Assembly: GCA_021776475.1 (NCBI GenBank) | Contig: JAJFFV010000005.1 | Coordinates: 248,001-312,000 of the forward strand | Length of the DNA: 64,000 nucleotides | Source of the DNA: Parvularculaceae bacterium | Lineage (GTDB): Bacteria; Pseudomonadota; Alphaproteobacteria; Caulobacterales; Parvularculaceae | Reading direction: 5' to 3' | Shown here: one piece after another, positions 1 to 64,000 of the stretch | How the letters are laid out: each line of letters begins with the position of its first letter | How positions within the stretch are numbered: the first letter of the stretch is position 1 | The notes under the pieces: model-generated | Database searches by the model: none | What the model saw: the letters and a program-made list of their open reading frames with translations, nothing else | What the model was told of the DNA's origin: nothing | Position numbers and translations under genes: made by a program

Positions 1-887
1 ATCATTGCCTTGACGCTATTTATTTCACTCGGGCTGGCGATGATGTTTGCATAAGTGTCGGACCACACCACAACGGCGCGCGAGACGTCAAAGAGCTGGC
101 TGGTCACACTCAACTGATCACCGGCGAGCGCGATTGATCCGGAGAGGATGAACTCCGGACGACCCGCATTGTCATCAATTGTTGAAGCTGCTGACAGAAG
201 TGTCTCAAAGGACGTATACGGCCCATAAACAAAGACATTTTTGAACCGGCTGAGGCGGTCGATCAGTTCAACCCGGAACCCGACTGGAATTACTTCCGCC
301 AGTTCCGTATCACCGGCAAAACTGAATTGCGCAACCAACACGCGCGGCCCCGATGGCATTTGAAGTGATGGGTCAGTTTGCCTGCCAGTCATCGCAGCAC
401 TAATGAGCAGGATAACAACCACTGCAATTAATGCCAGCACTGTGAGGGGTCCGAAACGGCGGAGCCGGCCCAGTGCTGGGTGGTCGGTGGGCGCATCAGG
501 CGTAGCCGCAAATTGTGTTACAGGTGGGCTGATTTGTGCCACCTGTGGCTCTGATGGCGTCGTCCGGGTCTCAATTTTTGGGGCATATCGGCCTTTGGGA
601 ATGGTGATCAATACAGGGTCCGCGGCCCCGTCGCCGTGATAGTACGCCGCCAGCATGGCGCGCAGACGGCCCATTTGAACCCGGACGATCGGGTCGGTAT
701 TGGAATCGAAAGTCTCGTCGCGGCCCAAAACATCCTGAGCGATAATCGTGCCTAAAAGCTGCTCAGCGCGGCCTTCCAAATGCTCTTCTATGATGTATTT
801 GAGCAGCTCGGTGCTGCGTGCCGATTTCTGGAACGCTGGGCTGCCCAAAACCCGATCTAGAGCATCGCGAATAGCTGTTTTGTCCAT
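1..887 (-). CDS. Partial CDS (runs off window start): membrane protein with N-terminal winged-helix-like region, one TM segment and FlgO/TolB-like domain
   Basis: Minus-strand open frame from ATG at 887 (MDKTAIRDALDRVLGSPAFQKSARSTELLKYIIEEHLEG...) with TM (FGPLTVLALIAVVVILLISAAM) followed by RVLVAQFSFAGDTELAEVIPVGFRVELIDRLSRF; no stop before base 1. Confidence 0.65.
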   Translation of the reverse strand, partial: MDKTAIRDALDRVLGSPAFQKSARSTELLKYIIEEHLEGRAEQLLGTIIAQDVLGRDETFDSNTDPIVRVQMGRLRAMLAAYYHGDGAADPVLITIPKGRYAPKIETRTTPSEPQVAQISPPVTQFAATPDAPTDHPALGRLRRFGPLTVLALIAVVVILLISAAMTGRQTDPSLQMPSGPRVLVAQFSFAGDTELAEVIPVGFRVELIDRLSRFKNVFVYGPYTSFETLLSAASTIDDNAGRPEFILSGSIALAGDQLSVTSQLFDVSRAVVVWSDTYANIIASPSEINSVKAM

Positions 888-921
888 GAAACCCCGCACA
901 TAGTCTGACTTAACAGCTTCA

Positions 922-1046
922 TGTAACCGTTACAATATTCCCGTTATGAGTGTGTCCAACAAATATGTTCCCGTCAATAGACACTCCTGTAACTGTTACC
1001 TCCAAGGCGCCAGTAATTGTCATCAGCAACAAATGTAACGGTAAGA
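922..1046. promoter_or_regulatory. Three TGTAACNGTTACA-like palindromic sites in a divergent intergenic region
   Basis: TGTAACCGTTACA (922-934), TGTAACTGTTACC (988-1000), TGTAACGGTAAGA (1034-1046) between divergent genes starting at 887(-) and 1130(+). Confidence 0.55.
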
Positions 1047-1129
1047 TACTCCTGAAACATAACGGCCCGACCTAGAAATTCAATCAGACAGAAAGGCAGC
1101 AAGGTTTCTTAATCGTAGAAAGGGCAGAC

Positions 1130-1459
1130 ATGGTATCAACCCAACAGGCGAGTTGGTTAAAAGTTGGCAACTTCAACGTCAAACTCGAACGCACGTCCAA
1201 GCAAACACAGTCCGCCCTTGGCCTGGCATCTAGAGAAATCACTTTCCTGACCCTGCTGGCCCAAGGACACGGCCTTAAAAGCATTGCCAGAGCAATGGAA
1301 ATCTCGCCCCACACAGCTGACACCTACCGGCGACGCGTTTATGAAAAGCTCGGGGTCAACTCCGCTGCCTGCGCCGTTTTGATCGCGGTCGCTCACTATG
1401 CCGGGGCCACGATTGAATATCACGATCAGGCCGCGCCACCCTTTGACGAAGCTGCCTGA
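1130..1459 (+). CDS. Small stand-alone LuxR/GerE-type HTH regulator
   Basis: LASREITFLTLLAQGHGLKSIARAMEISPHTADTYRRRVYEKLGV is a GerE HTH signature; 109 aa. Confidence 0.8.
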   Translation: MVSTQQASWLKVGNFNVKLERTSKQTQSALGLASREITFLTLLAQGHGLKSIARAMEISPHTADTYRRRVYEKLGVNSAACAVLIAVAHYAGATIEYHDQAAPPFDEAA

Positions 1460-1468
1460 AGGAACCAA

Positions 1469-1813
1469 ATGCTGATCAAGCTGAAACGTGCTTATGAAGC
1501 GCCGGCAAGAGCCGACGGCTACCGCGTACTGGTTGAACGACTATGGCCGCGCGGCGTCAGCAAGGATGAGGCGGCCTTGGATCGCTGGCTGAAGGACATT
1601 GCCCCCAGCCCTGAGTTGCGTAATTGGTACGGTCACGATCCTGAGAAGTGGCCCGAATTTCAACAACGATACCAACGTGAACTGATGGCTAACAACGACC
1701 AGGTCGAGGTGTTGCGGGCGCTCTGTGAACAAAAGACGGTGACCTTTATCTACGCAGCGAAGGACGAAGAGCACAACAGCGCTGTTGTGCTGAAGGCATT
1801 TCTGGACGGTTAG
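1469..1813 (+). CDS. DUF488 family (YeaO-like) protein
   Basis: GYRVLVERLWPRGVSKDEAALDRWLKDIAPSPELRNWYGHDPEKWPEF motif. Confidence 0.85.
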   Translation: MLIKLKRAYEAPARADGYRVLVERLWPRGVSKDEAALDRWLKDIAPSPELRNWYGHDPEKWPEFQQRYQRELMANNDQVEVLRALCEQKTVTFIYAAKDEEHNSAVVLKAFLDG

Positions 1814-2388
1814 GCCCGTTCAGCGGCGATATGCCTGTTGATCCAGTGTTGCGCCGTGCTTCTTGCATGCCTGGCGATAGTTGGATCGCCGGTGATTTGG
1901 GCAACCGCGACTGCCCCCTCCTGAAGCAGGTTTAGTTCGATCGCCAGGCGCTCTGGTTCGGGATGTTCTGCTGCGCGGGCAAGCTCTTCAAAATATGCGA
2001 GCACAAGCTTTTTGTGCATCCTTGCTTCTTGAAACACGGGGCTGCGTTTATCGTTGAACTCACTGGAGGCGCTCATAAACGGGCATCCATAAAACTCGTC
2101 GTCATTAATCCAGTGTTCCAGAAAATCGAATGTTAAAAGGAGCCTTTGTGTCGGATCAGCCCCCCCAGCTTCGACAAACTGACGCAGCGCCGCGCGGAAT
2201 TCGGCATCTTTCTTAGCAAGCACCGCGACAATCAGGTCTTCTTTGGTCTTAAAATGACGATAGAGGGTGGTTTTGGCGATGCCAGACTCGGCGATGATCC
2301 GGTCGATCCCGACACCATTGTACCCGTGCTTGTTGAACAGGTTCGTCGCCACCTCAACAAGATGGTACTTTTTTTCTGCCCGTTTCAT
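1810..2388 (-). CDS. TetR/AcrR family transcriptional regulator
   Basis: N-terminal HTH: ATNLFNKHGYNGVGIDRIIAESGIAKTTLYRHFKTKEDLIVAVL. Confidence 0.9.
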   Translation of the reverse strand: MKRAEKKYHLVEVATNLFNKHGYNGVGIDRIIAESGIAKTTLYRHFKTKEDLIVAVLAKKDAEFRAALRQFVEAGGADPTQRLLLTFDFLEHWINDDEFYGCPFMSASSEFNDKRSPVFQEARMHKKLVLAYFEELARAAEHPEPERLAIELNLLQEGAVAVAQITGDPTIARHARSTAQHWINRHIAAERA

Positions 2389-2499
2389 AATTCAACGCCC
2401 TGAATAGAAACTGATTGGTATCGCGTATTCGTGAGGATCACCTTCTGATTTGTCAATAAATATATGTTATATAGGCACAAGATAACGTTATTTCTATAA

Positions 2500-2581
2500 A
2501 ACGATACTAATTTGTACTTTTCTATTGACAAAAATTTACACCTCCCTCAAGTTCAACTCAACGATACCGTTCTGTATCGTT
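2500..2581. promoter_or_regulatory. Putative TetR operators (AACGATAC-N6-GTATCGTT and a degenerate copy)
   Basis: Perfect 8-bp arms at 2560-2581 (AACGATAC cgttct GTATCGTT); degenerate copy with same spacing at 2500-2521 (AACGATAC taattt GTACTTTT), between divergent TetR and SPW-like genes. Confidence 0.6.
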
Positions 2582-2608
2582 TTAAATAAAATATTTGGGA
2601 GAACCGAC

Positions 2609-3055
2609 ATGATACTGCAATTCCTTTCACCAAAACATCACGGCATTCTCGATTATCTCGCAGCCGCCGGCCTGATCATATTTCCGTTTCTCCTCGGCCT
2701 AGGATCCGACGGGCTCGTCGCCCTGTTACTTTCGGTCACTGGTGGAATCGGGCTGATCACATATAGTCTGCTAACGGATTACAAATTCGGCGCTTTCAAA
2801 TTATTCTCCTACGATCTCCACCTTTTTCTTGACCTATCTGCCGCTGCCGCCTTCATTACTGCGCCGTTTGCGTTCGGGTTTGAAACGCTAACGTCAATTT
2901 ATTATTTCGTTATGGCAGCGGGTGTGATCGCAGTTGTTGCAGTAAGCAAACGGGTGCCGACCGCCAACCTGGCTGACAATATGGCATCCTCATCGGTCAA
3001 CACACCGCAAGCAGCTGTTACTACACCACCAGAAACAGACATTCCATCCGTTTAG
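2609..3055 (+). CDS. SPW-repeat-like integral membrane protein
   Basis: MILQFLSPKHHGILDYLAAAGLIIFPFLLGLG; start at 2609 preceded by ttgggaga; the upstream ORF start (2525) lies in the promoter/operator region. Confidence 0.7.
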   Translation: MILQFLSPKHHGILDYLAAAGLIIFPFLLGLGSDGLVALLLSVTGGIGLITYSLLTDYKFGAFKLFSYDLHLFLDLSAAAAFITAPFAFGFETLTSIYYFVMAAGVIAVVAVSKRVPTANLADNMASSSVNTPQAAVTTPPETDIPSV

Positions 3056-3127
3056 CTACCTGTGTCAGCCGAGCGATACAGAAACGGCTGGGTCACCGGT
3101 ATACTCCGCAGCACAAAGAGTATTGTC

Positions 3128-3448
3128 ATGAAACAATCATCAGATGACTGGGTCAGGGCGGGCAAATACAAGATCAAACTGAATCAGAATGACAAAAGCA
3201 GTATGGGCCTTTCCTCGCGGGAGTCCCAGATTCTGGGTTTGTTGGTACGGGGGTACAGCCTCAAACGCATTGCGCATGATATGGACATTTCTCCGCATAC
3301 AGCCGATACCTACAAGCGCCGCTTATATGGCAAGCTGGGTGTATCCTCGGCTGCCTGTGCCATTGTAATTGCGGTCGCCCACTATACGGGTGCCCTGATT
3401 GAATCAGTCGACACGGAAAATCGCGTAACGACAACCGGAAACGCCTAG
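3128..3448 (+). CDS. Small stand-alone LuxR/GerE-type HTH regulator, paralogue of the 1130 gene
   Basis: LSSRESQILGLLVRGYSLKRIAHDMDISPHTADTYKRRLYGKLGVSSAACAIVIAVAHYTGALIE. Confidence 0.8.
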   Translation: MKQSSDDWVRAGKYKIKLNQNDKSSMGLSSRESQILGLLVRGYSLKRIAHDMDISPHTADTYKRRLYGKLGVSSAACAIVIAVAHYTGALIESVDTENRVTTTGNA

Positions 3449-3542
3449 ATCTGTCCACGGTGGTGGCAACATAGCTGAGCCCAGATGACGGCCATCACCA
3501 GTCAGTATGGGCAATTTCCGGCACTTGGCGGAACAGGACGAG

Positions 3543-4190
3543 CTAGATTACGCCTTCCATCTCGTCGGACAGACGCTTGCCTTCCAGCATCACCCATGAC
3601 GCAAGCCAGACCGCGCCGCCGGTGATCATAATCAGCAGATCAGATAAGCTGACACCAACAACCCAGATCGCGCCGTCGGCACTGTCATGGGTCATCAGGG
3701 GGGGCATCGCCATAAGCATTACGGTCTTCAACACGCCGAAAAAGAAGATGGCTCGGCCGAAACGTGTCAGCAAATCAATCGTCTGTGTGGTGAAGAACTC
3801 ACCCATCTGAAAAAGAGAGAATAGTTTTCGAAGCTGGAACAGACCATAACTCGCCACTAGCGTAACAATCAACACCATAGCACCGCCGATGATGCGTTTG
3901 AACGGGGTCAGGTTGAATTCGATGCTGCCAAGACGAATTAGGAAAGCAATTTCTTCCTGGTCGCCGAACAGCAAGCGCAGGCAGGTCAGCGGCACTAGAA
4001 TGGCAAGAACTACTGCGACCCATTTGAGGATGCGCGAGCGCCGCTTGATACGCTGCAAATTGGCGTCCTGTGTGACAGGTGACATGTCCTTGTTTCCTGG
4101 ATAGACTTTCGCAGATAGTGTCGACGTCCCGCTCTCCATTGCGAAGTTCTCCCTGAACTTTCCCAAACGCCCGATTGGAAGTACTGCCAT
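3543..4190 (-). CDS. DUF2975-like membrane protein
   Basis: Four hydrophobic segments and LRKLFSLFQMGEFFTTQTIDLLTRFGRAIFFFGV; start uncertain. Confidence 0.6.
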   Translation of the reverse strand: MAVLPIGRLGKFRENFAMESGTSTLSAKVYPGNKDMSPVTQDANLQRIKRRSRILKWVAVVLAILVPLTCLRLLFGDQEEIAFLIRLGSIEFNLTPFKRIIGGAMVLIVTLVASYGLFQLRKLFSLFQMGEFFTTQTIDLLTRFGRAIFFFGVLKTVMLMAMPPLMTHDSADGAIWVVGVSLSDLLIMITGGAVWLASWVMLEGKRLSDEMEGVI

Positions 4191-4313
4191 AACGTATATT
4201 TGTGCGCTACGACATATTTACAAGTAAGTAATGGCGAAAAAAAGCACCGGAAGGTCACAGCGTTGCGATATCCGGTCGCCCGATTAACAGCACAGCGTCG
4301 TTAGCCGACGGGC

Positions 4314-4589
4314 CTACTGAGTAGTATTGCTGGCAAATGTCGGCAACTCTATGAGACTTTGACTGGTCTCACTGCCGCTCGCGCTGCCCGTCAGCCCGGT
4401 CATTGCCAACCAAATAAGCCCCAGCACTATCGCCGCAATGAACGCTAGATCAAAAACCCTCTTCATGATGTTTGTCATTTTTTTCTCTCCCGCAGACTTC
4501 ACGTTAACCATAAAGAAGCCGATTATATTGCTCGCCAGGCCCTTAAGCGGGTTTTCAGAGCTTACACTTTTCCCTTTGTCTTGTGCCAT
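4314..4589 (-). CDS. Small single-TM hypothetical protein
   Basis: MAQDKGKSVSSENPLKGLASNIIGFF...VFDLAFIAAIVLGLIWLAMTGL. Confidence 0.4.
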   Translation of the reverse strand: MAQDKGKSVSSENPLKGLASNIIGFFMVNVKSAGEKKMTNIMKRVFDLAFIAAIVLGLIWLAMTGLTGSASGSETSQSLIELPTFASNTTQ

Positions 4590-4686
4590 TTTTTTTACAT
4601 TTCCCTGATCTCTCACAAGGTCACGGCTGCAAGGGGCGGGCCAGTAGCGCGCGAGCAAAGGGGCGGGGATATCTTAATAAAGACGG

Positions 4687-5313
4687 TTAACAGCGAATGA
4701 AGCCGGTCGCATCAGACAAACTAGCCTGGCGTTCGCTCAAGCCGCAATACGCAATCACCTGTCTCAGGGTTTTTTCTCGCGCATACAGAAGATCATTGAA
4801 ACTCACTGACAACCAGGAAATTTCATGAGCGATCAGGTCCGTATAGGCGTTGTCATAAAGCGTTTTGGCCCCGGCAGCGCCAAATTGCAGATACCAGCCA
4901 CGGCGTTTACGTGTTTTTTCAATTGCCTCGAATGGCCGATGCATCACAAGCACATCCATATCGAACACCTGTTTCAGGTATGGCAGGCATAAGCACGCTG
5001 CAGGTGACTTTAGCAAGATCGGCATCGTCGTGTCGTCGGGCAGATGCTCAAGCATCGCTGCGTGAAATTTTTCCGCAAATTCCAGGCAGGCAGCCTGACG
5101 GGTTTCGTCAGGCATGTCTCTTATCCGCATCTCATTTTCATCGACCAGCGCGAGCATCAGATCACGAAAGGCAACGTGTTCGAATGATTCCGGTATGCGC
5201 GGATCATTGGTTTCAAAAAAAGGCCCAGGCGCTGGGATGCCGAATGCGGCAAGCGCGCCAGCAAGCGCCGTTGTTCCGCTACCATACGCCCCTGTGACAA
5301 GAATGATTCTCAT
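4687..5313 (-). CDS. Sulfotransferase-like P-loop protein
   Basis: MRIILVTGAYGSGTTALAGALAAFG P-loop; 208 aa. Confidence 0.65.
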   Translation of the reverse strand: MRIILVTGAYGSGTTALAGALAAFGIPAPGPFFETNDPRIPESFEHVAFRDLMLALVDENEMRIRDMPDETRQAACLEFAEKFHAAMLEHLPDDTTMPILLKSPAACLCLPYLKQVFDMDVLVMHRPFEAIEKTRKRRGWYLQFGAAGAKTLYDNAYTDLIAHEISWLSVSFNDLLYAREKTLRQVIAYCGLSERQASLSDATGFIRC

Positions 5314-5377
5314 AGTTTTTTTTTACGCGCTTCACGAATTTAATTCAAACATCCTGCTTCCGTGTTGACAGGTCTGG

Positions 5378-5409
5378 TTATTTATGTAACTTATTGGTTA
5401 CATAAATAA
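5378..5409. promoter_or_regulatory. 32-bp perfect-arm inverted repeat upstream of 5422 gene
   Basis: TTATTTATGTAAC-ttattg-GTTACATAAATAA, 13-bp arms; TTGACA at 5365-5370 just upstream. Confidence 0.7.
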
Positions 5410-5421
5410 TGAGGGAACAAC

Positions 5422-5859
5422 ATGTCTCAAACACAAACCTCATCCGTACCCATGTGGTTCTGGATAGTCAGTGGCATCGCGCTTGTATGGAACGCTATCG
5501 GCGCTCTTCAATATTTCGCTTTCGTCACGATCACCGAGGAAGCGCTTGCCGCTCTACCAGCGGCAGAACGGGCGCTGTATGAAAACGTCGCGCCGTGGGC
5601 GACCGCTGCTTTTGCGATTGCGACCTTTGGTGGTGTTGTGGGCTGCCTTCTTTTGCTGTTGCGCAAGTCGCTCGCATTCACGGTGCTGATTGTCTCGCTT
5701 GTGGCCGTCCTTGTACAACAGATCCGCAATCTGGCGTTGACGAACTTCATCGAGGTCTATGGCCCCGGTGTGTTGTTGCCGTTTTTACTTGTCACCATCA
5801 TTAGTGTCTTCCTTGTCTGGTTTGCCCGGATGGCGAAAGGCAAAGGTTGGATTAGGTGA
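5422..5859 (+). CDS. Four-TM membrane protein, function unknown
   Basis: 145-aa ORF with several TM segments; gaggga RBS upstream. Confidence 0.7.
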   Translation: MSQTQTSSVPMWFWIVSGIALVWNAIGALQYFAFVTITEEALAALPAAERALYENVAPWATAAFAIATFGGVVGCLLLLLRKSLAFTVLIVSLVAVLVQQIRNLALTNFIEVYGPGVLLPFLLVTIISVFLVWFARMAKGKGWIR

Positions 5860-6028
5860 CAGGATCATAAGGCGGCCTCACTTGTGCTTCTCGCCCGCGC
5901 CCGTAAAACGTCAGATAATCGTGCGACCGTGAAAAATTGAAAGGTAAATCAGTCTCCTGATTGTGATCAGATCAGCGTATACAGCCGAACGTGACGGTGA
6001 GACCATGCGGCGCATCACCGGAGTGCTC

Positions 6029-6625
6029 ATGATGAACAAATTGACGTCGCTCGTTACCCTCGCGATTGTTTCTCTTACCGCCTGCACCAGCGGGCCTGCG
6101 GCGTTCGATCAGGCATCGGTCTCCAATGATCTTAGTTTTGCTGCTTATGATGCCATCTATATCGCGCCGGTGATTGTGGACCGAGATCTCGAAAAGCGTC
6201 TCTCCACCAGGTTTATTGAACCGACATCTCTGTTCGACCGGGAAGGAAAATGCGCGCTAACAAAGGTCGAACTCTCCAGTCTGGTTGATGACTTTCACGA
6301 TCTGCTGGTCAGCGAGGTCGGCAAGTCATCCCGCATTTCAACGGTAGCATCTGGTGACAACATCCTCGCCGTTTCGGCGATCCTGACCGATTTTGATCCC
6401 TGCAGCTCATCTGCCGCCAGTGCATCGTTCGTGCTGACCGACAATGGCGACGTCCTCGCGACGTTGCGCGACAGTTATCACGCGCCAACAAATTTATCCT
6501 ATCGGTCCGATCAGACCGGTGATCCGTTCTTTACACGGGAGCCAGCAACCTTTCGCGGACAGAATATCCACGCTGCTTTCCGCAAATGGAGCCGCAATCT
6601 TGCGCTAACGATTTCGGACTCTTGA
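6029..6625 (+). CDS. Putative lipoprotein
   Basis: MMNKLTSLVTLAIVSLTACTSGPAAF lipobox-like signal peptide. Confidence 0.6.
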   Translation: MMNKLTSLVTLAIVSLTACTSGPAAFDQASVSNDLSFAAYDAIYIAPVIVDRDLEKRLSTRFIEPTSLFDREGKCALTKVELSSLVDDFHDLLVSEVGKSSRISTVASGDNILAVSAILTDFDPCSSSAASASFVLTDNGDVLATLRDSYHAPTNLSYRSDQTGDPFFTREPATFRGQNIHAAFRKWSRNLALTISDS

Positions 6626-7002
6626 TTCGGACAGATACCTTTTTTTTCCCTCCCGCCGGTGCCGCTCTTTTATCAATCTATCAATTTTCATCAATTCGTT
6701 CTTCAAATACTTGCTGTGCTGTGCAAATTTAACTTGTTCATTGCACGCCAAGAATCCCGGAGGCGATCACCTGGCTCCTGCGACTAAAGGCTATAGCAGT
6801 TTGCCCCTCAGAATCCATTTGCTTCAATAGACGGTTCGGGAAACCAGATATGGCTTCCAGCAAGTGTTGGGTATAGATTTCTCGGGTATCCTGCCCGATG
6901 TTTCAAGCAAGTGTCCGACCACCCCCGTTAAGTATTTGTTAACCATAATTGACACTTAAATGGAGCCGGTAATAGCGCGAGATGGCGTCAGGAGAGACCG
7001 TT

Positions 7003-7179
7003 ATGGAACGCATGGATTACACCAACGGCACCCCATTCTGGGAAGGATCCCGCTCCCTCGACGCGGGCACAGAGGCAAAGCGCGGTGGCCTCTCCAAAAC
7101 CATCAGTATCAGCATTGTCCTCACCGGCATCGCCCTCGTTGCGACACTGATTTACGCCCTGGGCGGGTTAGCCGGTTAG
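7003..7179 (+). CDS. Small single-TM protein (58 aa)
   Basis: MERMDYTNGTPFWEGSRSLDAGTEAKRGGLSKTISISIVLTGIALVATLIYALGGLAG; GGAGAG RBS at 6991-6996. Confidence 0.55.
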   Translation: MERMDYTNGTPFWEGSRSLDAGTEAKRGGLSKTISISIVLTGIALVATLIYALGGLAG

Positions 7180-7570
7180 TGGCCATAATCAGCAGTCTAC
7201 TGAGTAAATTCAAAGACCAGAACCAAGTGAGGGTTTACGCAGGTATTGAAGACTCAGGAGATGGGTGATTGAAATTGATCCCCAGCAGATCCATTTTTTT
7301 TGCCAAAACCCGGCCCCCTAAAATGGCAATCTGCTTTTTACCAAGCGCGATGCGGGCAATGATCATCAGGAAGAAAAATAAAAGCGCAGGTCGAGGCTCG
7401 CGCACTGCGGCATCGTGAGGATGCTGCTGGGTTTGAGTGCCGTGGTTGGCGCGCTGGCAGGCTGACCCTCACGGGCACCGCGCCCCTCCCGTGCCGGGGC
7501 ACAACAAGCCCCCCCGAGCCCTTGCCCCCGCGCGTCCTGTCTCACCCGCGACCCTGAGACAAGCAGTTCA

Positions 7571-7600
7571 GATACCGGTGGATGGTTCCACACCGGTATC
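7571..7600. repeat. Strong inverted repeat/hairpin
   Basis: GATACCGGTG-gatggttcca-CACCGGTATC, 10-bp perfect arms; no T-tract follows. Confidence 0.7.
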
Positions 7601-7654
7601 GCAAAGAAATTCCAGGCCATTAAATTACAGAAAAACAATGACTTATAAAAAATC

Positions 7655-7722
7655 GTGAGTGAATGCTCACTATTTTGTTGACGCCGGCAAAAAGCGCCCC
7701 TAAGGTCTGAGCAAGCGCTCAC
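7655..7722. promoter_or_regulatory. Promoter flanked by two 16-bp operator-like palindromes
   Basis: GTGAGTGAATGCTCAC (7655-7670) and CTGAGCAAGCGCTCAC (7707-7722) flank TTGACG-N17-TAAGGT. Confidence 0.7.
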
Positions 7723-7816
7723 TTACACGAACTTCAGGGAAACTGAGGTGGCAAGGGAGAGCCACCGGAAGCTGGTGTGACGTGTGCGCGAGCAGTTTAA
7801 AAAGGCAGAAAGACCG

Positions 7817-7978
7817 ATGACACACAATTCATTTTTACAATCAGGCCTTTACAGCCAGATGAATGGAGGCGCGTTCCGCGAGGAAAAACCCAGCAATCCT
7901 GCGGCCGTTGGCGTGACCGGGTTGCTCGTCTTGATCACGTTGATAGCGCTCGGTAATCTGATCATTTCCGCCATTTGA
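7817..7978 (+). CDS. Small single-TM protein (53 aa)
   Basis: MTHNSFLQSGLYSQMNGGAFREEKPSNPAAVGVTGLLVLITLIALGNLIISAI; own promoter and downstream terminator. Confidence 0.6.
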   Translation: MTHNSFLQSGLYSQMNGGAFREEKPSNPAAVGVTGLLVLITLIALGNLIISAI

Positions 7979-8100
7979 AGAATTCGAAACCGGTTCTCCG
8001 AACCGTCCCCTTCCATTTCGGGTCCTGATCGCCGTTCCCTTGCTGCCTGCCCTGGCAGCTCCTGACAGGGCCCCGGAAGGGGGCGTGCCCTCCTAAACTG

Positions 8101-8128
8101 CCCCGCCCTCACCGGCGGGGCTTTTTTT
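8101..8128 (+). terminator. Rho-independent terminator
   Basis: CCCCGCCctcaccGGCGGGGCTTTTTTT. Confidence 0.85.
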
Positions 8129-8281
8129 GCCGCTCAGCCATGACGTCAGCATTGCCCCGACTGGATAAAATTGGCAATCTATGGGCTGGCTTCCGGCTAG
8201 CTCATCGCTTTTGCGTGAGTGGCTGCAGCAAACGCCAGAGTCTGAACCCAAACCATTTGCTGAGAAAAAAGGTAAGCCGGC

Positions 8282-9550
8282 ATGAGATTCACAACCTATT
8301 GCGGGCTTATTTTTAGCGCCATGCGGCGCTATGTGCAGACAACAAAAAACGGTCGCGTTCTTTTCTTTGCGTTAGTCCCCTTGTTCGGTTTCATTGCGTT
8401 GACAGCAATAATACCTGACGGTCCGAACCGCACTGTTGCAGCTGAGCTAAATTTTACTGAGGCAACGGACGCGTTCGTGGCGCGGGCGGGCGCAGCATTA
8501 CCGGATATGGACCCGATCACCATCGATACGTTGCGCGCTGCGGTCGAAAATCTGACCGGCAGTAGCGATCGCGTGAAACGCCAGGCCTTCCGCGCCTTCG
8601 CCGATCAAGACAGGGCCGGCGCGATTGCCACGCTTGCAGCGCATGCGCAAGCACAAGCTGATGCCGGCGAAACTGGTGAAGCATTGCGTAGCTGGAAACA
8701 GACGGGGGCGCTCGCCTTTCTGGTTGATCCCGCCGCGAGCATCCGTGCCTACGAGGCAGCACTTGTGCTGGCACCGACGGATCCGTCGGTGCGCAGCCAA
8801 CTGGGTCTTCTTTACAGTCAGGCCGGGCGCGACCTGGAAGCCATTACACAGTTTTTGTCTGTTCTTGATACCGAAAACCTTACCGGCACCGCCTGGGAGG
8901 CGTCCGCCTTTGGTAATCTCGGTATTCTCGCCATCCGGCGCGGCGATATGGACAAGGCTGAATATTATGTCCTGCAAAGCCTGCAGCTGAACGAAAAGCT
9001 TGAGCGACGCAAGGCAGCTGGCCTGCAACACGCCAATCTTGCGGTGATCGCGGGCACTTTCGACAAGGAAATAGCCGTGGAGCGCAATCTGAAACGCGCG
9101 CTCACGATTTTCGAGGATTTGGGAGAGCAGGAAAACGCCGCCCAGGTTCTCGGCAATCTCGGGGTTTTTGAGCGCAACCGTGATAATCAGGATACGGCAG
9201 AACAATATCTGACCAAAAGCTATGAGCTCTATCGCGCGCTTGGCGACAAACAGGGTATGGCGACGCAGCTGGATGCGCTTGCCCGAACCGAACGCCGATT
9301 TGGCAACCGTGACCAGGCTGAGGCCTACTACAAACAAAGCCTGACGCTAAATCAGGCACTGGGACACAGGCAAGCTGTCGCCGTACAATTTGCGAGCCTT
9401 GGCGGGATAGAGCTTGAGCGCGAACGTATCGATGGCGCCTGTACTTATTGGCGCGAAGCTTGGAACATTTTTGATGACGTCGGCCCGGCCGCAAGCCGCG
9501 ATCAGGTGCAAAGCTGGCTCGATGTCACGGGATGTCAGGAGGCGGAGTAG
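8282..9550 (+). CDS. Membrane-anchored TPR protein
   Basis: N-terminal TM (VLFFALVPLFGFIALTAII) plus multiple TPRs. Confidence 0.85.
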   Translation: MRFTTYCGLIFSAMRRYVQTTKNGRVLFFALVPLFGFIALTAIIPDGPNRTVAAELNFTEATDAFVARAGAALPDMDPITIDTLRAAVENLTGSSDRVKRQAFRAFADQDRAGAIATLAAHAQAQADAGETGEALRSWKQTGALAFLVDPAASIRAYEAALVLAPTDPSVRSQLGLLYSQAGRDLEAITQFLSVLDTENLTGTAWEASAFGNLGILAIRRGDMDKAEYYVLQSLQLNEKLERRKAAGLQHANLAVIAGTFDKEIAVERNLKRALTIFEDLGEQENAAQVLGNLGVFERNRDNQDTAEQYLTKSYELYRALGDKQGMATQLDALARTERRFGNRDQAEAYYKQSLTLNQALGHRQAVAVQFASLGGIELERERIDGACTYWREAWNIFDDVGPAASRDQVQSWLDVTGCQEAE

Positions 9551-11043
9551 TGTTCAGATTCTCATTCCTCATATTTAGCACAATTGCGAGTTTTGCGATC
9601 TCGACCAATCTCGGGCGGATCATGACGACACTGTCCGTGGTCGCCAGCATCGTCACGATCTGGATGTTTATGACTGACACTTCGGCAACGAAAGGTGATT
9701 TGAAAGAAGCGGTTGAGACCGTGATTGCCGAAGTTCAGCGGCAGAACCCGGGATTCGATCCTGCGACGGTTGAGGCGTTCCGGAGTTCGCTCGGTGCACT
9801 GGCGAAATCTGGCGATGCGCGAAAGCAGAAAGCATTACAAGAATATTTGGAAGGCGATGCAAATCTTGCCCTTTCCGATCTTGAGGAGTTGGCGGAAGAT
9901 CAGGCGCGCGCGGCGACTGTGCAGGCTCGCGAAATGGCCGCGACGTGGAAAGAGATCGGCGCCCTCTCCATGCCTGTGGATACCGGCCGCGCGCTCGCTG
10001 CCTATACGAAAGCAGTGCAGGTAACACCGGACGACCCGGAGGCTCGGGTCAGGCTCGGGCAGTTGTTTGTTCGCGTTGGCCAGCTGGCTGAGGCGGAAAC
10101 TCAATATCGTCACATCCTCGACAATGTGAAAAATTTCGAGCCTTGGCAAATTACAGACGCGCTGAACAATCTTGGGAACATTCTACAAATTCGCGGCGAC
10201 CTCGGTCAGGCGGAGGGGTATTTTCAGCGTGCACTGTCGCTGGCTGAAGAAGGTGGCGACAAGCCGGGGATCGCGGACAGTCTCGCCAGCCTCGGGTTGA
10301 TCGAAAAGACCCGGGGCAATTTTGATGTCGCGGAAAATTATCATCAGCGGGCGTTGCTGATTGACGAAGAGTTGAATAACAAGGCCGGAATGGCAAGCCA
10401 ATATGGTATTCTCGGCATTATCGAACAGGATCGCAATAATTTCGACCAAGCCATTGACTATCAAAAACGTAGTTTGGCGATCAACCAGGAACTGGGAATC
10501 CTTGATGGAATTGCCGGCGATTATATAAATCTCGGTGTGGTCGAGAACCTGCGCGGCAATATTAATCTCGCTGAAGATTATTTCAAACGCAGCCTTGAAA
10601 TCAACGAAGAGCTTGGCGACAAGCAAAGCACCGCCATCGCGCTTGGCAATCTCGGCGACGTGGAAAGAGCACGAGGCAACCTCGACGCGGCGGAGACCTA
10701 CTATACGCGGTCGGTGAAGATGGGAAAAGAAATCGGTGCCATAGAGGGGATTGCCTATGGTTTCAGCGACCTCGGCATCATCGAAGAAATGCGCGGCAAT
10801 CCCAACAAGGCGCAAGAATATTATCTGAGCAGCCTGACATTGTTCGATGAGATAGGCAGCGCGGACAACAAAGCCTACATATTGCGCGAATTGGGATATC
10901 TCTCCGGCAAGCTCGATGAGCTTGAGAGCGTTTGCACTTACTGGTTAAAGGCGAGAGATATTTTCGTGGAAATCAAGTTTCACGAAAATGCCTCGGACAT
11001 GCAAAATCGCCTCACCGAGGTCGGATGTACCGTGGCTGAGTAG
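9550..11043 (+). CDS. Membrane-anchored TPR protein, paralogue of upstream gene
   Basis: Repeated LGxxExxRGNxxxAExYYxRSLxxxEELGDK units; GTG at 9550 overlaps upstream stop (tagtg); ORF can extend to 9532. Confidence 0.85.
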   Translation: MFRFSFLIFSTIASFAISTNLGRIMTTLSVVASIVTIWMFMTDTSATKGDLKEAVETVIAEVQRQNPGFDPATVEAFRSSLGALAKSGDARKQKALQEYLEGDANLALSDLEELAEDQARAATVQAREMAATWKEIGALSMPVDTGRALAAYTKAVQVTPDDPEARVRLGQLFVRVGQLAEAETQYRHILDNVKNFEPWQITDALNNLGNILQIRGDLGQAEGYFQRALSLAEEGGDKPGIADSLASLGLIEKTRGNFDVAENYHQRALLIDEELNNKAGMASQYGILGIIEQDRNNFDQAIDYQKRSLAINQELGILDGIAGDYINLGVVENLRGNINLAEDYFKRSLEINEELGDKQSTAIALGNLGDVERARGNLDAAETYYTRSVKMGKEIGAIEGIAYGFSDLGIIEEMRGNPNKAQEYYLSSLTLFDEIGSADNKAYILRELGYLSGKLDELESVCTYWLKARDIFVEIKFHENASDMQNRLTEVGCTVAE

Positions 11044-11049
11044 CGCCCT

Positions 11050-13227
11050 CTATTGCTTCGCGATCTCTTCGTAGAATGCCTTGTCGCGGCCGCTATTTGC
11101 CTCCGAGATCACATAGGCGCGGATCGCTGCAGCTGTTTCTTCGTCGATCAGTCCACTGAAGTCCGGCATGCCCAAAGGGGCCAGTGCCCCCTCAACAACG
11201 ACTGATCGCCACGCCTCTTCATCTGCCGTCATGGGCGAGAACCGAAGGTTGGGCACCAGCCCGGAGGAGTAGGCCTGATCACCATGGCAAACACTGCAAT
11301 AATCGCCATACGCCCGCTGCCCGGCGGCTATAATGTCTGGATCGGCGGTGATGAGCGCCGGCACGTCAATAGGGCCTGCGACATTTTCAAGCTCAGGCAA
11401 ACTACCGTTGGCAGCAAGTTTGAAGGCCAGTATTCGACCTAACTTTGCTTCGCTACCGGTCGGGAAGACGCCGCCGTAACCGAGCACAAACGAGCCGCCC
11501 CACCCGGCCGCGACGGCAACATACTGGTCATCACCAATTTTATACGAGATCGGGGCGGCAACAATACCGGTCTGGGTGAAGAAGCGCCATTTTTTTTCAC
11601 CTGTCCTTGCATCATAGGCGGCAAAATGGGCATCGGCTGTTCCCTGAAAAACCAGACCACCGGCTGTCGACAAAACGCCGCCATTCCACGGGCCACCATG
11701 TTCAACAGCCCAGACAGCTTCCTGTTTGACGGGATCCCAGGCGAGCAAGCGGCCTTTCAACGCCGCTTTGGCCGCCTTGAACTGAGCGGCTTCAGTCGGC
11801 AGGGCCGAGTAGAAGAAATCGCTGCCGGTGTTCCAGAGATTATCCTTATAGGTAAAATCAGGATCCTCGCCATAAGCCCAGGGCGCTTCCTGTGCCGGAA
11901 TATATACAAGACCAGTATCAGGACTGTATGACATAGGGTGCCAGTTATGAGCCCCGAGGGGGCCCGGCAATTGTCCGTAAGGCTGCTTGCCCGGCCAGCG
12001 CGCAGCGGCGATTTCGGCCGGACGGCCGGTTTCCATATCGATATGTGTGGCCCAGTTTACAGGCACGAAGTTCTGAGCCGACAACAGTTCGCCATTTTCA
12101 CGATCGAGCACATAAAAGAAACCGTTCTTCGGCGCTTGCATGATCACTTTACGCACTGCACCGTCAACTTCGAGATCGGCCAGAATCATGTGCTGGGTTG
12201 CGGTGAAATCCCAGGTTTCGGCAGGCGTTGTTTGATAATGCCAGACATATTCCCCCGTGTCCGGACGAAGCGCGACGATCGAAGAAAGGAAGAGATTGTC
12301 GCCGCCATCAGGGCTTCGTAGCTGGTGGTTCCACGGCGACCCATTGCCGACACCGATATAGAACAGGTCTAGTTCGGGATCATAGGCCATGGAATCCCAG
12401 ACCGTGCCGCCACCATCGCCAACTTCCCACCAGCGTCCCGTCCAGGTTTGCGCAATACGCTTCATCAGCTTGTTTTCATGACCCTCAGCCGGATTTCCGG
12501 GAACAGTGTAGAAGCGCCAAAGCTGATCGCCGGTTTCCGCGTCATACGCGGTGACATAACCGCGGACGCCAAGCTCGGCGCCGCCATTCCCAATGATAAC
12601 CTTGCCTTTGACAATGCGCGGGGCACCGGTGATGGAATAGGGTTTGGACAGATCAACCGTCCCGACATCCCAAGCCGCCTCGCCGTTTTTGGCATCAATC
12701 GCAATCAGGCGCCCGTCAATTGTTCCCATATAGACTTTATCACCCCAGATGGCGACGCCTCGATTGACAACATCGCAACAAAGAATAGCGGCGCGCGACT
12801 TGTCGACTTTCGGGTCATAGCGCCAAATTTCCTTGCCGGTTGTGGCATCGAGGGCATGAACGACATTCCAGTTCGCGGTGACATATATGATACCGTCATG
12901 AACGATCGGAGTTGCCTCGATACCGCGACTGGTGCCCAGATCAAACGACCAGGCAAGGCCAAGATCACCGGCGTTTTCTGCAGTTATCGTTGCGAGAGGA
13001 GAAAAACGCTGTTCTGAATAGGTCCGTCCGTGCGACAGCCACTCGCCGGGATTGGCATCAGCTTCGATGATGTCCGTAGCAGTGATGAGATCTTGTTCGG
13101 GGGCAGTTGCGCGGTCGTGCGCGCTCACTGTTTGCGCCGGTTGTTCACCCCCATTGTTGCCGCAGCCCGGCACTAAAGATATAGCGGCACTGAGTGTTAA
13201 GAAACCTGCTATTTGACTAAAGCGCAT
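11050..13227 (-). CDS. PQQ-dependent quinohemoprotein alcohol dehydrogenase-type lipoprotein
   Basis: Beta-propeller repeats (VHALDATTGKEIWRYDP), vicinal CC (AILCCDVVNRG), ETWDFTATQ, C-terminal cytochrome c CSVCHG, lipobox LVPGC. Confidence 0.9.
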   Translation of the reverse strand: MRFSQIAGFLTLSAAISLVPGCGNNGGEQPAQTVSAHDRATAPEQDLITATDIIEADANPGEWLSHGRTYSEQRFSPLATITAENAGDLGLAWSFDLGTSRGIEATPIVHDGIIYVTANWNVVHALDATTGKEIWRYDPKVDKSRAAILCCDVVNRGVAIWGDKVYMGTIDGRLIAIDAKNGEAAWDVGTVDLSKPYSITGAPRIVKGKVIIGNGGAELGVRGYVTAYDAETGDQLWRFYTVPGNPAEGHENKLMKRIAQTWTGRWWEVGDGGGTVWDSMAYDPELDLFYIGVGNGSPWNHQLRSPDGGDNLFLSSIVALRPDTGEYVWHYQTTPAETWDFTATQHMILADLEVDGAVRKVIMQAPKNGFFYVLDRENGELLSAQNFVPVNWATHIDMETGRPAEIAAARWPGKQPYGQLPGPLGAHNWHPMSYSPDTGLVYIPAQEAPWAYGEDPDFTYKDNLWNTGSDFFYSALPTEAAQFKAAKAALKGRLLAWDPVKQEAVWAVEHGGPWNGGVLSTAGGLVFQGTADAHFAAYDARTGEKKWRFFTQTGIVAAPISYKIGDDQYVAVAAGWGGSFVLGYGGVFPTGSEAKLGRILAFKLAANGSLPELENVAGPIDVPALITADPDIIAAGQRAYGDYCSVCHGDQAYSSGLVPNLRFSPMTADEEAWRSVVVEGALAPLGMPDFSGLIDEETAAAIRAYVISEANSGRDKAFYEEIAKQ

Positions 13228-13492
13228 TTTGGAATCCTCCTTACCCTCATCCACTTCGTATCAAAGATGGCGCGGACCTGACACCCAAACAAACAGTGGC
13301 CGAGCTGAGGCCGCGAGGGCGCCGAATTATGGTTAACCAGCGAGCTCTCGTGAGGCTGGTGCGGCCCTTCGGCCTAAACAGAATGTGAGAAAAAGAATGA
13401 AAACGGCGATAGGTTTATTCTGATCTCGATAGGGTTTACTGAATAAAAACAATATCTTGACGTATCTATAAAGTATATTACGTAAAAGTAAT

Positions 13493-13561
13493 GTTAGTGA
13501 GCGCTCACATTTATTGACATTCTTTTCTGGTTAAGGTTATGGTCTGTGAGTAAGCGCTCAC
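13493..13561. promoter_or_regulatory. Promoter flanked by two 16-bp operator-like palindromes (second copy of the architecture)
   Basis: GTTAGTGAGCGCTCAC (13493-13508) and GTGAGTAAGCGCTCAC (13546-13561) flank TTGACA-N18-TATGGT. Confidence 0.7.
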
Positions 13562-13617
13562 TACCACATCCTGGAGAGAGATGAGAGCGGTAACAAACGG
13601 CAAAACGGAGAGAACCC

Positions 13618-13776
13618 ATGACCTACAACAAATTTTCAAACGGCGGCCTGTTCAACCAAATCAGTCACACCACAGCAGATGAGGCACCACACCGCAGTGG
13701 TGCTAAAAAAGTAATCGGTGTCCTCCTGGCACTGATGATCCTGGCTGCCGCCGGCGCTGGCTTCTGGTTCCTGTAA
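13618..13776 (+). CDS. Small single-TM protein (52 aa), not in supplied ORF track
   Basis: MTYNKFSNGGLFNQISHTTADEAPHRSGAKKVIGVLLALMILAAAGAGFWFL; GGAGAG RBS; own terminator. Confidence 0.65.
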   Translation: MTYNKFSNGGLFNQISHTTADEAPHRSGAKKVIGVLLALMILAAAGAGFWFL

Positions 13777-13889
13777 GGCTAGATCCGATGAAGAAGAAAT
13801 CATTCTTCGGGCTTAACCTTCAAGGAGTTGAGAGAGCCCTGAAGGTTAGTGACAGCTCAGGGTTGGGGGAGAACCGGGGCCCGTCACAC

Positions 13890-13930
13890 GAAACCCCTGC
13901 CGCTGCGTTCAGGCGGCAGGGGTTTTTCGT
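13890..13930 (+). terminator. Rho-independent terminator
   Basis: AAACCCCTGCCGCtgcgttcagGCGGCAGGGGTTTTT. Confidence 0.85.
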
Positions 13931-14331
13931 TTTCAGGAAAATTATCAGGGCGAAAGCGCGGCCAGGCAAATAAGACGCGGCAGCGCACCCCGCAATCGGC
14001 GCACGGCTCGGCCGGCGCTTTTTGCGGTAAAATGCACTGGACATTCGAAGCCATATGTCAGGAGGCTTGTGAAACCATTGAATACAGTCATCGGCACGAA
14101 TTTTTACCGCCTTGGTCTGGGTAGTCTTGCTGAAATCGACTGGAATTCTCCACAATCATCGAAATCGTGGAAAACTCATGCGCCGGCCTACTTGCCACAG
14201 GGTTTAGCAGGTGTAGATGGGAGAGGCTCATGCCCCACATGGGCATCGACCGGCGCAGCGCTGAAGGCCCCCAAACTCACCTACCCTAACTCCAGCGCGC
14301 GTCGGCATCCTTCCTTTGTTCTGCTACGCAC

Positions 14332-14365
14332 AAAAAAAATGCGGGTGCTGATGACCCGCATTTTC
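14332..14365 (-). terminator. Terminator downstream of rpsD
   Basis: AAAAAAATGCGGGTgctgatgACCCGCATTTTC. Confidence 0.8.
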
Positions 14366-14407
14366 TGTAATCTGCCACTCTGTAATCTGCCACAAAGGCG
14401 ATAAATC

Positions 14408-15025
14408 TTAAGAGGAGTAGAATTCGACCACGAGATTCGGTTCCATCGTGCCGGCATAAGGCACTTCAGCAAATTCCGGGACCCGGACCAGCGACGCCGT
14501 CATTTTCTTTGGATCAACATCGACATATTCAGGAATATCGCGTTCCGGCGATTGCAGACCCTCCAGAACCAGCGCCATGTTCTTGGATTTTTCGCGAATC
14601 TCGACGACATCGCCGACTTTCAGTCGGTACGATGGGATGTTGGTTTTGACGCCATTGACCATGACGTGCCCGTGATTGACAAACTGTCGGGCAGCAAAAA
14701 CCGTCGGTACAAACTTGGCGCGATAGACCAGCGCATCCAGACGGCATTCAAGTAAACCGATCAGGTTCTCAGCGGTGTTCCCTTTTAGGCCGGCGGCAGT
14801 TTTGTAAATCCGGCGGAACTGGGTCTCGTTGATATTGCCGTAATAGCCTTTGAGTTTCTGCTTTGCCATCAGCTGCACGCCGAAATCTGATAGTTTCTGG
14901 GCGCGGCGCTGGCCATGCATGCCTGGCTTGTAATCACGTTTGTTGATGGGAGATTTGGGGCGGCCCCAGATATTTTCACCGACACGGCGGTCGATCTTGT
15001 ATTTCGCTTGAATGCGATTTGACAT
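14408..15025 (-). CDS. rpsD: 30S ribosomal protein S4
   Basis: [41 protein letters not shown]...S4 domain [32 protein letters not shown]. Confidence 0.98.
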
Positions 15026-15388
15026 GGTATTCCTCAATGTTGACGCGGCCCGGTGCTCCGCCTATCCGGCGCACATCTTTCAACGGCGGTTTTCGCATCA
15101 CCCGTTATGAGCGGCGGCATGTAGCTGTTGTGTGTGAGACTGTCAACCAGAGGCCCTCGCGGAACGGCGTGCCACCGACAGGCCTCCATCGTAGCACGCT
15201 CCAAGTTCACGCCACGGCTCTCAGCTGCAGAGGCGCTAGCGCAGCAGCTTCATACACTCGGTCATCATTCATGGGAGTGTGGATTGATATCACCTGTCGA
15301 CAAAGCCCGTTTCCCACCTTTTAATCCCTCGTTAAACAACACTGGCTAGCCTCAACGCGTCCGGACGTTTCGGAGCGAGGAGTGCCCC

Positions 15389-16063
15389 ATGAACAATGCC
15401 CTTGCCTTGGCCTTCACCCCAGTTTTTCTCCTTTGTGCCGTAACTTCGGCCGCCGCGCAGGACAGCCGCCTCGCTGGCGGCGTCGGCGTCGGCACGACGG
15501 GTATTACCCTCGAAGCCAAAGCGAAGCTTACGGGTTCACTAGTAGCGCGGGGCGGTTATGATTTCCTGCAATTCGATATCGGCGACCAGAGCTATGATGA
15601 TGTTGACTACAACGTCGATCTCGATTTTTCGACGGTAAGTGTTTTTGTCGACTTTCACCCTTTCCAGAGCGCCTTTAATGTTAGCGCGGGTCTGTTTTTC
15701 GGCAGCCGGTCGATCGACCTTTTTGCAAGCCCGACCGGAAATGTTGATATTGGTGGTCAGACGTTCACAGCAGCGCAGGTCGGTAATATCACCGGGCAGG
15801 TTTCAACAAATGATGTTGCGCCATATTTGGGTGTAGGCTGGGACAACGCGTTCACGACCGACAGTCGTTGGTCGTTTTTTGTGCGGGCGGGCGTCATTGT
15901 TTCCGATTCGCCGAATGTGGAGCTTGCATCAGTTGGCGGCACCTTATCAACGGATGCGCTGCTCATCGCTGAACTTGAGGCAGAAGAAGCAAATGTCGAG
16001 AGCGAAATTAACGATTACAAATACTATCCGGTGGTCGCAGCCGGTGCGAGTTTGAAGTTCTAG
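15389..16063 (+). CDS. Outer-membrane beta-barrel-like protein
   Basis: Signal peptide (...AVTSAAAQ) then alternating beta pattern ending ...AAGASLKF. Confidence 0.6.
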   Translation: MNNALALAFTPVFLLCAVTSAAAQDSRLAGGVGVGTTGITLEAKAKLTGSLVARGGYDFLQFDIGDQSYDDVDYNVDLDFSTVSVFVDFHPFQSAFNVSAGLFFGSRSIDLFASPTGNVDIGGQTFTAAQVGNITGQVSTNDVAPYLGVGWDNAFTTDSRWSFFVRAGVIVSDSPNVELASVGGTLSTDALLIAELEAEEANVESEINDYKYYPVVAAGASLKF

Positions 16064-16136
16064 GTAACGCTCTATCGCGCACCACTGCATCCGTGCTAAA
16101 AGGCCGCCATCTTAACAGGGTCTTAAGGAGGATGAC

Positions 16137-16484
16137 ATGCCTGCACCCGTTGTATTTTTTGATATTGCCGGGCCTGACTCTGCCGAACTGCAGAAATTCT
16201 ACAACAAGGTTTTTGACTGGGAGATTGACGATAGCGGTAAGTTCTCCGTGAACATTGCTTCACCACTTGAAGCGACCTTCCGTTCCGACCCGACTGAAAA
16301 ACTGCTGTATTTTGGCGTGCCCGACATAAATACCGCGATGACGACAATTGAAGCGAACGGCGGCAGCGTTGATGTGCCAAGGTTTGAGGTGCCCGGCGTC
16401 GTGATTATTGGGCTGTTCAAAGATCCCGCCGGCAATCGGATGGGCCTTGTCGAAATGGACGGAGATAACGCCAAAGTCCCGTGA
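16137..16484 (+). CDS. VOC/glyoxalase family protein
   Basis: PVVFFDIAGPDSAELQKFYNKVFDWEI...GLFKDPAGNRMGLVE. Confidence 0.85.
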   Translation: MPAPVVFFDIAGPDSAELQKFYNKVFDWEIDDSGKFSVNIASPLEATFRSDPTEKLLYFGVPDINTAMTTIEANGGSVDVPRFEVPGVVIIGLFKDPAGNRMGLVEMDGDNAKVP

Positions 16485-16512
16485 TGCACCGGGCGTTTCA
16501 GGGTTTGAAAAT

Positions 16513-17406
16513 ATGAAACTTGGTGTCGACTGGGGCGGAACGAAGATCGAGGTCGCCGCGTTAACGCACAGCGGCGTGATCGTTTGGCGAGAGCGGCAAG
16601 CGACAATGCGCGACGACTACCATGGCTGTATTCGGCTGGTGCGCGATCTCGTATTGAAAGCTGAGACAGAAATTGGCGCCGCCACGAGTGTGGGGATCGG
16701 CATACCGGGAACAATTTCTGACCGCACCGGGCGTGTGAAGAATGCCAACTCCGAGTGGCTGAATGGCAAACCGCTTGATCAGGATCTCGCATCGGCGTTG
16801 GGTCGTCCCATCCGTATCGCTAATGACGCAAACTGCTTAGCGGTATCCGAAGCGGTCGATGGTGCCGGACAAGGCGCGCACGTCGTCTTTGCAGTGATCA
16901 TTGGCACTGGTGTTGGCGGCGGCATCGCGGTTGATGGAAAAGCCCTCGAAGGAAGATCAAAGATCGCCGGCGAATGGGGGCATACACCTTTGCCACGCGA
17001 TGCCGGTGATGAAACGCCGGACACTATCTGCTGGTGCGGCCGCAAAAACTGCCTAGAGACCTATTTATCCGGTACAGGACTTGCGCACGACTATGCGCGG
17101 CAGAGCGGCGAAGATGTGGTGGCTGAAATTGTGATTGAGCGAATGCGCAGCGGTGATCCGGTGGCAGCGTCGTGCTTCCAGATGCACAACGCCAGACTGG
17201 CGCGCGCTCTCGCCGGCGTAATTAATATTCTAGATCCTGACATTATTGTCGTTGGCGGTGGCCTATCGAATGTTGACGAATTGTATGACGCTGTTTCTGG
17301 ACAGATCGCCGAGTTCGTTTTCACGGACTACTTTGATACGCCGATAAAAAAGGCCGCCCACGGAGATTCTAGCGGTGTCCGTGGCGCGGCCTGGCTATGG
17401 GGTTAG
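16513..17406 (+). CDS. ROK family sugar kinase-like protein
   Basis: MKLGVDWGGTKIEVAAL; GTGVGGGIAVDGK; GEWGHTPL; CWCGRKNCLETYLSG zinc motif. Confidence 0.9.
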   Translation: MKLGVDWGGTKIEVAALTHSGVIVWRERQATMRDDYHGCIRLVRDLVLKAETEIGAATSVGIGIPGTISDRTGRVKNANSEWLNGKPLDQDLASALGRPIRIANDANCLAVSEAVDGAGQGAHVVFAVIIGTGVGGGIAVDGKALEGRSKIAGEWGHTPLPRDAGDETPDTICWCGRKNCLETYLSGTGLAHDYARQSGEDVVAEIVIERMRSGDPVAASCFQMHNARLARALAGVINILDPDIIVVGGGLSNVDELYDAVSGQIAEFVFTDYFDTPIKKAAHGDSSGVRGAAWLWG

Positions 17407-17416
17407 TGCTGGGTCT

Positions 17417-18076
17417 TTAGTTACCCTGCATCTGCGGTAGCAAGCCACCAAGTCCGTTCGACAGATCAGGCCCTTGGGTGATCGGCACGTTCTGATAGAG
17501 CGTATAGTTGGCATCATCGCCAGCGCTGCCGATGGATACGCTGGTCGCGGTCTGGGTCATGCCCATGACGTCTTGTTCTAACAGTAGACCATCACTTGTC
17601 ATACACATGGTGCCCATTTGTTGAGCGCTGTAGATTATGCACTCTGTATTGGCGATGGTCTTTGTCGCGCCGGTCGGCGTGTAGCCCATGGCGCTAACGA
17701 AGGTTGCGCCCATCTGATCCGGCGTTGTGTTTTGCAACGCATCAACAAGGCCGGCATAGATTGGATTTGTCGTTTGGGTACCCGTGTTGGTCTGCAGATT
17801 TATCGCATATATCTGATCGCCAATTGTGATCGTGTGCTGGTTCTGAGATTGGGTAAATCCGGCGATCCCGATAGTGATATTCTGGATCTCGTATTGCTCA
17901 TACCCGAAGTCACGATGACATTTTGTGCTGCTGCCGTTTTGCATCTGGCCTGACATTTCATAGTCAATACAAACCGCCTCGAGTGGGTGCAGAACCGGTG
18001 TGCCGTCATTGGCGATCGTTGGGCCGGCACAGGCCACAGCAACCAGGGCTGCGGCAGTAAATTTGAAAAATTTCAT
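17417..18076 (-). CDS. Secreted hypothetical protein
   Basis: Signal peptide MKFFKFTAAALVAVACAGPTIA; 219 aa. Confidence 0.6.
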   Translation of the reverse strand: MKFFKFTAAALVAVACAGPTIANDGTPVLHPLEAVCIDYEMSGQMQNGSSTKCHRDFGYEQYEIQNITIGIAGFTQSQNQHTITIGDQIYAINLQTNTGTQTTNPIYAGLVDALQNTTPDQMGATFVSAMGYTPTGATKTIANTECIIYSAQQMGTMCMTSDGLLLEQDVMGMTQTATSVSIGSAGDDANYTLYQNVPITQGPDLSNGLGGLLPQMQGN

Positions 18077-18097
18077 AATAATCTCCCTTCTTAAAAA

Positions 18098-19996
18098 TTA
18101 TTCAGCTGCTGGCTGCAGGATAACGGTGACGGTTTTTCCAGCGATAACAGTTACTTCCTGCGGTGCAGCATTGCCCCCGCCTGAGCCACCACCTTTGACC
18201 GAATACCGTCCGGGCAGGAATTTCTTGGCAACGCCAGGCCGCATGAAACCGTTCAGCATCTTTTGGCCTTCGGCAGGATAAACTGACGCGCGATCCGGTT
18301 GCCGCGGCCAGAGATCCGAGGCGGCATAGTTGACAATGATTTCGCCCAGAGGTTTTGGAATGAACTCAACTTCGACGGTTTCATTCGTGGCAACCTCGAA
18401 ATCGATCGCATCAAAGAAGCCGCGCGCTGTATGAGGATTGGCTCTGTACCTGCCAGGCAGCACAGGGATCGCTGTATTGATCCCGGCATATTTGGAGCCA
18501 CCCCGATCAAGTGATTCCAAATTTGCGCGATCCGGCTCGCTGATATAGTTGAAATCATCTGGCTTGTACTTAATGACAACCCATCCAGCATCTACCGGTA
18601 CTTCGTAGGTCTTTCCATCTTCGCTGATTTCGATTTCAATCGGCGTTAACGGCAGGTTTTGATTATCGGAGCGCAACTCATAGACGCCGGGTTGTATGGT
18701 CGTCGGATTGCCTGAAAATACACTGTAGACTTTTTTGCCGTCACGCCACAGCTCAGAGCCGCGTCTGAACTTCTGACCATCCGGCAAGACGAAGCGCACA
18801 TAAAACTGTATTGTGTTGATCAGTTCGAAGACCAGTTCAGTTTCTTCGCCGGCATTTAGTCGCTCGATCAGCTTGAGCTTATTGTCATCGTTTGGGCTGG
18901 CCCGAAACTCATATTCACCAGGTCGGGCCAATGCTTCGTCAGATGCACGAAATTTGAACATTTCCTTACCGTTTTGGTAGGCGACAATTTGGGATCCTCT
19001 GTGCTCCTCCCCGTTTTCCAGAAACGACGCGAAGACAATCGCGGGCCGTGTGACAGTCACATCGACGGTGACATCGCCCGGCTCGGTCACCCGGAAATCG
19101 ACCGCAACAGGCTCATAAATAGAGCCGTCGCGTAGCACAGGACCTACTTCAATTGTGTAGTCACCCGGCGCTTCGATAACATTTCGGCCATTGCTTGTAA
19201 CATCAGCAATTTCTTCGCCATCTTTGAGAAGCTTGCCGATGACGATGAAAGAGCGTCCCTGATCGTCCGTCGCACGAATACGCAAGGCATAGCCTTGCGC
19301 TAATTCAACTGGATTGGCGTTAGCAGAGACCGGCTCGTCAATCGCCTCACCTGCCTCTGTCAGAGCCTCAGCAAAACGATCCGAGGAATCCGCATCAAAA
19401 TATTTGCCGCCGGAAACATCGGCAATGCACGCCATGGCTGCCTGCTCCAGTTCGGACAGGCCGACACCGACTACATGAACACGGATGTTAACATTCGCAG
19501 CGCGCCATTCGCGCATCAGCTCGCAAGGGTCGATGTCACAGGTCTCGATCCCATCACTGATCAAGAGGATGTCGCCTGGCTCGCCATCAAGATCTTTCAA
19601 GCCCTCCTTCAAACTATAGGTTATTGGCGTTTTTCCGGTTGGACGGATATTTTCGATCGCTGACGTAATTTTCGTCTTTGCGACACTAGGCTCCGAGAAG
19701 GGCACCAGCAGTTCTGAGTCGCGACAATCTGTTTTCCGGCGATGACCATACGGACGAAAACCGACTTCATGCGTACCAAACTCTGTGGCAAGGAACGCGC
19801 CGAGTGCCGAACGACCAGCTTCGTATTTCCTCGATTTGTCAGATAGCTCACCCCACATTGAGTTCGATGAATCATAGATCACCAAAACTTTGGTTGGGTC
19901 GGTCGCGTCGGCTGAGGCCTCGTCTGCAAATGCAGCGGTGCCGACAAAAAGGCATCCGATGACGATGACAATGATCAAGCTGATTTTTTCAAACAT
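18098..19996 (-). CDS. Secreted VWA-domain protein
   Basis: VLVIYDSSNSMWGE (MIDAS DxSxS), DILLISDGIETCDIDPCELM. Confidence 0.85.
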   Translation of the reverse strand: MFEKISLIIVIVIGCLFVGTAAFADEASADATDPTKVLVIYDSSNSMWGELSDKSRKYEAGRSALGAFLATEFGTHEVGFRPYGHRRKTDCRDSELLVPFSEPSVAKTKITSAIENIRPTGKTPITYSLKEGLKDLDGEPGDILLISDGIETCDIDPCELMREWRAANVNIRVHVVGVGLSELEQAAMACIADVSGGKYFDADSSDRFAEALTEAGEAIDEPVSANANPVELAQGYALRIRATDDQGRSFIVIGKLLKDGEEIADVTSNGRNVIEAPGDYTIEVGPVLRDGSIYEPVAVDFRVTEPGDVTVDVTVTRPAIVFASFLENGEEHRGSQIVAYQNGKEMFKFRASDEALARPGEYEFRASPNDDNKLKLIERLNAGEETELVFELINTIQFYVRFVLPDGQKFRRGSELWRDGKKVYSVFSGNPTTIQPGVYELRSDNQNLPLTPIEIEISEDGKTYEVPVDAGWVVIKYKPDDFNYISEPDRANLESLDRGGSKYAGINTAIPVLPGRYRANPHTARGFFDAIDFEVATNETVEVEFIPKPLGEIIVNYAASDLWPRQPDRASVYPAEGQKMLNGFMRPGVAKKFLPGRYSVKGGGSGGGNAAPQEVTVIAGKTVTVILQPAAE

Positions 19997-20217
19997 TGCT
20001 GTGCTCCCCTATCATGTGGATTATCTTGTGAAACTCTCCTGAACGCTATTTTCGGCTGGTATCGGCTACGCGCCAACCTGTACAGGTGTACTAGTTGCCA
20101 GGCTTAGCCAGATCCTGAGCCGTGCCTTCGTACCGCCTCTTATAGCACATTAGCCCTAATTGTAGCAAAGCAGCGCACGGTTCTAATCTGGCTGCACAAT
20201 AATAAGGGAGACACAAA

Positions 20218-20676
20218 ATGGTACGCAACATCTTCGCTATATCAGCTGGCGCGTTGGCCTTCGGCATGCTCACAATGCCGGCATCAGCGAGTTACATTTC
20301 GAAATGTGACGCGCTCATCCAGGACTGGAAACAATGCCGCACGACCGGCAAACTTTGCCTCGCCAGGCAGGCCACAATCGAGGAACATTGCAAATGCCAC
20401 GCGCTGAAAGGCGACGAGTGGAAACTCGTAACCGCGGCCGTCGGCGAAGATGGCGTTTGTAGAAATCGGATCACGACGATCGAGATTCCGCCGCCGCCAC
20501 CACCGCCACCTGTAGAATATCATAACCCTGATCCCGTTGGAGATCCTGGCAATGGCGAAGGTGATCCAAAAGGCAAAAAAGGCGGCGGCGATGATGGCAC
20601 CGGCAAGGGCAATGGCGGCGAAGCAAGTGGCGGCTCGAACAACGGTAGCGCCAATAGCAAAGAAGACCGCGATTAA
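20218..20676 (+). CDS. Secreted low-complexity protein (poly-Pro then Gly-rich tail)
   Basis: Signal peptide, Cys-rich middle, IPPPPPPPPVEYHNP, GKKGGGDDGTGKGNGGEASGGSNNG. Confidence 0.6.
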   Translation: MVRNIFAISAGALAFGMLTMPASASYISKCDALIQDWKQCRTTGKLCLARQATIEEHCKCHALKGDEWKLVTAAVGEDGVCRNRITTIEIPPPPPPPPVEYHNPDPVGDPGNGEGDPKGKKGGGDDGTGKGNGGEASGGSNNGSANSKEDRD

Positions 20677-20696
20677 GTCGTCCCATTTCATGTTTT

Positions 20697-20720
20697 GGCC
20701 GATCCGGTATAGGATCGGCC
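20697..20720. promoter_or_regulatory. Perfect inverted repeat just upstream of response regulator RBS
   Basis: GGCCGATCC-ggtata-GGATCGGCC. Confidence 0.6.
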
Positions 20721-20739
20721 GCGTGGGAGGCACCTCGTG

Positions 20740-21354
20740 ATGAAAATTCTGCTTGTTGACGACCACCCCGTTTTCAGAAGCGGTATGGCGGTAATGTTGC
20801 GCAATCTGTTTGCCGGCGCCGAAATTATCGAAGTTGGCGACAGTACAGGGTTGAACGAGGAAATCGACCGGGACGAACCGCTTGATCTTGTTGTTCTGGA
20901 CCTGCTTTTCCCTGGGTTCATTGCGGCGCGCGATTTCCCCACGTTGCGAAAGAAGCTGCCATTGACGCCAATCGTCGCGGTTTCAATGACCCATGAAACT
21001 TCCGTGATTGAGAGTGTGATGGAAGCCGGCGCCAACGGATTTGCTTCAAAGACGGCTCATCCTGAAGACATTTCCGGCGCTTTGTTGTCCGTGATGGATG
21101 GTGAGACGGTCATCTTACGGGCGTCTGGACCAACGTCAGCTGCGCCCGCCGGAGATGCGATGGCAGCCCTGACCGACCGTCAACAGGACGTTCTCAAATA
21201 TATCGCACAAGGAATGTCCAACAAGGAAATTGCGCGCGAACTTGATATCTCTCCGTATACAGTCCGTATTCATGTTTCTGCCTTGCTGAGAACACTCGGC
21301 CTGTCAAGCAGATCCGCCGCCGCCTCCTTCGCTGCCTCCCGCGGCTTTGTCTGA
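20740..21354 (+). CDS. NarL/LuxR-family response regulator
   Basis: REC domain [20 protein letters not shown]...[11 protein letters not shown] and C-terminal GerE HTH. Confidence 0.92.
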
Positions 21355-23136
21355 AGCAGCAAGCGCATTCAAAAGGGCCGAGCGAAGTTGCGCTGGCCTA
21401 ATCGGCTTGTGCAGCAGCGGTATGCCCATGGAAATCGCCTCGCGCCGAAGATCCGTGGATGTGTGCCCCGAAATCATGATTGCCGGCGCGGTGCCATCGA
21501 GCTCTTTCAGGACATCCAAGCCGGTTTTTTCAGGGGTTAGCTCATAATCACAGATCACCACATCAGGATCAGCGTCGATGAGATCGCGCCATTCCTGTGA
21601 CGTCTCGACCGTGCAACCCCAGCGTTTGAGCAATATTGCTGTTGCTGCCAATGTCTCCGGGTCATCATCAAGCACAAAAACAGAAGCGCCATTGGCGACG
21701 CCGGTGACCGCGCGCGGTGGCATCCGCGCCTGGACCCGCTTCGCATCGGCGACCTCAAATCCATCAAGGGCAAAAACAGATCCTTTGTCAGGTCTTGATG
21801 ACAACCGGACTTGCAGGCCCAACTCGCCCGCGATCCGCTTGACAATTGAAAGACCAAGGCCAAGACCGGGAGTTGCCGATGTGCCCATTCTTGTTGAATC
21901 GAGCCGCGTAAACTCATTGAAGATTTGTTCTTGATCCCGCTCATCAATACCAGAACCGGTATCTGCTACTTCAATCGACAAATTGCCGTCGCGGCGGCGG
22001 CAGCCAATTAGCACCCGGCCGCCCTCAGAGTGCCGTATGGCATTCGAAATCAGGTTCTGTAACATCCGCCGGACCAGCACTGGATCGCTTTCTACGGCAA
22101 GACTCGACGGCACAATCCTTAACCTCACATGGCACGCCTCTGCGACCAGACTGAAGTCGTGCTCGACCTCGGCGATAATATCGCTCGGCCGGAAAACGGT
22201 CCGGCGAACTTCAATCCCACCGGTGTCCAGCAGGGTAACGTCGAGGAGTGAGTCGAACAACTTTGTCAGCACATCAAGAGACTGGCGAACCCGGGTCATG
22301 ATATGTTCATGTTCCGCCTGGGTCTCCGCGTCCGGGAGCGACTCGACGAACAGACTAATTGCATGCAAGGGCTGGCGAAGATCATGGCTTGCCTGCGCCA
22401 GGAAGCGGGATTTCGCTGAATTTGCCTCCTCCGCTTCAGCCCGCGCCGCATCAAGTGCCTGCGTCTGTTTTTCCAACCGGTCGAGAAGGCGTTCCTGTTC
22501 AAGTTGCAACGCAAACGCGCGATGGGAAAACCGATGGAGGCGGAGAGCCATATTGACCAAGACTGCCGTGTAAACCAGGAGCAACACCCCGGATGCCCAG
22601 TTAAACGGTAGATCTGAAAACATGTATCTGAAGGCGAGCGGTGGTATACCCGGGCAGATCGACAAAAGACAGGCGCGCACGCTGACGTGTTGCTGGCTGA
22701 CGGCACTCATCGCCATGCCGCCCATGACGAACACAAGGAAGAAAACCCGCCCCGGCTCACTTTCAGGAAATAACGCAACACCCGCGAATCCCCAGGAAAG
22801 CCCGACAGCGAGGGCGGCGGCTTCGAACTGTCGCTGCACCCGCGATGCTTCGGCAACACCAAGGTGTTTGCCACCTTTGCGCAAGATCAAAGAGCCTTGA
22901 AACAAGATAAATGAGCTTAAGGCCACACTCCAGGCAATAACCCATGTTTGATCAACCGCTGGCCACAACACTATGCCCAGCAAGATCACCACGGCAATGT
23001 GCATGACCGCAGCAAATGTACCCACACCGATCAGCATTTCGGTCGCGCGAATACGCAACCGCACTGCATCAGCCGGACTTGAGCGTGGATGGTATGGAGC
23101 TTGATCCATTAGTCGATTATTCCAGAATTTGATCAT
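21304..23136 (-). CDS. Membrane-bound hybrid histidine kinase with C-terminal receiver
   Basis: [24 protein letters not shown]-box, [31 protein letters not shown]-terminal REC ([13 protein letters not shown]...[10 protein letters not shown]). Confidence 0.92.
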
Positions 23137-23240
23137 CAGGGATACCGCCCCGGGCCTAGTGCATTCGCCCTAGTTGCTAAGATCTGGTACAACAGCAAAG
23201 CTTGCAGGAACGGCCACAAGCTGAACAGGAGGAGACTATC

Positions 23241-23591
23241 ATGTTAATTAAAGCACACGGAATTTTGCTTGGCACGGCAGGACTGGCGCTGATCGTTGCC
23301 GGGTGTAGTGGCGGCGGAACTTCGTCGCAGGACGTTGCCGATTTCAAAAAAGCCTGTGATAAGGAGATGACTGTCCCGGCAGGATTTTGCGATTGTATCG
23401 CTGATACAGCCAACGAGCAACTGTCTGACAAGCAGTTTGAATTCCTGCTTGCGGCCATTGAACAAGACGAAGCCGAGACTGCCTTACTCCGCTCTCAGAT
23501 GAATTTCACGGAACTTACAGAGGCCAGCATGTTCATGCTGAACGGCACCCAGGACTGTGCCGCGAAGTATGATGTCGATATGGATGAGTGA
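23241..23591 (+). CDS. Small putative lipoprotein
   Basis: MLIKAHGILLGTAGLALIVAGCSGGG; aggagg RBS. Confidence 0.7.
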   Translation: MLIKAHGILLGTAGLALIVAGCSGGGTSSQDVADFKKACDKEMTVPAGFCDCIADTANEQLSDKQFEFLLAAIEQDEAETALLRSQMNFTELTEASMFMLNGTQDCAAKYDVDMDE

Positions 23592-23615
23592 CGAGACCGA
23601 GGTCTCCAGTTAGTA

Positions 23616-25415
23616 TCATGCTTGTTCCCGGTGTGCGACGCCGGCACTGTCGGGCATCCGGATATCATCAACGAGATCTCTGATCTCCGGTGGAGCCGCT
23701 TTTGTGAATTGAGCAACTGTCAAGGCCACAACAAAATTTATCGCCATACCGATCGATCCGATCCCTTCTGGAGATATGCCGAACAGCCAGTGCTCAGCAC
23801 TGTTGGTCGCCCCAAACCATGGCGACTTGAAATACACGATATAGCAGACAGTAAACAGCAACCCGGCCAACATGCCGGCAATGGCCCCGTCCCTGTTCAT
23901 GCCTTTGTGAAAAATGCCCATAAGAATTGCCGGGAACAGGGAGCTCGCTGCGAGGCCGAAAGCGAGCGCCACCACTTGCGCAACAAATCCCGGCGGATTG
24001 ATGCCAAGATATCCGGCAATCACGATAGCGACCATCGCGGCCCCGCGCGCCGCCCATAATTCTTCCCTGTCTGAAATATCAGGACGGAGCGTTTTCTTTA
24101 AAAGGTCGTGACTGATCGACGTTGAAATCACCAGCAGCAGACCGGCAGCGGTGGACAGCGCCGCGGCAATGCCACCCGCTGCGACAAGCGCAACGACCCA
24201 TCCGGGCAAGTTGGCGATCTCTGGATTAGCCAGTACCATAATATCGCGGTCAATATAAACTTCGTTCGCATTATCCGTCGGCGTATTAGAAACGCTTCGC
24301 TCACCGCTCGCGCCTGTTTCACCCGAGAAGACAGGCTTGCCTGTAAAGGGTGCACCAGCACGGTACTGGATTTTGCCGTCGCGGTTTTTGTCAATCCAAC
24401 CGATCAGGCCGATCCCTTCCCAGCTTTTGACCCATGCCGGCGTGACGGCCTGATCATCAGCTGCCGCATAGCTTGTCTCATTAACGGTTTCGATAAAATT
24501 GATCCGGGCAAAAGCACCAACCGCAGGGGCCGTTGTGTAGAGGAGCGCAATAAAGATAAGGGCGAACCCGGCGGATTTCCGTGCGTCCGAGACTTTTGGT
24601 ACCGTGAAGAACCGAACGATCACATGGGGCAGGCCCGCCGTACCGACCATCAGGGCGAGGGTGATTGCAAAGATGTCGGTCATCGACTTTTTGTTCTCGG
24701 TGTAGCGCTCGAAGCCGAGGTCAACCAGCGTCTGATCAAGTTTCTGCAGCACCGTCAGTCCGCTCCCATCGGCCACTTCAGCGCCCAGGCCAAGTTGCGG
24801 TACCGGATTGCCGGTGATCAGTATAGAGATATAAATCGCCGGAACCATATAAGCAAAGATCAGTACGCAATACTGTGCTACCTGAGTATAGGTGATTCCC
24901 TTCATCCCGCCGAGCACCGCGTAGAAAAAGACGATCCCCATACCAACGATCACGCCCATATTAATGGGAATATCCAGGAAGCGCGAGAAAACTACGCCGA
25001 CGCCGCGCATTTGGCCGGCAACGTAGGTGAAGGAAATAACAATAAGGCAGATAACCGCAACAACGCGGGCGACCTTAGAGTAGTAGCGCTCACCGATGAA
25101 GTCGGGCACTGTGAATTGCCCGAACTTGCGCAAATACGGCGCCAGCAAAAGCGCCAGCAGCACGTAGCCGCCGGTCCAGCCCATCAAATACATCGACCCG
25201 TCATATCCGGCGAAGGCTATAATGCCGGCCATAGAAATGAACGACGCCGCACTCATCCAGTCCGCAGCTGTGGCCATTCCGTTCGCAATCGGATGAACAC
25301 CGCCGCCAGCAACGTAGAATTCATTTGTCGAGCGGGCCCGCGACCAGATCGCGATGCCGATATAGACCGCAAAAGAAAGTCCGACAAATATGTAGGTTAG
25401 AACTTGTGTGCTCAT
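23616..25415 (-). CDS. Sodium:solute symporter (VC_2705/ActP-like)
   Basis: FYVAGGGVHPIANGMATAADWMSAASFISMAGII...; 599 aa polytopic. Confidence 0.9.
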   Translation of the reverse strand: MSTQVLTYIFVGLSFAVYIGIAIWSRARSTNEFYVAGGGVHPIANGMATAADWMSAASFISMAGIIAFAGYDGSMYLMGWTGGYVLLALLLAPYLRKFGQFTVPDFIGERYYSKVARVVAVICLIVISFTYVAGQMRGVGVVFSRFLDIPINMGVIVGMGIVFFYAVLGGMKGITYTQVAQYCVLIFAYMVPAIYISILITGNPVPQLGLGAEVADGSGLTVLQKLDQTLVDLGFERYTENKKSMTDIFAITLALMVGTAGLPHVIVRFFTVPKVSDARKSAGFALIFIALLYTTAPAVGAFARINFIETVNETSYAAADDQAVTPAWVKSWEGIGLIGWIDKNRDGKIQYRAGAPFTGKPVFSGETGASGERSVSNTPTDNANEVYIDRDIMVLANPEIANLPGWVVALVAAGGIAAALSTAAGLLLVISTSISHDLLKKTLRPDISDREELWAARGAAMVAIVIAGYLGINPPGFVAQVVALAFGLAASSLFPAILMGIFHKGMNRDGAIAGMLAGLLFTVCYIVYFKSPWFGATNSAEHWLFGISPEGIGSIGMAINFVVALTVAQFTKAAPPEIRDLVDDIRMPDSAGVAHREQA

Positions 25416-25427
25416 TGCCAGCGCGCC

Positions 25428-25778
25428 CTACTCATCACCGACACCGAATTTTCGCTCAATGCGCGTTATCACCGTCGCATAAACAAAGATCAGTATGACG
25501 AAGATATAAATTGATCCTTGCTGCGCGAACCAGAAACCAAGAGGCATGCCAAGAAACGTCAATTTATTCAAGTGCTCAGCAAACAAAATGCCGGCGCCAA
25601 AAGAGACGATGAACCAGATCGCCAGGAGAGCGCCGAGGAGCTGTAGATTGGCCCGCCAATAGTTTCGGGCGGTCGCTTCTGTTGCAGGTTTGCCTGCGTG
25701 ATCATCTATCGGTCGGTTCCCGGGCTGTCGTTTGTCCCCGCTATTGGTGGTTTTTGCGCCGCTGTTTTCGTTCGCCAT
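25428..25778 (-). CDS. DUF4212 (putative solute:sodium symporter small subunit)
   Basis: YWRANLQLLGALLAIWFIVSFGAGILFAEHLN...GFWFAQQGSIYIFVILIFVYA. Confidence 0.9.
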   Translation of the reverse strand: MANENSGAKTTNSGDKRQPGNRPIDDHAGKPATEATARNYWRANLQLLGALLAIWFIVSFGAGILFAEHLNKLTFLGMPLGFWFAQQGSIYIFVILIFVYATVITRIERKFGVGDE

Positions 25779-25921
25779 TGCTGCCCCGTTTTTTTATTGC
25801 GCCCTATGAATAAAAGATTTCGGTGCCTCTGTCAGCCCGACCTTAAGCGCTTGAGCGAGGGAGCCTCCCGGGCGCCACCGCCTGCCATTGTCTCCGGACT
25901 TCGGCGCGTCCTCCGTATCCA

Positions 25922-26668
25922 CTATGCCGTCGCGAAAGCCGCAAATTCCTTCGCCAACGCCGACGCCGCCGCCGTTATGATACGGGCGCCATCTTCCGGT
26001 GTCGCCTGCGACGGATCAGATCCGATCCGGCCATCCGGGAAGGATCGACGATAGTGTTCTGCGTCCCTGATTTCACCGATGGGGGCTATTTTCGGTGACA
26101 TCTCCACGGTTTTTATAGCTTCCGGATAGGCCGCATAGGTGACCGCCACTTCCGATGCTGTTGCGTGCATGCCATCTCCAGCAGGATAAATATCCTGACA
26201 CAGATTATAAACACCCGGTAGCTCCCACCAGTTTCGCAGTTTTTGCGCCAAATCGCCGTCATTTTTCTTTTCGCGCGAGAAACTCCGCTCTGCGTAAATT
26301 TCTGAAAAGGCTGCGCTTACAGTGGCAGTATTGCCGCCATGCCCGTTGAACCAATAAAGCTTCTCGAATCCGTGTCGCACGAGAGAGGCAGACCAGTCCT
26401 GCATCGCTGCGATCATGGTCGATGGTCGCAGCGTAATGGTTCCCGAAAAAGCCAGATGATGCTGAGCACACCCGACCGAGAATGTCGGTGCGATGAGCAT
26501 ATCGGTTTGCTGCGCGGCAGCACGCGCAATAATTTCAGGGCAAAGAGCATCGGTGCCGAGAAATCCGTTGGGACCATGTTGCTCAGTCGAGCCAATCGGT
26601 ATCAGGATCGCTTTGGATTTTTTGAGATGCTCGTCAATCTCCTGCCAGGTGGATAAGTGAAGTAACAT
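25922..26668 (-). CDS. Creatininase family protein
   Basis: ILIPIGSTEQHGPNGFLGTDA...YWFNGHGGNTATV...PAGDGMHATASEVA. Confidence 0.9.
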   Translation of the reverse strand: MLLHLSTWQEIDEHLKKSKAILIPIGSTEQHGPNGFLGTDALCPEIIARAAAQQTDMLIAPTFSVGCAQHHLAFSGTITLRPSTMIAAMQDWSASLVRHGFEKLYWFNGHGGNTATVSAAFSEIYAERSFSREKKNDGDLAQKLRNWWELPGVYNLCQDIYPAGDGMHATASEVAVTYAAYPEAIKTVEMSPKIAPIGEIRDAEHYRRSFPDGRIGSDPSQATPEDGARIITAAASALAKEFAAFATA

Positions 26669-26999
26669 TTGGCGGTTCCTCAGAAATCTGCCTTCGAGTA
26701 CGCAGACCCTCTTTTAAATGACTTAACATGGACCGCCGACACACACCATCAACTTGTCCCGCTCCTGTTAGAATTATGGCGCACCAGTGGCTACGAAAAT
26801 GAGTAATTTCACCCACCACATCGCCGCGTTCACACCAATTGAAAGATCAATCCGTCACGGCATCTCAAGCGCAAGGGCCGATTTCTTCCATTATCATCCG
26901 GCGCAGGAAATGACCTTCGTCGTGAAATTCTGGAACAGGTTGGCAGTCCTTGTTTGGCTTGCGATCGGCTGGTATTGTTAGATGATTGGAGGAGATGCG

Positions 27000-27554
27000 A
27001 TGATGCAATACTATCAGTTGGTCGCTGTGTTACTCGGTCTATCGGCTTGCACTTCCTTTGGTAGCTCCGAACCGACAGAATCGCTTGGGCGCGACTTAGA
27101 AACCCGGTGTTTTGATGAACAACGAACAACTCCTAAAAGTCAGGCGGCGCATGAAGCGGTCACCAAACTGAGTGCTGTTACAATTCTCACCGACAATTTC
27201 GACGCCATGGTTTCTTTTTACCAAAGCGTATTTGGTTTTGAACTGGTCGCAGCGACTGGCGGTTATGCGCAATTTGAAAACACTCCATTGGCGATAGCTG
27301 AGCGTCAGACGATCTACGACGCATCAGGCTACAAGGGATTTATTGAACCCGTCAAAGGCCAAAGATTCGAACTAGCATTCGAAGTAAGTGAGCCCGCGTT
27401 GGTCGATGAAGTTTATCTCAAGGCAATTAGCTTTGGCGCAAATTCGATTTTACCTCCAGAAAATAAACCTTGGGGCCAGAGAGTTGCTTTTTTCGTTGAT
27501 CCAGATGGAAACGTGCACGATGTCTTTTCAAAACTAGACCTAGACATGAACTAG
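27000..27554 (+). CDS. VOC-domain lipoprotein
   Basis: MMQYYQLVAVLLGLSACTSFG lipobox; VTILTDNFDAMVSFYQSVFGFELV...FFVDPDGNVHDVFS. Confidence 0.75.
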   Translation: MMQYYQLVAVLLGLSACTSFGSSEPTESLGRDLETRCFDEQRTTPKSQAAHEAVTKLSAVTILTDNFDAMVSFYQSVFGFELVAATGGYAQFENTPLAIAERQTIYDASGYKGFIEPVKGQRFELAFEVSEPALVDEVYLKAISFGANSILPPENKPWGQRVAFFVDPDGNVHDVFSKLDLDMN

Positions 27555-27769
27555 CCTCACCAAAGCCCGCACAAACTTCTACAGAGCGATTCTGTACTAT
27601 TGTGGACCCCACAGCATAAATCTGACGTGAGCCGCGCAAAGTCACTTATTTTGAGTTATTCGGCGAGCGCATCAGATATTTACACCGGTTTCTAGGAGGG
27701 AATCTTCCGTGATTGAACGACTGAGCCTCTCGCGTGTTTTGGATATATTGAATCACAAGTGAGGAGTTG

Positions 27770-27919
27770 GGGAATGACCACTATCATATCCGGCCACATC
27801 AGGCTCTCAACATGCTCCCACAGTGCCAGAAACTCTATCAGAAAATGGCTCATAACAATGGGGCTTTACACTTGTTCAACCATGCGGATTATGACGGCGC
27901 ATGGTGCTGGATCAATTAG
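27770..27919 (+). pseudogene. Transposase C-terminal remnant (IS3/IS481-like)
   Basis: Frame from 27773: NDHYHIRPHQALNMLPQCQKLYQK... resembles the (D)YNxxRPHxALxxxTP motif; no upstream catalytic domain in frame. Confidence 0.5.
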
Positions 27920-27932
27920 TAGCGCAATTCAT

Positions 27933-29243
27933 TCAACCGCGCCCGCGCGCTTCATCTGCAAGTTTGCGCAAGGCCCCGGCTTCGCCTTCCAGATCGTCAA
28001 AAGCAAACGGATTAAGGAATTGCCGCCCCCAATGCAGATTGCGATCCACTTTGGAAAGTGCCACCTCTTTACAAACCTGATCCCAATGCTCGGCGATAAT
28101 ACGGATTTGATGCGCGGCAATCTCGGTCGCTTCTTCTTCGGACAAAAGAAAATGATGCGCAGCGCTTATACACGCGCTGATGCGGCTCATATTGTTGTCA
28201 CCGCTGATATTCATCGCCTGACTTGCTTCTTGCCCGGCGCGCCCTTGCGGGCAAATGTCATAAGCCGGCGCAAGGGTGAGCGTTTCTCCATCCCAAAACG
28301 CGGCATGATTGCGCGCATGATCGTCCGTATTGCCGCTCAGAATGTTAAAGGTGAGCCGGCCATAAAGCTCACGCAGCGTATCCTTGGGATCGGTAAAACG
28401 GTGCCGGATTATTTCAGCCAAATCCTGATAGCTCGCATAGCGCGCCATCATTTCATCAAGCGATAAAATGGTCAGGGCCGAGACCATCAGCTTTCGTTTC
28501 CATCCGGTGTTGGCGCGCTGACGGTCGAAGCGCTCGATTAAGAGCACGTGTTTTCCGGATGCGTTTGTGACAGAAACTTCAGCCACATTCAGCCCGGCTA
28601 GCTTGGCAAGACGCATGGCGATGAACTCAGCCTTTACGACACTATAGAGGTCATTAGAGGCTGAAAACTTGGCCACAAATTTTGCATCGCCGTCCTCAAT
28701 CATTGCTTTGGGGCGCGCGCCGCCGATTGAACTGCCGTGATGTAAGGCCTGTGCCAGCTCGGGGGTTAGAGGAATGCCTTTTTCAACGCGCTCGGCAGCC
28801 TGGATGAGCTCTTCCAAACTCGCGTTTTTAGGTGAGCGGGCAACGTAGTCGGTCGGTGAGAGCTGAAAATCGAGCGCGCCAATCCGGTCCGATCCGGACT
28901 CCAATAAGAAGGCGAGTTCAGAGAGTTCGATTTCGTCAAGCCTCGCGCCTTTAACGCCGAATTTGCGATTGAGAATAACCCGCCGCCCCCATGCGTCAGG
29001 TGCAGCGTCGCGAATGCTGCTTGGCATCGTTAACCCGCCGGGTAATGGCAATTCCCCCGCACGAAGCGGCAGCTCTGGCAAATAGATCGGAATGGCGTCA
29101 TTGCGCTCCAGATAGGATTTGCCGTAATTAAAGATCAGGGTTAGAGGGCTGCCTATCGCGTGCAAACGGCCGGCGACGACCGGTTCGGTTTTGCCTGGCA
29201 ACCAAATCCAGACAAAGGCTTCATCGTATGTATTAGAACTCAT
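27933..29243 (-). CDS. hipA: HipA family toxin kinase
   Basis: SSIGGARPKAMIEDG and ILSGNTDDHARNHAAFWDGETLTLAPAYDICP. Confidence 0.93.
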   Translation of the reverse strand: MSSNTYDEAFVWIWLPGKTEPVVAGRLHAIGSPLTLIFNYGKSYLERNDAIPIYLPELPLRAGELPLPGGLTMPSSIRDAAPDAWGRRVILNRKFGVKGARLDEIELSELAFLLESGSDRIGALDFQLSPTDYVARSPKNASLEELIQAAERVEKGIPLTPELAQALHHGSSIGGARPKAMIEDGDAKFVAKFSASNDLYSVVKAEFIAMRLAKLAGLNVAEVSVTNASGKHVLLIERFDRQRANTGWKRKLMVSALTILSLDEMMARYASYQDLAEIIRHRFTDPKDTLRELYGRLTFNILSGNTDDHARNHAAFWDGETLTLAPAYDICPQGRAGQEASQAMNISGDNNMSRISACISAAHHFLLSEEEATEIAAHQIRIIAEHWDQVCKEVALSKVDRNLHWGRQFLNPFAFDDLEGEAGALRKLADEARGRG

Positions 29244-29571
29244 CGCGCAGGCCCTTTGATGATTTGTGGATATGCTTTGGCAGGAGCGCGATTTTATCTT
29301 CAGCGCGAGCAATTTGCTTTGTCAGGCGCCGATCGTCAGCATCAAATAAATTGACCCCTACAATCGTTGCAGCTTCAAAGACGAGACCAATCTCGACCTT
29401 AGGGTCACCTTTTTCAATTCGCTGGAGTGTGCCGCGTGAAATGCCTGTGCGTTCGGCCAGTTCCTCAGAGGTGAGCTTTCGCTCTTTGCGGCCAAGGCGG
29501 ATCAGTCTGCCAAGCAGCAAAGCAGCTTCGTGTGAGTACTTTGAGTATGTGCGCTTTTGAATTCGAGGCAT
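29233..29571 (-). CDS. hipB: HipB-like XRE antitoxin/regulator
   Basis: HTH LTSEELAERTGISRGTLQRIEKGD; 11-bp overlap with hipA; longer ORF start at 29622 falls inside operator. Confidence 0.85.
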   Translation of the reverse strand: MPRIQKRTYSKYSHEAALLLGRLIRLGRKERKLTSEELAERTGISRGTLQRIEKGDPKVEIGLVFEAATIVGVNLFDADDRRLTKQIARAEDKIALLPKHIHKSSKGLRDEF

Positions 29572-29591
29572 TTCAAGCTCAATTGGTCCAT

Positions 29592-29624
29592 GTATGGCCC
29601 ATACTTTATCAATATGAGCCATAC
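29592..29624. promoter_or_regulatory. Two putative HipB operators
   Basis: GTATGGCCCATAC (29592-29604, perfect palindrome) and ATATGAGCCATAC (29612-29624), 20-bp spacing. Confidence 0.7.
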
Positions 29625-29702
29625 ATAAACCATATTATATAATACAGGTTGGTGTGTCAAGGAATGATCTATCTATAGTCCAAAACCGGGGATTGGTGGA
29701 AT

Positions 29703-29924
29703 ATGAACCGACGAAGAGGTTCTTGGAAATTTTTCATAAACTCCATCCAACCAGATGTTGCTTTGCTCCAAGAGGCATCACCTGTTGATGAAGAGACATT
29801 CCGACATAGTTACCTCCCAGATTACTCCTTGAAACTTTCAAGGAGTAATATCAGAGTTCAGATTCTGGGTAAGGTGGTCATGACCGGACGCACTCGAAAA
29901 AACTTACAAGGCAACTACATCTGA
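29703..29924 (+). pseudogene. Fragment resembling endonuclease/exonuclease/phosphatase N-terminus
   Basis: MNRRRGSWKFFINSIQPDVALLQEASPVDEE; no downstream catalytic domain. Confidence 0.45.
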
Positions 29925-30093
29925 TTCAACACGGCAAATAAGTCCCCTTGTCGAACGCATGGAATCATTGGGAATCTCTGCAGATGTATTCGCAGTTGAG
30001 TAAACTTTAGCTCAACGCCTCGTCTCTAATAGTTTGGCCAACCACTAATCTCGTTCAGATAATCGCTCCTGACACCAATCAGGTTCACGAGCC

Positions 30094-30465
30094 TCACCTA
30101 ACTAGTCGCATTACATGTTGCGCAATCAAAGCTGCTGCAACAAGAAGTGCTGTCATGAGTACCGGTGACACACCAAACATGATGATCAGAGATGAAGCCC
30201 AGAAAAAAGCACCTAGGCCGACTGACAGTCTCAAATCCATGTTCAAGGCGTATAGAAATAACGTCAAAAACAAAAAGCACGTTTTGGACCAATAGACTTT
30301 ATTGGCATCTACCAACAACTCTGCACCATTGGCATCGGAGTAAGATGCAAAAATGTTGATACCGTCCCCAAACCATAACCCATATGTCATTCTTGCAATG
30401 AGAAAACCGTATAACAGAACGAAAGCGTAAAACAGCCAGTCTGTTTTAATTGAGTAACGTAACAT
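30094..30465 (-). CDS. Small membrane protein, unknown
   Basis: MLRYSIKTDWLFYAFVLLYGFLIARMTYGLWF with further TM segments. Confidence 0.55.
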   Translation of the reverse strand: MLRYSIKTDWLFYAFVLLYGFLIARMTYGLWFGDGINIFASYSDANGAELLVDANKVYWSKTCFLFLTLFLYALNMDLRLSVGLGAFFWASSLIIMFGVSPVLMTALLVAAALIAQHVMRLVR

Positions 30466-30737
30466 CTTGTTTCCCCTCAATGCTCACTCACGATCAGATT
30501 GTGTGTCTCGAAAGATTTGAGACTTCGCGTTGCTCTTCCTAATTATCGAGTTCTAACATTCGAAGCGTTAGTATCAAACAGTGAAGATTATGGACGGTCA
30601 ATGTTCATCTTCGCTCCATAAGGGCTACGATGAACCAGAAATCCTCCCTTAGCAAAAAGCCGTAATGTGTCTCATGGTCGCTGACGGGCTACATTTCGAC
30701 AGCTGTGTCTCCGCAAAGGGAATAACCCGCTCCCTTT

Positions 30738-31289
30738 TTATACACTACATGAGTTCAACTTGAAGAGCTTTAGAGGCAGGTCATCCAACAATTTGCAGGT
30801 AGACTTCAAACCGCTGAACAGTTGAATACCGAGGAGTAACTCCTCCCTTCCCCAAAACTTTTTGAGTGGCATTTCAGATCGAACTGAGTTTGGCGTCTGG
30901 AAGTGAAGTTCAGAAAGTGTGTCGGTCAGCCGGTGTGATCTTGATTGATGATCATCTTCACCAACCACATCACTCGTCAGCCTCAGAGGCTCGCTGATGC
31001 GGGTTCTCTCTTTTCTCAAAGCACTCTCTCGGTAAATATCCGCAACGCCCTCCTGAGGTGCGTGAAACGGTTCTATTTCAATGAACATGACAGTGTTGAA
31101 TCGATGGTCAGGAAACTCCTCCAAGATCACATATGACATTGACTTACCGACTTCGGTACTGAGGACAGTGTAGGTGTCAGATGTATTCAGGTATCTCTTG
31201 GCGTGGGTTAAATCTGAATCATATCCATTGGCTCCGTTAAACTGAACCCGTTGTCCTTTTGGCGCGTTTAAACGCATTGAGTCAGACAT
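30738..31289 (-). CDS. Hypothetical accessory protein
   Basis: MSDSMRLNAPKGQRVQFNGANGYDSDLTHAKRYL; GAAGGAG RBS upstream of 31289. Confidence 0.55.
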   Translation of the reverse strand: MSDSMRLNAPKGQRVQFNGANGYDSDLTHAKRYLNTSDTYTVLSTEVGKSMSYVILEEFPDHRFNTVMFIEIEPFHAPQEGVADIYRESALRKERTRISEPLRLTSDVVGEDDHQSRSHRLTDTLSELHFQTPNSVRSEMPLKKFWGREELLLGIQLFSGLKSTCKLLDDLPLKLFKLNSCSV

Positions 31290-31682
31290 AGAATACTCCT
31301 TCATGGTAAGTGGTTGGAAGCGGCGGACGTGTTGCTGCACCGCCAGCTAAAGATTCTGCATTGAAGTCTGGTTACAGTGTTGGAAGGCTACTTGGAGCCA
31401 ACAACCGATATGATTTGCTCAAACACTGGATGAAATTATTGCACGATTGAGATGGCTACCTCCTTGATTGGTATTTAACCCTCATCGTTTGAACCACCTT
31501 GTAGGAGTACAGGTTGGTAAGGGACTAAACCCTTTCTTGATGATCGGTACACTGTAACAGAAATGACTGAAATGTCAAGATACAAGGGCCTGAACCACCG
31601 TTTACGCGTCTGCTTTTCGTGGAGGACGCCATTTCCAGTTCTTCATCTGTGTGATAATGTTCAACTCATTGGGGGTTGGGAC

Positions 31683-33173
31683 ATGACCACAATCATTACA
31701 GTTCATGGCACTAACGCTGGTGACGAAAGCGACACTGGTGAACAATGGTGGCAACAAAAGTCTGAGTTTCAGGAAAAGCTGAGTGAGTATGTTGAAGCAC
31801 CGGATGGTCGTCTGGAGTTTAAGCCTTTTCATTGGGGTGTCGGGCCGAATAGTGAATTGAAACGACGTGATGCTGGCAATGATCTTCGTCGGGAAATGCT
31901 GGCACTGGAGAAGGAAGAAGTGCCTTACTCAGTGATTGGCCATAGTCATGGTGGGTCTGTCCTGAACCATGCGCTGTTTTCTGTCTACGCTAAGAAACTC
32001 AGCCTGCCCAATATGAAGTCATGGGTGACGGTGGGGACGCCGTTTATAGAAACACGACGCAGCGGGTTTTTTCTGACCCGTTTTAATTTATTGGGACAAA
32101 TAGGATTAGCAATTGCGCTAGTTCAGATTTTGAGTCTTATCTCACAGCCGTTAGTTGACTATTATGTTGCGGGTAATTTCGAGGCGTGGGATTCAACAAG
32201 TTTGGGAGCATCTCTTTTACTCCTAGCGGCAGTGTTTATAATCGCATCGGCATTTACAGCAAGGGCTCGAAAACGCCAAGATTCAATTCATCAAAGACAA
32301 TTTGCGGATAAATTCGAATCCAGATTGTCGTCATTTAGACATTCCAACGATGAAGCAATTGAAGGATTAAAAAATGTGAAATCTCTACGAGCCAACATCC
32401 TAAAAGCATACCCAATAGCACGCGGATTGTCAGCTTTCATTGCAATTCTTCTGACTTTTATATGGGCAGTATACAATGTTTTTTTCAGCATAGCAGATGC
32501 AAACCTGCTGATTGGCAATATTGAATCAATACAGGAAATGTGCGGCGGAAATGAGGTGTGTATCGCAATTGATAGTGGAATCTCAGCAATTGAACCCCTT
32601 GTTTACTTTGCCGTTAATGATTTCACTCCTTCCTACTTATATATTTCTTTTGTTTATCCATTATCATTGATTTTACTGATATTTTTAGTGTACGGAGTTT
32701 CGTTGTTCTGCCTGACGGCTTTGCTCATTCCAGTCGTTGCAATCTTAAATCTGGCTTTGTCATCACAAGTACGCTCAATATCTGTTGGTGGAGATGCATT
32801 TGGGGAGAGATTGAATATCATCCGTTCCCAGCCCAACAGTGATTATTCAGATCATAGTCAATTACCGCATCAATTAGCCCAAGAAATCGAAGACTACACC
32901 GAGCAATACGCCATCGATGCTATCCGTAAAATAAGAGCTCTCATCGGTTCCAACATTGCCTCGTCCGATAACCCAATAACGGACCAAATCAGCGACACGC
33001 TCTCATGGAAAGAACTCATTCACACCGCCTATTTCGATGTCGATAACTTCATCAAGCTCGTTGCTGTTTCGTTATGCGAGAGTGGTCTTGTTACCCCGAG
33101 TCGAAAGCTGAAAAGTGATCCAGAGTATGACAAGGTGGTTGGGTGGTATCAGGAGATGAAACCGGAAGCCTAG
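31683..33173 (+). CDS. Alpha/beta hydrolase (lipase-like) fused to TM segments
   Basis: TIITVHGTNAGDESDTGEQWW...YSVIGHSHGGSVLNHALF...WVTVGTPF then several hydrophobic segments. Confidence 0.75.
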   Translation: MTTIITVHGTNAGDESDTGEQWWQQKSEFQEKLSEYVEAPDGRLEFKPFHWGVGPNSELKRRDAGNDLRREMLALEKEEVPYSVIGHSHGGSVLNHALFSVYAKKLSLPNMKSWVTVGTPFIETRRSGFFLTRFNLLGQIGLAIALVQILSLISQPLVDYYVAGNFEAWDSTSLGASLLLLAAVFIIASAFTARARKRQDSIHQRQFADKFESRLSSFRHSNDEAIEGLKNVKSLRANILKAYPIARGLSAFIAILLTFIWAVYNVFFSIADANLLIGNIESIQEMCGGNEVCIAIDSGISAIEPLVYFAVNDFTPSYLYISFVYPLSLILLIFLVYGVSLFCLTALLIPVVAILNLALSSQVRSISVGGDAFGERLNIIRSQPNSDYSDHSQLPHQLAQEIEDYTEQYAIDAIRKIRALIGSNIASSDNPITDQISDTLSWKELIHTAYFDVDNFIKLVAVSLCESGLVTPSRKLKSDPEYDKVVGWYQEMKPEA

Positions 33174-33301
33174 TCCAGCCAAAGCGCCTCAGTTTTTTGA
33201 AGGCTCTGTCGAATTGTCGAGGCTTGACTCACAACACATCATAGCGTTGAAATACTAAATCGAGCGGGCAGCTGGGCAAAACTCAACTTGAGGTAAAACC
33301 C

Positions 33302-33496
33302 ATGAAAGATGACCTGCCCGTGACTCTCACTGAATACGATACCCATGGAAACATCTATCAGGTGCTGGCAAGAACAACTCTGCCAACGTATGGCACCGCC
33401 GTGTTTGAGGAAGCTGTCAGATTGATTCCGCACAGGCATTATGTGCTTTACAACAAGGCCCATGTGTTGCGGAAACACAATGTGGATAAGGTTTGA
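33302..33496 (+). CDS. Small hypothetical protein
   Basis: 64-aa ORF immediately upstream of SRAP fragment. Confidence 0.4.
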   Translation: MKDDLPVTLTEYDTHGNIYQVLARTTLPTYGTAVFEEAVRLIPHRHYVLYNKAHVLRKHNVDKV

Positions 33497-33499
33497 AAG

Positions 33500-33817
33500 A
33501 TGTGCGGACGTGGATCACAGGACCTGACTTGGAAAGACATTTTTCGGTTGCTGACGCCGCCCAAAACACAGGAGCGCTTCAACCTGAGGCCCAACTGGAA
33601 TGTTGCCCCTACACAAGACATCGTCGTCTGTCACGAACACGAAGGTGTACGCACTATCGAAAACATGTCGTGGTGGTTAGTACCGGTATGGGCAAAGGAG
33701 AAACCGAAATTCGCAACCTTCAATGCCCGTGACGACAGTATCGAGGTCAAAGGCACTTGGAAAACATCTCTCTATTGTTTCTTGCTACTTTATCGAGAGG
33801 CTCCCGCTCACTCTTGA
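33500..33817 (+). pseudogene. Truncated SOS-response-associated peptidase (SRAP/YedK-HMCES) gene
   Basis: MCGRGSQ...FNLRPNWNVAPTQDIVV...MSWWLVPVWAKEKPKFATFNARDDSIEVKGTWK then loss of similarity; C-terminal half absent. Confidence 0.7.
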
Positions 33818-33848
33818 GAATTCAAGCGACGTCAGCTGATTTAATAAT

Positions 33849-33895
33849 TGACGTGAGCCCCAATTGGTCCCTCATTTGAATGGAGAGTCCGTCAA
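33849..33895 (+). repeat. 47-bp inverted repeat, left copy (IS3-end-like)
   Basis: TGACGTGAGCCCCAATTGGTCCCTCATTTGAATGGAGAGTCCGTCAA; exact reverse complement at 42270-42316. Confidence 0.95.
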
Positions 33896-33989
33896 TCAGT
33901 TGATCCAAAGCGCTTGCAGAAACGCCCAGCTGCTTAGACTATAACCAATTGATGAGCCAAACTCTCGCTTAAATCAGACTTAGAGATTC

Positions 33990-34940
33990 TCAAATACTTT
34001 GATGACGGACAGTCTGACTTGCTCGTATTAGAGCACTGCTTCCAACAAAGCGGTCTGCTAATTGACGGAATGATTCAATTTTTCTGTGATGTTGTTCAAG
34101 CGGCATATTATCCACTGTTCTGGTCTGTCTCCTTGTTACCCCATCTACAGCACCACCGCGTTTCGCTGCAGCAAAAAGCTTTTTATCGAAACCCACGTTT
34201 AGATAATTGAAGATAGTGGACCTGAGGTCCGATCGACCAACACAAAGATATGACAATAGCCCGTATGCACCCCAGTTGCTAACGCCGCACAAGGTAAGGT
34301 ATTTCACTTTAGTTCGGCTCGCGATTTGTCTTCCGTTCTCGATATGCTTGGCAATATGTGAAACGCCAATATTGCCCATACCAATTTCATTGCCGCCGTC
34401 GGCATAAGCTGCTGTCACCCACGGAACATTCGTGACCAAGCTGTCGGCGGATACGATAACTGAAGAGATCACCTCTCCTTTCATGTTGTAGTATTCATGA
34501 TCTTGCGCAGCACCAGGCCGCTCAATTGAAATCAGCTGGTTTACGTTAATTTTTTTCAGGCACCGCTTCACTTCGCCGACAGATTTGCCTCCATTTCCAA
34601 GGTATAGCATTTCGACCGGATGTTCAGTACCTCTAGGCATCGCCTTCAATAATTCCACGAAAATCGGCTCGGCAATTTTATCCGTCACAAGACAAGCTTT
34701 CCAACCGATGGCCGAAAGAGCTGCAGCTATCATCGCAGCACCCAATGGCCCATCATTTTCAAAAACCACATTCCCATTTTCAGTCCGTATGGGAAAGCCC
34801 GTCAACACCGCGACACACGGGTTTTCATTTTTAAGCAATGACGCAGCCTGCTTGTGAAGCGAAAAACTGGCCCGAGTTCTTATTCTGTCCACCCCACGTT
34901 TTGCCCCATCTAGGATAATCTCTTGAGTCGCTTTATTCAT
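33990..34940 (-). CDS. DUF4392 / D-glutamate cyclase C-terminal-like protein
   Basis: LISIERPGAAQDHEYYNMKGEVIS...AAYADGGNEIGMGNI. Confidence 0.8.
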   Translation of the reverse strand: MNKATQEIILDGAKRGVDRIRTRASFSLHKQAASLLKNENPCVAVLTGFPIRTENGNVVFENDGPLGAAMIAAALSAIGWKACLVTDKIAEPIFVELLKAMPRGTEHPVEMLYLGNGGKSVGEVKRCLKKINVNQLISIERPGAAQDHEYYNMKGEVISSVIVSADSLVTNVPWVTAAYADGGNEIGMGNIGVSHIAKHIENGRQIASRTKVKYLTLCGVSNWGAYGLLSYLCVGRSDLRSTIFNYLNVGFDKKLFAAAKRGGAVDGVTRRQTRTVDNMPLEQHHRKIESFRQLADRFVGSSALIRASQTVRHQSI

Positions 34941-34989
34941 AACATGACATTGGTTGCTGGACCGGGTCGCGTTGTGTCCATCAATTGTA

Positions 34990-35517
34990 CTAGCGGGGCT
35001 CATAAAGTTTGCCACCTTTAAATGGGCGAATCGGCTTCGCTCGAGCCGACTGTTGCAAAAGATAGTTCCAGAAATGATAAATATCGGACCGATAGTTAGC
35101 GCGAACGAAATCCAGTACAGGCTTCATCATTTTGTAGTCATCGGCAGAGATAGTGACTAGAACTCGAATTGTCGCCAAAGGGAGATTTTCGTTATAGGCA
35201 ATCAACCCTATATCCTCGAAAAAATTACAGATCACCCGATACTTAGTTTTCCAATCAGCAGTGGCCATAAATGCGCTTACATCACCATAGGCCTGTTCAA
35301 GTTCCTCTACAGATGGTGGGGGCGTCCTTCTCACTTCATACAGAATCGCCAAAACCTCTGTCCATTTTTCAGCAATTGCAAAATATAGACGCGTCTGTTC
35401 AGTTTTAGCCGTGCGCTGATTGCTTTTCATGTTCAAATACAGACCAACCAACAGTGCAATCGCTGTAATCGATGACAATATCATCCCTGGGTCGAACCAT
35501 TTTACAATCTCTGCCAC
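34990..35517 (-). CDS. DUF4760-like membrane-anchored protein
   Basis: One N-terminal TM; KWTEVLAILYEVRRTPPPSVEELEQAYGDVSAFM...VICNFFEDIGLI. Confidence 0.6.
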   Translation of the reverse strand: MAEIVKWFDPGMILSSITAIALLVGLYLNMKSNQRTAKTEQTRLYFAIAEKWTEVLAILYEVRRTPPPSVEELEQAYGDVSAFMATADWKTKYRVICNFFEDIGLIAYNENLPLATIRVLVTISADDYKMMKPVLDFVRANYRSDIYHFWNYLLQQSARAKPIRPFKGGKLYEPR

Positions 35518-35532
35518 TTTCCCCTCCCTCAG

Positions 35533-36177
35533 TTAGAAACTTGTTACTGCAACACCATTCTTGCCTAGAAGCCCCAGTATTGCAAAGCCTATCGATACCA
35601 ACATAAGCAAAGCGAAAAAGATTCTAATGGCTCGGTTTGCCAAAGGATTACGAAAGAGCTGAGAAAGTATCACTCCTGCGCCGAGCCAAAGTAGATTCGT
35701 GGTCGTTGCAATTGCAAACATGACGACCGCTGCCGTACTATTGCCGTACGACAGTGTGACATTGTCCGGTACGAAAACAGCGAACATCGCTGTAAAAGCG
35801 GCATAGAGTTTCGGATTCGCAACGTTTACTAGCAGGCCATGAATGAATCCTGGTGGTGTTTTGTTTGTACTGTCGAATCCTGCTAACGGGCGCGCCATCG
35901 CAATCCGAAAAGCAAGCCAAGCAATGTAGCACAGGCTGAATATAAGCAACGCCATGCCTATGCGGGGCGCGGACGCAATTAACACGAAGAAACCTGAAAC
36001 CGTTATTATAAGTGCGACCGTAAACCCAGTCATCACTCCGGAAAAAAATGGAAGGCTACGCACAAATCCTACTGCGCCACCACAAGCCGCAAGCGCCAAC
36101 GGCGCTGGGCCTGGCGAGCCAAGCAAAACGAGGCACGCTACAACAAGTGGTGCAAAGTCGGCAGCTATGGATGTCAT
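35533..36177 (-). CDS. LysE/RhtB family transporter
   Basis: LVVACLVLLGSPGPAPLALAACG; NVANPKLYAAFTAMFAVFV. Confidence 0.85.
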   Translation of the reverse strand: MTSIAADFAPLVVACLVLLGSPGPAPLALAACGGAVGFVRSLPFFSGVMTGFTVALIITVSGFFVLIASAPRIGMALLIFSLCYIAWLAFRIAMARPLAGFDSTNKTPPGFIHGLLVNVANPKLYAAFTAMFAVFVPDNVTLSYGNSTAAVVMFAIATTTNLLWLGAGVILSQLFRNPLANRAIRIFFALLMLVSIGFAILGLLGKNGVAVTSF

Positions 36178-36281
36178 CGCCCCACCGTAAAGGATTTGCC
36201 GTTCCGGTACATGACTTGCTTTCCAAAAACTGGACTATTCAAAGATGGAAGTTTCCATTTATGAACCTATACCGATCACCG

Positions 36282-36391
36282 ATTTTGAGCCTAGATAGCA
36301 CCTATTAAATAGTTACCCACACACGCGCAAGTAATTATCCTTTTAAATGCTCTCAGAAGCTCAAAGGAAGCGATATACGCTTTTCCAAGCC
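36282..36391 (+). repeat. ~110-bp imperfect direct repeat, copy 1
   Basis: ATTTTGAGCCTAGATAGCACCTATTAAATAGTTACC...AGCGATATACGCTTTTCCAAGCC; copy 2 at 39606-39716. Confidence 0.85.
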
Positions 36392-36524
36392 CCGGAGAAG
36401 ACCAATCATAGATAACAACAGGTGCCTCATGATCGATTTCGGTCTTCGGGCATGAGATTGCAATTCCTCTAGTTGAGGCTTACAACTTAATTAGAGGTCA
36501 TTCTGTTCTGGGGGAACACATAGT

Positions 36525-39500
36525 GTGACTGAATTCGCCGGTTACCGATTTACGATTGGTTCAAAACTGCTGCATCTTGCACAAGATACAGCAGCGATAG
36601 GCATTCTGGTTTTATTCACCATTTTGATCGCTCCGTTTTATCTGAGCACGTCAGTCGAAGATGATGTGTACGTCGAAAACGGCGAAATTGACTTGTCCGA
36701 TACAAACTTAAGTGTTCCGGTTTCTTTGAAGGGAAACTGGCGCTTTCATTGGGAACAATATGTTGACGAAATTCATGGAGACACTGTTTCTTCTGTAGCG
36801 GTTCCCGGCTTTTGGAGTGATTCACCAGAAGCATTCCATGCGAAGGGGTACGCAACATACGGATTAACAATCAGAGGACTAAAGCCCGGTAGCTACGAAT
36901 TTTATATTCCAATGATCTATGCCGCTAGTTCGGTTTGGATGGATGGAACACGGCGAACAATGAACGGCGAACTTGGGACAAATTCTGCATCGACCAAAAC
37001 TACTTGGCTCGATCATTCTATTCCATTCACTTCAAATGGTGAGGAGCATGAATTCTTAATTGAAGTGGCCGCATTTCATCACAGATCGAGTGGCATAGAG
37101 TTAGTGCCCATCATAGGAACGCAGCGAGCAGTTGAGGCAGCTAAACAGCTATTCAATTCCAAGGATATGTACTTCCAAGCCGCTCTTTCGATCTTGGCTC
37201 TTTACGGGTTTGCAATTTTTGTGTTTCGGATTACAGACCGATCATCGTTACACTTTGGATTATTTTGCGCCGCTCTCTCCGTAAGCTCGTTGGTTTTTGG
37301 TGTAAATTTTTGGGAGTTCGTAAAACCCGGAATAGAATTCAACTGGTTGTTGTTCATTCTCTACGTGCCGACAACATTTTCGATGATATTTTTTCTAAAC
37401 TACGTCGAGCTTCTCTATAAAGGAGAATCCTTTCGTAGGATTGGGCTAATTTGCAAGTTACTGTTTATCGGATTTGGGATTTCATATACGATTCTACTAC
37501 TCGGTAATAATTCCTATACGGCATCTACGCTATTTCCGTATTTTACGATATTGATGATCGCCTATTTCTTTCTGATTTTCGCTATCGTTTTTCGAGCAGC
37601 TTGGCGAGGCAAAGAAGGTGCCCGCATTTTCCTGTTCGGTTTTGGGATAATGATTTTCACCATATCGAGCGAGGTTATAGTTCAAGCCAATATCCTCCCT
37701 GAGGAGAATGCACCATTACACGGCTTGGGGGCCTTAGGATTTATGGCTTTTCTGGTTGCCCAAGTAATGATCCTTGCAGTCAGGTGGTCTAGAACCCTTA
37801 GTCGATCGGAGAGAATGGCAAATGATCTTGGCCGATTGATCGATATGTCCTCAGCCGTTGTATCGGACGATGAATTGCCGAACCTACTAAATCGAATTAT
37901 CGTTTCTTGCCGACAGTTTCTCAGTGCTGAGCGCGGTACTTTGTTTTTATTTGACGCCGAAACTAATGAGCTCTGGTCTCTCGTAGCCGAAGGAGTAACA
38001 TTTAGTGAAATAAGAATTCCTTCTGATGAAGGACTAGCTGGTGCATGCTTTCAAAGTGGTGAAATCATTCGGGTCAAAAACGCTTACAAAGACGAACGAT
38101 TTTTGGGCCGAGTTGATGACGCGACTGGATTTAGAACGAAATCAATCATGTCGGTACCAGTGGAAACAAAGACAGGTACTAGGATTGGCGTCATACAGGT
38201 TCTCAATAAGATCGGAGAGTCTGCGTTTGGCGATGAGGATGAACAACGGATTACGGCATTTGCGTCACAAGCAGCGATTTCTTTAGAGAACGCCGAATTG
38301 TTTGGGGAAGTCACATGGGCCCGCAAATATAACGAAAGCATCCTTTCATCGATGTCAAATGGTGTTATTTCGATCAACAAGAATAACGTCATTGAAAAGG
38401 TAAACCCGGCCGCTGTCAAAATCTGGGGAGGAGAAGAGAAGCAATATATAGGTCAGGATGCTGTTGCTCAATTGAGAATCGATAATTCTTGGTTGGCAGA
38501 CGAACTATTGTCTACATCAATTGACGGTCAGGCTCGTAACTTTGTTGATGTTGATGTTTTGACTTTTAACTCAACCAAGCAATCGATGAACATTTCTATT
38601 GTCCCGCTCTCTAACGAAGAGAGTGATATGGGCCTGCTAATCATGTTGGAGGATATCACCGAAGAAAAACGTCTGAAAGGAACGATGTCACGATTCATGA
38701 CTAAAGAGGTTGCTGATAAGATCATTGAACAAGGCGACGACGCATTATCTGGTGTAACCGTAAACGCCAGCATCTTATTTGTTGATTTACGAGATTTTAC
38801 AACGCTTTCTGAACAGCTTGGGCCGCAGGAAACAGTGTCTATGTTGAATGAGTTTTTCGGCTATATGACAGAAGCTGTTTTTAGTTCGCTTGGAGTATTG
38901 GATAAGTTCATTGGCGATTCGATAATGGCAGTGTTTGGCGCACCTATTGAAAGTGACCATGATGCAGACAATGCGATCGCTTGTTCTATTGAGATGATGA
39001 ATTCTGTTTTGGAATTGAACCGGGTTCGCGAAGCTCGTAATGATCCACCGATAAGAATTAGCATTGGCATTGCAACTGGGGCAGTCGTTGCAGGTACGAT
39101 CGGATCAACAAAACGTATGGAGTACACAGTTGTTGGCGATAGCGTTAATCTCGCCTCAAGGTTGGAAAACTTAACTCGGTACTACAGTGCGGATGTTGTC
39201 TTTGGTGATGATACATACCTAGCATTAGAAAACCCTCCTAAAGCCCGTGAATTAGACCTAATCAGAGTCAAGGGTCGAACGGCTCCATCTGTGATCTACG
39301 AATTACTCGAACATCACACAGAACAGACGTTTCCAAACGGTGAAAAGTTACTTGGGTACTACGCAGATGGCCTAGACCACTATCGTAACAGAGAATGGAA
39401 AAAGGCAATAAATTCGTTTAGCTCTGCACTACGCTTGAATCCAAATGATCGCCCCTCTGAAATCTACAAGAACCGGTCTAGTGTATTCTTGCATAACCCG

Positions 39501-39554
39501 CCTCCTGAAGAGTGGGACGGTGTCTGGACAATGTCACAAAAAACTGAAGGATAA
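36525..39554 (+). CDS. 7TM-DISM/GAF/PAS class III adenylate/guanylate cyclase
   Basis: GTG start; extracellular beta-rich domain, 7TM, GAF, PAS, cyclase domain (ILFVDLRDFTTLSEQLG...LDKFIGDSIMAVFGAP...GSTKRMEYTVVGDSVNLASRLE). Confidence 0.93.
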   Translation: MTEFAGYRFTIGSKLLHLAQDTAAIGILVLFTILIAPFYLSTSVEDDVYVENGEIDLSDTNLSVPVSLKGNWRFHWEQYVDEIHGDTVSSVAVPGFWSDSPEAFHAKGYATYGLTIRGLKPGSYEFYIPMIYAASSVWMDGTRRTMNGELGTNSASTKTTWLDHSIPFTSNGEEHEFLIEVAAFHHRSSGIELVPIIGTQRAVEAAKQLFNSKDMYFQAALSILALYGFAIFVFRITDRSSLHFGLFCAALSVSSLVFGVNFWEFVKPGIEFNWLLFILYVPTTFSMIFFLNYVELLYKGESFRRIGLICKLLFIGFGISYTILLLGNNSYTASTLFPYFTILMIAYFFLIFAIVFRAAWRGKEGARIFLFGFGIMIFTISSEVIVQANILPEENAPLHGLGALGFMAFLVAQVMILAVRWSRTLSRSERMANDLGRLIDMSSAVVSDDELPNLLNRIIVSCRQFLSAERGTLFLFDAETNELWSLVAEGVTFSEIRIPSDEGLAGACFQSGEIIRVKNAYKDERFLGRVDDATGFRTKSIMSVPVETKTGTRIGVIQVLNKIGESAFGDEDEQRITAFASQAAISLENAELFGEVTWARKYNESILSSMSNGVISINKNNVIEKVNPAAVKIWGGEEKQYIGQDAVAQLRIDNSWLADELLSTSIDGQARNFVDVDVLTFNSTKQSMNISIVPLSNEESDMGLLIMLEDITEEKRLKGTMSRFMTKEVADKIIEQGDDALSGVTVNASILFVDLRDFTTLSEQLGPQETVSMLNEFFGYMTEAVFSSLGVLDKFIGDSIMAVFGAPIESDHDADNAIACSIEMMNSVLELNRVREARNDPPIRISIGIATGAVVAGTIGSTKRMEYTVVGDSVNLASRLENLTRYYSADVVFGDDTYLALENPPKARELDLIRVKGRTAPSVIYELLEHHTEQTFPNGEKLLGYYADGLDHYRNREWKKAINSFSSALRLNPNDRPSEIYKNRSSVFLHNPPPEEWDGVWTMSQKTEG

Positions 39555-39605
39555 TGAGCTGCGTCGTAACATTGAACCATTATAGGCTTAACCCAAATCT
39601 CTCTT

Positions 39606-39716
39606 ATTTTGAGCTTAGATAACACCTATTCAATATTTACCGACACACTTTCAAGTAAATACCCTGTTAAATGCTCTCAGGAACTCACAGAGAGCGATAT
39701 ACACTTTTTCTAAGCC
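39606..39716 (+). repeat. ~110-bp imperfect direct repeat, copy 2
   Basis: ATTTTGAGCTTAGATAACACCTATTCAATATTTACC...AGCGATATACACTTTTTCTAAGCC; about 19 differences in 111 columns by eye. Confidence 0.85.
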
Positions 39717-39839
39717 ACCCTACCCGAGGGTAATTTAACGCCGTTATGCCTGCATATTTCCCCTCACATATCCCTAAGTAAAGCTGACCAAAACGATCGC
39801 GAAATTCAACTCCATTGCGACTGAAACGTCAAAGATTTA

Positions 39840-40517
39840 TCAACCATGCATCTTTTCAATACTTAGCTGCCTCTTACTAAAACAACCCAGATCAATCCAT
39901 TTGGCTTGCAGCATCTCATTAAAATGGACTTCTTTGGTGATCGTATGGCCATGGTAAGAGAGATCAACACCTCCTGCTCGTTCATATTCATCAGAGAAGA
40001 TTTTGTTCCTGCCCCACAAGAGTTCCGGGGCCTCTGAGATTATGATTTGCTCCGTCCATTCAGACGGTGGTTGGGCATGTGAGATGCCAATCCTTGTTCC
40101 ATCTGCCTTTTCAACAATGACGGCGACAGGCAAGTCAGCAACAACTTCTGCTAATGACTTTACTTCAGCCAGTTCCAGATCATCGAGATTAAAAAACCAA
40201 TTACCACCATTGGAGCGCCACCGCTCTTCAGCATCCATGGTTGGATTATCTAGATAGTCCAGCATGAGCTGTTCATGGTTTCCCATGACACAACAAAACC
40301 ATGGCTCTTGGAGCAATCTCAGACACCCAAGAGAGTCTGGACCCCTATCGATTAAATCACCAACACTGAAGAGACGATCTATCTCTGGATTGAACTTTTG
40401 TTGGGCCAACGCTTTTTCCAAGGCAGGATAGCAACCATGCAGATCACCTACTACAAAATCACTACCCAGATCATTCGGCGGAGTGGTTTTCAATACTTGC
40501 CCACCTAACATACACAA
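39840..40517 (-). CDS. PPP-family metallophosphatase (lambda phosphatase/PrpA-like)
   Basis: FVVGDLHGCYPALEKAL...VGDLIDRGPDSLGCLRLL...VMGNHEQLML; SYHGHTI. Confidence 0.9.
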   Translation of the reverse strand: MCMLGGQVLKTTPPNDLGSDFVVGDLHGCYPALEKALAQQKFNPEIDRLFSVGDLIDRGPDSLGCLRLLQEPWFCCVMGNHEQLMLDYLDNPTMDAEERWRSNGGNWFFNLDDLELAEVKSLAEVVADLPVAVIVEKADGTRIGISHAQPPSEWTEQIIISEAPELLWGRNKIFSDEYERAGGVDLSYHGHTITKEVHFNEMLQAKWIDLGCFSKRQLSIEKMHG

Positions 40518-40867
40518 ACCAGCCCTTCGTTCTCGCTAGTCTGATATGGATAGGCAGTTTCCAGTTCCTGATCTGTGGCACCAGATTGTCTGGCAATTAC
40601 GCGCATCTCTTCATTTAACTCAACCAGCTTATTTTCCATCTCATAGAGCTTACTCAATGCCGCCAGTGATGCTCTTTTGGTAGAATGAACGTACTCTTTG
40701 CCTTTGTGATAACTCACATCATCTATGGCCTCTCTGACCTCTTTTATTTCACATTTCAGCTTGTTGATGCGCGACCTTTGAGTTGAGATTCTCGCTCCCG
40801 CGATGAACGAGGTGATCAAAACCCCAAATAGGATTGAAGCTGAGATGAGAATGATGAGTTCTGTCAT
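40505..40867 (-). CDS. Single-TM coiled-coil hypothetical protein
   Basis: N-terminal TM then coiled-coil-like stretch; overlaps neighbours in operon. Confidence 0.6.
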   Translation of the reverse strand: MTELIILISASILFGVLITSFIAGARISTQRSRINKLKCEIKEVREAIDDVSYHKGKEYVHSTKRASLAALSKLYEMENKLVELNEEMRVIARQSGATDQELETAYPYQTSENEGLVCVC

Positions 40868-41259
40868 AAAGGTTCCTTGTATATTGGGTTGTGGTTGCCG
40901 CGAGCGATGATTTCTTCGTAAGTCCCATATGGGCCTAGTGGTGCGGTGATGTGGATGAAGTCGAGCTTACCAAAGCGTTCGACGAGGTGCTGTTCCACCT
41001 TTTCAAATTCGTGGTCGAGGCAAAACTTCTCGATCTCAAGCTTTAATGATGGTTCTAACTTTGAATATGTTATGCCCAATTCTGAATTGAAGTAGAATAA
41101 GACAGATGGCACATCCTTCATAAGCACCTCAGGAGACCTGTCGTCGGCTATACTCTCTCCTTCCAAAGCAAGACCGCCATGGACAAGTTTGCCCGTATGA
41201 GGACAATAAATCGGATTAAGATTCTCGTCTTGGTCTAGTTTTATCCTCGTGATGGTCAT
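40864..41259 (-). CDS. Hypothetical soluble protein
   Basis: 131-aa ORF with CPHTG motif; 4-bp overlap with downstream gene. Confidence 0.6.
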   Translation of the reverse strand: MTITRIKLDQDENLNPIYCPHTGKLVHGGLALEGESIADDRSPEVLMKDVPSVLFYFNSELGITYSKLEPSLKLEIEKFCLDHEFEKVEQHLVERFGKLDFIHITAPLGPYGTYEEIIARGNHNPIYKEPL

Positions 41260-41466
41260 TTATCGCCCTCCCAGCCCGAATACAAACATCATAAGTAAGC
41301 CGAGGTTGAGGGTGAGTGAACCCAACACCAGTCCAACCAGTATAACTTTGGTTGCAGGACTAAAATTAATGAATCTGGTGATTCCATTCGTCCGTGCATA
41401 GATTTGGGTACGATGCGCGAACCAATGCTTGATAGGATGGCCGGATTTATGTTTTCGCATACTCAA
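41260..41466 (-). CDS. Small single-TM protein
   Basis: 68 aa, C-terminal TM; 4-bp overlap with upstream gene. Confidence 0.55.
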   Translation of the reverse strand: MSMRKHKSGHPIKHWFAHRTQIYARTNGITRFINFSPATKVILVGLVLGSLTLNLGLLMMFVFGLGGR

Positions 41467-41873
41467 CTATCCTCTCTTGAAGGCCATAAATAACTGGTGT
41501 CCATAATGAATTTCTCCGCATCCATTTCCACCCAGTTTTGTAGGAACAACCCAAACGGCAGTATAATGATGAGGAATAGAATTGGTGGAAACAAATACCC
41601 GACAATGATCAAGATAATGGCAATCGGAATGCTCTGAAGCATTGAAGCGATTAAGATCATGACAGCTATGAAGACTGTTTTTATGGGGATCATGATCAGA
41701 TAGATGATGACCAAGAAGGCATGTTTCAGCAATAGATAGGGCAGCTTCAACAACCACATTTCAACCACCCTTATAATAGGGCCGATTTGTCCTGAAAGCA
41801 GGTCTATGATTTGGATTTGCAGCAGATTTCCACTGCTCAACATGCACGATGACTTGTTTGGATTGAATGACAA
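41463..41873 (-). CDS. Polytopic hydrophobic protein
   Basis: Multiple Ile/Leu-rich TM segments; first gene of operon; start uncertain. Confidence 0.55.
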   Translation of the reverse strand: MSFNPNKSSCMLSSGNLLQIQIIDLLSGQIGPIIRVVEMWLLKLPYLLLKHAFLVIIYLIMIPIKTVFIAVMILIASMLQSIPIAIILIIVGYLFPPILFLIIILPFGLFLQNWVEMDAEKFIMDTSYLWPSREDS

Positions 41874-42046
41874 TAGAAAAAGATATCCTCCTATTTTTAG
41901 CTCTTGGCTCTCATCATTTTGCCACCTTCGCTAGAGTTTGCAGGTTGGCCAGTCACTAAAGACTGTCGTGATGATGTAATATTAGTATCACATGTAACTT
42001 GAAATGTCAATAGTATACTGATGAATCGAGAGTCCAACGGTAAGGT

Positions 42047-42265
42047 TCGGGCTGAATGCATCGATCAAAACTGGTTCCTGTCGCTCGACAAGTGCCCGGT
42101 CACAATGTGAGGCGTTCAGGCAAGATAAGATGAAGTAAGACCGCACAGCTCGATTGGTAACAAACCGCCAATCACGCTCATAAACAACGAAGGTGAAAAC
42201 AGCCCACCTCCGTGAAAAACCGGAAAACTCTACAATCCGGTGACGGTAAGTTGGGGGCAGGTTCA
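42047..42265 (+). pseudogene. Degenerate IS3-family orfB C-terminus plus right terminal sequence
   Basis: gaatgcatcgatcaaaactggttcctgtcgctcgac ~ ECIDQNWFLSLD; later frame DEVRPHSSIGNKPP with stops/frameshifts; end gttgggggcaggttca = TGAACCTGCCCCCAAC on the other strand. Confidence 0.75.
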
Positions 42266-42269
42266 CCTG

Positions 42270-42316
42270 TTGACGGACTCTCCATTCAAATGAGGGACCA
42301 ATTGGGGCTCACGTCA
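42270..42316 (-). repeat. 47-bp inverted repeat, right copy (IS3-end-like)
   Basis: Exact reverse complement of 33849-33895. Confidence 0.95.
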
Positions 42317-42372
42317 TGGGGTATACAAATAGAATTTGACGCAAATATCTACTAACCCATTGATTTTACTGG

Positions 42373-42446
42373 CGCACCCGACAGGATTCGAACCTGTGAC
42401 CTCTGCCTTCGGAGGGCAGCGCTCTATCCAACTGAGCTACGGGTGC
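42373..42446 (-). tRNA. tRNA-Arg (anticodon CCG); CCA encoded at 42372-42370
   Basis: GCACCCG TA GCTC...GAGC G CTGCC CTCCGAA GGCAG ... CAGG TTCGAATCCTG TCGGGTGC G-CCA cloverleaf. Confidence 0.95.
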
Positions 42447-42502
42447 GGATCGCGACAACGCGAACGGGTTTCTTAGGCGAAACTCAAAATTCAGGCAAAC
42501 GA

Positions 42503-43237
42503 TTATCGCTGCTTATTGGCGACGTTGTTGATGATTTTTTCCGGCACCTGTTCACCTGCTTTAAAGAGGACACTGACGAATTCGGCGGTTTTCTCGAGAC
42601 TTACCTCGTGACCAGTGGTGTCAATCCCGAGCCGGTTGGCCAGCGCTTCATCTTCCAGCACCGGTTTCAGGTTAAGCCCGTTAGCCGCAAAATCGTCTGA
42701 GAAAGCGGCCTGACTATAGGTCTTCGTGGCGCTGCTCAGGGTGTCCTGGAAATAGGCAGCCTGACTTAAAAACACATCAAGGCTGCGCGCAAAATTGCCG
42801 CGCGGCATGCCGTAGTCGGCAATGTCGTAGCGGCTGATAAAGGCCGAGCCGCCATTATCGATGCCGGCGCTGGTGTAGGGGTATTTGTAGTTAAAGGCCT
42901 GGACCGTGCGCTGATCTGCTTCACCAGCGAAAATGGCGATCATGTTGACGCCGTAGCAGCCATCATCTTCAGAGCGGATACAGGCGGCAGGTGCCAGAAC
43001 GAATTTTATCCCGTTATCTGCTTCTGATAGGATGACCTTGGCGCCCCCTGGTGCCGTCCTCCCTTCCCATGGGAAACCCAACTCCTGCAACAGCGGGATC
43101 ATGGTCTCGACGTCATAGTCGAGCATCATCTCATCAGGCTTGCTGATCGGGGGATGGCGTTTGTCGGCAGCTTGCGCTGGTAAGGTCATAAGCAGGCTGG
43201 CCGCGCTGACAACTATAAGACTTGTGAGTTTCATCAT
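42503..43237 (-). CDS. Secreted YbjN-like hypothetical protein
   Basis: Signal peptide ...MTLPAQAA; 244 aa. Confidence 0.6.
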   Translation of the reverse strand: MMKLTSLIVVSAASLLMTLPAQAADKRHPPISKPDEMMLDYDVETMIPLLQELGFPWEGRTAPGGAKVILSEADNGIKFVLAPAACIRSEDDGCYGVNMIAIFAGEADQRTVQAFNYKYPYTSAGIDNGGSAFISRYDIADYGMPRGNFARSLDVFLSQAAYFQDTLSSATKTYSQAAFSDDFAANGLNLKPVLEDEALANRLGIDTTGHEVSLEKTAEFVSVLFKAGEQVPEKIINNVANKQR

Positions 43238-43444
43238 GATAGTACCCCTTGGATGTCCACCCCGTTCCGGCCGATCAGTTAACCAACCGGTGCATAGTCT
43301 AACCCGTAAATCGCGATTTGGCGAATCCCGTCAGCTGAAATTGCGGTTATTTATGGCCGGATCAGGCCGAAAAGAATTGCCGCGCTGCCCTCTTTTAGCA
43401 TAGACAGAGCGGCTTCCCGCTCACAAAATCAGCCGGCGTTATTC

Positions 43445-44872
43445 ATGAAAAAACCCTATCGATCCCGAGACGACAAGCCTTTTCGTCAAAAACCCAATGA
43501 CCAGGGCGACCGGGACAATCGTGATGCGCCGCAGGATCTACGGGCGCGGGCCGTGGAAAACCTTGCTGACCTCGAAGCAAAAATGCCGGGCCTTGGCGCC
43601 CGTCGCGGGGCACTGGACGTTTTAATGTTGCTCAGCAAGGGCCGGACCCTCGAGCAGGCGTTCAATGATTGCCGCAGCTTCAACACACTCGAGGGAGCAG
43701 ACCGGGCCTTTGCGTTCAACCTTGTCTCAACGACGTTGCGGCGGCGCGGTGCGCTTGATGAGATCATCGGGCAATATCTTGATCGGCCGCTGCCAAAAAA
43801 ATCGCTGGAAGTGCAGGATATTTTGCGGCTCGCAGTCGCCCAGCTTTTGATGCTCGAGACACCGGCCCATGCGGCTGTTGCCACCTCTGTTGAACTTACC
43901 GGCCAGAAGCGTGAGACCGCTGGATATAAAGGCCTCGTCAACGCTATCGCCCGAAAAATAGCCGACAAAGGCAAGCTGCGACTTGAGAAATTGCAACTTC
44001 GGGTCGATACACCGGGCTGGCTGTGGCGCAGCTGGGAGCGCAGTTATGGCGTCGCAAAAACACGCGCAATTGCCGAAGCCCATCTGAAACAGGCCCCGCT
44101 CGATTTGAGCCTCAAACCGGGCACAGACCCTGCCTCTTTTCAGGCGGTTGAGGGCGGTCTTTCGCTTGCGCCCAATCACCTGCGCTTGCCTGGGAACCAT
44201 AGTGTGCCAGATCTGCCGGGATTCAGCGCTGGCAGCTGGTGGGTGCAGGACCTGGCGGCAAGCCTGCCGGTGCGGTTGTTGGGCGATGTCAGGGCAAAAA
44301 TTATTTTCGACTTATGTGCGGCGCCCGGCGGCAAAACGATGCAACTGGCGGCAAGCGGCGGCGACGTAAAAGCGGTCGATGTCTCGGGTGAACGGTTGAA
44401 ACGTGTCGCTGAAAACCTCAAACGCACAGGGCTGATCGCTGAAACGGTCAAAGCGGACATTTTGCACTGGGTGCCTGAAATAACCGCCGATGCGATCCTG
44501 CTCGATGCGCCCTGCTCTTCGACCGGTACGATCCGGCGTAATCCGGATGTAGCCTGGGCCAGAACCGAAGACGAAGTTCGCTCTTTGGCGGGGCTGCAAG
44601 CTGAGTTTATCGATCGCGCCGTGAGATTCCTCAAACCGGGCGGTCTCCTTGTTTACTGCACATGCTCGCTGCAGCGGGAAGAAGGCGAAGACCAAGTAAA
44701 GGCGGCGTTTTCCCGGCACAACAACCTAGAACTTGTGCCGATTACGGCAGCCGATATTGATAATATGCCGGGCATCATTACCCATGACGGCAATTTACGG
44801 ACATTGCCTAGCATGCTGCCTGAGCATGGCGGTATGGATGGCTTTTTTGCCTGCCGTTTCCGCAAAACATGA
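43445..44872 (+). CDS. rsmB: 16S rRNA m5C methyltransferase, RsmB/NOP (Fmu/Sun) family
   Basis: NusB-like N-terminus, IIFDLCAAPGGKTMQLA, LDAPCSSTGTIRRNPDVAW, VYCTCSLQREEGEDQV. Confidence 0.9.
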   Translation: MKKPYRSRDDKPFRQKPNDQGDRDNRDAPQDLRARAVENLADLEAKMPGLGARRGALDVLMLLSKGRTLEQAFNDCRSFNTLEGADRAFAFNLVSTTLRRRGALDEIIGQYLDRPLPKKSLEVQDILRLAVAQLLMLETPAHAAVATSVELTGQKRETAGYKGLVNAIARKIADKGKLRLEKLQLRVDTPGWLWRSWERSYGVAKTRAIAEAHLKQAPLDLSLKPGTDPASFQAVEGGLSLAPNHLRLPGNHSVPDLPGFSAGSWWVQDLAASLPVRLLGDVRAKIIFDLCAAPGGKTMQLAASGGDVKAVDVSGERLKRVAENLKRTGLIAETVKADILHWVPEITADAILLDAPCSSTGTIRRNPDVAWARTEDEVRSLAGLQAEFIDRAVRFLKPGGLLVYCTCSLQREEGEDQVKAAFSRHNNLELVPITAADIDNMPGIITHDGNLRTLPSMLPEHGGMDGFFACRFRKT

Positions 44873-44977
44873 CGGTAAAGATAAGTTAACGATCCTTGTG
44901 AATACCTTGTATTTAACAACAGGATTACAATATAAACAGTCACGGAATTAACAGTCGTTCAGTGGAGAAACACGAAT

Positions 44978-45706
44978 ATGAATGGTTTCAATAGACAGTT
45001 TAACCAGGAGCGCGCAGGCACAGGTGTAGGCGTCGCTTACGACGAGGGTTTGCGCAGCTACATGCTGGGGGTCTACAATTATATGACACTTGGCATTGCC
45101 GGCACTGCCTTGATTGCCATGTTTATGATCAGCAATCCGGGTTTTGTTAATGCAATACCTGGCCTTCCTTGGTTACCGTTCATCGGCATCATCGGGCTTG
45201 GGTTCGTCGCGCCCCGTATTATTGCAACGGGTTCATCGGTTGCCGGGCATGGTGCCTATTGGCTGTACGTTGTGATGTGGTCTCTTCTGATCGGGCCAAC
45301 AGTTGCGATGTTTGTTGGCGTTGGTTGGGCCGATTTGGTCTATCAAGCGTTCTTTGCGGCAGCTGCCGTATTTGGCGGCGCCAGCCTTTACGGCTATACC
45401 ACAAAAAAAGATCTTTCTGGCTGGTCTCAATTCCTATTCATGGCGGGTATCGGGCTTCTGGCAACGGTCGTTCTTAACTTCCTTTTCTTCAAGAGCGGCT
45501 TATTGGGATTCATCACTTCGAGCGCGATCGTGCTTTTCGCGGCGGCTCTGACAATGTTTGAGACCCAGATGATCAAGAATCTTTATCGCGAAGGAATGGA
45601 CGAGGCAAACAGCAAGGCGTCGATTCTTGGTGCGTTTTTGCTCTATGGCTCATTCGCTGCACTGTTCATTAATATCCTGAACATCCTCGGATTTATGCGC
45701 GACTAA
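44978..45706 (+). CDS. Bax inhibitor-1 (BI-1/YccA) family protein
   Basis: Seven TM; YNYMTLGIAGTALIAM...LYGSFAALFINILNILGFMRD. Confidence 0.9.
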   Translation: MNGFNRQFNQERAGTGVGVAYDEGLRSYMLGVYNYMTLGIAGTALIAMFMISNPGFVNAIPGLPWLPFIGIIGLGFVAPRIIATGSSVAGHGAYWLYVVMWSLLIGPTVAMFVGVGWADLVYQAFFAAAAVFGGASLYGYTTKKDLSGWSQFLFMAGIGLLATVVLNFLFFKSGLLGFITSSAIVLFAAALTMFETQMIKNLYREGMDEANSKASILGAFLLYGSFAALFINILNILGFMRD

Positions 45707-45731
45707 CGAATTGATCTGACGCAATTTAATC

Positions 45732-45773
45732 AAAGCCTTCGTCTGATATGGTGTTTCGGATGAAGGCTTTTTT
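45732..45773 (+). terminator. Rho-independent terminator
   Basis: AAAGCCTTCGTC-N-GATGAAGGCTTTTTTC. Confidence 0.85.
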
Positions 45774-45863
45774 CTTGCATTTCACAGGCTTATGGCGCGA
45801 ACCTGAAGCTTAGTGCGCAATTAGCTCGCTCCCAAATGCAAAAGACGCGATAGTTTGACAGTC

Positions 45864-47105
45864 ATGAGTAGAGAGAATCTAACAGCCCTGCATATTACCA
45901 ACGGCAACGCCGACATAGCGGCAGCTTACGCTGATTATTGCCACGAGCTTCTAGGCTACGGGGCGAACCTTAGGACGCTGTTTGATGCTGCTGATGCCCA
46001 TCCGGATTGTGTGTTGATCAATGCCAATGCAGCTGCGCTGCATCTTGCCTTTGAAGGCCGCGAGGGTTGGCAAGATGCAAAACCATACCTTGCCAACATG
46101 AACAGCCATCTTTCGGGATTGCCGGCGCAGGAAGCTCTTTTTTGCGCTGCAATAAATACCTGGGCCGCGCAGGACTTTTCGCAAACACTCGCGTTGTTTG
46201 CTGAGATCGCCAAAAAATGGCCCACGGATCTCGTGGCAATCAAATGGGGCCAGTATCACGCATTCAATCTAGGTGACCGGGCAGCGCTGTTGACCCTTGG
46301 CGCGTTAGCGGTCAGCGCTAGCCCGGACAAACCGTATGTTCACGGGCTTTACGCTTTTGCACTTGAACAAAATCACCAGTTGCGCGCCGCCGAAAAGCAG
46401 GCGCTGCATGCGGTCGAGATTGCCATCGATGATGCCTGGGCGCATCATGCCCATGCACATGTGATGGAGTCAGAAGGCCGCGCTGCGGACGGTGCAACCT
46501 GGCTCGGCCACTGCGCCCATATCTGGGAGTCCAAGGGTACGTTTATTCGCGAGCACAATTGGTGGCACGCGGCCCTGTTTCACCTTGCGCTGGGCGAACA
46601 TGACAAGGTTTTCGAAATTTATGACAAACGCCTGTGGGGGGAGTGGCCGGAATTCCCGCAAGAACAAATTGGCGCATCCTCCATGCTTTGGCGACTGGAA
46701 CTCCACGGCCTCGACCCGGGTGACCGCTGGTTGCCGGTGATCGAGCAGGCTCGCACGCGCTCCGGTGATCACTTGTTCCCCTTCCACGATCTCCACTATC
46801 TTTTTGCCTTGACCAGGTCCGGTAATGATCAGGATGCGGAGCAACATTATCAATCTATGCAAGCGCGGGCTGAGGCCTGTTGTGAAAACACCGCCACTGC
46901 CTGGCAAAAGGGCGGTCTGCCGACGGCGGCGGGTATCCTTGCTTACGCACGTGGCCAGACGCGCGAAGCAGTGCGCCATCTTGAGACCGCTCTGCCCTAT
47001 CTGGAATATATCGGTGGCAGCCACGCCCAACGGGCCATTTTCCATGAAACCTATGCCCGGGCAAAAATGCGGACAGACGGGAAAACTGTTGCTCTCGGCG
47101 AGTAA
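45864..47105 (+). CDS. TPR protein, TTC38-like
   Basis: AWAHHAHAHVMESEGRAADGATWL...HNWWHAALFHLALGEHDKVFEIYDKRLWG. Confidence 0.75.
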   Translation: MSRENLTALHITNGNADIAAAYADYCHELLGYGANLRTLFDAADAHPDCVLINANAAALHLAFEGREGWQDAKPYLANMNSHLSGLPAQEALFCAAINTWAAQDFSQTLALFAEIAKKWPTDLVAIKWGQYHAFNLGDRAALLTLGALAVSASPDKPYVHGLYAFALEQNHQLRAAEKQALHAVEIAIDDAWAHHAHAHVMESEGRAADGATWLGHCAHIWESKGTFIREHNWWHAALFHLALGEHDKVFEIYDKRLWGEWPEFPQEQIGASSMLWRLELHGLDPGDRWLPVIEQARTRSGDHLFPFHDLHYLFALTRSGNDQDAEQHYQSMQARAEACCENTATAWQKGGLPTAAGILAYARGQTREAVRHLETALPYLEYIGGSHAQRAIFHETYARAKMRTDGKTVALGE

Positions 47106-47113
47106 GCTTCCGG

Positions 47114-47461
47114 TCAGGTTGCCAATTTGAGTTTTTGCCGGTCGAACACCCTCAACACCTGTCCGAGATCGTGGCCGCGTTTCACAACCTGCCCGGTCAT
47201 TGACACAACTGCATAAGCGCCCTGTTTGTGAGATAGTTTCGGGTTTTTCTCGATCCGGTAGAGCGGCGCCTCCGAGGCACGGCGAAAGACGCTGAACACC
47301 GCAATATCCTTCAGCATATCGATTGCATAATCTTTCCAGTCACCTGACGCGACAAAGAAACCATAGACATTGAGGATTTTGTTGAGTTCTTCCCTTGTGA
47401 AGGCGACAAAGGGAGCTTGCATGTGCGCCGCTGATACCGGCAGCGATTGATCGATACTCAT
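47114..47461 (-). CDS. DUF2794 protein
   Basis: FTREELNKILNVYGFFVASGDWKDYAIDMLKDIAVFSVFRRASEAPLYRIEKNPKL. Confidence 0.9.
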   Translation of the reverse strand: MSIDQSLPVSAAHMQAPFVAFTREELNKILNVYGFFVASGDWKDYAIDMLKDIAVFSVFRRASEAPLYRIEKNPKLSHKQGAYAVVSMTGQVVKRGHDLGQVLRVFDRQKLKLAT

Positions 47462-47709
47462 GAGAATTAGCCTAAAATGCCTTGGATTAGATGACAAGAC
47501 GCCTAACCATGTCCTTAAATTGCCCCTTTTTACCCCTCACCCCGCCTAATTCTCCGGTCAGTGTTGTACTGGTCAGGCGGGCAGGTGGTCCTGGCACTGG
47601 ATTTTCGTAATCGCCCCCCAGCCCCCCAGCGGCAGGTTCTCGCCCGTCTGACCCTTCCTTCTGCAGAATTGAATTTGTCAGTGTCGACCGCGCACCTTAT
47701 AGCGGGCCG

Positions 47710-48663
47710 ATGTCTACACTGGTCACCATCATTCTCCCGTTGTTTCTGATCGTCCTTGCCGGCTATGTAGCTGGTGCTGGGAAATGGTTGGATATTGCCG
47801 CCGCAAAAGCTATCGCACGGTTTGTTTTTCTGTTCGCCATGCCAATCGCGATCATCAATTTCTATACCGGTGCGACACCACCTGGAATTGAAGTCGTGCC
47901 TCTTTTTGCCGGTTACTTTCTGGCGATGGTGATGATTATCGCGCTTGCCGCATGGAGCGGACAGAAACTACTGGGGCTTGGCGTTCGCGATTCCGGCGCA
48001 CATGCCTTTGTTTCAACTTGCGGCAACGCCGTTTTCCTTGGCTTGCCGATTGCCTTGCAGGTTGAAGGCTGGGGCCAACCCTTCTTGATGCTGATGATCC
48101 TGGAAGGGATCTTTGTCTTTGGTATCGCGACAACCTTGATGCAGTGGGATAGTGATCAAAAAGGCGCCGGCGGACCTTTGCTGCGGCTGCTCTTCGGCAT
48201 TGGGCGCTCCATCACAACACCATTCAAAAATCCGGTTGTTATTGCTTCGCTTGTCGGCGTTGTTATCGCCTATACGGGCTTCGAGTTTCCAATGCCAATG
48301 CAAACATTTTTCGACTTGTTTGGCAGAACCGCCGGACCTACCGGTCTCTTCGTGCTCGGCCTATACATAGCGACGCTGCCACGCGCAGAGGTTCAAACTA
48401 TGTTGCCAAATATCGGCGCGGTCAGTGTATTGAAGTTGCTGGCGTTTCCCGCTTTGACCGCGGTCTGCGTTCATACCTTCACCGACGGCGACATGGTTTT
48501 GACCGGCGCTGCTGTGTTGTTTACGGCGATGCCGCCCGCGATCGCAGCAATCGTTCAGGCGAGCCACTATCAACTATATGAAAAACAAACAGCCGCTGCT
48601 GTCAGCGTCGGCAGCATGCTCAGCCTGGTCACCCTGGTTGTGGTGCTGATCCTGTTTGCCTGA
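47710..48663 (+). CDS. AEC family transporter
   Basis: IILPLFLIVLAGYVAG...LGLPIAL...; ten-TM pattern. Confidence 0.85.
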   Translation: MSTLVTIILPLFLIVLAGYVAGAGKWLDIAAAKAIARFVFLFAMPIAIINFYTGATPPGIEVVPLFAGYFLAMVMIIALAAWSGQKLLGLGVRDSGAHAFVSTCGNAVFLGLPIALQVEGWGQPFLMLMILEGIFVFGIATTLMQWDSDQKGAGGPLLRLLFGIGRSITTPFKNPVVIASLVGVVIAYTGFEFPMPMQTFFDLFGRTAGPTGLFVLGLYIATLPRAEVQTMLPNIGAVSVLKLLAFPALTAVCVHTFTDGDMVLTGAAVLFTAMPPAIAAIVQASHYQLYEKQTAAAVSVGSMLSLVTLVVVLILFA

Positions 48664-48686
48664 CCCATGCTATTGCAAACGGCAAC

Positions 48687-50312
48687 TTAGTCGCGCTGTT
48701 CTTCTTCAGGAAGATTGTTCCGCTTGACGACCTCTTTTTCTCTTGAAGGGCCCGACGAGAACAACCGCAGGAAGCCAAGGACAATATGCCGGGCCTGTGT
48801 GCGGAACGATCCTCGCTCGATATTCTCGGATATAAAAAACGCTGAAACCATGACGCATCCTATCATGGTCACGATCGAGGCGATGACCAGTGCTTCAAAA
48901 CTTGTGGCCATGGCATTTCTGAAATCTGCCAGTGCTGGACCGGTCAGCCCCTCGCCTGCTCCGTAACCCGCCAGTCTTGCCTCTGGGCCCGCAGCTACAT
49001 CAAATGCAAAACCGACGATCGCTCCGTAAAGCGCGACAAAGAACAGCGTGCCAGCACGGCCTGCTGCGTTGTTGACGCCTGACGCTGAACCGTGGCTCTC
49101 CTCAGGCGTTGCGTTAAAGATCGCCGTCGTCATCGCAGGCACGACCAGCGCCATGCCGATGCCAAAAATCAGCATAGAAATAAAGGCACCTTGAATCGTG
49201 CCGGCATTGGTGATGAAACACATCGAATAAAAAGCGATCGCGCAAATTGCAGAACCAAGCGAGAGCATGAGGCGGACACCAAAACGGCGCATCAGATACC
49301 CTGACACAATGGTGATCACAGCCATCGGCACAACGAAACCAAGAAACGCAAGACCGGTTTCATCAACGCCAAGTCCGTAGGCATCCTTTAAAACGATCGG
49401 ATAAAATACAAAAATACCGCCCATGGCGCCATAAAGCAGGAGTGTCACCACATTGATGGCGTTGAACATGCCGGACTTGAACAAGTCGAGCGGTAACATG
49501 GGCGAGACCGCCCGTCGCTCGACCCTGACCATCCAGCCAAGTGCCAGAATACCGAGCACGATGGGCCCGAGCCACATAATCGCTTCAATCGTGAGCATGC
49601 TGCGCTCTGACGTTTCCGACAGAGTGATCAAGCCATAGCTGATCCCGGTAAAACCGGCAAAAGCGAGAAACGCGCCAGCAAGGTCGAGGCCTTTTGGTTT
49701 GCGCGGTGGCTGCTTGGCTCTTGTTAGAAAAAGGGTGATCGCCAGAGCCGCAAGACCAAGCGGGATGTGCATATAGAAGACCCAGCGCCATGATACATTC
49801 TCCGCCAGGATACCGCCAACCGGCGGACCAAGAGCAGTCATCAAGGCAGAGGCAGCCGACCAGATCCCCATCGCCATGCCACGCGACTCTTTGGTAAATG
49901 CATCCGCAATCAGGGTCAGCGACATCGGTGTCAACAATGCGGCGCCGAATCCCTGCGCTGCCCGTCCAATAGTGAGCAAATCCGAATTGGGCGCGAGCCC
50001 GCAAAACAGCGAAGAGACAACGAAGATCCCAACACCCCAGGCAAACACCGCGCGCCGACCGAAGAAGTCTCCCAAGGCACCGCCAATCATGATCAGCGCC
50101 GCCATGAAGACCATATAGATGTTGGCAACCCAAAGGATCTCGCCCAGGGTCGCGTTCAGATCCCGTTGGATCGGCTCTAGCGCCAGCGCCACGGCAGTGC
50201 CGTTAATGAATGCCATGGAAGAGCCGAGGACCGACGCGACCAGCACAGCGTAGCGTTCAAGCGGTGGATATTGCGAAGACCCTGTCTCAGGTTTTTTTGT
50301 CTGTTGTACCAT
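48687..50312 (-). CDS. DHA2-type MFS drug transporter
   Basis: GTAVALALEPIQRDLNATLGEILWVANIYMVFMAALIMIGGALGDFFGRR. Confidence 0.9.
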   Translation of the reverse strand: MVQQTKKPETGSSQYPPLERYAVLVASVLGSSMAFINGTAVALALEPIQRDLNATLGEILWVANIYMVFMAALIMIGGALGDFFGRRAVFAWGVGIFVVSSLFCGLAPNSDLLTIGRAAQGFGAALLTPMSLTLIADAFTKESRGMAMGIWSAASALMTALGPPVGGILAENVSWRWVFYMHIPLGLAALAITLFLTRAKQPPRKPKGLDLAGAFLAFAGFTGISYGLITLSETSERSMLTIEAIMWLGPIVLGILALGWMVRVERRAVSPMLPLDLFKSGMFNAINVVTLLLYGAMGGIFVFYPIVLKDAYGLGVDETGLAFLGFVVPMAVITIVSGYLMRRFGVRLMLSLGSAICAIAFYSMCFITNAGTIQGAFISMLIFGIGMALVVPAMTTAIFNATPEESHGSASGVNNAAGRAGTLFFVALYGAIVGFAFDVAAGPEARLAGYGAGEGLTGPALADFRNAMATSFEALVIASIVTMIGCVMVSAFFISENIERGSFRTQARHIVLGFLRLFSSGPSREKEVVKRNNLPEEEQRD

Positions 50313-50551
50313 CCCGCCCTGATGCGAATTTTCTTCTTCGTGCCTCAAACCAGTCATACCTTCGTTTCTGGCAAATGAAACGGCCAAGGTCAGCTAATTT
50401 GTGCAGCATGCGCAGGCCTAGTCCGACAGGTTGAGATGGCGCTTCGCGGGGACGAGGGCGTCTCAGACGTAAAAATTATTGACCCAGCGCATCTCAACAA
50501 GATTGAATATCCCTGGATTGGGCGAGGACCGGACTTTATAGGGGGTGACTA

Positions 50552-51091
50552 ATGACAACCTGGATTGCCTTACTTCGCGGGATAAATGTTGGTGGCCGGA
50601 ACAAGCTGCCGATGAAGGCGCTTTGCACAGCCCTGGAGATTATCGGCCTGTCGGAAATCCGGACTTATATCCAAAGTGGCAACGTGGTTTTTACCTGTGC
50701 CAAGAGCACGCCGGATGCCCTCGGCAACAAAATCAGCAATGTTATCGAGAAGCAGTTCGGGTTTCGCCCGTTTGTACTGGTTCTGTCCGAGAAAGATTTT
50801 CGGGCCGCGGTCAGCAACAATCCTTTCGCGCTAGCCGATGCATCCGGCAAAACACTGCATCTGTCTTTTTTGAAGGATCGGCCGGGAGATTTCGACAAGG
50901 GCGCCCTCAACGCTGCCAAAGCGCCGAGCGAAGAATGGCTATTGCGTGACCGGGTGTTCTACCTGCATACGCCAGAAGGGTTTTACGGCTCAAAGCTCGC
51001 AGCAAAAGCCGAGCGAGCGCTCGGCGTGCCCATGACTGCACGCAACTGGCGCAGCGTCTCCAAAATTGTCGAAATGCTGGATTCGGATTAA
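50552..51091 (+). CDS. DUF1697 protein
   Basis: TTWIALLRGINVGGRNKLPMKAL...YIQSGNVVF. Confidence 0.92.
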   Translation: MTTWIALLRGINVGGRNKLPMKALCTALEIIGLSEIRTYIQSGNVVFTCAKSTPDALGNKISNVIEKQFGFRPFVLVLSEKDFRAAVSNNPFALADASGKTLHLSFLKDRPGDFDKGALNAAKAPSEEWLLRDRVFYLHTPEGFYGSKLAAKAERALGVPMTARNWRSVSKIVEMLDSD

Positions 51092-51095
51092 CCGT

Positions 51096-51509
51096 TTAGG
51101 TCAGGCTCAATTGCCAGGAGACACCAAACCGGTCGACGACCCAGGTGAACTTCGCCGCAAACGGATAAGTGTCGAGCGGCATCAAGGTTTGTCCGCCCTC
51201 TGACAGATTAAGGAACAACTTGTAAATCTCGTCTTCGGCCTCGCAATCCACATAAATAGAGACCGCGGGCGTGAACGTGAAATCATGCTTCACAGGACTA
51301 TCAATGCACTTGAAATTCTGGCCATTCAACGTCATTTCAGCCACATAGACTGATCCCTCGGCACCAGCCTGATCCGGACCGTATCGTTCGATATTTATGA
51401 TCCGGGCATCATCAAACAGCGATGTGTAGAATTCCATCGCCTCTTCGGCACCGCCATCAAACATCAAGAATGGGGTCAGTTTTTGAGCCATAGGACGCTC
51501 CTTTGCCAA
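51096..51509 (-). CDS. VOC (PhnB/UbiG-like) protein
   Basis: QKLTPFLMFDGGAEEAMEFYTSLF...WVVDRFGVSWQL. Confidence 0.9.
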   Translation of the reverse strand: MAKERPMAQKLTPFLMFDGGAEEAMEFYTSLFDDARIINIERYGPDQAGAEGSVYVAEMTLNGQNFKCIDSPVKHDFTFTPAVSIYVDCEAEDEIYKLFLNLSEGGQTLMPLDTYPFAAKFTWVVDRFGVSWQLSLT

Positions 51510-51563
51510 CTGGCTTTATAGCGGATCGGCGTCACACCGTCATCATAGGTTATTATTGCCGGC

Positions 51564-52094
51564 TTAACCCCGCGCTGGCAGTAGTTTAGGATTGCGCAGA
51601 AGCGCCGCCGAAACGAGCGTAACCAGAACAGCGACGGGAAAAATTTCAGTGAACGTCAGTGGCACACGGTAAAGTGGATTGTGATAATTCGACATCGACG
51701 CTTCCAGAGCTGCCAGCTTCTCCTGAAGGTCGGCCTCGGTCAGGCCCCTAGCTTCAAAATTTGCTGTCACGGCGGCAACATAGGTATCGGCGAAAGCATA
51801 GTCAGTTAGAACCAGATAAACCTCCCAGGTGACGACGTAAATGACGCTGGCGACAAGCGAGATTCCAAGGCCCATCATGAACGCCTTGCCGAACTTGATG
51901 ACGCCGCCATGCTCTTGGTCGCGATATCGTTTGATGCCGATAAAGATCAGCGTCAGTGCGACGAACATGATCAGAAAGCCAAACCACTGCGAAGCGCCGG
52001 CCCCTTCGCCGCCGGACAAGGCGTACCCGACAATCATTGTGGCGATGATAACCAGGCCGGCGATCGAGCCATAGATGAGTGAAATTCTTGTCAT
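51564..52094 (-). CDS. DUF4199 membrane protein
   Basis: 176 aa; IKRYRDQEHGGVIKFGKAFMMGLGISLVASVIYVVTWEVY. Confidence 0.85.
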   Translation of the reverse strand: MTRISLIYGSIAGLVIIATMIVGYALSGGEGAGASQWFGFLIMFVALTLIFIGIKRYRDQEHGGVIKFGKAFMMGLGISLVASVIYVVTWEVYLVLTDYAFADTYVAAVTANFEARGLTEADLQEKLAALEASMSNYHNPLYRVPLTFTEIFPVAVLVTLVSAALLRNPKLLPARG

Positions 52095-52204
52095 GAGATG
52101 CTCCCTCGTTTTGTTTGACGATACCCAAAAATAAGCTCGACGCAGCGGGTCTGACTATCGCCCAAACGGGTGATCGGGCTGCTTTCACCCGATTTCATGA
52201 GTGT

Positions 52205-52627
52205 TCACGCGATCAGTTCCAGGTCTTTGGCCTTTTGAATGGCTTGTGTGCGGCGCTGAACCTCCAGCTTTTCATAAAGCCGCGCGATATGCGTTTTGAC
52301 CGTATTGGGCGAAATACCAAGACTGCGAGCAATCTCCTTGTTGCTCTGACCGCTGGCCAGCAACTCAAGCACATCATATTCCCGGTCACTGATGCCAAGA
52401 GATTTTAGCGCCGCGAGGTTTTGCTCAAACGCACCCGGTGTGGTTTTTCGGGTCAACCTGTGACCAGCCCAGACACCGAGCCCAGTAAACGATGCGGCAA
52501 TCAGGGCGATGTAGATTTCAGTTGAAAATACACGTGTTAGATATTTGTATTGCAGCCATTCCAGCAGGAATGCCGCCACCGCAATCACCAATGCATATAT
52601 GGCAATTGTCTTCTTCATCCGGAACAC
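52205..52627 (-). CDS. LuxR-type HTH regulator with N-terminal TM segments
   Basis: ISDREYDVLELLASGQSNKEIARSLGISPNTVKTHIARLYEKLEV. Confidence 0.9.
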   Translation of the reverse strand: MFRMKKTIAIYALVIAVAAFLLEWLQYKYLTRVFSTEIYIALIAASFTGLGVWAGHRLTRKTTPGAFEQNLAALKSLGISDREYDVLELLASGQSNKEIARSLGISPNTVKTHIARLYEKLEVQRRTQAIQKAKDLELIA

Positions 52628-53505
52628 TAGTCGTTGTCTTTAGCAAATACCGGCTCTATGCGCACCACATGAGACCAGCCGGCACTGACATAGACACGCT
52701 CGCCCTTGCCGGTCAGATCCATGATCGTGCTCAGCATATGTTCATCCCGCACATTATTGGCCTGCTCAAAAAGCTCACCGGTGTACCCGGGCATCGATGT
52801 GCCAAACCCCGTATCCCGCCAATCAGATTCAGTCGGGAAATCACGTGCCCAGATCCGGTCAATGTCCTCGATCGAGGTAATCGTGCCACGAATACCCACC
52901 CGGTCACCGCGATCCTTAATCAGGCTGCTGACAATTTCATCGGCGTTCTGCAGGCGGAAATTATTCTCGACGCTACCCCAATAGGGACGAAGGATTATGA
53001 ATAAGGCAACCTGCTCACGACTGTGTGTTCGCCTCAAGGCTGCAATCTCGTCTTTCTTAGACAGCTCCCATGAAAACAAAGGGAGGCGCGCTTTACGGGC
53101 AAGCGCCGCGACCTGACCGGATTCACCGAAAGTTTCCACCGGATCCATTAAGTACGGCAACAAAAAGCCCATGCGCCCTTCGACCAGAGCGATTGTGGGC
53201 TGAAATTCTTCCCATGTTTTTATAATCATTCGGAACTGCGCATCACCCGGCAGACGACCGTGCTCCGCGCCAAACAAAAAGACCGCGCCTTCCTTCAACG
53301 GGTCCACCCTGAACAGGTAGGGTGGTTTGATTTTCGCGGCGGCCGTGTCGTACTCTTCCCAACTCACAAGTGCGTACTCGACCCGACGGTCCTTTGAAAT
53401 TGGGAATGTGTCGGGCGAGCGCCACGAAAAAAAGTAGGCCCAGACGCTGCCTACAACAGCCAACACCGCGACGAACAAAACCAACCGGGAGATAAAACGC
53501 ATCAT
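52627..53505 (-). CDS. Membrane-anchored hypothetical protein (TraB/GumN-like)
   Basis: N-terminal TM; GAVFLFGAEHGRLP...PTIALVEGRMGF...VYVSAGWSHVVRIEP. Confidence 0.55.
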   Translation of the reverse strand: MMRFISRLVLFVAVLAVVGSVWAYFFSWRSPDTFPISKDRRVEYALVSWEEYDTAAAKIKPPYLFRVDPLKEGAVFLFGAEHGRLPGDAQFRMIIKTWEEFQPTIALVEGRMGFLLPYLMDPVETFGESGQVAALARKARLPLFSWELSKKDEIAALRRTHSREQVALFIILRPYWGSVENNFRLQNADEIVSSLIKDRGDRVGIRGTITSIEDIDRIWARDFPTESDWRDTGFGTSMPGYTGELFEQANNVRDEHMLSTIMDLTGKGERVYVSAGWSHVVRIEPVFAKDND

Positions 53506-53586
53506 GGCGTCCACTATACCGGCATTCATCTTTCGTACAATCGGCTCAAACACACAAACAATCGGCCCATCTGGGCGTGTTTGTCG

Positions 53587-54093
53587 TCAGCCGCGACCAA
53601 AATAGTCCCGCTTGCTAAGGGGCACGCCTTGTGACCGCAGGATCGAATAAGTGGTGGTCACGTGAAAGTAGAAATTCGGAAAGTTGAAATGCAGGAGGTA
53701 CGCTTGGCCAGTAAACTCCATCTCCTGATCAGCAATTTTCAGCTTGATTTCGCGAGTTTCTGACCCATCGATGTCGCCTTTTTCAAAACCCGAGACAAAC
53801 TCGAGAGTTTTGGCGAGGCGGGCATGGAGGTCAGCAAAACTGCTCTCATTGTCTTCCCATGATGGTATATCGACGCCGGCGAGCCGGGCCGCGCCGCCTT
53901 TTGCCAGATCGGCGGCAATCTGTATCTGCCGGGAGAGCGGATGCATGTCCGGCGCAAGGCGGGCGTTGAAGAAAACCTGCTCATCTATGTCGCGCTCTTT
54001 GGCGTTAATTTGTCCTTTTTTGAGCACATGAGTGACGGCTGTCAGCATCGACTGATAGACCGGGATTGAAGCGTCATACATTGTCAAAGACAT
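53587..54093 (-). CDS. DUF1993 protein
   Basis: FFNARLAPDMHPLSRQIQIAADLAKGGAARLAG...HFNFPNFYFHVTTTYSILRSQGVPL. Confidence 0.9.
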   Translation of the reverse strand: MSLTMYDASIPVYQSMLTAVTHVLKKGQINAKERDIDEQVFFNARLAPDMHPLSRQIQIAADLAKGGAARLAGVDIPSWEDNESSFADLHARLAKTLEFVSGFEKGDIDGSETREIKLKIADQEMEFTGQAYLLHFNFPNFYFHVTTTYSILRSQGVPLSKRDYFGRG

Positions 54094-54184
54094 GGGGGTT
54101 CCTTGGGGTTGAAGTAACTTTCAAATTGCAAGTTATATTCAGGCACCACCCGCGTCAAGCGGAAGCTGCAAGTTAGGAAGCGTC

Positions 54185-54925
54185 CTAACCGTCCGCCAAC
54201 ACAACGTAGCGCTTGTTATCGACAGCCATGACAGGCGGTGTTTTTTTTCGCTCAAACGCATCATAACCGGTTTTGAGATTACGCCAGAACGCTGACCAAT
54301 CGGACGACCGGTTTTTGTGCAGATTCCCTTCGCTCATGCGAAACGGAAAAATATGGACAGGCACATTCTCCTGCCCGTTTATCAGTGCCCGTTCAATCAA
54401 GTGGTAAATCTCTTCAATTGCAGCATCCGTCATGGCGTAACAGCCAATTGAAACGCAGTCGCCATGAACCATCAAATAGCTACCGGTGCGGCCATGGGCC
54501 CGATCATACTGATTGGGGAAGCCGATATTGAAGCTCAAATGATAGCTGCTGTTCGGGTTCAGAGCCGACCGGGAGACCGAATAAAAACCCTCCGGTGCCT
54601 GATTGTCGCCTTCCCGCAATTTTGGACCAAGAGAGCCCGACCAGGCGCAGACAGGATAGGTCTTTAACAGCCGATAGGAGGCATTCTCGCCACTTTGCAT
54701 CCAGAGCTCAAGCTCGCTTTCTTGTTTAAAGAGGCGAATGAACACGGGATCTCCAGCAACGACACCGGCCCGGTCCAGCAACGCCGGTACTGTCGGCGGC
54801 CCGCCAGTTCGATATTCAGCGGACAACCCTTGTACGCCATCACAAGAGCTAGCGATCGCTATGACCATACAGGCAAGCAAAGCAACCATCAGGTCGTTAG
54901 CAGGTTTGGTATTGCAAGCCAACAT
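54185..54925 (-). CDS. L,D-transpeptidase (YkuD) family protein
   Basis: GSYLMVHGDCVSIGCYAMTDAAIEEIY catalytic HG...GC motif. Confidence 0.88.
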   Translation of the reverse strand: MLACNTKPANDLMVALLACMVIAIASSCDGVQGLSAEYRTGGPPTVPALLDRAGVVAGDPVFIRLFKQESELELWMQSGENASYRLLKTYPVCAWSGSLGPKLREGDNQAPEGFYSVSRSALNPNSSYHLSFNIGFPNQYDRAHGRTGSYLMVHGDCVSIGCYAMTDAAIEEIYHLIERALINGQENVPVHIFPFRMSEGNLHKNRSSDWSAFWRNLKTGYDAFERKKTPPVMAVDNKRYVVLADG

Positions 54926-55043
54926 GGAGCGGAGCCGTTACAGAACTTCTGCATTCATCCTGACACAGGGAGGCCGCCATGCACTTTACAAGTTGGTGAA
55001 CTTTTGATTGAAGCAATCCAAACCGCTGATTGGCAAAACTGGA

Positions 55044-56444
55044 TCAACCGCGGCGCCAGGTTGTACCCTCAGGGCCGTCCTCAAAAATGACGCTTGCTGC
55101 CGCCAACTGGTCTCGAATATCATCGGCTCGGGCAAAGTCCTTGGCTTTGCGTGCGGCGGCACGCTCTCCAAGTAGGGCGTCGATCGCCGCATCATCCAGC
55201 GCTTTGTCAGCGGCCCTGCCTTTCAGCCACCTGCCAGGGTCAGCTTCAAAGAAGCCCAACAAATTACCGGCGGCCAGCAGCTCAGACTTTGCGGTTGCCC
55301 GGTCGGCGCCCGTCGCTTTCACAGCCAGCTCACGCAAAGAATGAAGTGCAGCAAATGCTTCAGGCGTGTTCAGATCGTCATTGAGCGCCTCAGCGACACG
55401 GGTAGGCATTGCAACATTGACAATTTCAACATCCGACAAATCATTCAGTACACGATAAAACCGATCCAATTGCTTTTTGGATTGCTCGAGCAATCCGTCG
55501 GTCCATTCAAGTGGCTGGCGATACTGCGCCGACAGCAGCGCCCAACGCAGGACTTCGCCTTCCCACGATTTCAAGAGCTCATTGGGGGTGACGATGTTGC
55601 CAACGGATTTGGACATCTTGTCCTTACCCATATTAAGAAAGCCATTGTGCAGCCAAAACCGTGCAAGCGGCACATTGCCGGTTTCCAGAGCGCAGCAACT
55701 CTGGGCGATTTCGTTTTCGTGGTGAGGAAAACGCAAATCCTGCCCGCCGCCATGAATGTCGATTGTTTCTTCGAAGGCCGCTTCAATCATCGCCGAGCAT
55801 TCAAGATGCCAGCCCGGGCGCCCTTTGCCTGACAATCCCCAACCAGTTGGTGCTTTCCAGCCCGGCTCATTTTCTGAACTCGGTTTCCACAATACAAAAT
55901 CGGCCGCGTCATGTTTGTACGGCGCAACCTCGACGCGAGCGCCGGCGATGATCTCTTCTTGATCGAGTTTGGACAATTTGCCGTACTCAGCAAAGCTCTT
56001 TACCCTGAAGAGAATATGCTCTTGTTCAGTATAGGCATGCTGTTTTTCAAGAAGTGTTGTGATCAATGCCTGCATTTCAGGGATATGCTCAGTTGCCCGA
56101 GGCTCCAGGGTCGGCGGCAATACGCCGAGCGCGCCGGTGTCTTGCCGGTAGATCTCGGCATATTTCTCGGTAATTGCCGCTATCGGCTCGCCACTTTCTT
56201 GTGAAGCCCTGATAATTTTGTCGTCGATGTCGGTGAAATTGCGCGCGTAGACGACCGCATCCCTGCCATATTGCGCGCGCAACCAGCGGAACAGTACATC
56301 GAAAACCACCGGTGGCCTTGCGTTACCGATATGGGCGTAGGAGTAAACAGTAGGCCCGCAGACATACATCGTCACCCGGGACCTTTTTTGCGGAACAAAC
56401 GTCTCTTTTTTACCGGAATAAGTATTGAAAAGTTGAAGGGTCAT
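55044..56444 (-). CDS. cysS: Cysteinyl-tRNA synthetase
   Basis: YVCGPTVYSYAHIGNARPPVVFDVL and KMSKSVGNIV. Confidence 0.98.
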   Translation of the reverse strand: MTLQLFNTYSGKKETFVPQKRSRVTMYVCGPTVYSYAHIGNARPPVVFDVLFRWLRAQYGRDAVVYARNFTDIDDKIIRASQESGEPIAAITEKYAEIYRQDTGALGVLPPTLEPRATEHIPEMQALITTLLEKQHAYTEQEHILFRVKSFAEYGKLSKLDQEEIIAGARVEVAPYKHDAADFVLWKPSSENEPGWKAPTGWGLSGKGRPGWHLECSAMIEAAFEETIDIHGGGQDLRFPHHENEIAQSCCALETGNVPLARFWLHNGFLNMGKDKMSKSVGNIVTPNELLKSWEGEVLRWALLSAQYRQPLEWTDGLLEQSKKQLDRFYRVLNDLSDVEIVNVAMPTRVAEALNDDLNTPEAFAALHSLRELAVKATGADRATAKSELLAAGNLLGFFEADPGRWLKGRAADKALDDAAIDALLGERAAARKAKDFARADDIRDQLAAASVIFEDGPEGTTWRRG

Positions 56445-56700
56445 TTGGCGAGAATCTCAAACATTTAAGAAAAGACAGCAAAAACAAGCACTTGCCGGCT
56501 GAAAATCAGACCTTTCAGCTACAAAATATATCCTTGAATAACAATGGGTTACAGGATTTCTGCATGGTTTTTCTGCATTCTCACGCAAGAGTTAGTGGCA
56601 TTTCCTTAGCCCGCCTCTTATCTTTAATCCAGCGGCTCGGCGGAAATAAACTCCCCCAAAGACGCGAACGTGTAATCGCACCTAACGATAGGACAGGCTC

Positions 56701-57330
56701 ATGACCGCCATTGCCTACGATGTGATCTCTCGTGATGAAGATCAGGCCACCCAACATGTCAATCCAACTCCCTCCCGCGCTGAAGCCGAGGCGGCCGTGC
56801 GCACCCTTATCCGGTGGGCCGGCGACGACCCGGCCCGAGAAGGCCTGATCGACACGCCGAAGCGCGTTGCCAAAGCGTTTGAAGAATGGTTCTCCGGGTA
56901 CAATGATGATCCCGAAGAATTGCTGTCGCGAACTTTCGAGGAAGTCGAGGGTTATGACGACATCGTGCTATTGAGGGATATCCGCCTTGAAAGCTATTGC
57001 GAACACCACATGGCGCCGATCATCGGCAAAGCTCACATCGCCTATTTGCCTTCTGATAAAGTTGTGGGGATCTCCAAGCTGGCCCGTCTCGTCGATGCGT
57101 TTTCAAAACGATTGCAGATCCAGGAAAAGCTGACGGCGCAAATCGCTGACACACTGGAAAATGTACTTGAGCCGCTTGGTGTGGCCATCATGATCGAGGC
57201 GGAACATCAGTGCATGTCGACAAGGGGTGTTCATAAACATGGCGTCGATACGATTACGACACGGTTTACCGGTGTTTTCAAAGATGACCCGAAGATGGAA
57301 GAACGCTTTTTGCGCCTGATCCGTCCGTAA
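56701..57330 (+). CDS. folE: GTP cyclohydrolase I
   Basis: [52 protein letters not shown]. Confidence 0.98.
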
Positions 57331-57418
57331 ACACATTGCTAACCCGGTCCGTTTGCATGGTGAACGGATCGGGACAAATCCTCCGCAGTCTTTAACGAAT
57401 ATTTACCCGCTGGAGTAT

Positions 57419-57919
57419 ATGCTCACGCTGACATTCAAGGTATGCTGCATGACGAGTTCAGACAATATCCCGGAAAATGACGACGACGTCACCTTACTGG
57501 CGGAGTTCTGGCGCTCTCCATTTGCGGTGGCGGCGGCAGTTTTGCTCACCGCGCAGACCACCATGATGCTGTATGCAGCATTGACCGGCCGGGATTTAAA
57601 CTTTGTCATGACCATGCCGATGATCCTGATCGCCGCAATGATGCTGGTCGCCGGTGTCTGGCCCGGCTGGAATTATATCGCACTGTCATCAGACGGGTTT
57701 GAACAGCATGCAGGCCTGACTGGCATCAGAACCAGCTGGAAAAAAGTGCAGCATGTAAGGGTATTTCCAAGCTGGGTTGAAATCCGCCATGTCGATGGCA
57801 ACAAGCCCGGTGAGAAAAAAGTTAGAACCGTGCGTCTGCTCAACCGTTACGGGCTTGCGCCTGATGACTTCGGCCGCATGATTGAAGAGCGCTGGCGCGC
57901 AGCTCGTGGGCTGGAATAA
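57419..57919 (+). CDS. Two-TM hypothetical protein
   Basis: ORF with two TM segments and PH-like C-terminus; start uncertain. Confidence 0.6.
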   Translation: MLTLTFKVCCMTSSDNIPENDDDVTLLAEFWRSPFAVAAAVLLTAQTTMMLYAALTGRDLNFVMTMPMILIAAMMLVAGVWPGWNYIALSSDGFEQHAGLTGIRTSWKKVQHVRVFPSWVEIRHVDGNKPGEKKVRTVRLLNRYGLAPDDFGRMIEERWRAARGLE

Positions 57920-57957
57920 TCGTTCGCCCAAATCTCTGACACCGCGTACAAACATCA

Positions 57958-57980
57958 GGCACCTTGACGGTGCCGTTTTT
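57958..57980 (+). terminator. Rho-independent terminator
   Basis: GGCACCttgacGGTGCCGTTTTTG. Confidence 0.75.
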
Positions 57981-57997
57981 GTTGGGCTGCATATCGA

Positions 57998-59365
57998 ATG
58001 TCTGAGCCGATCACCTATGCGCGCGTCATAAAGCTCGCCTGGCCGGCGAGTATTGCCTCGCTGATTACGCCCATACTCGGACTGACCGATGCAACAGTGC
58101 TTGGGTATTCGGCGCGGCCATTTGATGTTGGCGCTGTCGGCCTTGCAGCTGCTATCTTTTCCCTTGCCTACTGGACGTTTGGCTTTCTGCGCATGTCGAC
58201 CGCCGGCCTGACCGCACAGGCGGTTGGCGCAGGTCACGAAGCCAAGGCGAGACGTATCTTGGCACAATCAGTCGGCTTCGGCGGCGCTCTAGGCCTTGTC
58301 CTCATGCTACTGCAGGCACCGTTTGGCGACTTGTCGTTCTGGCTCATGACACGGGGCGCCACGGTCGAGGCGGAAACAATTGCTGCTGCGGAGGCCTATT
58401 ACAATATGCGCATCTGGGGCGCGCCAGTTGTGTTGATGACAGCCGGCATGCTTGGCTGGCTAACAGCGCGGGGGCGTACTGACCTTTTAATGGCTATCGT
58501 CGTCATCATGACGTTTCTTAATATGGGCCTCGATATGCTGTTTGTGCTCAAATTCGACTGGGCGGCCAAAGGGATCGCCGCTGGTACATTGATTGCCGAA
58601 GTGACCGGCGCAGCTCTGGCCGGGCTTGCTATTTTGTTCGTGCTGAAAGGCAATGACGGGATCAAAGCCCACTGGTGCGGGATCGACTATCTCTCCAGGC
58701 GGTCCATGCGGCGCCTGGCGGCAGTCAATGTCGATATTTTTATCCGTACATTCATTCTCTCCCTCGCATATGTGTATTTCGTCCAGCAAAGCGGCGTTTT
58801 TGGAGACCTGACGCTTTCTGCCAATCAGCTTCTCTTGCAGTTCTTTCTGGTGACTGGGCTCGCTCTTGACGGACCTGCGATCGCGGCGGAGACATTCGTC
58901 GGGCAGTCTCTTGGTGCAGCAAAGGAAGAAGTGAGGCGCGACCGATTCAATGAAGCAACACGAAAAACCTGTATCGTGGGCGGCATGGGTGCTCTCATTT
59001 TGTCTGCCTTTTATGTCGTATTCGGAGATATACTGATTAATCTCACGGCCCCTGATCCCGGCATCAATGGAGCGGCTAGAGACTATTTCATCTGGATTGT
59101 TGTCAGTCCGATCATGGTTGCCGCAGCGTTCCAGCTGGATGGCATTTATATCGGGGCAACACGCTCCCAAGCGCTACGAAACTCGATGATTGTTTCCGGC
59201 ATTGTTTATGTCATTGCCATCAACGGCTTCGCGCCATCGCTCACCAATCATGGCTTATGGCTGGCCTTCACGGCGTTTATGCTGGTTCGGGCACTAACCC
59301 TCATTCTCGCCTGGCCAGGTTTTGCGCTTCTGGTTCTGAACGGTTTGCAAGAGGAGGAAGGGTAA
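57998..59365 (+). CDS. MATE family efflux transporter
   Basis: LAWPASIASLITPILGLTDATVLGYSARPFDVGAVGLAAAIFS; 455 aa polytopic. Confidence 0.9.
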   Translation: MSEPITYARVIKLAWPASIASLITPILGLTDATVLGYSARPFDVGAVGLAAAIFSLAYWTFGFLRMSTAGLTAQAVGAGHEAKARRILAQSVGFGGALGLVLMLLQAPFGDLSFWLMTRGATVEAETIAAAEAYYNMRIWGAPVVLMTAGMLGWLTARGRTDLLMAIVVIMTFLNMGLDMLFVLKFDWAAKGIAAGTLIAEVTGAALAGLAILFVLKGNDGIKAHWCGIDYLSRRSMRRLAAVNVDIFIRTFILSLAYVYFVQQSGVFGDLTLSANQLLLQFFLVTGLALDGPAIAAETFVGQSLGAAKEEVRRDRFNEATRKTCIVGGMGALILSAFYVVFGDILINLTAPDPGINGAARDYFIWIVVSPIMVAAAFQLDGIYIGATRSQALRNSMIVSGIVYVIAINGFAPSLTNHGLWLAFTAFMLVRALTLILAWPGFALLVLNGLQEEEG

Positions 59366-59448
59366 TCAGCGTTTCCATCTGCTATGAATCTCGTCAAGCA
59401 TTGAGCGTTCGGGGTATGCCGCTTTCAACTCAAAAAAAGCAGACCGAT

Positions 59449-60312
59449 ATGACCACATTCAACGAGCAGGTTTTCAACGACTGTTTCGGGCCAATCCTGC
59501 AGCAGCACAATGACTGCAAACCGCGTCTGCGGGCGATGCGCCAACACTTTCGCGACAATGCCGAAGCGTTTGCCCGTTTCATGCGCGCCAGATGTGACGG
59601 CACTTACGCGAGCGGCGGCTACAGTCATGTCGCACCCCGGGGTATCCAAATCCGGCACAGCTGCCGACGCCTTGCGATCATACAGAGAAACAACTGAAAG
59701 ATGTTCTGGCCGGCACCAGCATCGGCTGCGGGCCAAATGTTTTCGATGCGTGGGCCGGACGCTGGAAGGGCAGGTATTCATGGAACGATCAACAACCATC
59801 TGATGACAACCACCACATCTGGGATGATACGCGCCGGATCGAGGAACAGTGGGTACAACCGGTCAGCCAGTCCACCAAGGGGGAATTTGTCAATGGTGGG
59901 AATGTCGCGGAAAAGAAGCGACGCGGAGAAACCGATTTGGCAATCAATGTCTACGACCGTGAATGCGGTGTAACGGGATGGGTTTCCAAATTCGAAGACG
60001 GACAGCGCCACGAAATAATTCTTATCGCATACTGCATTCGGTCGGCTGATCTGGATTTCACAGGAACTCAATCCCCAGACCAAGCAACCGCTTAACGCTA
60101 ATGAGTGGATGGTCTTTTACGAATGGGTACAACCGCCTCGCTATGGCATGTTGGGCCGGAGGTTTCGAACCAATGGCGATGCTTTTGAAGACATCCATGC
60201 GGATGAACACGAACAACATGTCGGTGTATACGAAACACCGTTCGTTGATCGTATTGTCAAAGCGGCACTGGACATTGCAAAGGCAGTCAAAGAAATATTT
60301 GATGCAATCTGA
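59449..60312 (+). pseudogene. Hypothetical gene disrupted by two frameshifts
   Basis: Three consecutive frames: MTTFNEQVFNDCFGPILQQ... / ...YPNPAQLPTPCDHTEKQLKDVLAGTSIGCGPNVFDAWAG... / ...LIWISQELNPQTKQPLNANEWMVFYEWVQPPRYG...IFDAI*. Confidence 0.65.
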
Positions 60313-60477
60313 CGCGATCCGTGGCTGGTTCTAGAAGATAGGCAGGTCAACGGATATCCTGACGACATCAGCGCTCTAGTAGTTCCGCTGCGGACAATGC
60401 GACGAAGTCTTGCAAGCCGTTTGCAAGGTGATGTAGAGTCAACGAGATAAATGATAGACACCAATTTATGGAGTTGT

Positions 60478-61014
60478 ATGAAGGCCAAGCTGCCCAACGG
60501 TGTTCAGCGTTTCGACTTGAAAGACAATCAGGACGACCGGGGCAATCTCACAGAGCTTTTCCGAAGGGATTGGGGATTACCCGAATGCCGTCAAATCAAT
60601 CTGGTTTGCTCCAAGGCCAATGTCGTCAGAGGCGTTCACGTGCATCCCAACCATTCCGATTACTTATTGGTGCTTGAAGGAGAATTGCTCCTTGGAATGC
60701 AGGATTTGCGGCGAGCGTCTGAGACTTTTGGCTTAGCGGCGACCGCCACTCTCAGCGCAGATAATCCAACAGCCTGGTTTATTCCAGGAGGCGTTGCACA
60801 CGGATTCTACACACCCACTGCGACAAAATATCTCTATGGCCTGACAAATGAGTGGGAGGCTGGTGACGACTTCGGCTGTTGCTGGGACGACCCTGGGCTG
60901 GCCATTGTCTGGCCAGAACTCGAAGCACCAATTCTTTCCGAACGAGATATGAATGCACCGAGCCTGGATTCCGTGATGCAGAAGCTTGATTCATTGTCGA
61001 AAGATCCAAATTGA
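60478..61014 (+). CDS. dTDP-4-dehydrorhamnose 3,5-epimerase-like protein
   Basis: DDRGNLTELFRRDWG...QINLVCSKANVVRGVHVHPNHSDYLLVLEGELLLG...WFIPGGVAHGFYTP. Confidence 0.8.
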   Translation: MKAKLPNGVQRFDLKDNQDDRGNLTELFRRDWGLPECRQINLVCSKANVVRGVHVHPNHSDYLLVLEGELLLGMQDLRRASETFGLAATATLSADNPTAWFIPGGVAHGFYTPTATKYLYGLTNEWEAGDDFGCCWDDPGLAIVWPELEAPILSERDMNAPSLDSVMQKLDSLSKDPN

Positions 61015-61016
61015 TC

Positions 61017-61955
61017 ATGACAACAAAAGTTGGATTGGTTGGGTGTGGCCGCTGGGGGAAACACATACTGCGCGATTTGAAAACACTGGGATGTGCCGTT
61101 CACGTCGCGGCGCTATCTGACACTTCGGTCGCGAACGCTCACGCTCACGGAGCTGATTCCGTCGTCAGTAAAGTTACAGAAATAAACGAACATCTGGATG
61201 GCTACGTAATAGCTTCGCCAACTATCGACCATCTCGACGCCGTTGAATTTCTTCTACCTCAAGGACGGCCGATCTTTGTCGAAAAGCCGCTTACAGATGA
61301 TATACAACGCGCCAAGAGGCTCCCTTCAAGCGCCGCTGACCTGATATTTGTAATGCATAAATGGCGCTATCACCCGGGCGTAGAAGCACTCAGGTCCATT
61401 AAACAGGCTGAAGAGTTTGGTCCGGTTACCGGATTGCATTCAAGGCGTGTTCAGTGGCTCCAACCTCATCAGGACGTCGATGCAATCTGGATTCTCGCGC
61501 CTCATGACCTCTCAATTGCCACTCATATTTTTGGTTCTGTACCGGAAGCCTGTACAGCGTGGATTGATCCCGTAGGATGTTCGGGTGACGGCCTTCATGC
61601 CAAACTGGCAGACAGAGCAACAAGTGCGCCCATCTCACTTGAAGTTTCTTCTAGCCAGCCTTATACATCTCGCATGATTACCGTGGGTTTTGACCAGGCG
61701 ATCGTCACTCTTACGGACAAAAATTATCAAAATTTGGAAATTCGTCTTCGATCCGGTACGTCAGATACGTATGTGATCAATCGCCCACTAGAAAACCACT
61801 TGCCGTTGTTTCTCGAACTTGAAGCATTCGTTCAGCACCTGCAGGGCGGAAGCCGCCCATTCACCGCCTATACGGAGGAAATTAAAATGTTGGACGTACT
61901 GGTCGAACTACGATCCATGGCAGGCTTGAATCCAGATGGTCAAAAAAACTGTTAG
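61017..61955 (+). CDS. Gfo/Idh/MocA family oxidoreductase
   Basis: TKVGLVGCGRWGKHILRDLKTLG...GYVIASPTIDHLDAVEFLLPQGRPIFVEKPLTDD. Confidence 0.9.
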   Translation: MTTKVGLVGCGRWGKHILRDLKTLGCAVHVAALSDTSVANAHAHGADSVVSKVTEINEHLDGYVIASPTIDHLDAVEFLLPQGRPIFVEKPLTDDIQRAKRLPSSAADLIFVMHKWRYHPGVEALRSIKQAEEFGPVTGLHSRRVQWLQPHQDVDAIWILAPHDLSIATHIFGSVPEACTAWIDPVGCSGDGLHAKLADRATSAPISLEVSSSQPYTSRMITVGFDQAIVTLTDKNYQNLEIRLRSGTSDTYVINRPLENHLPLFLELEAFVQHLQGGSRPFTAYTEEIKMLDVLVELRSMAGLNPDGQKNC

Positions 61956-61975
61956 AAGCGTCTATGTGGTTTCAT

Positions 61976-63427
61976 TCAGTTGATGGTCTTTTCGATTTCT
62001 GACCTCAGTGGAGACGACGGGTGGACTGTCAGAAAATGATCATACACGCGGCGCGCGGCAGCCCTTTCACCCAAAACGGTCAAGGCTTCAAACAGTTGCA
62101 AATATTGAGCGGGTGTTGCAATTGACTTCATTATCACTGGTTCCAGTATGGCCCTGACATCTGCCATCCTGTTTTCCGCAATCGCCAGAGCGGCACTCAC
62201 TGTTGGTGTTGATTGCACGACGAGCTGACTTTGCACCGATGCTTCGTTCGCGTACTCACGCGCAGCAGCAATATCCTGATGCTGGAGACAAAGGTGGCTG
62301 AGCGCGAGTAGTGCGTATGCTTTACGGTGCACATTGCGTTCTCGTTTAATGGCCAGCAGCAAAATGCTTGCAATCTCTTCTTCATCGTAGCAACTTAAAA
62401 ACAACGCGTTCATCGTATGAAAATTTAGTTCATATGCTTCGTAATTTTCAATCAAATCTAAACAGATTAGAGCGGCAGTCTCCAAGTCAACTCTCTGCCC
62501 ATTATGTAATTTAAATGCGGCGGTCAGAGAACGAACCTGGCCATCATCCAACGAAACACATAACTTGTCGGCACACTCTTCTATGGACGTGCTCGATATC
62601 GTTATGCCTGTCTGGGAAAGAGCAGCTTCGAGATCTTCACTTCTTTCAATGTGACCTGATTGAAGCAATCGGACAAAACAGGTTACAAAGTTTGCCGTGC
62701 GTGGAAGATCTGCAAAAGTATCTAGCTGGCTCACACGCTGGCCCAATTTGGCCATTTCACTTGCACGCTGTGCGATGGAGAATAGAACCCGTGGCGGGCT
62801 ATTGAGAGAGATCGCAGTTGGTTCGTCCGTCGACGACCACCTGACAGATGATCCCGCGATGACAAAGCAATCCAGGAGATGCCGCGCAAGTCCCTTCCCG
62901 GAGAGATTCTCCCATCGGATATTGAGTCTTTCATAAGTTGAGCGTCTGAATGCATAGTGCGCCTCGTATATCAATTTAGGCGACCCATTTTTGTATCCCT
63001 GGCGATAGCGATGACTGTTGAACGCACAGGGCCAGGCAACAAGCTGACCGGACAGTGTCGCTGCGAGTGTTAACGAGGAGGCAAAATCGCTCTCCTCAAG
63101 CATCCCACCAAGAGTCTCAACGTGTTTTGGTCCCCAAATATCGTCGTCCTGAAGGATGAAAATCCGGTCAGACCGTGCCCTCGAAAGCGCAGTTGCCCGG
63201 GCTGTGGTGGTTCTGACCGGCGATGCCGGCAAATCGAGAACATGGACCCGGTTGTCGGCTTCCGCGAATTTGTGAGCGACACTCAACACGTCCGTCGTCG
63301 CGCCTGAACAGGCAATCAACAACTCAATATCAGCACAGCTCTGATTCAGGCCATGGGGGACAGCCTGCTTCATAGTTTCTGCCCGGTCAATAATAGGCAG
63401 GATTATTGAAGCGTACGGTTTTATCAT
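61976..63427 (-). CDS. Family 2-like glycosyltransferase with C-terminal helical/TPR-like region
   Basis: YASIILPIIDRAETMKQAV...SRARSDRIFILQDDDIWGPKHVETL. Confidence 0.8.
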   Translation of the reverse strand: MIKPYASIILPIIDRAETMKQAVPHGLNQSCADIELLIACSGATTDVLSVAHKFAEADNRVHVLDLPASPVRTTTARATALSRARSDRIFILQDDDIWGPKHVETLGGMLEESDFASSLTLAATLSGQLVAWPCAFNSHRYRQGYKNGSPKLIYEAHYAFRRSTYERLNIRWENLSGKGLARHLLDCFVIAGSSVRWSSTDEPTAISLNSPPRVLFSIAQRASEMAKLGQRVSQLDTFADLPRTANFVTCFVRLLQSGHIERSEDLEAALSQTGITISSTSIEECADKLCVSLDDGQVRSLTAAFKLHNGQRVDLETAALICLDLIENYEAYELNFHTMNALFLSCYDEEEIASILLLAIKRERNVHRKAYALLALSHLCLQHQDIAAAREYANEASVQSQLVVQSTPTVSAALAIAENRMADVRAILEPVIMKSIATPAQYLQLFEALTVLGERAAARRVYDHFLTVHPSSPLRSEIEKTIN

Positions 63428-63493
63428 CGGTCCTGTATGTTGAAAACTATTCTATATCCGGTTTTTAGGCTGTCGGCTATGGCAGGTTGCGCT

Positions 63494-64000
63494 TCAGTGA
63501 ACTTCAGCACCAACGGCTTTGACGATATCGTCAAAGCCGTCAGCATCAAGAAATTCGGTCAATTCACGCAAGATTTTTGTTGGCAGACCCGGACCTTCGT
63601 AAATCAACGCGGTATAAAGCTGCACCAAAGAAGCGCCCGCGAGGATTTTCTTATAGGCATCTCTGCCCGAGAAAATGCCGCCGACACCGATCAATGGGAT
63701 TTTATGGCTCAGTTCTCTGGCAAAATCACGCAGAACTTCGGTTGACAGACGGAACAGTGGCCCACCGGAAAGGCCGCCTATCTCCCCGCCATGTGCGGCA
63801 CTCTCGACACCTGGTCTCGTGATCGTTGTATTGGAAACAATGAGACCGCTGACCTTGTGAGCAACGGCGCTGGCGACAATATCGGCTCTGTCTTCATCGG
63901 TGAGGTCCGGTGCAACTTTCAAAAACAGCGGCTTTTTCGTCACGCGCGTCGCCATCACGCGCGACAACAGATCGTCGAGCGCAGCACGGCCCTGCAAGGC
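63494..64000 (-). CDS. pyrD: Dihydroorotate dehydrogenase (class 2), C-terminal part; continues past window end
   Basis: KPLFLKVAPDLTDEDRADIV...GLIVSNTTITRPG...GGLSGGPLF...IPLIGVGGIFSGRDAYKKILAGASLVQLYTALIYEGPGL. Confidence 0.95.
   Translation of the reverse strand, partial: ALQGRAALDDLLSRVMATRVTKKPLFLKVAPDLTDEDRADIVASAVAHKVSGLIVSNTTITRPGVESAAHGGEIGGLSGGPLFRLSTEVLRDFARELSHKIPLIGVGGIFSGRDAYKKILAGASLVQLYTALIYEGPGLPTKILRELTEFLDADGFDDIVKAVGAEVH
63513..63540. repeat. 28-bp perfect palindrome inside pyrD
   Basis: ACGGCTTTGACGATATCGTCAAAGCCGT equals its own reverse complement. Confidence 0.95.

Follow-up and report, generated by a model that had tools for sequence, protein, structure and literature searches.

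We consider it very likely that the four similar sites found in the window (the whole 64,000-nucleotide stretch of DNA analyzed, C5:248001-312000 of a 3.4-Mb genome in six contigs) are the operators of a single autoregulated TetR-family repressor. This repressor is encoded at G000:C5:567113-567736 in an apparent operon with PlsC-type 1-acylglycerol-3-phosphate acyltransferases, and is predicted to occlude the promoters that the sites enclose and to respond to a lipid-type effector. The sites, their geometry, their conservation, their co-occurrence with the TetR gene and the coding nature of the associated tiny ORFs are observed directly in the genomes compared.

The original prediction described four GTGAG-N6-CTCAC sites, matching the 16-bp consensus GTGAGTRANYGCTCAC, which form two pairs with start-to-start distances of 52 and 53 bp. 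Each pair was said to enclose a sigma70-like promoter and to be followed by a tiny ORF with a single transmembrane (TM) segment and then by a terminator. All of these elements were recovered from the window sequence. The mismatches to the consensus are 0 (7655-7670), 2 (7707-7722), 1 (13493-13508) and 0 (13546-13561), and the features of the two loci, B and C, are as follows:

7655..7674, + strand: operator B1, predicted from sequence; the extended element, upstream of the -35 (16-mer at 7655-7670)
7678..7706, + strand: sigma70-like promoter TTGACG-N17-TAAGGT between operators B1 and B2; position kept in G001, G003 and G005
7707..7726, + strand: operator B2, predicted from sequence; abuts the -10 and overlies the expected start (16-mer at 7707-7722)
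7817..7978, + strand: ORF B, 53 aa with one hydrophobic segment; orthologues in G001, G003 and G005
8000..8087 (about 7990-8090), + strand: conserved stem-rich 3' region of the ORF B transcript
8100..8121, + strand: intrinsic terminator of ORF B
13493..13512, + strand: operator C1, predicted from sequence (16-mer at 13493-13508)
13514..13543, + strand: sigma70-like promoter TTGACA-N18-TATGGT between operators C1 and C2
13546..13565, + strand: operator C2, predicted from sequence; 2 nt past the -10 (16-mer at 13546-13561)
13618..13776, + strand: ORF C, 52 aa with one hydrophobic segment; orthologues in G001, G003 and G005
13787..13937, + strand: conserved structured 3' region of the ORF C transcript, including the terminator hairpin at 13890-13926

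The -35 starts 7 nt (B) or 5 nt (C) past the first site of its pair, and the -10 ends 0 nt (B) or 2 nt (C) before the second. When the 64 kb were scanned with a matrix built from six sites of the window's genome, exactly these four sites scored 18 or higher, compared with none in 40 first-order Markov controls.

When the complete genome was searched with the pattern, allowing up to two mismatches, nine of the sites recovered differed from it at no more than one position. Three pairs account for six of the nine, namely the two pairs of the window and a third. Between the sites of this third pair is TTGACA-N17-TACCGT; the gene immediately downstream encodes a TetR-family protein, and after it come two PlsC-like acyltransferase ORFs in tandem:

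C5:567019-567034 / 567069-567084: third operator pair, 50 bp apart, 305 kb away
G000:C5:567113-567736 (= L024:1614-2237): TetR gene, 207 aa

The regulator scores 47.2 bits against PF00440 (TetR_N; cut-off 24), and the first PlsC-like ORF scores 60.9 bits against PF01553 (cut-off 23). An AlphaFold2 model of the regulator shows a confident, all-helical and two-domain TetR fold (pLDDT 88.5). The best Foldseek matches of the model are TetR-family regulators, and its structural neighbours include the fatty-acid TetRs FasR and FadR, along with many others. Scanning the 500 bp upstream of all 18 TetR_N genes in the genome identified a site at this gene only (19.1 bits; next best 9.3). Another TetR gene, inside the window (1810-2388, minus strand), was rejected as the regulator, as no site is found within 500 bp of it (best score -1.7). 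Because the third pair boxes in the tetR gene's own promoter, the sites are assigned to that TetR. By inference, the regulator that the original prediction had left open is the TetR encoded beside plsC, and the proposed dedicated TetR-type repressor with paired operators around its promoters is supported both by the enclosed promoter of tetR itself and by the orthologues described below. A relaxed paired pattern (TNAG-N6-CTNA) yielded exactly these three pairs in the genome, and its reversed control gave as many; the specificity therefore rests on site quality and conservation.

The association between site and regulator extends to other bacteria. Among 61 genomes, consisting of the window's own and those of 60 relatives, the TetR is found in 28, and every full-length orthologue in this set has at least one recognizable site upstream. 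Of the 28 genomes that have the TetR, 18 contain a strict form of the extended site, which is absent from all 33 genomes lacking the TetR; the control is zero everywhere (Fisher 1e-8, by a test that ignores phylogenetic relatedness). The 340 bp upstream were also inspected at 80 named orthologue loci from Parvularculaceae, Hyphomonadaceae and Caulobacteraceae, of which the closest, 59-77% identical, are those of Aquisalinus; the window's genome therefore probably belongs to an Aquisalinus. A site is found upstream of 72 of the 80, compared with 1 of 769 control windows taken from the same loci (mostly coding DNA), and the remaining eight show no upstream site above the threshold. Site pairs are found upstream of 25 of the 80 and in none of the control windows. 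As pairs occur in only some of the orthologues, the sandwich of a promoter between two operators is not essential to the regulator everywhere. PlsC is encoded downstream of the TetR in 77 of the 80 (one locus truncated). In a set of 149 genomes, the strict paired pattern matches in 13 and its control pattern in one; outside the window's genome, the TetR gene is directly downstream at 11 of the 12 strict pair loci. Sites are also associated with other lipid-related genes: a pair is found at an acyl-ACP--phospholipid acyltransferase-like gene in G029, and in G002 and G004 a site is next to a FabH-like gene. G057, a genome of the same order, has two sites separated by about 33 bp and followed by a gene for a small secreted protein and then a DUF2145 gene (L236:1480-1875). 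A single conserved site followed by a small secreted protein is found in four Aquisalinus genomes (L025:1459-1520, L113:2313, L114:2425 and L115:2341), where it abuts a CRP-like palindrome, TGTGA-N6-TCACA.

In Aquisalinus, the sandwich is kept at four loci, which are the tetR-plsC operon and three genes for tiny TM proteins. In addition to ORF B and ORF C, the latter include an ORF located in a carotenoid cluster with phytoene synthase (PF00494), a phytoene-desaturase-like oxidoreductase and a hydroxylase-like gene as its neighbours:

L106:3014-3304, L110:3046-3310 and L112:3150-3320: third tiny single-TM ORF behind a sandwich, carotenoid cluster of G001, G003 and G005

The original prediction had made its case dependent on paired spacing being conserved in relatives, and pairs do recur at the orthologous loci of G001, G003 and G005, where the respective spacings are 53, 53 and 52 bp at ORF C, 50, 50 and 51 bp at ORF B, 51, 52 and 51 bp at tetR and 53, 53 and 53 bp at the carotenoid-cluster ORF. 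All 15 sandwiches have 34-37 bp between their sites, with a -35/-10-like pair inside this gap or at its edge. At both the ORF C locus and the carotenoid cluster, operator 1 is immediately preceded by a conserved AT-rich box, TTAC-N6..8-TAATG (13440-13492 of the window and L105-L112), possibly an UP element or the site of another regulator. An ORF of the window at 4314-4478 (minus strand; MTNIMKRVFDLAFIAAIVLG...) resembles the carotenoid-cluster ORF and has no operator upstream (best score 3.2). The gene order ORF B - TPR - TPR - ORF C of the window (7817-13776) is the same in G005 (L111); in the window's genome, ORF C is separated from the TPR genes by a gene encoding a PQQ dehydrogenase.

Both of the further points raised by the original prediction, possible looping and the position upstream of the divergent PQQ dehydrogenase, can be weighed against these comparisons. 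In four Aquisalinus genomes, the spacing at the four loci is 50-53 bp, or roughly five helical turns, which is what would be expected if two repressor dimers at the flanking operators touched each other, looped the roughly 50 bp between them and so trapped or excluded the polymerase, with the spacing set by helical phase. Such looping is quite unlikely, however. About 50 bp is short for an unassisted DNA loop, the spacings among the orthologues (34, 35, 37, 40, 44, 45, 47, 51, 52, 60 and 61 bp) do not keep the sites on one helical face, and the constant spacing in Aquisalinus is explained by the need to fit a -35/-10 promoter into a gap of 34-37 bp. Given spacings of 34-61 bp with no common helical phase, looping is unlikely as a general rule, and its role as a conserved requirement is not supported. 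It is very unlikely that the second pair controls the divergent PQQ dehydrogenase, besides or instead of ORF C. The start of the dehydrogenase gene is about 240-260 bp from operator C1 in the window, but in G001 and G003 this gene is convergent and lies beyond ORF C, and G005 has none in the vicinity; in all three, the pair is still upstream of ORF C. Because the pair stays with ORF C where the dehydrogenase has moved or is absent, it belongs to ORF C.

The element conserved across the 72 orthologous sites is about 20 bp and thus longer than the 16-mer; its logo is GTRAGYGA-N-YRMTCACTT(GC), in which A3, G4, T12, A14 and C15 are invariant. Two overlapping palindromes fit this logo, namely GTGAG-N6-CTCAC and AGTGA-N4-TCACT, the centre of the second being 2 bp further on, and the true centre of the element may be located 2 bp downstream of that of the 16-mer. 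Operator C1 contains GTGAGCGCTCAC, which is also the core of the symmetric lac operator. The 20-mer GTAAGTGAGCGCTCACTTAC, present upstream of one orthologue (L194), is contained exactly (20/20) in AAGTAAGTGAGCGCTCACTTACGT, the oligonucleotide used for testing E. coli SlmA (PMC7468209), and the window sites match it at 14-16 of 20 positions. A literature search with six such motif strings returned nothing beyond SlmA papers. By the precedent of SlmA, which occupies its box as four monomers (PMC7468209), two dimers may bind to each operator here. This resemblance, a best NCBIfam match over the helix-turn-helix (HTH) to SlmA (9e-11) and an HTH identity of 43% with SlmA over 40 aa would all be accounted for if the regulator were an alphaproteobacterial SlmA, the nucleoid-occlusion factor acting on FtsZ, and the sites its boxes. 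We nevertheless regard this as highly improbable. The regulator scores only 41.7 bits against the NCBIfam SlmA equivalog (cut-off 120), and the SlmA residues needed for FtsZ control, F65, R73, R101 and N102 (PMC3573117), align with the unlike N77, L85, D113 and D114 of the regulator (P0001). While E. coli has about 50 dispersed SlmA sites, mainly in coding regions (PMC3116907), the many dispersed sites outside Ter are not seen here, where the near-consensus sites number only nine with six of them around three promoters, and the conserved promoter geometry fits transcription control. In its reading of DNA the regulator seems to resemble SlmA, but as judged by these tests it is not an SlmA. It is also highly unlikely that a different regulator, of the LacI type or another TetR, reads the sites and that tetR is merely one of its targets. 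The shared lac operator core speaks for a LacI-type reader, but the sites follow tetR in 72 of the 80 orthologues across three families, their strict form is confined to genomes with tetR, their centre varies, unlike that of LacI sites, and an SlmA-like HTH suits the half-site.

ORF B and ORF C are under purifying selection, with pN/pS of 0.03-0.14 between species, which indicates that these tiny ORFs are real genes. Searches of Pfam and NCBIfam with the tiny ORFs identified no family; our best guess is that their products are membrane-associated accessory or regulatory peptides. Upstream of the ORF B sandwich is one more tiny single-TM ORF, ORF A (7003-7179, 58 aa), which has no operator of its own. 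The regions 3' of ORF B and ORF C are structured, with folding z-scores of -4.2 (B, window) and -3.8 (C, G003). Compensatory changes are found at 14 of the 43 predicted pairs of the C region, in four sequences only, and this region includes an invariant GGGTTGGGGGAGAACC segment/hairpin; covariation is almost absent from the B region (2 of 27 pairs). Rfam gave only sub-threshold matches and no confident family for either 3' region. Among these, a suhB/mmgR match over the ORF B terminator (8063-8136; 25.3 bits, gathering score 41) was not taken as real. Covariance models of both regions detected no copies in 41 genomes beyond the four Aquisalinus sequences used for building them.

Based on these results, we infer that the TetR encoded beside plsC binds to the sites and represses both the tetR-plsC operon to which it belongs and the genes of the tiny ORFs, and that a lipid-type effector relieves this repression. 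With operator 1 just upstream of the -35 and operator 2 covering the expected start and the last part of the -10, the bound repressor would shut RNA polymerase out from both sides by steric occlusion, without a need for looping. The two window promoters would give rise to short mRNAs that encode two paralogous single-TM proteins, the products of ORF B and ORF C, and that each carry a conserved structured 3' region and a terminator. On derepression by an effector such as an acyl-CoA, an acyl-ACP or a lysophospholipid, the small membrane proteins would be made alongside the phospholipid acyltransferase. The genes nearby and a fold similarity of a generic kind point to a lipid as the probable effector: the constant partner of the regulator is plsC, a pair accompanies the acyltransferase-like gene of G029, a FabH-like gene adjoins a site and fatty-acid TetRs are among the structural neighbours. 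A bolder idea, which we offer tentatively and consider rather unlikely, is that this Caulobacterales TetR with its SlmA-type box senses the phospholipid state of the membrane, through a lipid ligand or, as has been reported for SlmA, by binding to the membrane directly, and turns on plsC and the tiny membrane proteins with their structured 3' RNAs as a membrane-remodelling regulon, of which the small proteins and 3' RNAs would be the main outputs.

The analysis ties orphan operators to a specific and widely conserved TetR-plsC operon of Caulobacterales that is undescribed in the literature searched; searches for a TetR with plsC or an acyltransferase in Alphaproteobacteria returned no description of this regulator. 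It also provides an operator sequence and predicted targets, including three unannotated tiny membrane proteins. An SlmA-like box is apparently used by a TetR that is no division factor, which calls for caution when nucleoid occlusion sites are assigned by motif only. The mechanism is of a known kind, while the regulon, with its tiny membrane protein outputs and SlmA-type operator, is apparently new in the literature searched.

The TetR of Tn10 is an autorepressor with the paired operators tetO1 and tetO2. It shares with the regulator described here the TetR_N HTH and palindromic operators flanking or over the promoter, as well as the autoregulation and occlusion of polymerase that are predicted here. 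In contrast to Tn10, the pairs here enclose single, non-divergent promoters at several unlinked loci, including those of tiny TM genes, and the neighbouring gene encodes an acyltransferase rather than an efflux pump. SlmA of E. coli and Vibrio has nearly the same DNA box and HTH (T33/T45, E45/E57 and ALYRH are kept) and can act on transcription in V. cholerae (PMC3116907, PMC5519180, PMC7468209). The regulator described here differs from SlmA in that the FtsZ-contact residues are not kept, the sites are few and at promoters, an operon with plsC is formed and the SlmA model score is below the cut-off. Lipid genes are likewise controlled by the TetR-family proteins FabR, PsrA and FadP, whose regulons are described in PMC5343134; in the available part of that source, this regulator is not among the TetR regulators covered, and, compared with the three as presented there, its operator is of the SlmA type and its conserved targets are plsC and small membrane proteins. 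Finally, the SOS-regulated DinQ (PMC3567139) is likewise a single-TM peptide encoded by a short, operator-controlled gene; its repressor is a different one, and its likeness to the tiny ORFs described here is one of gene type.
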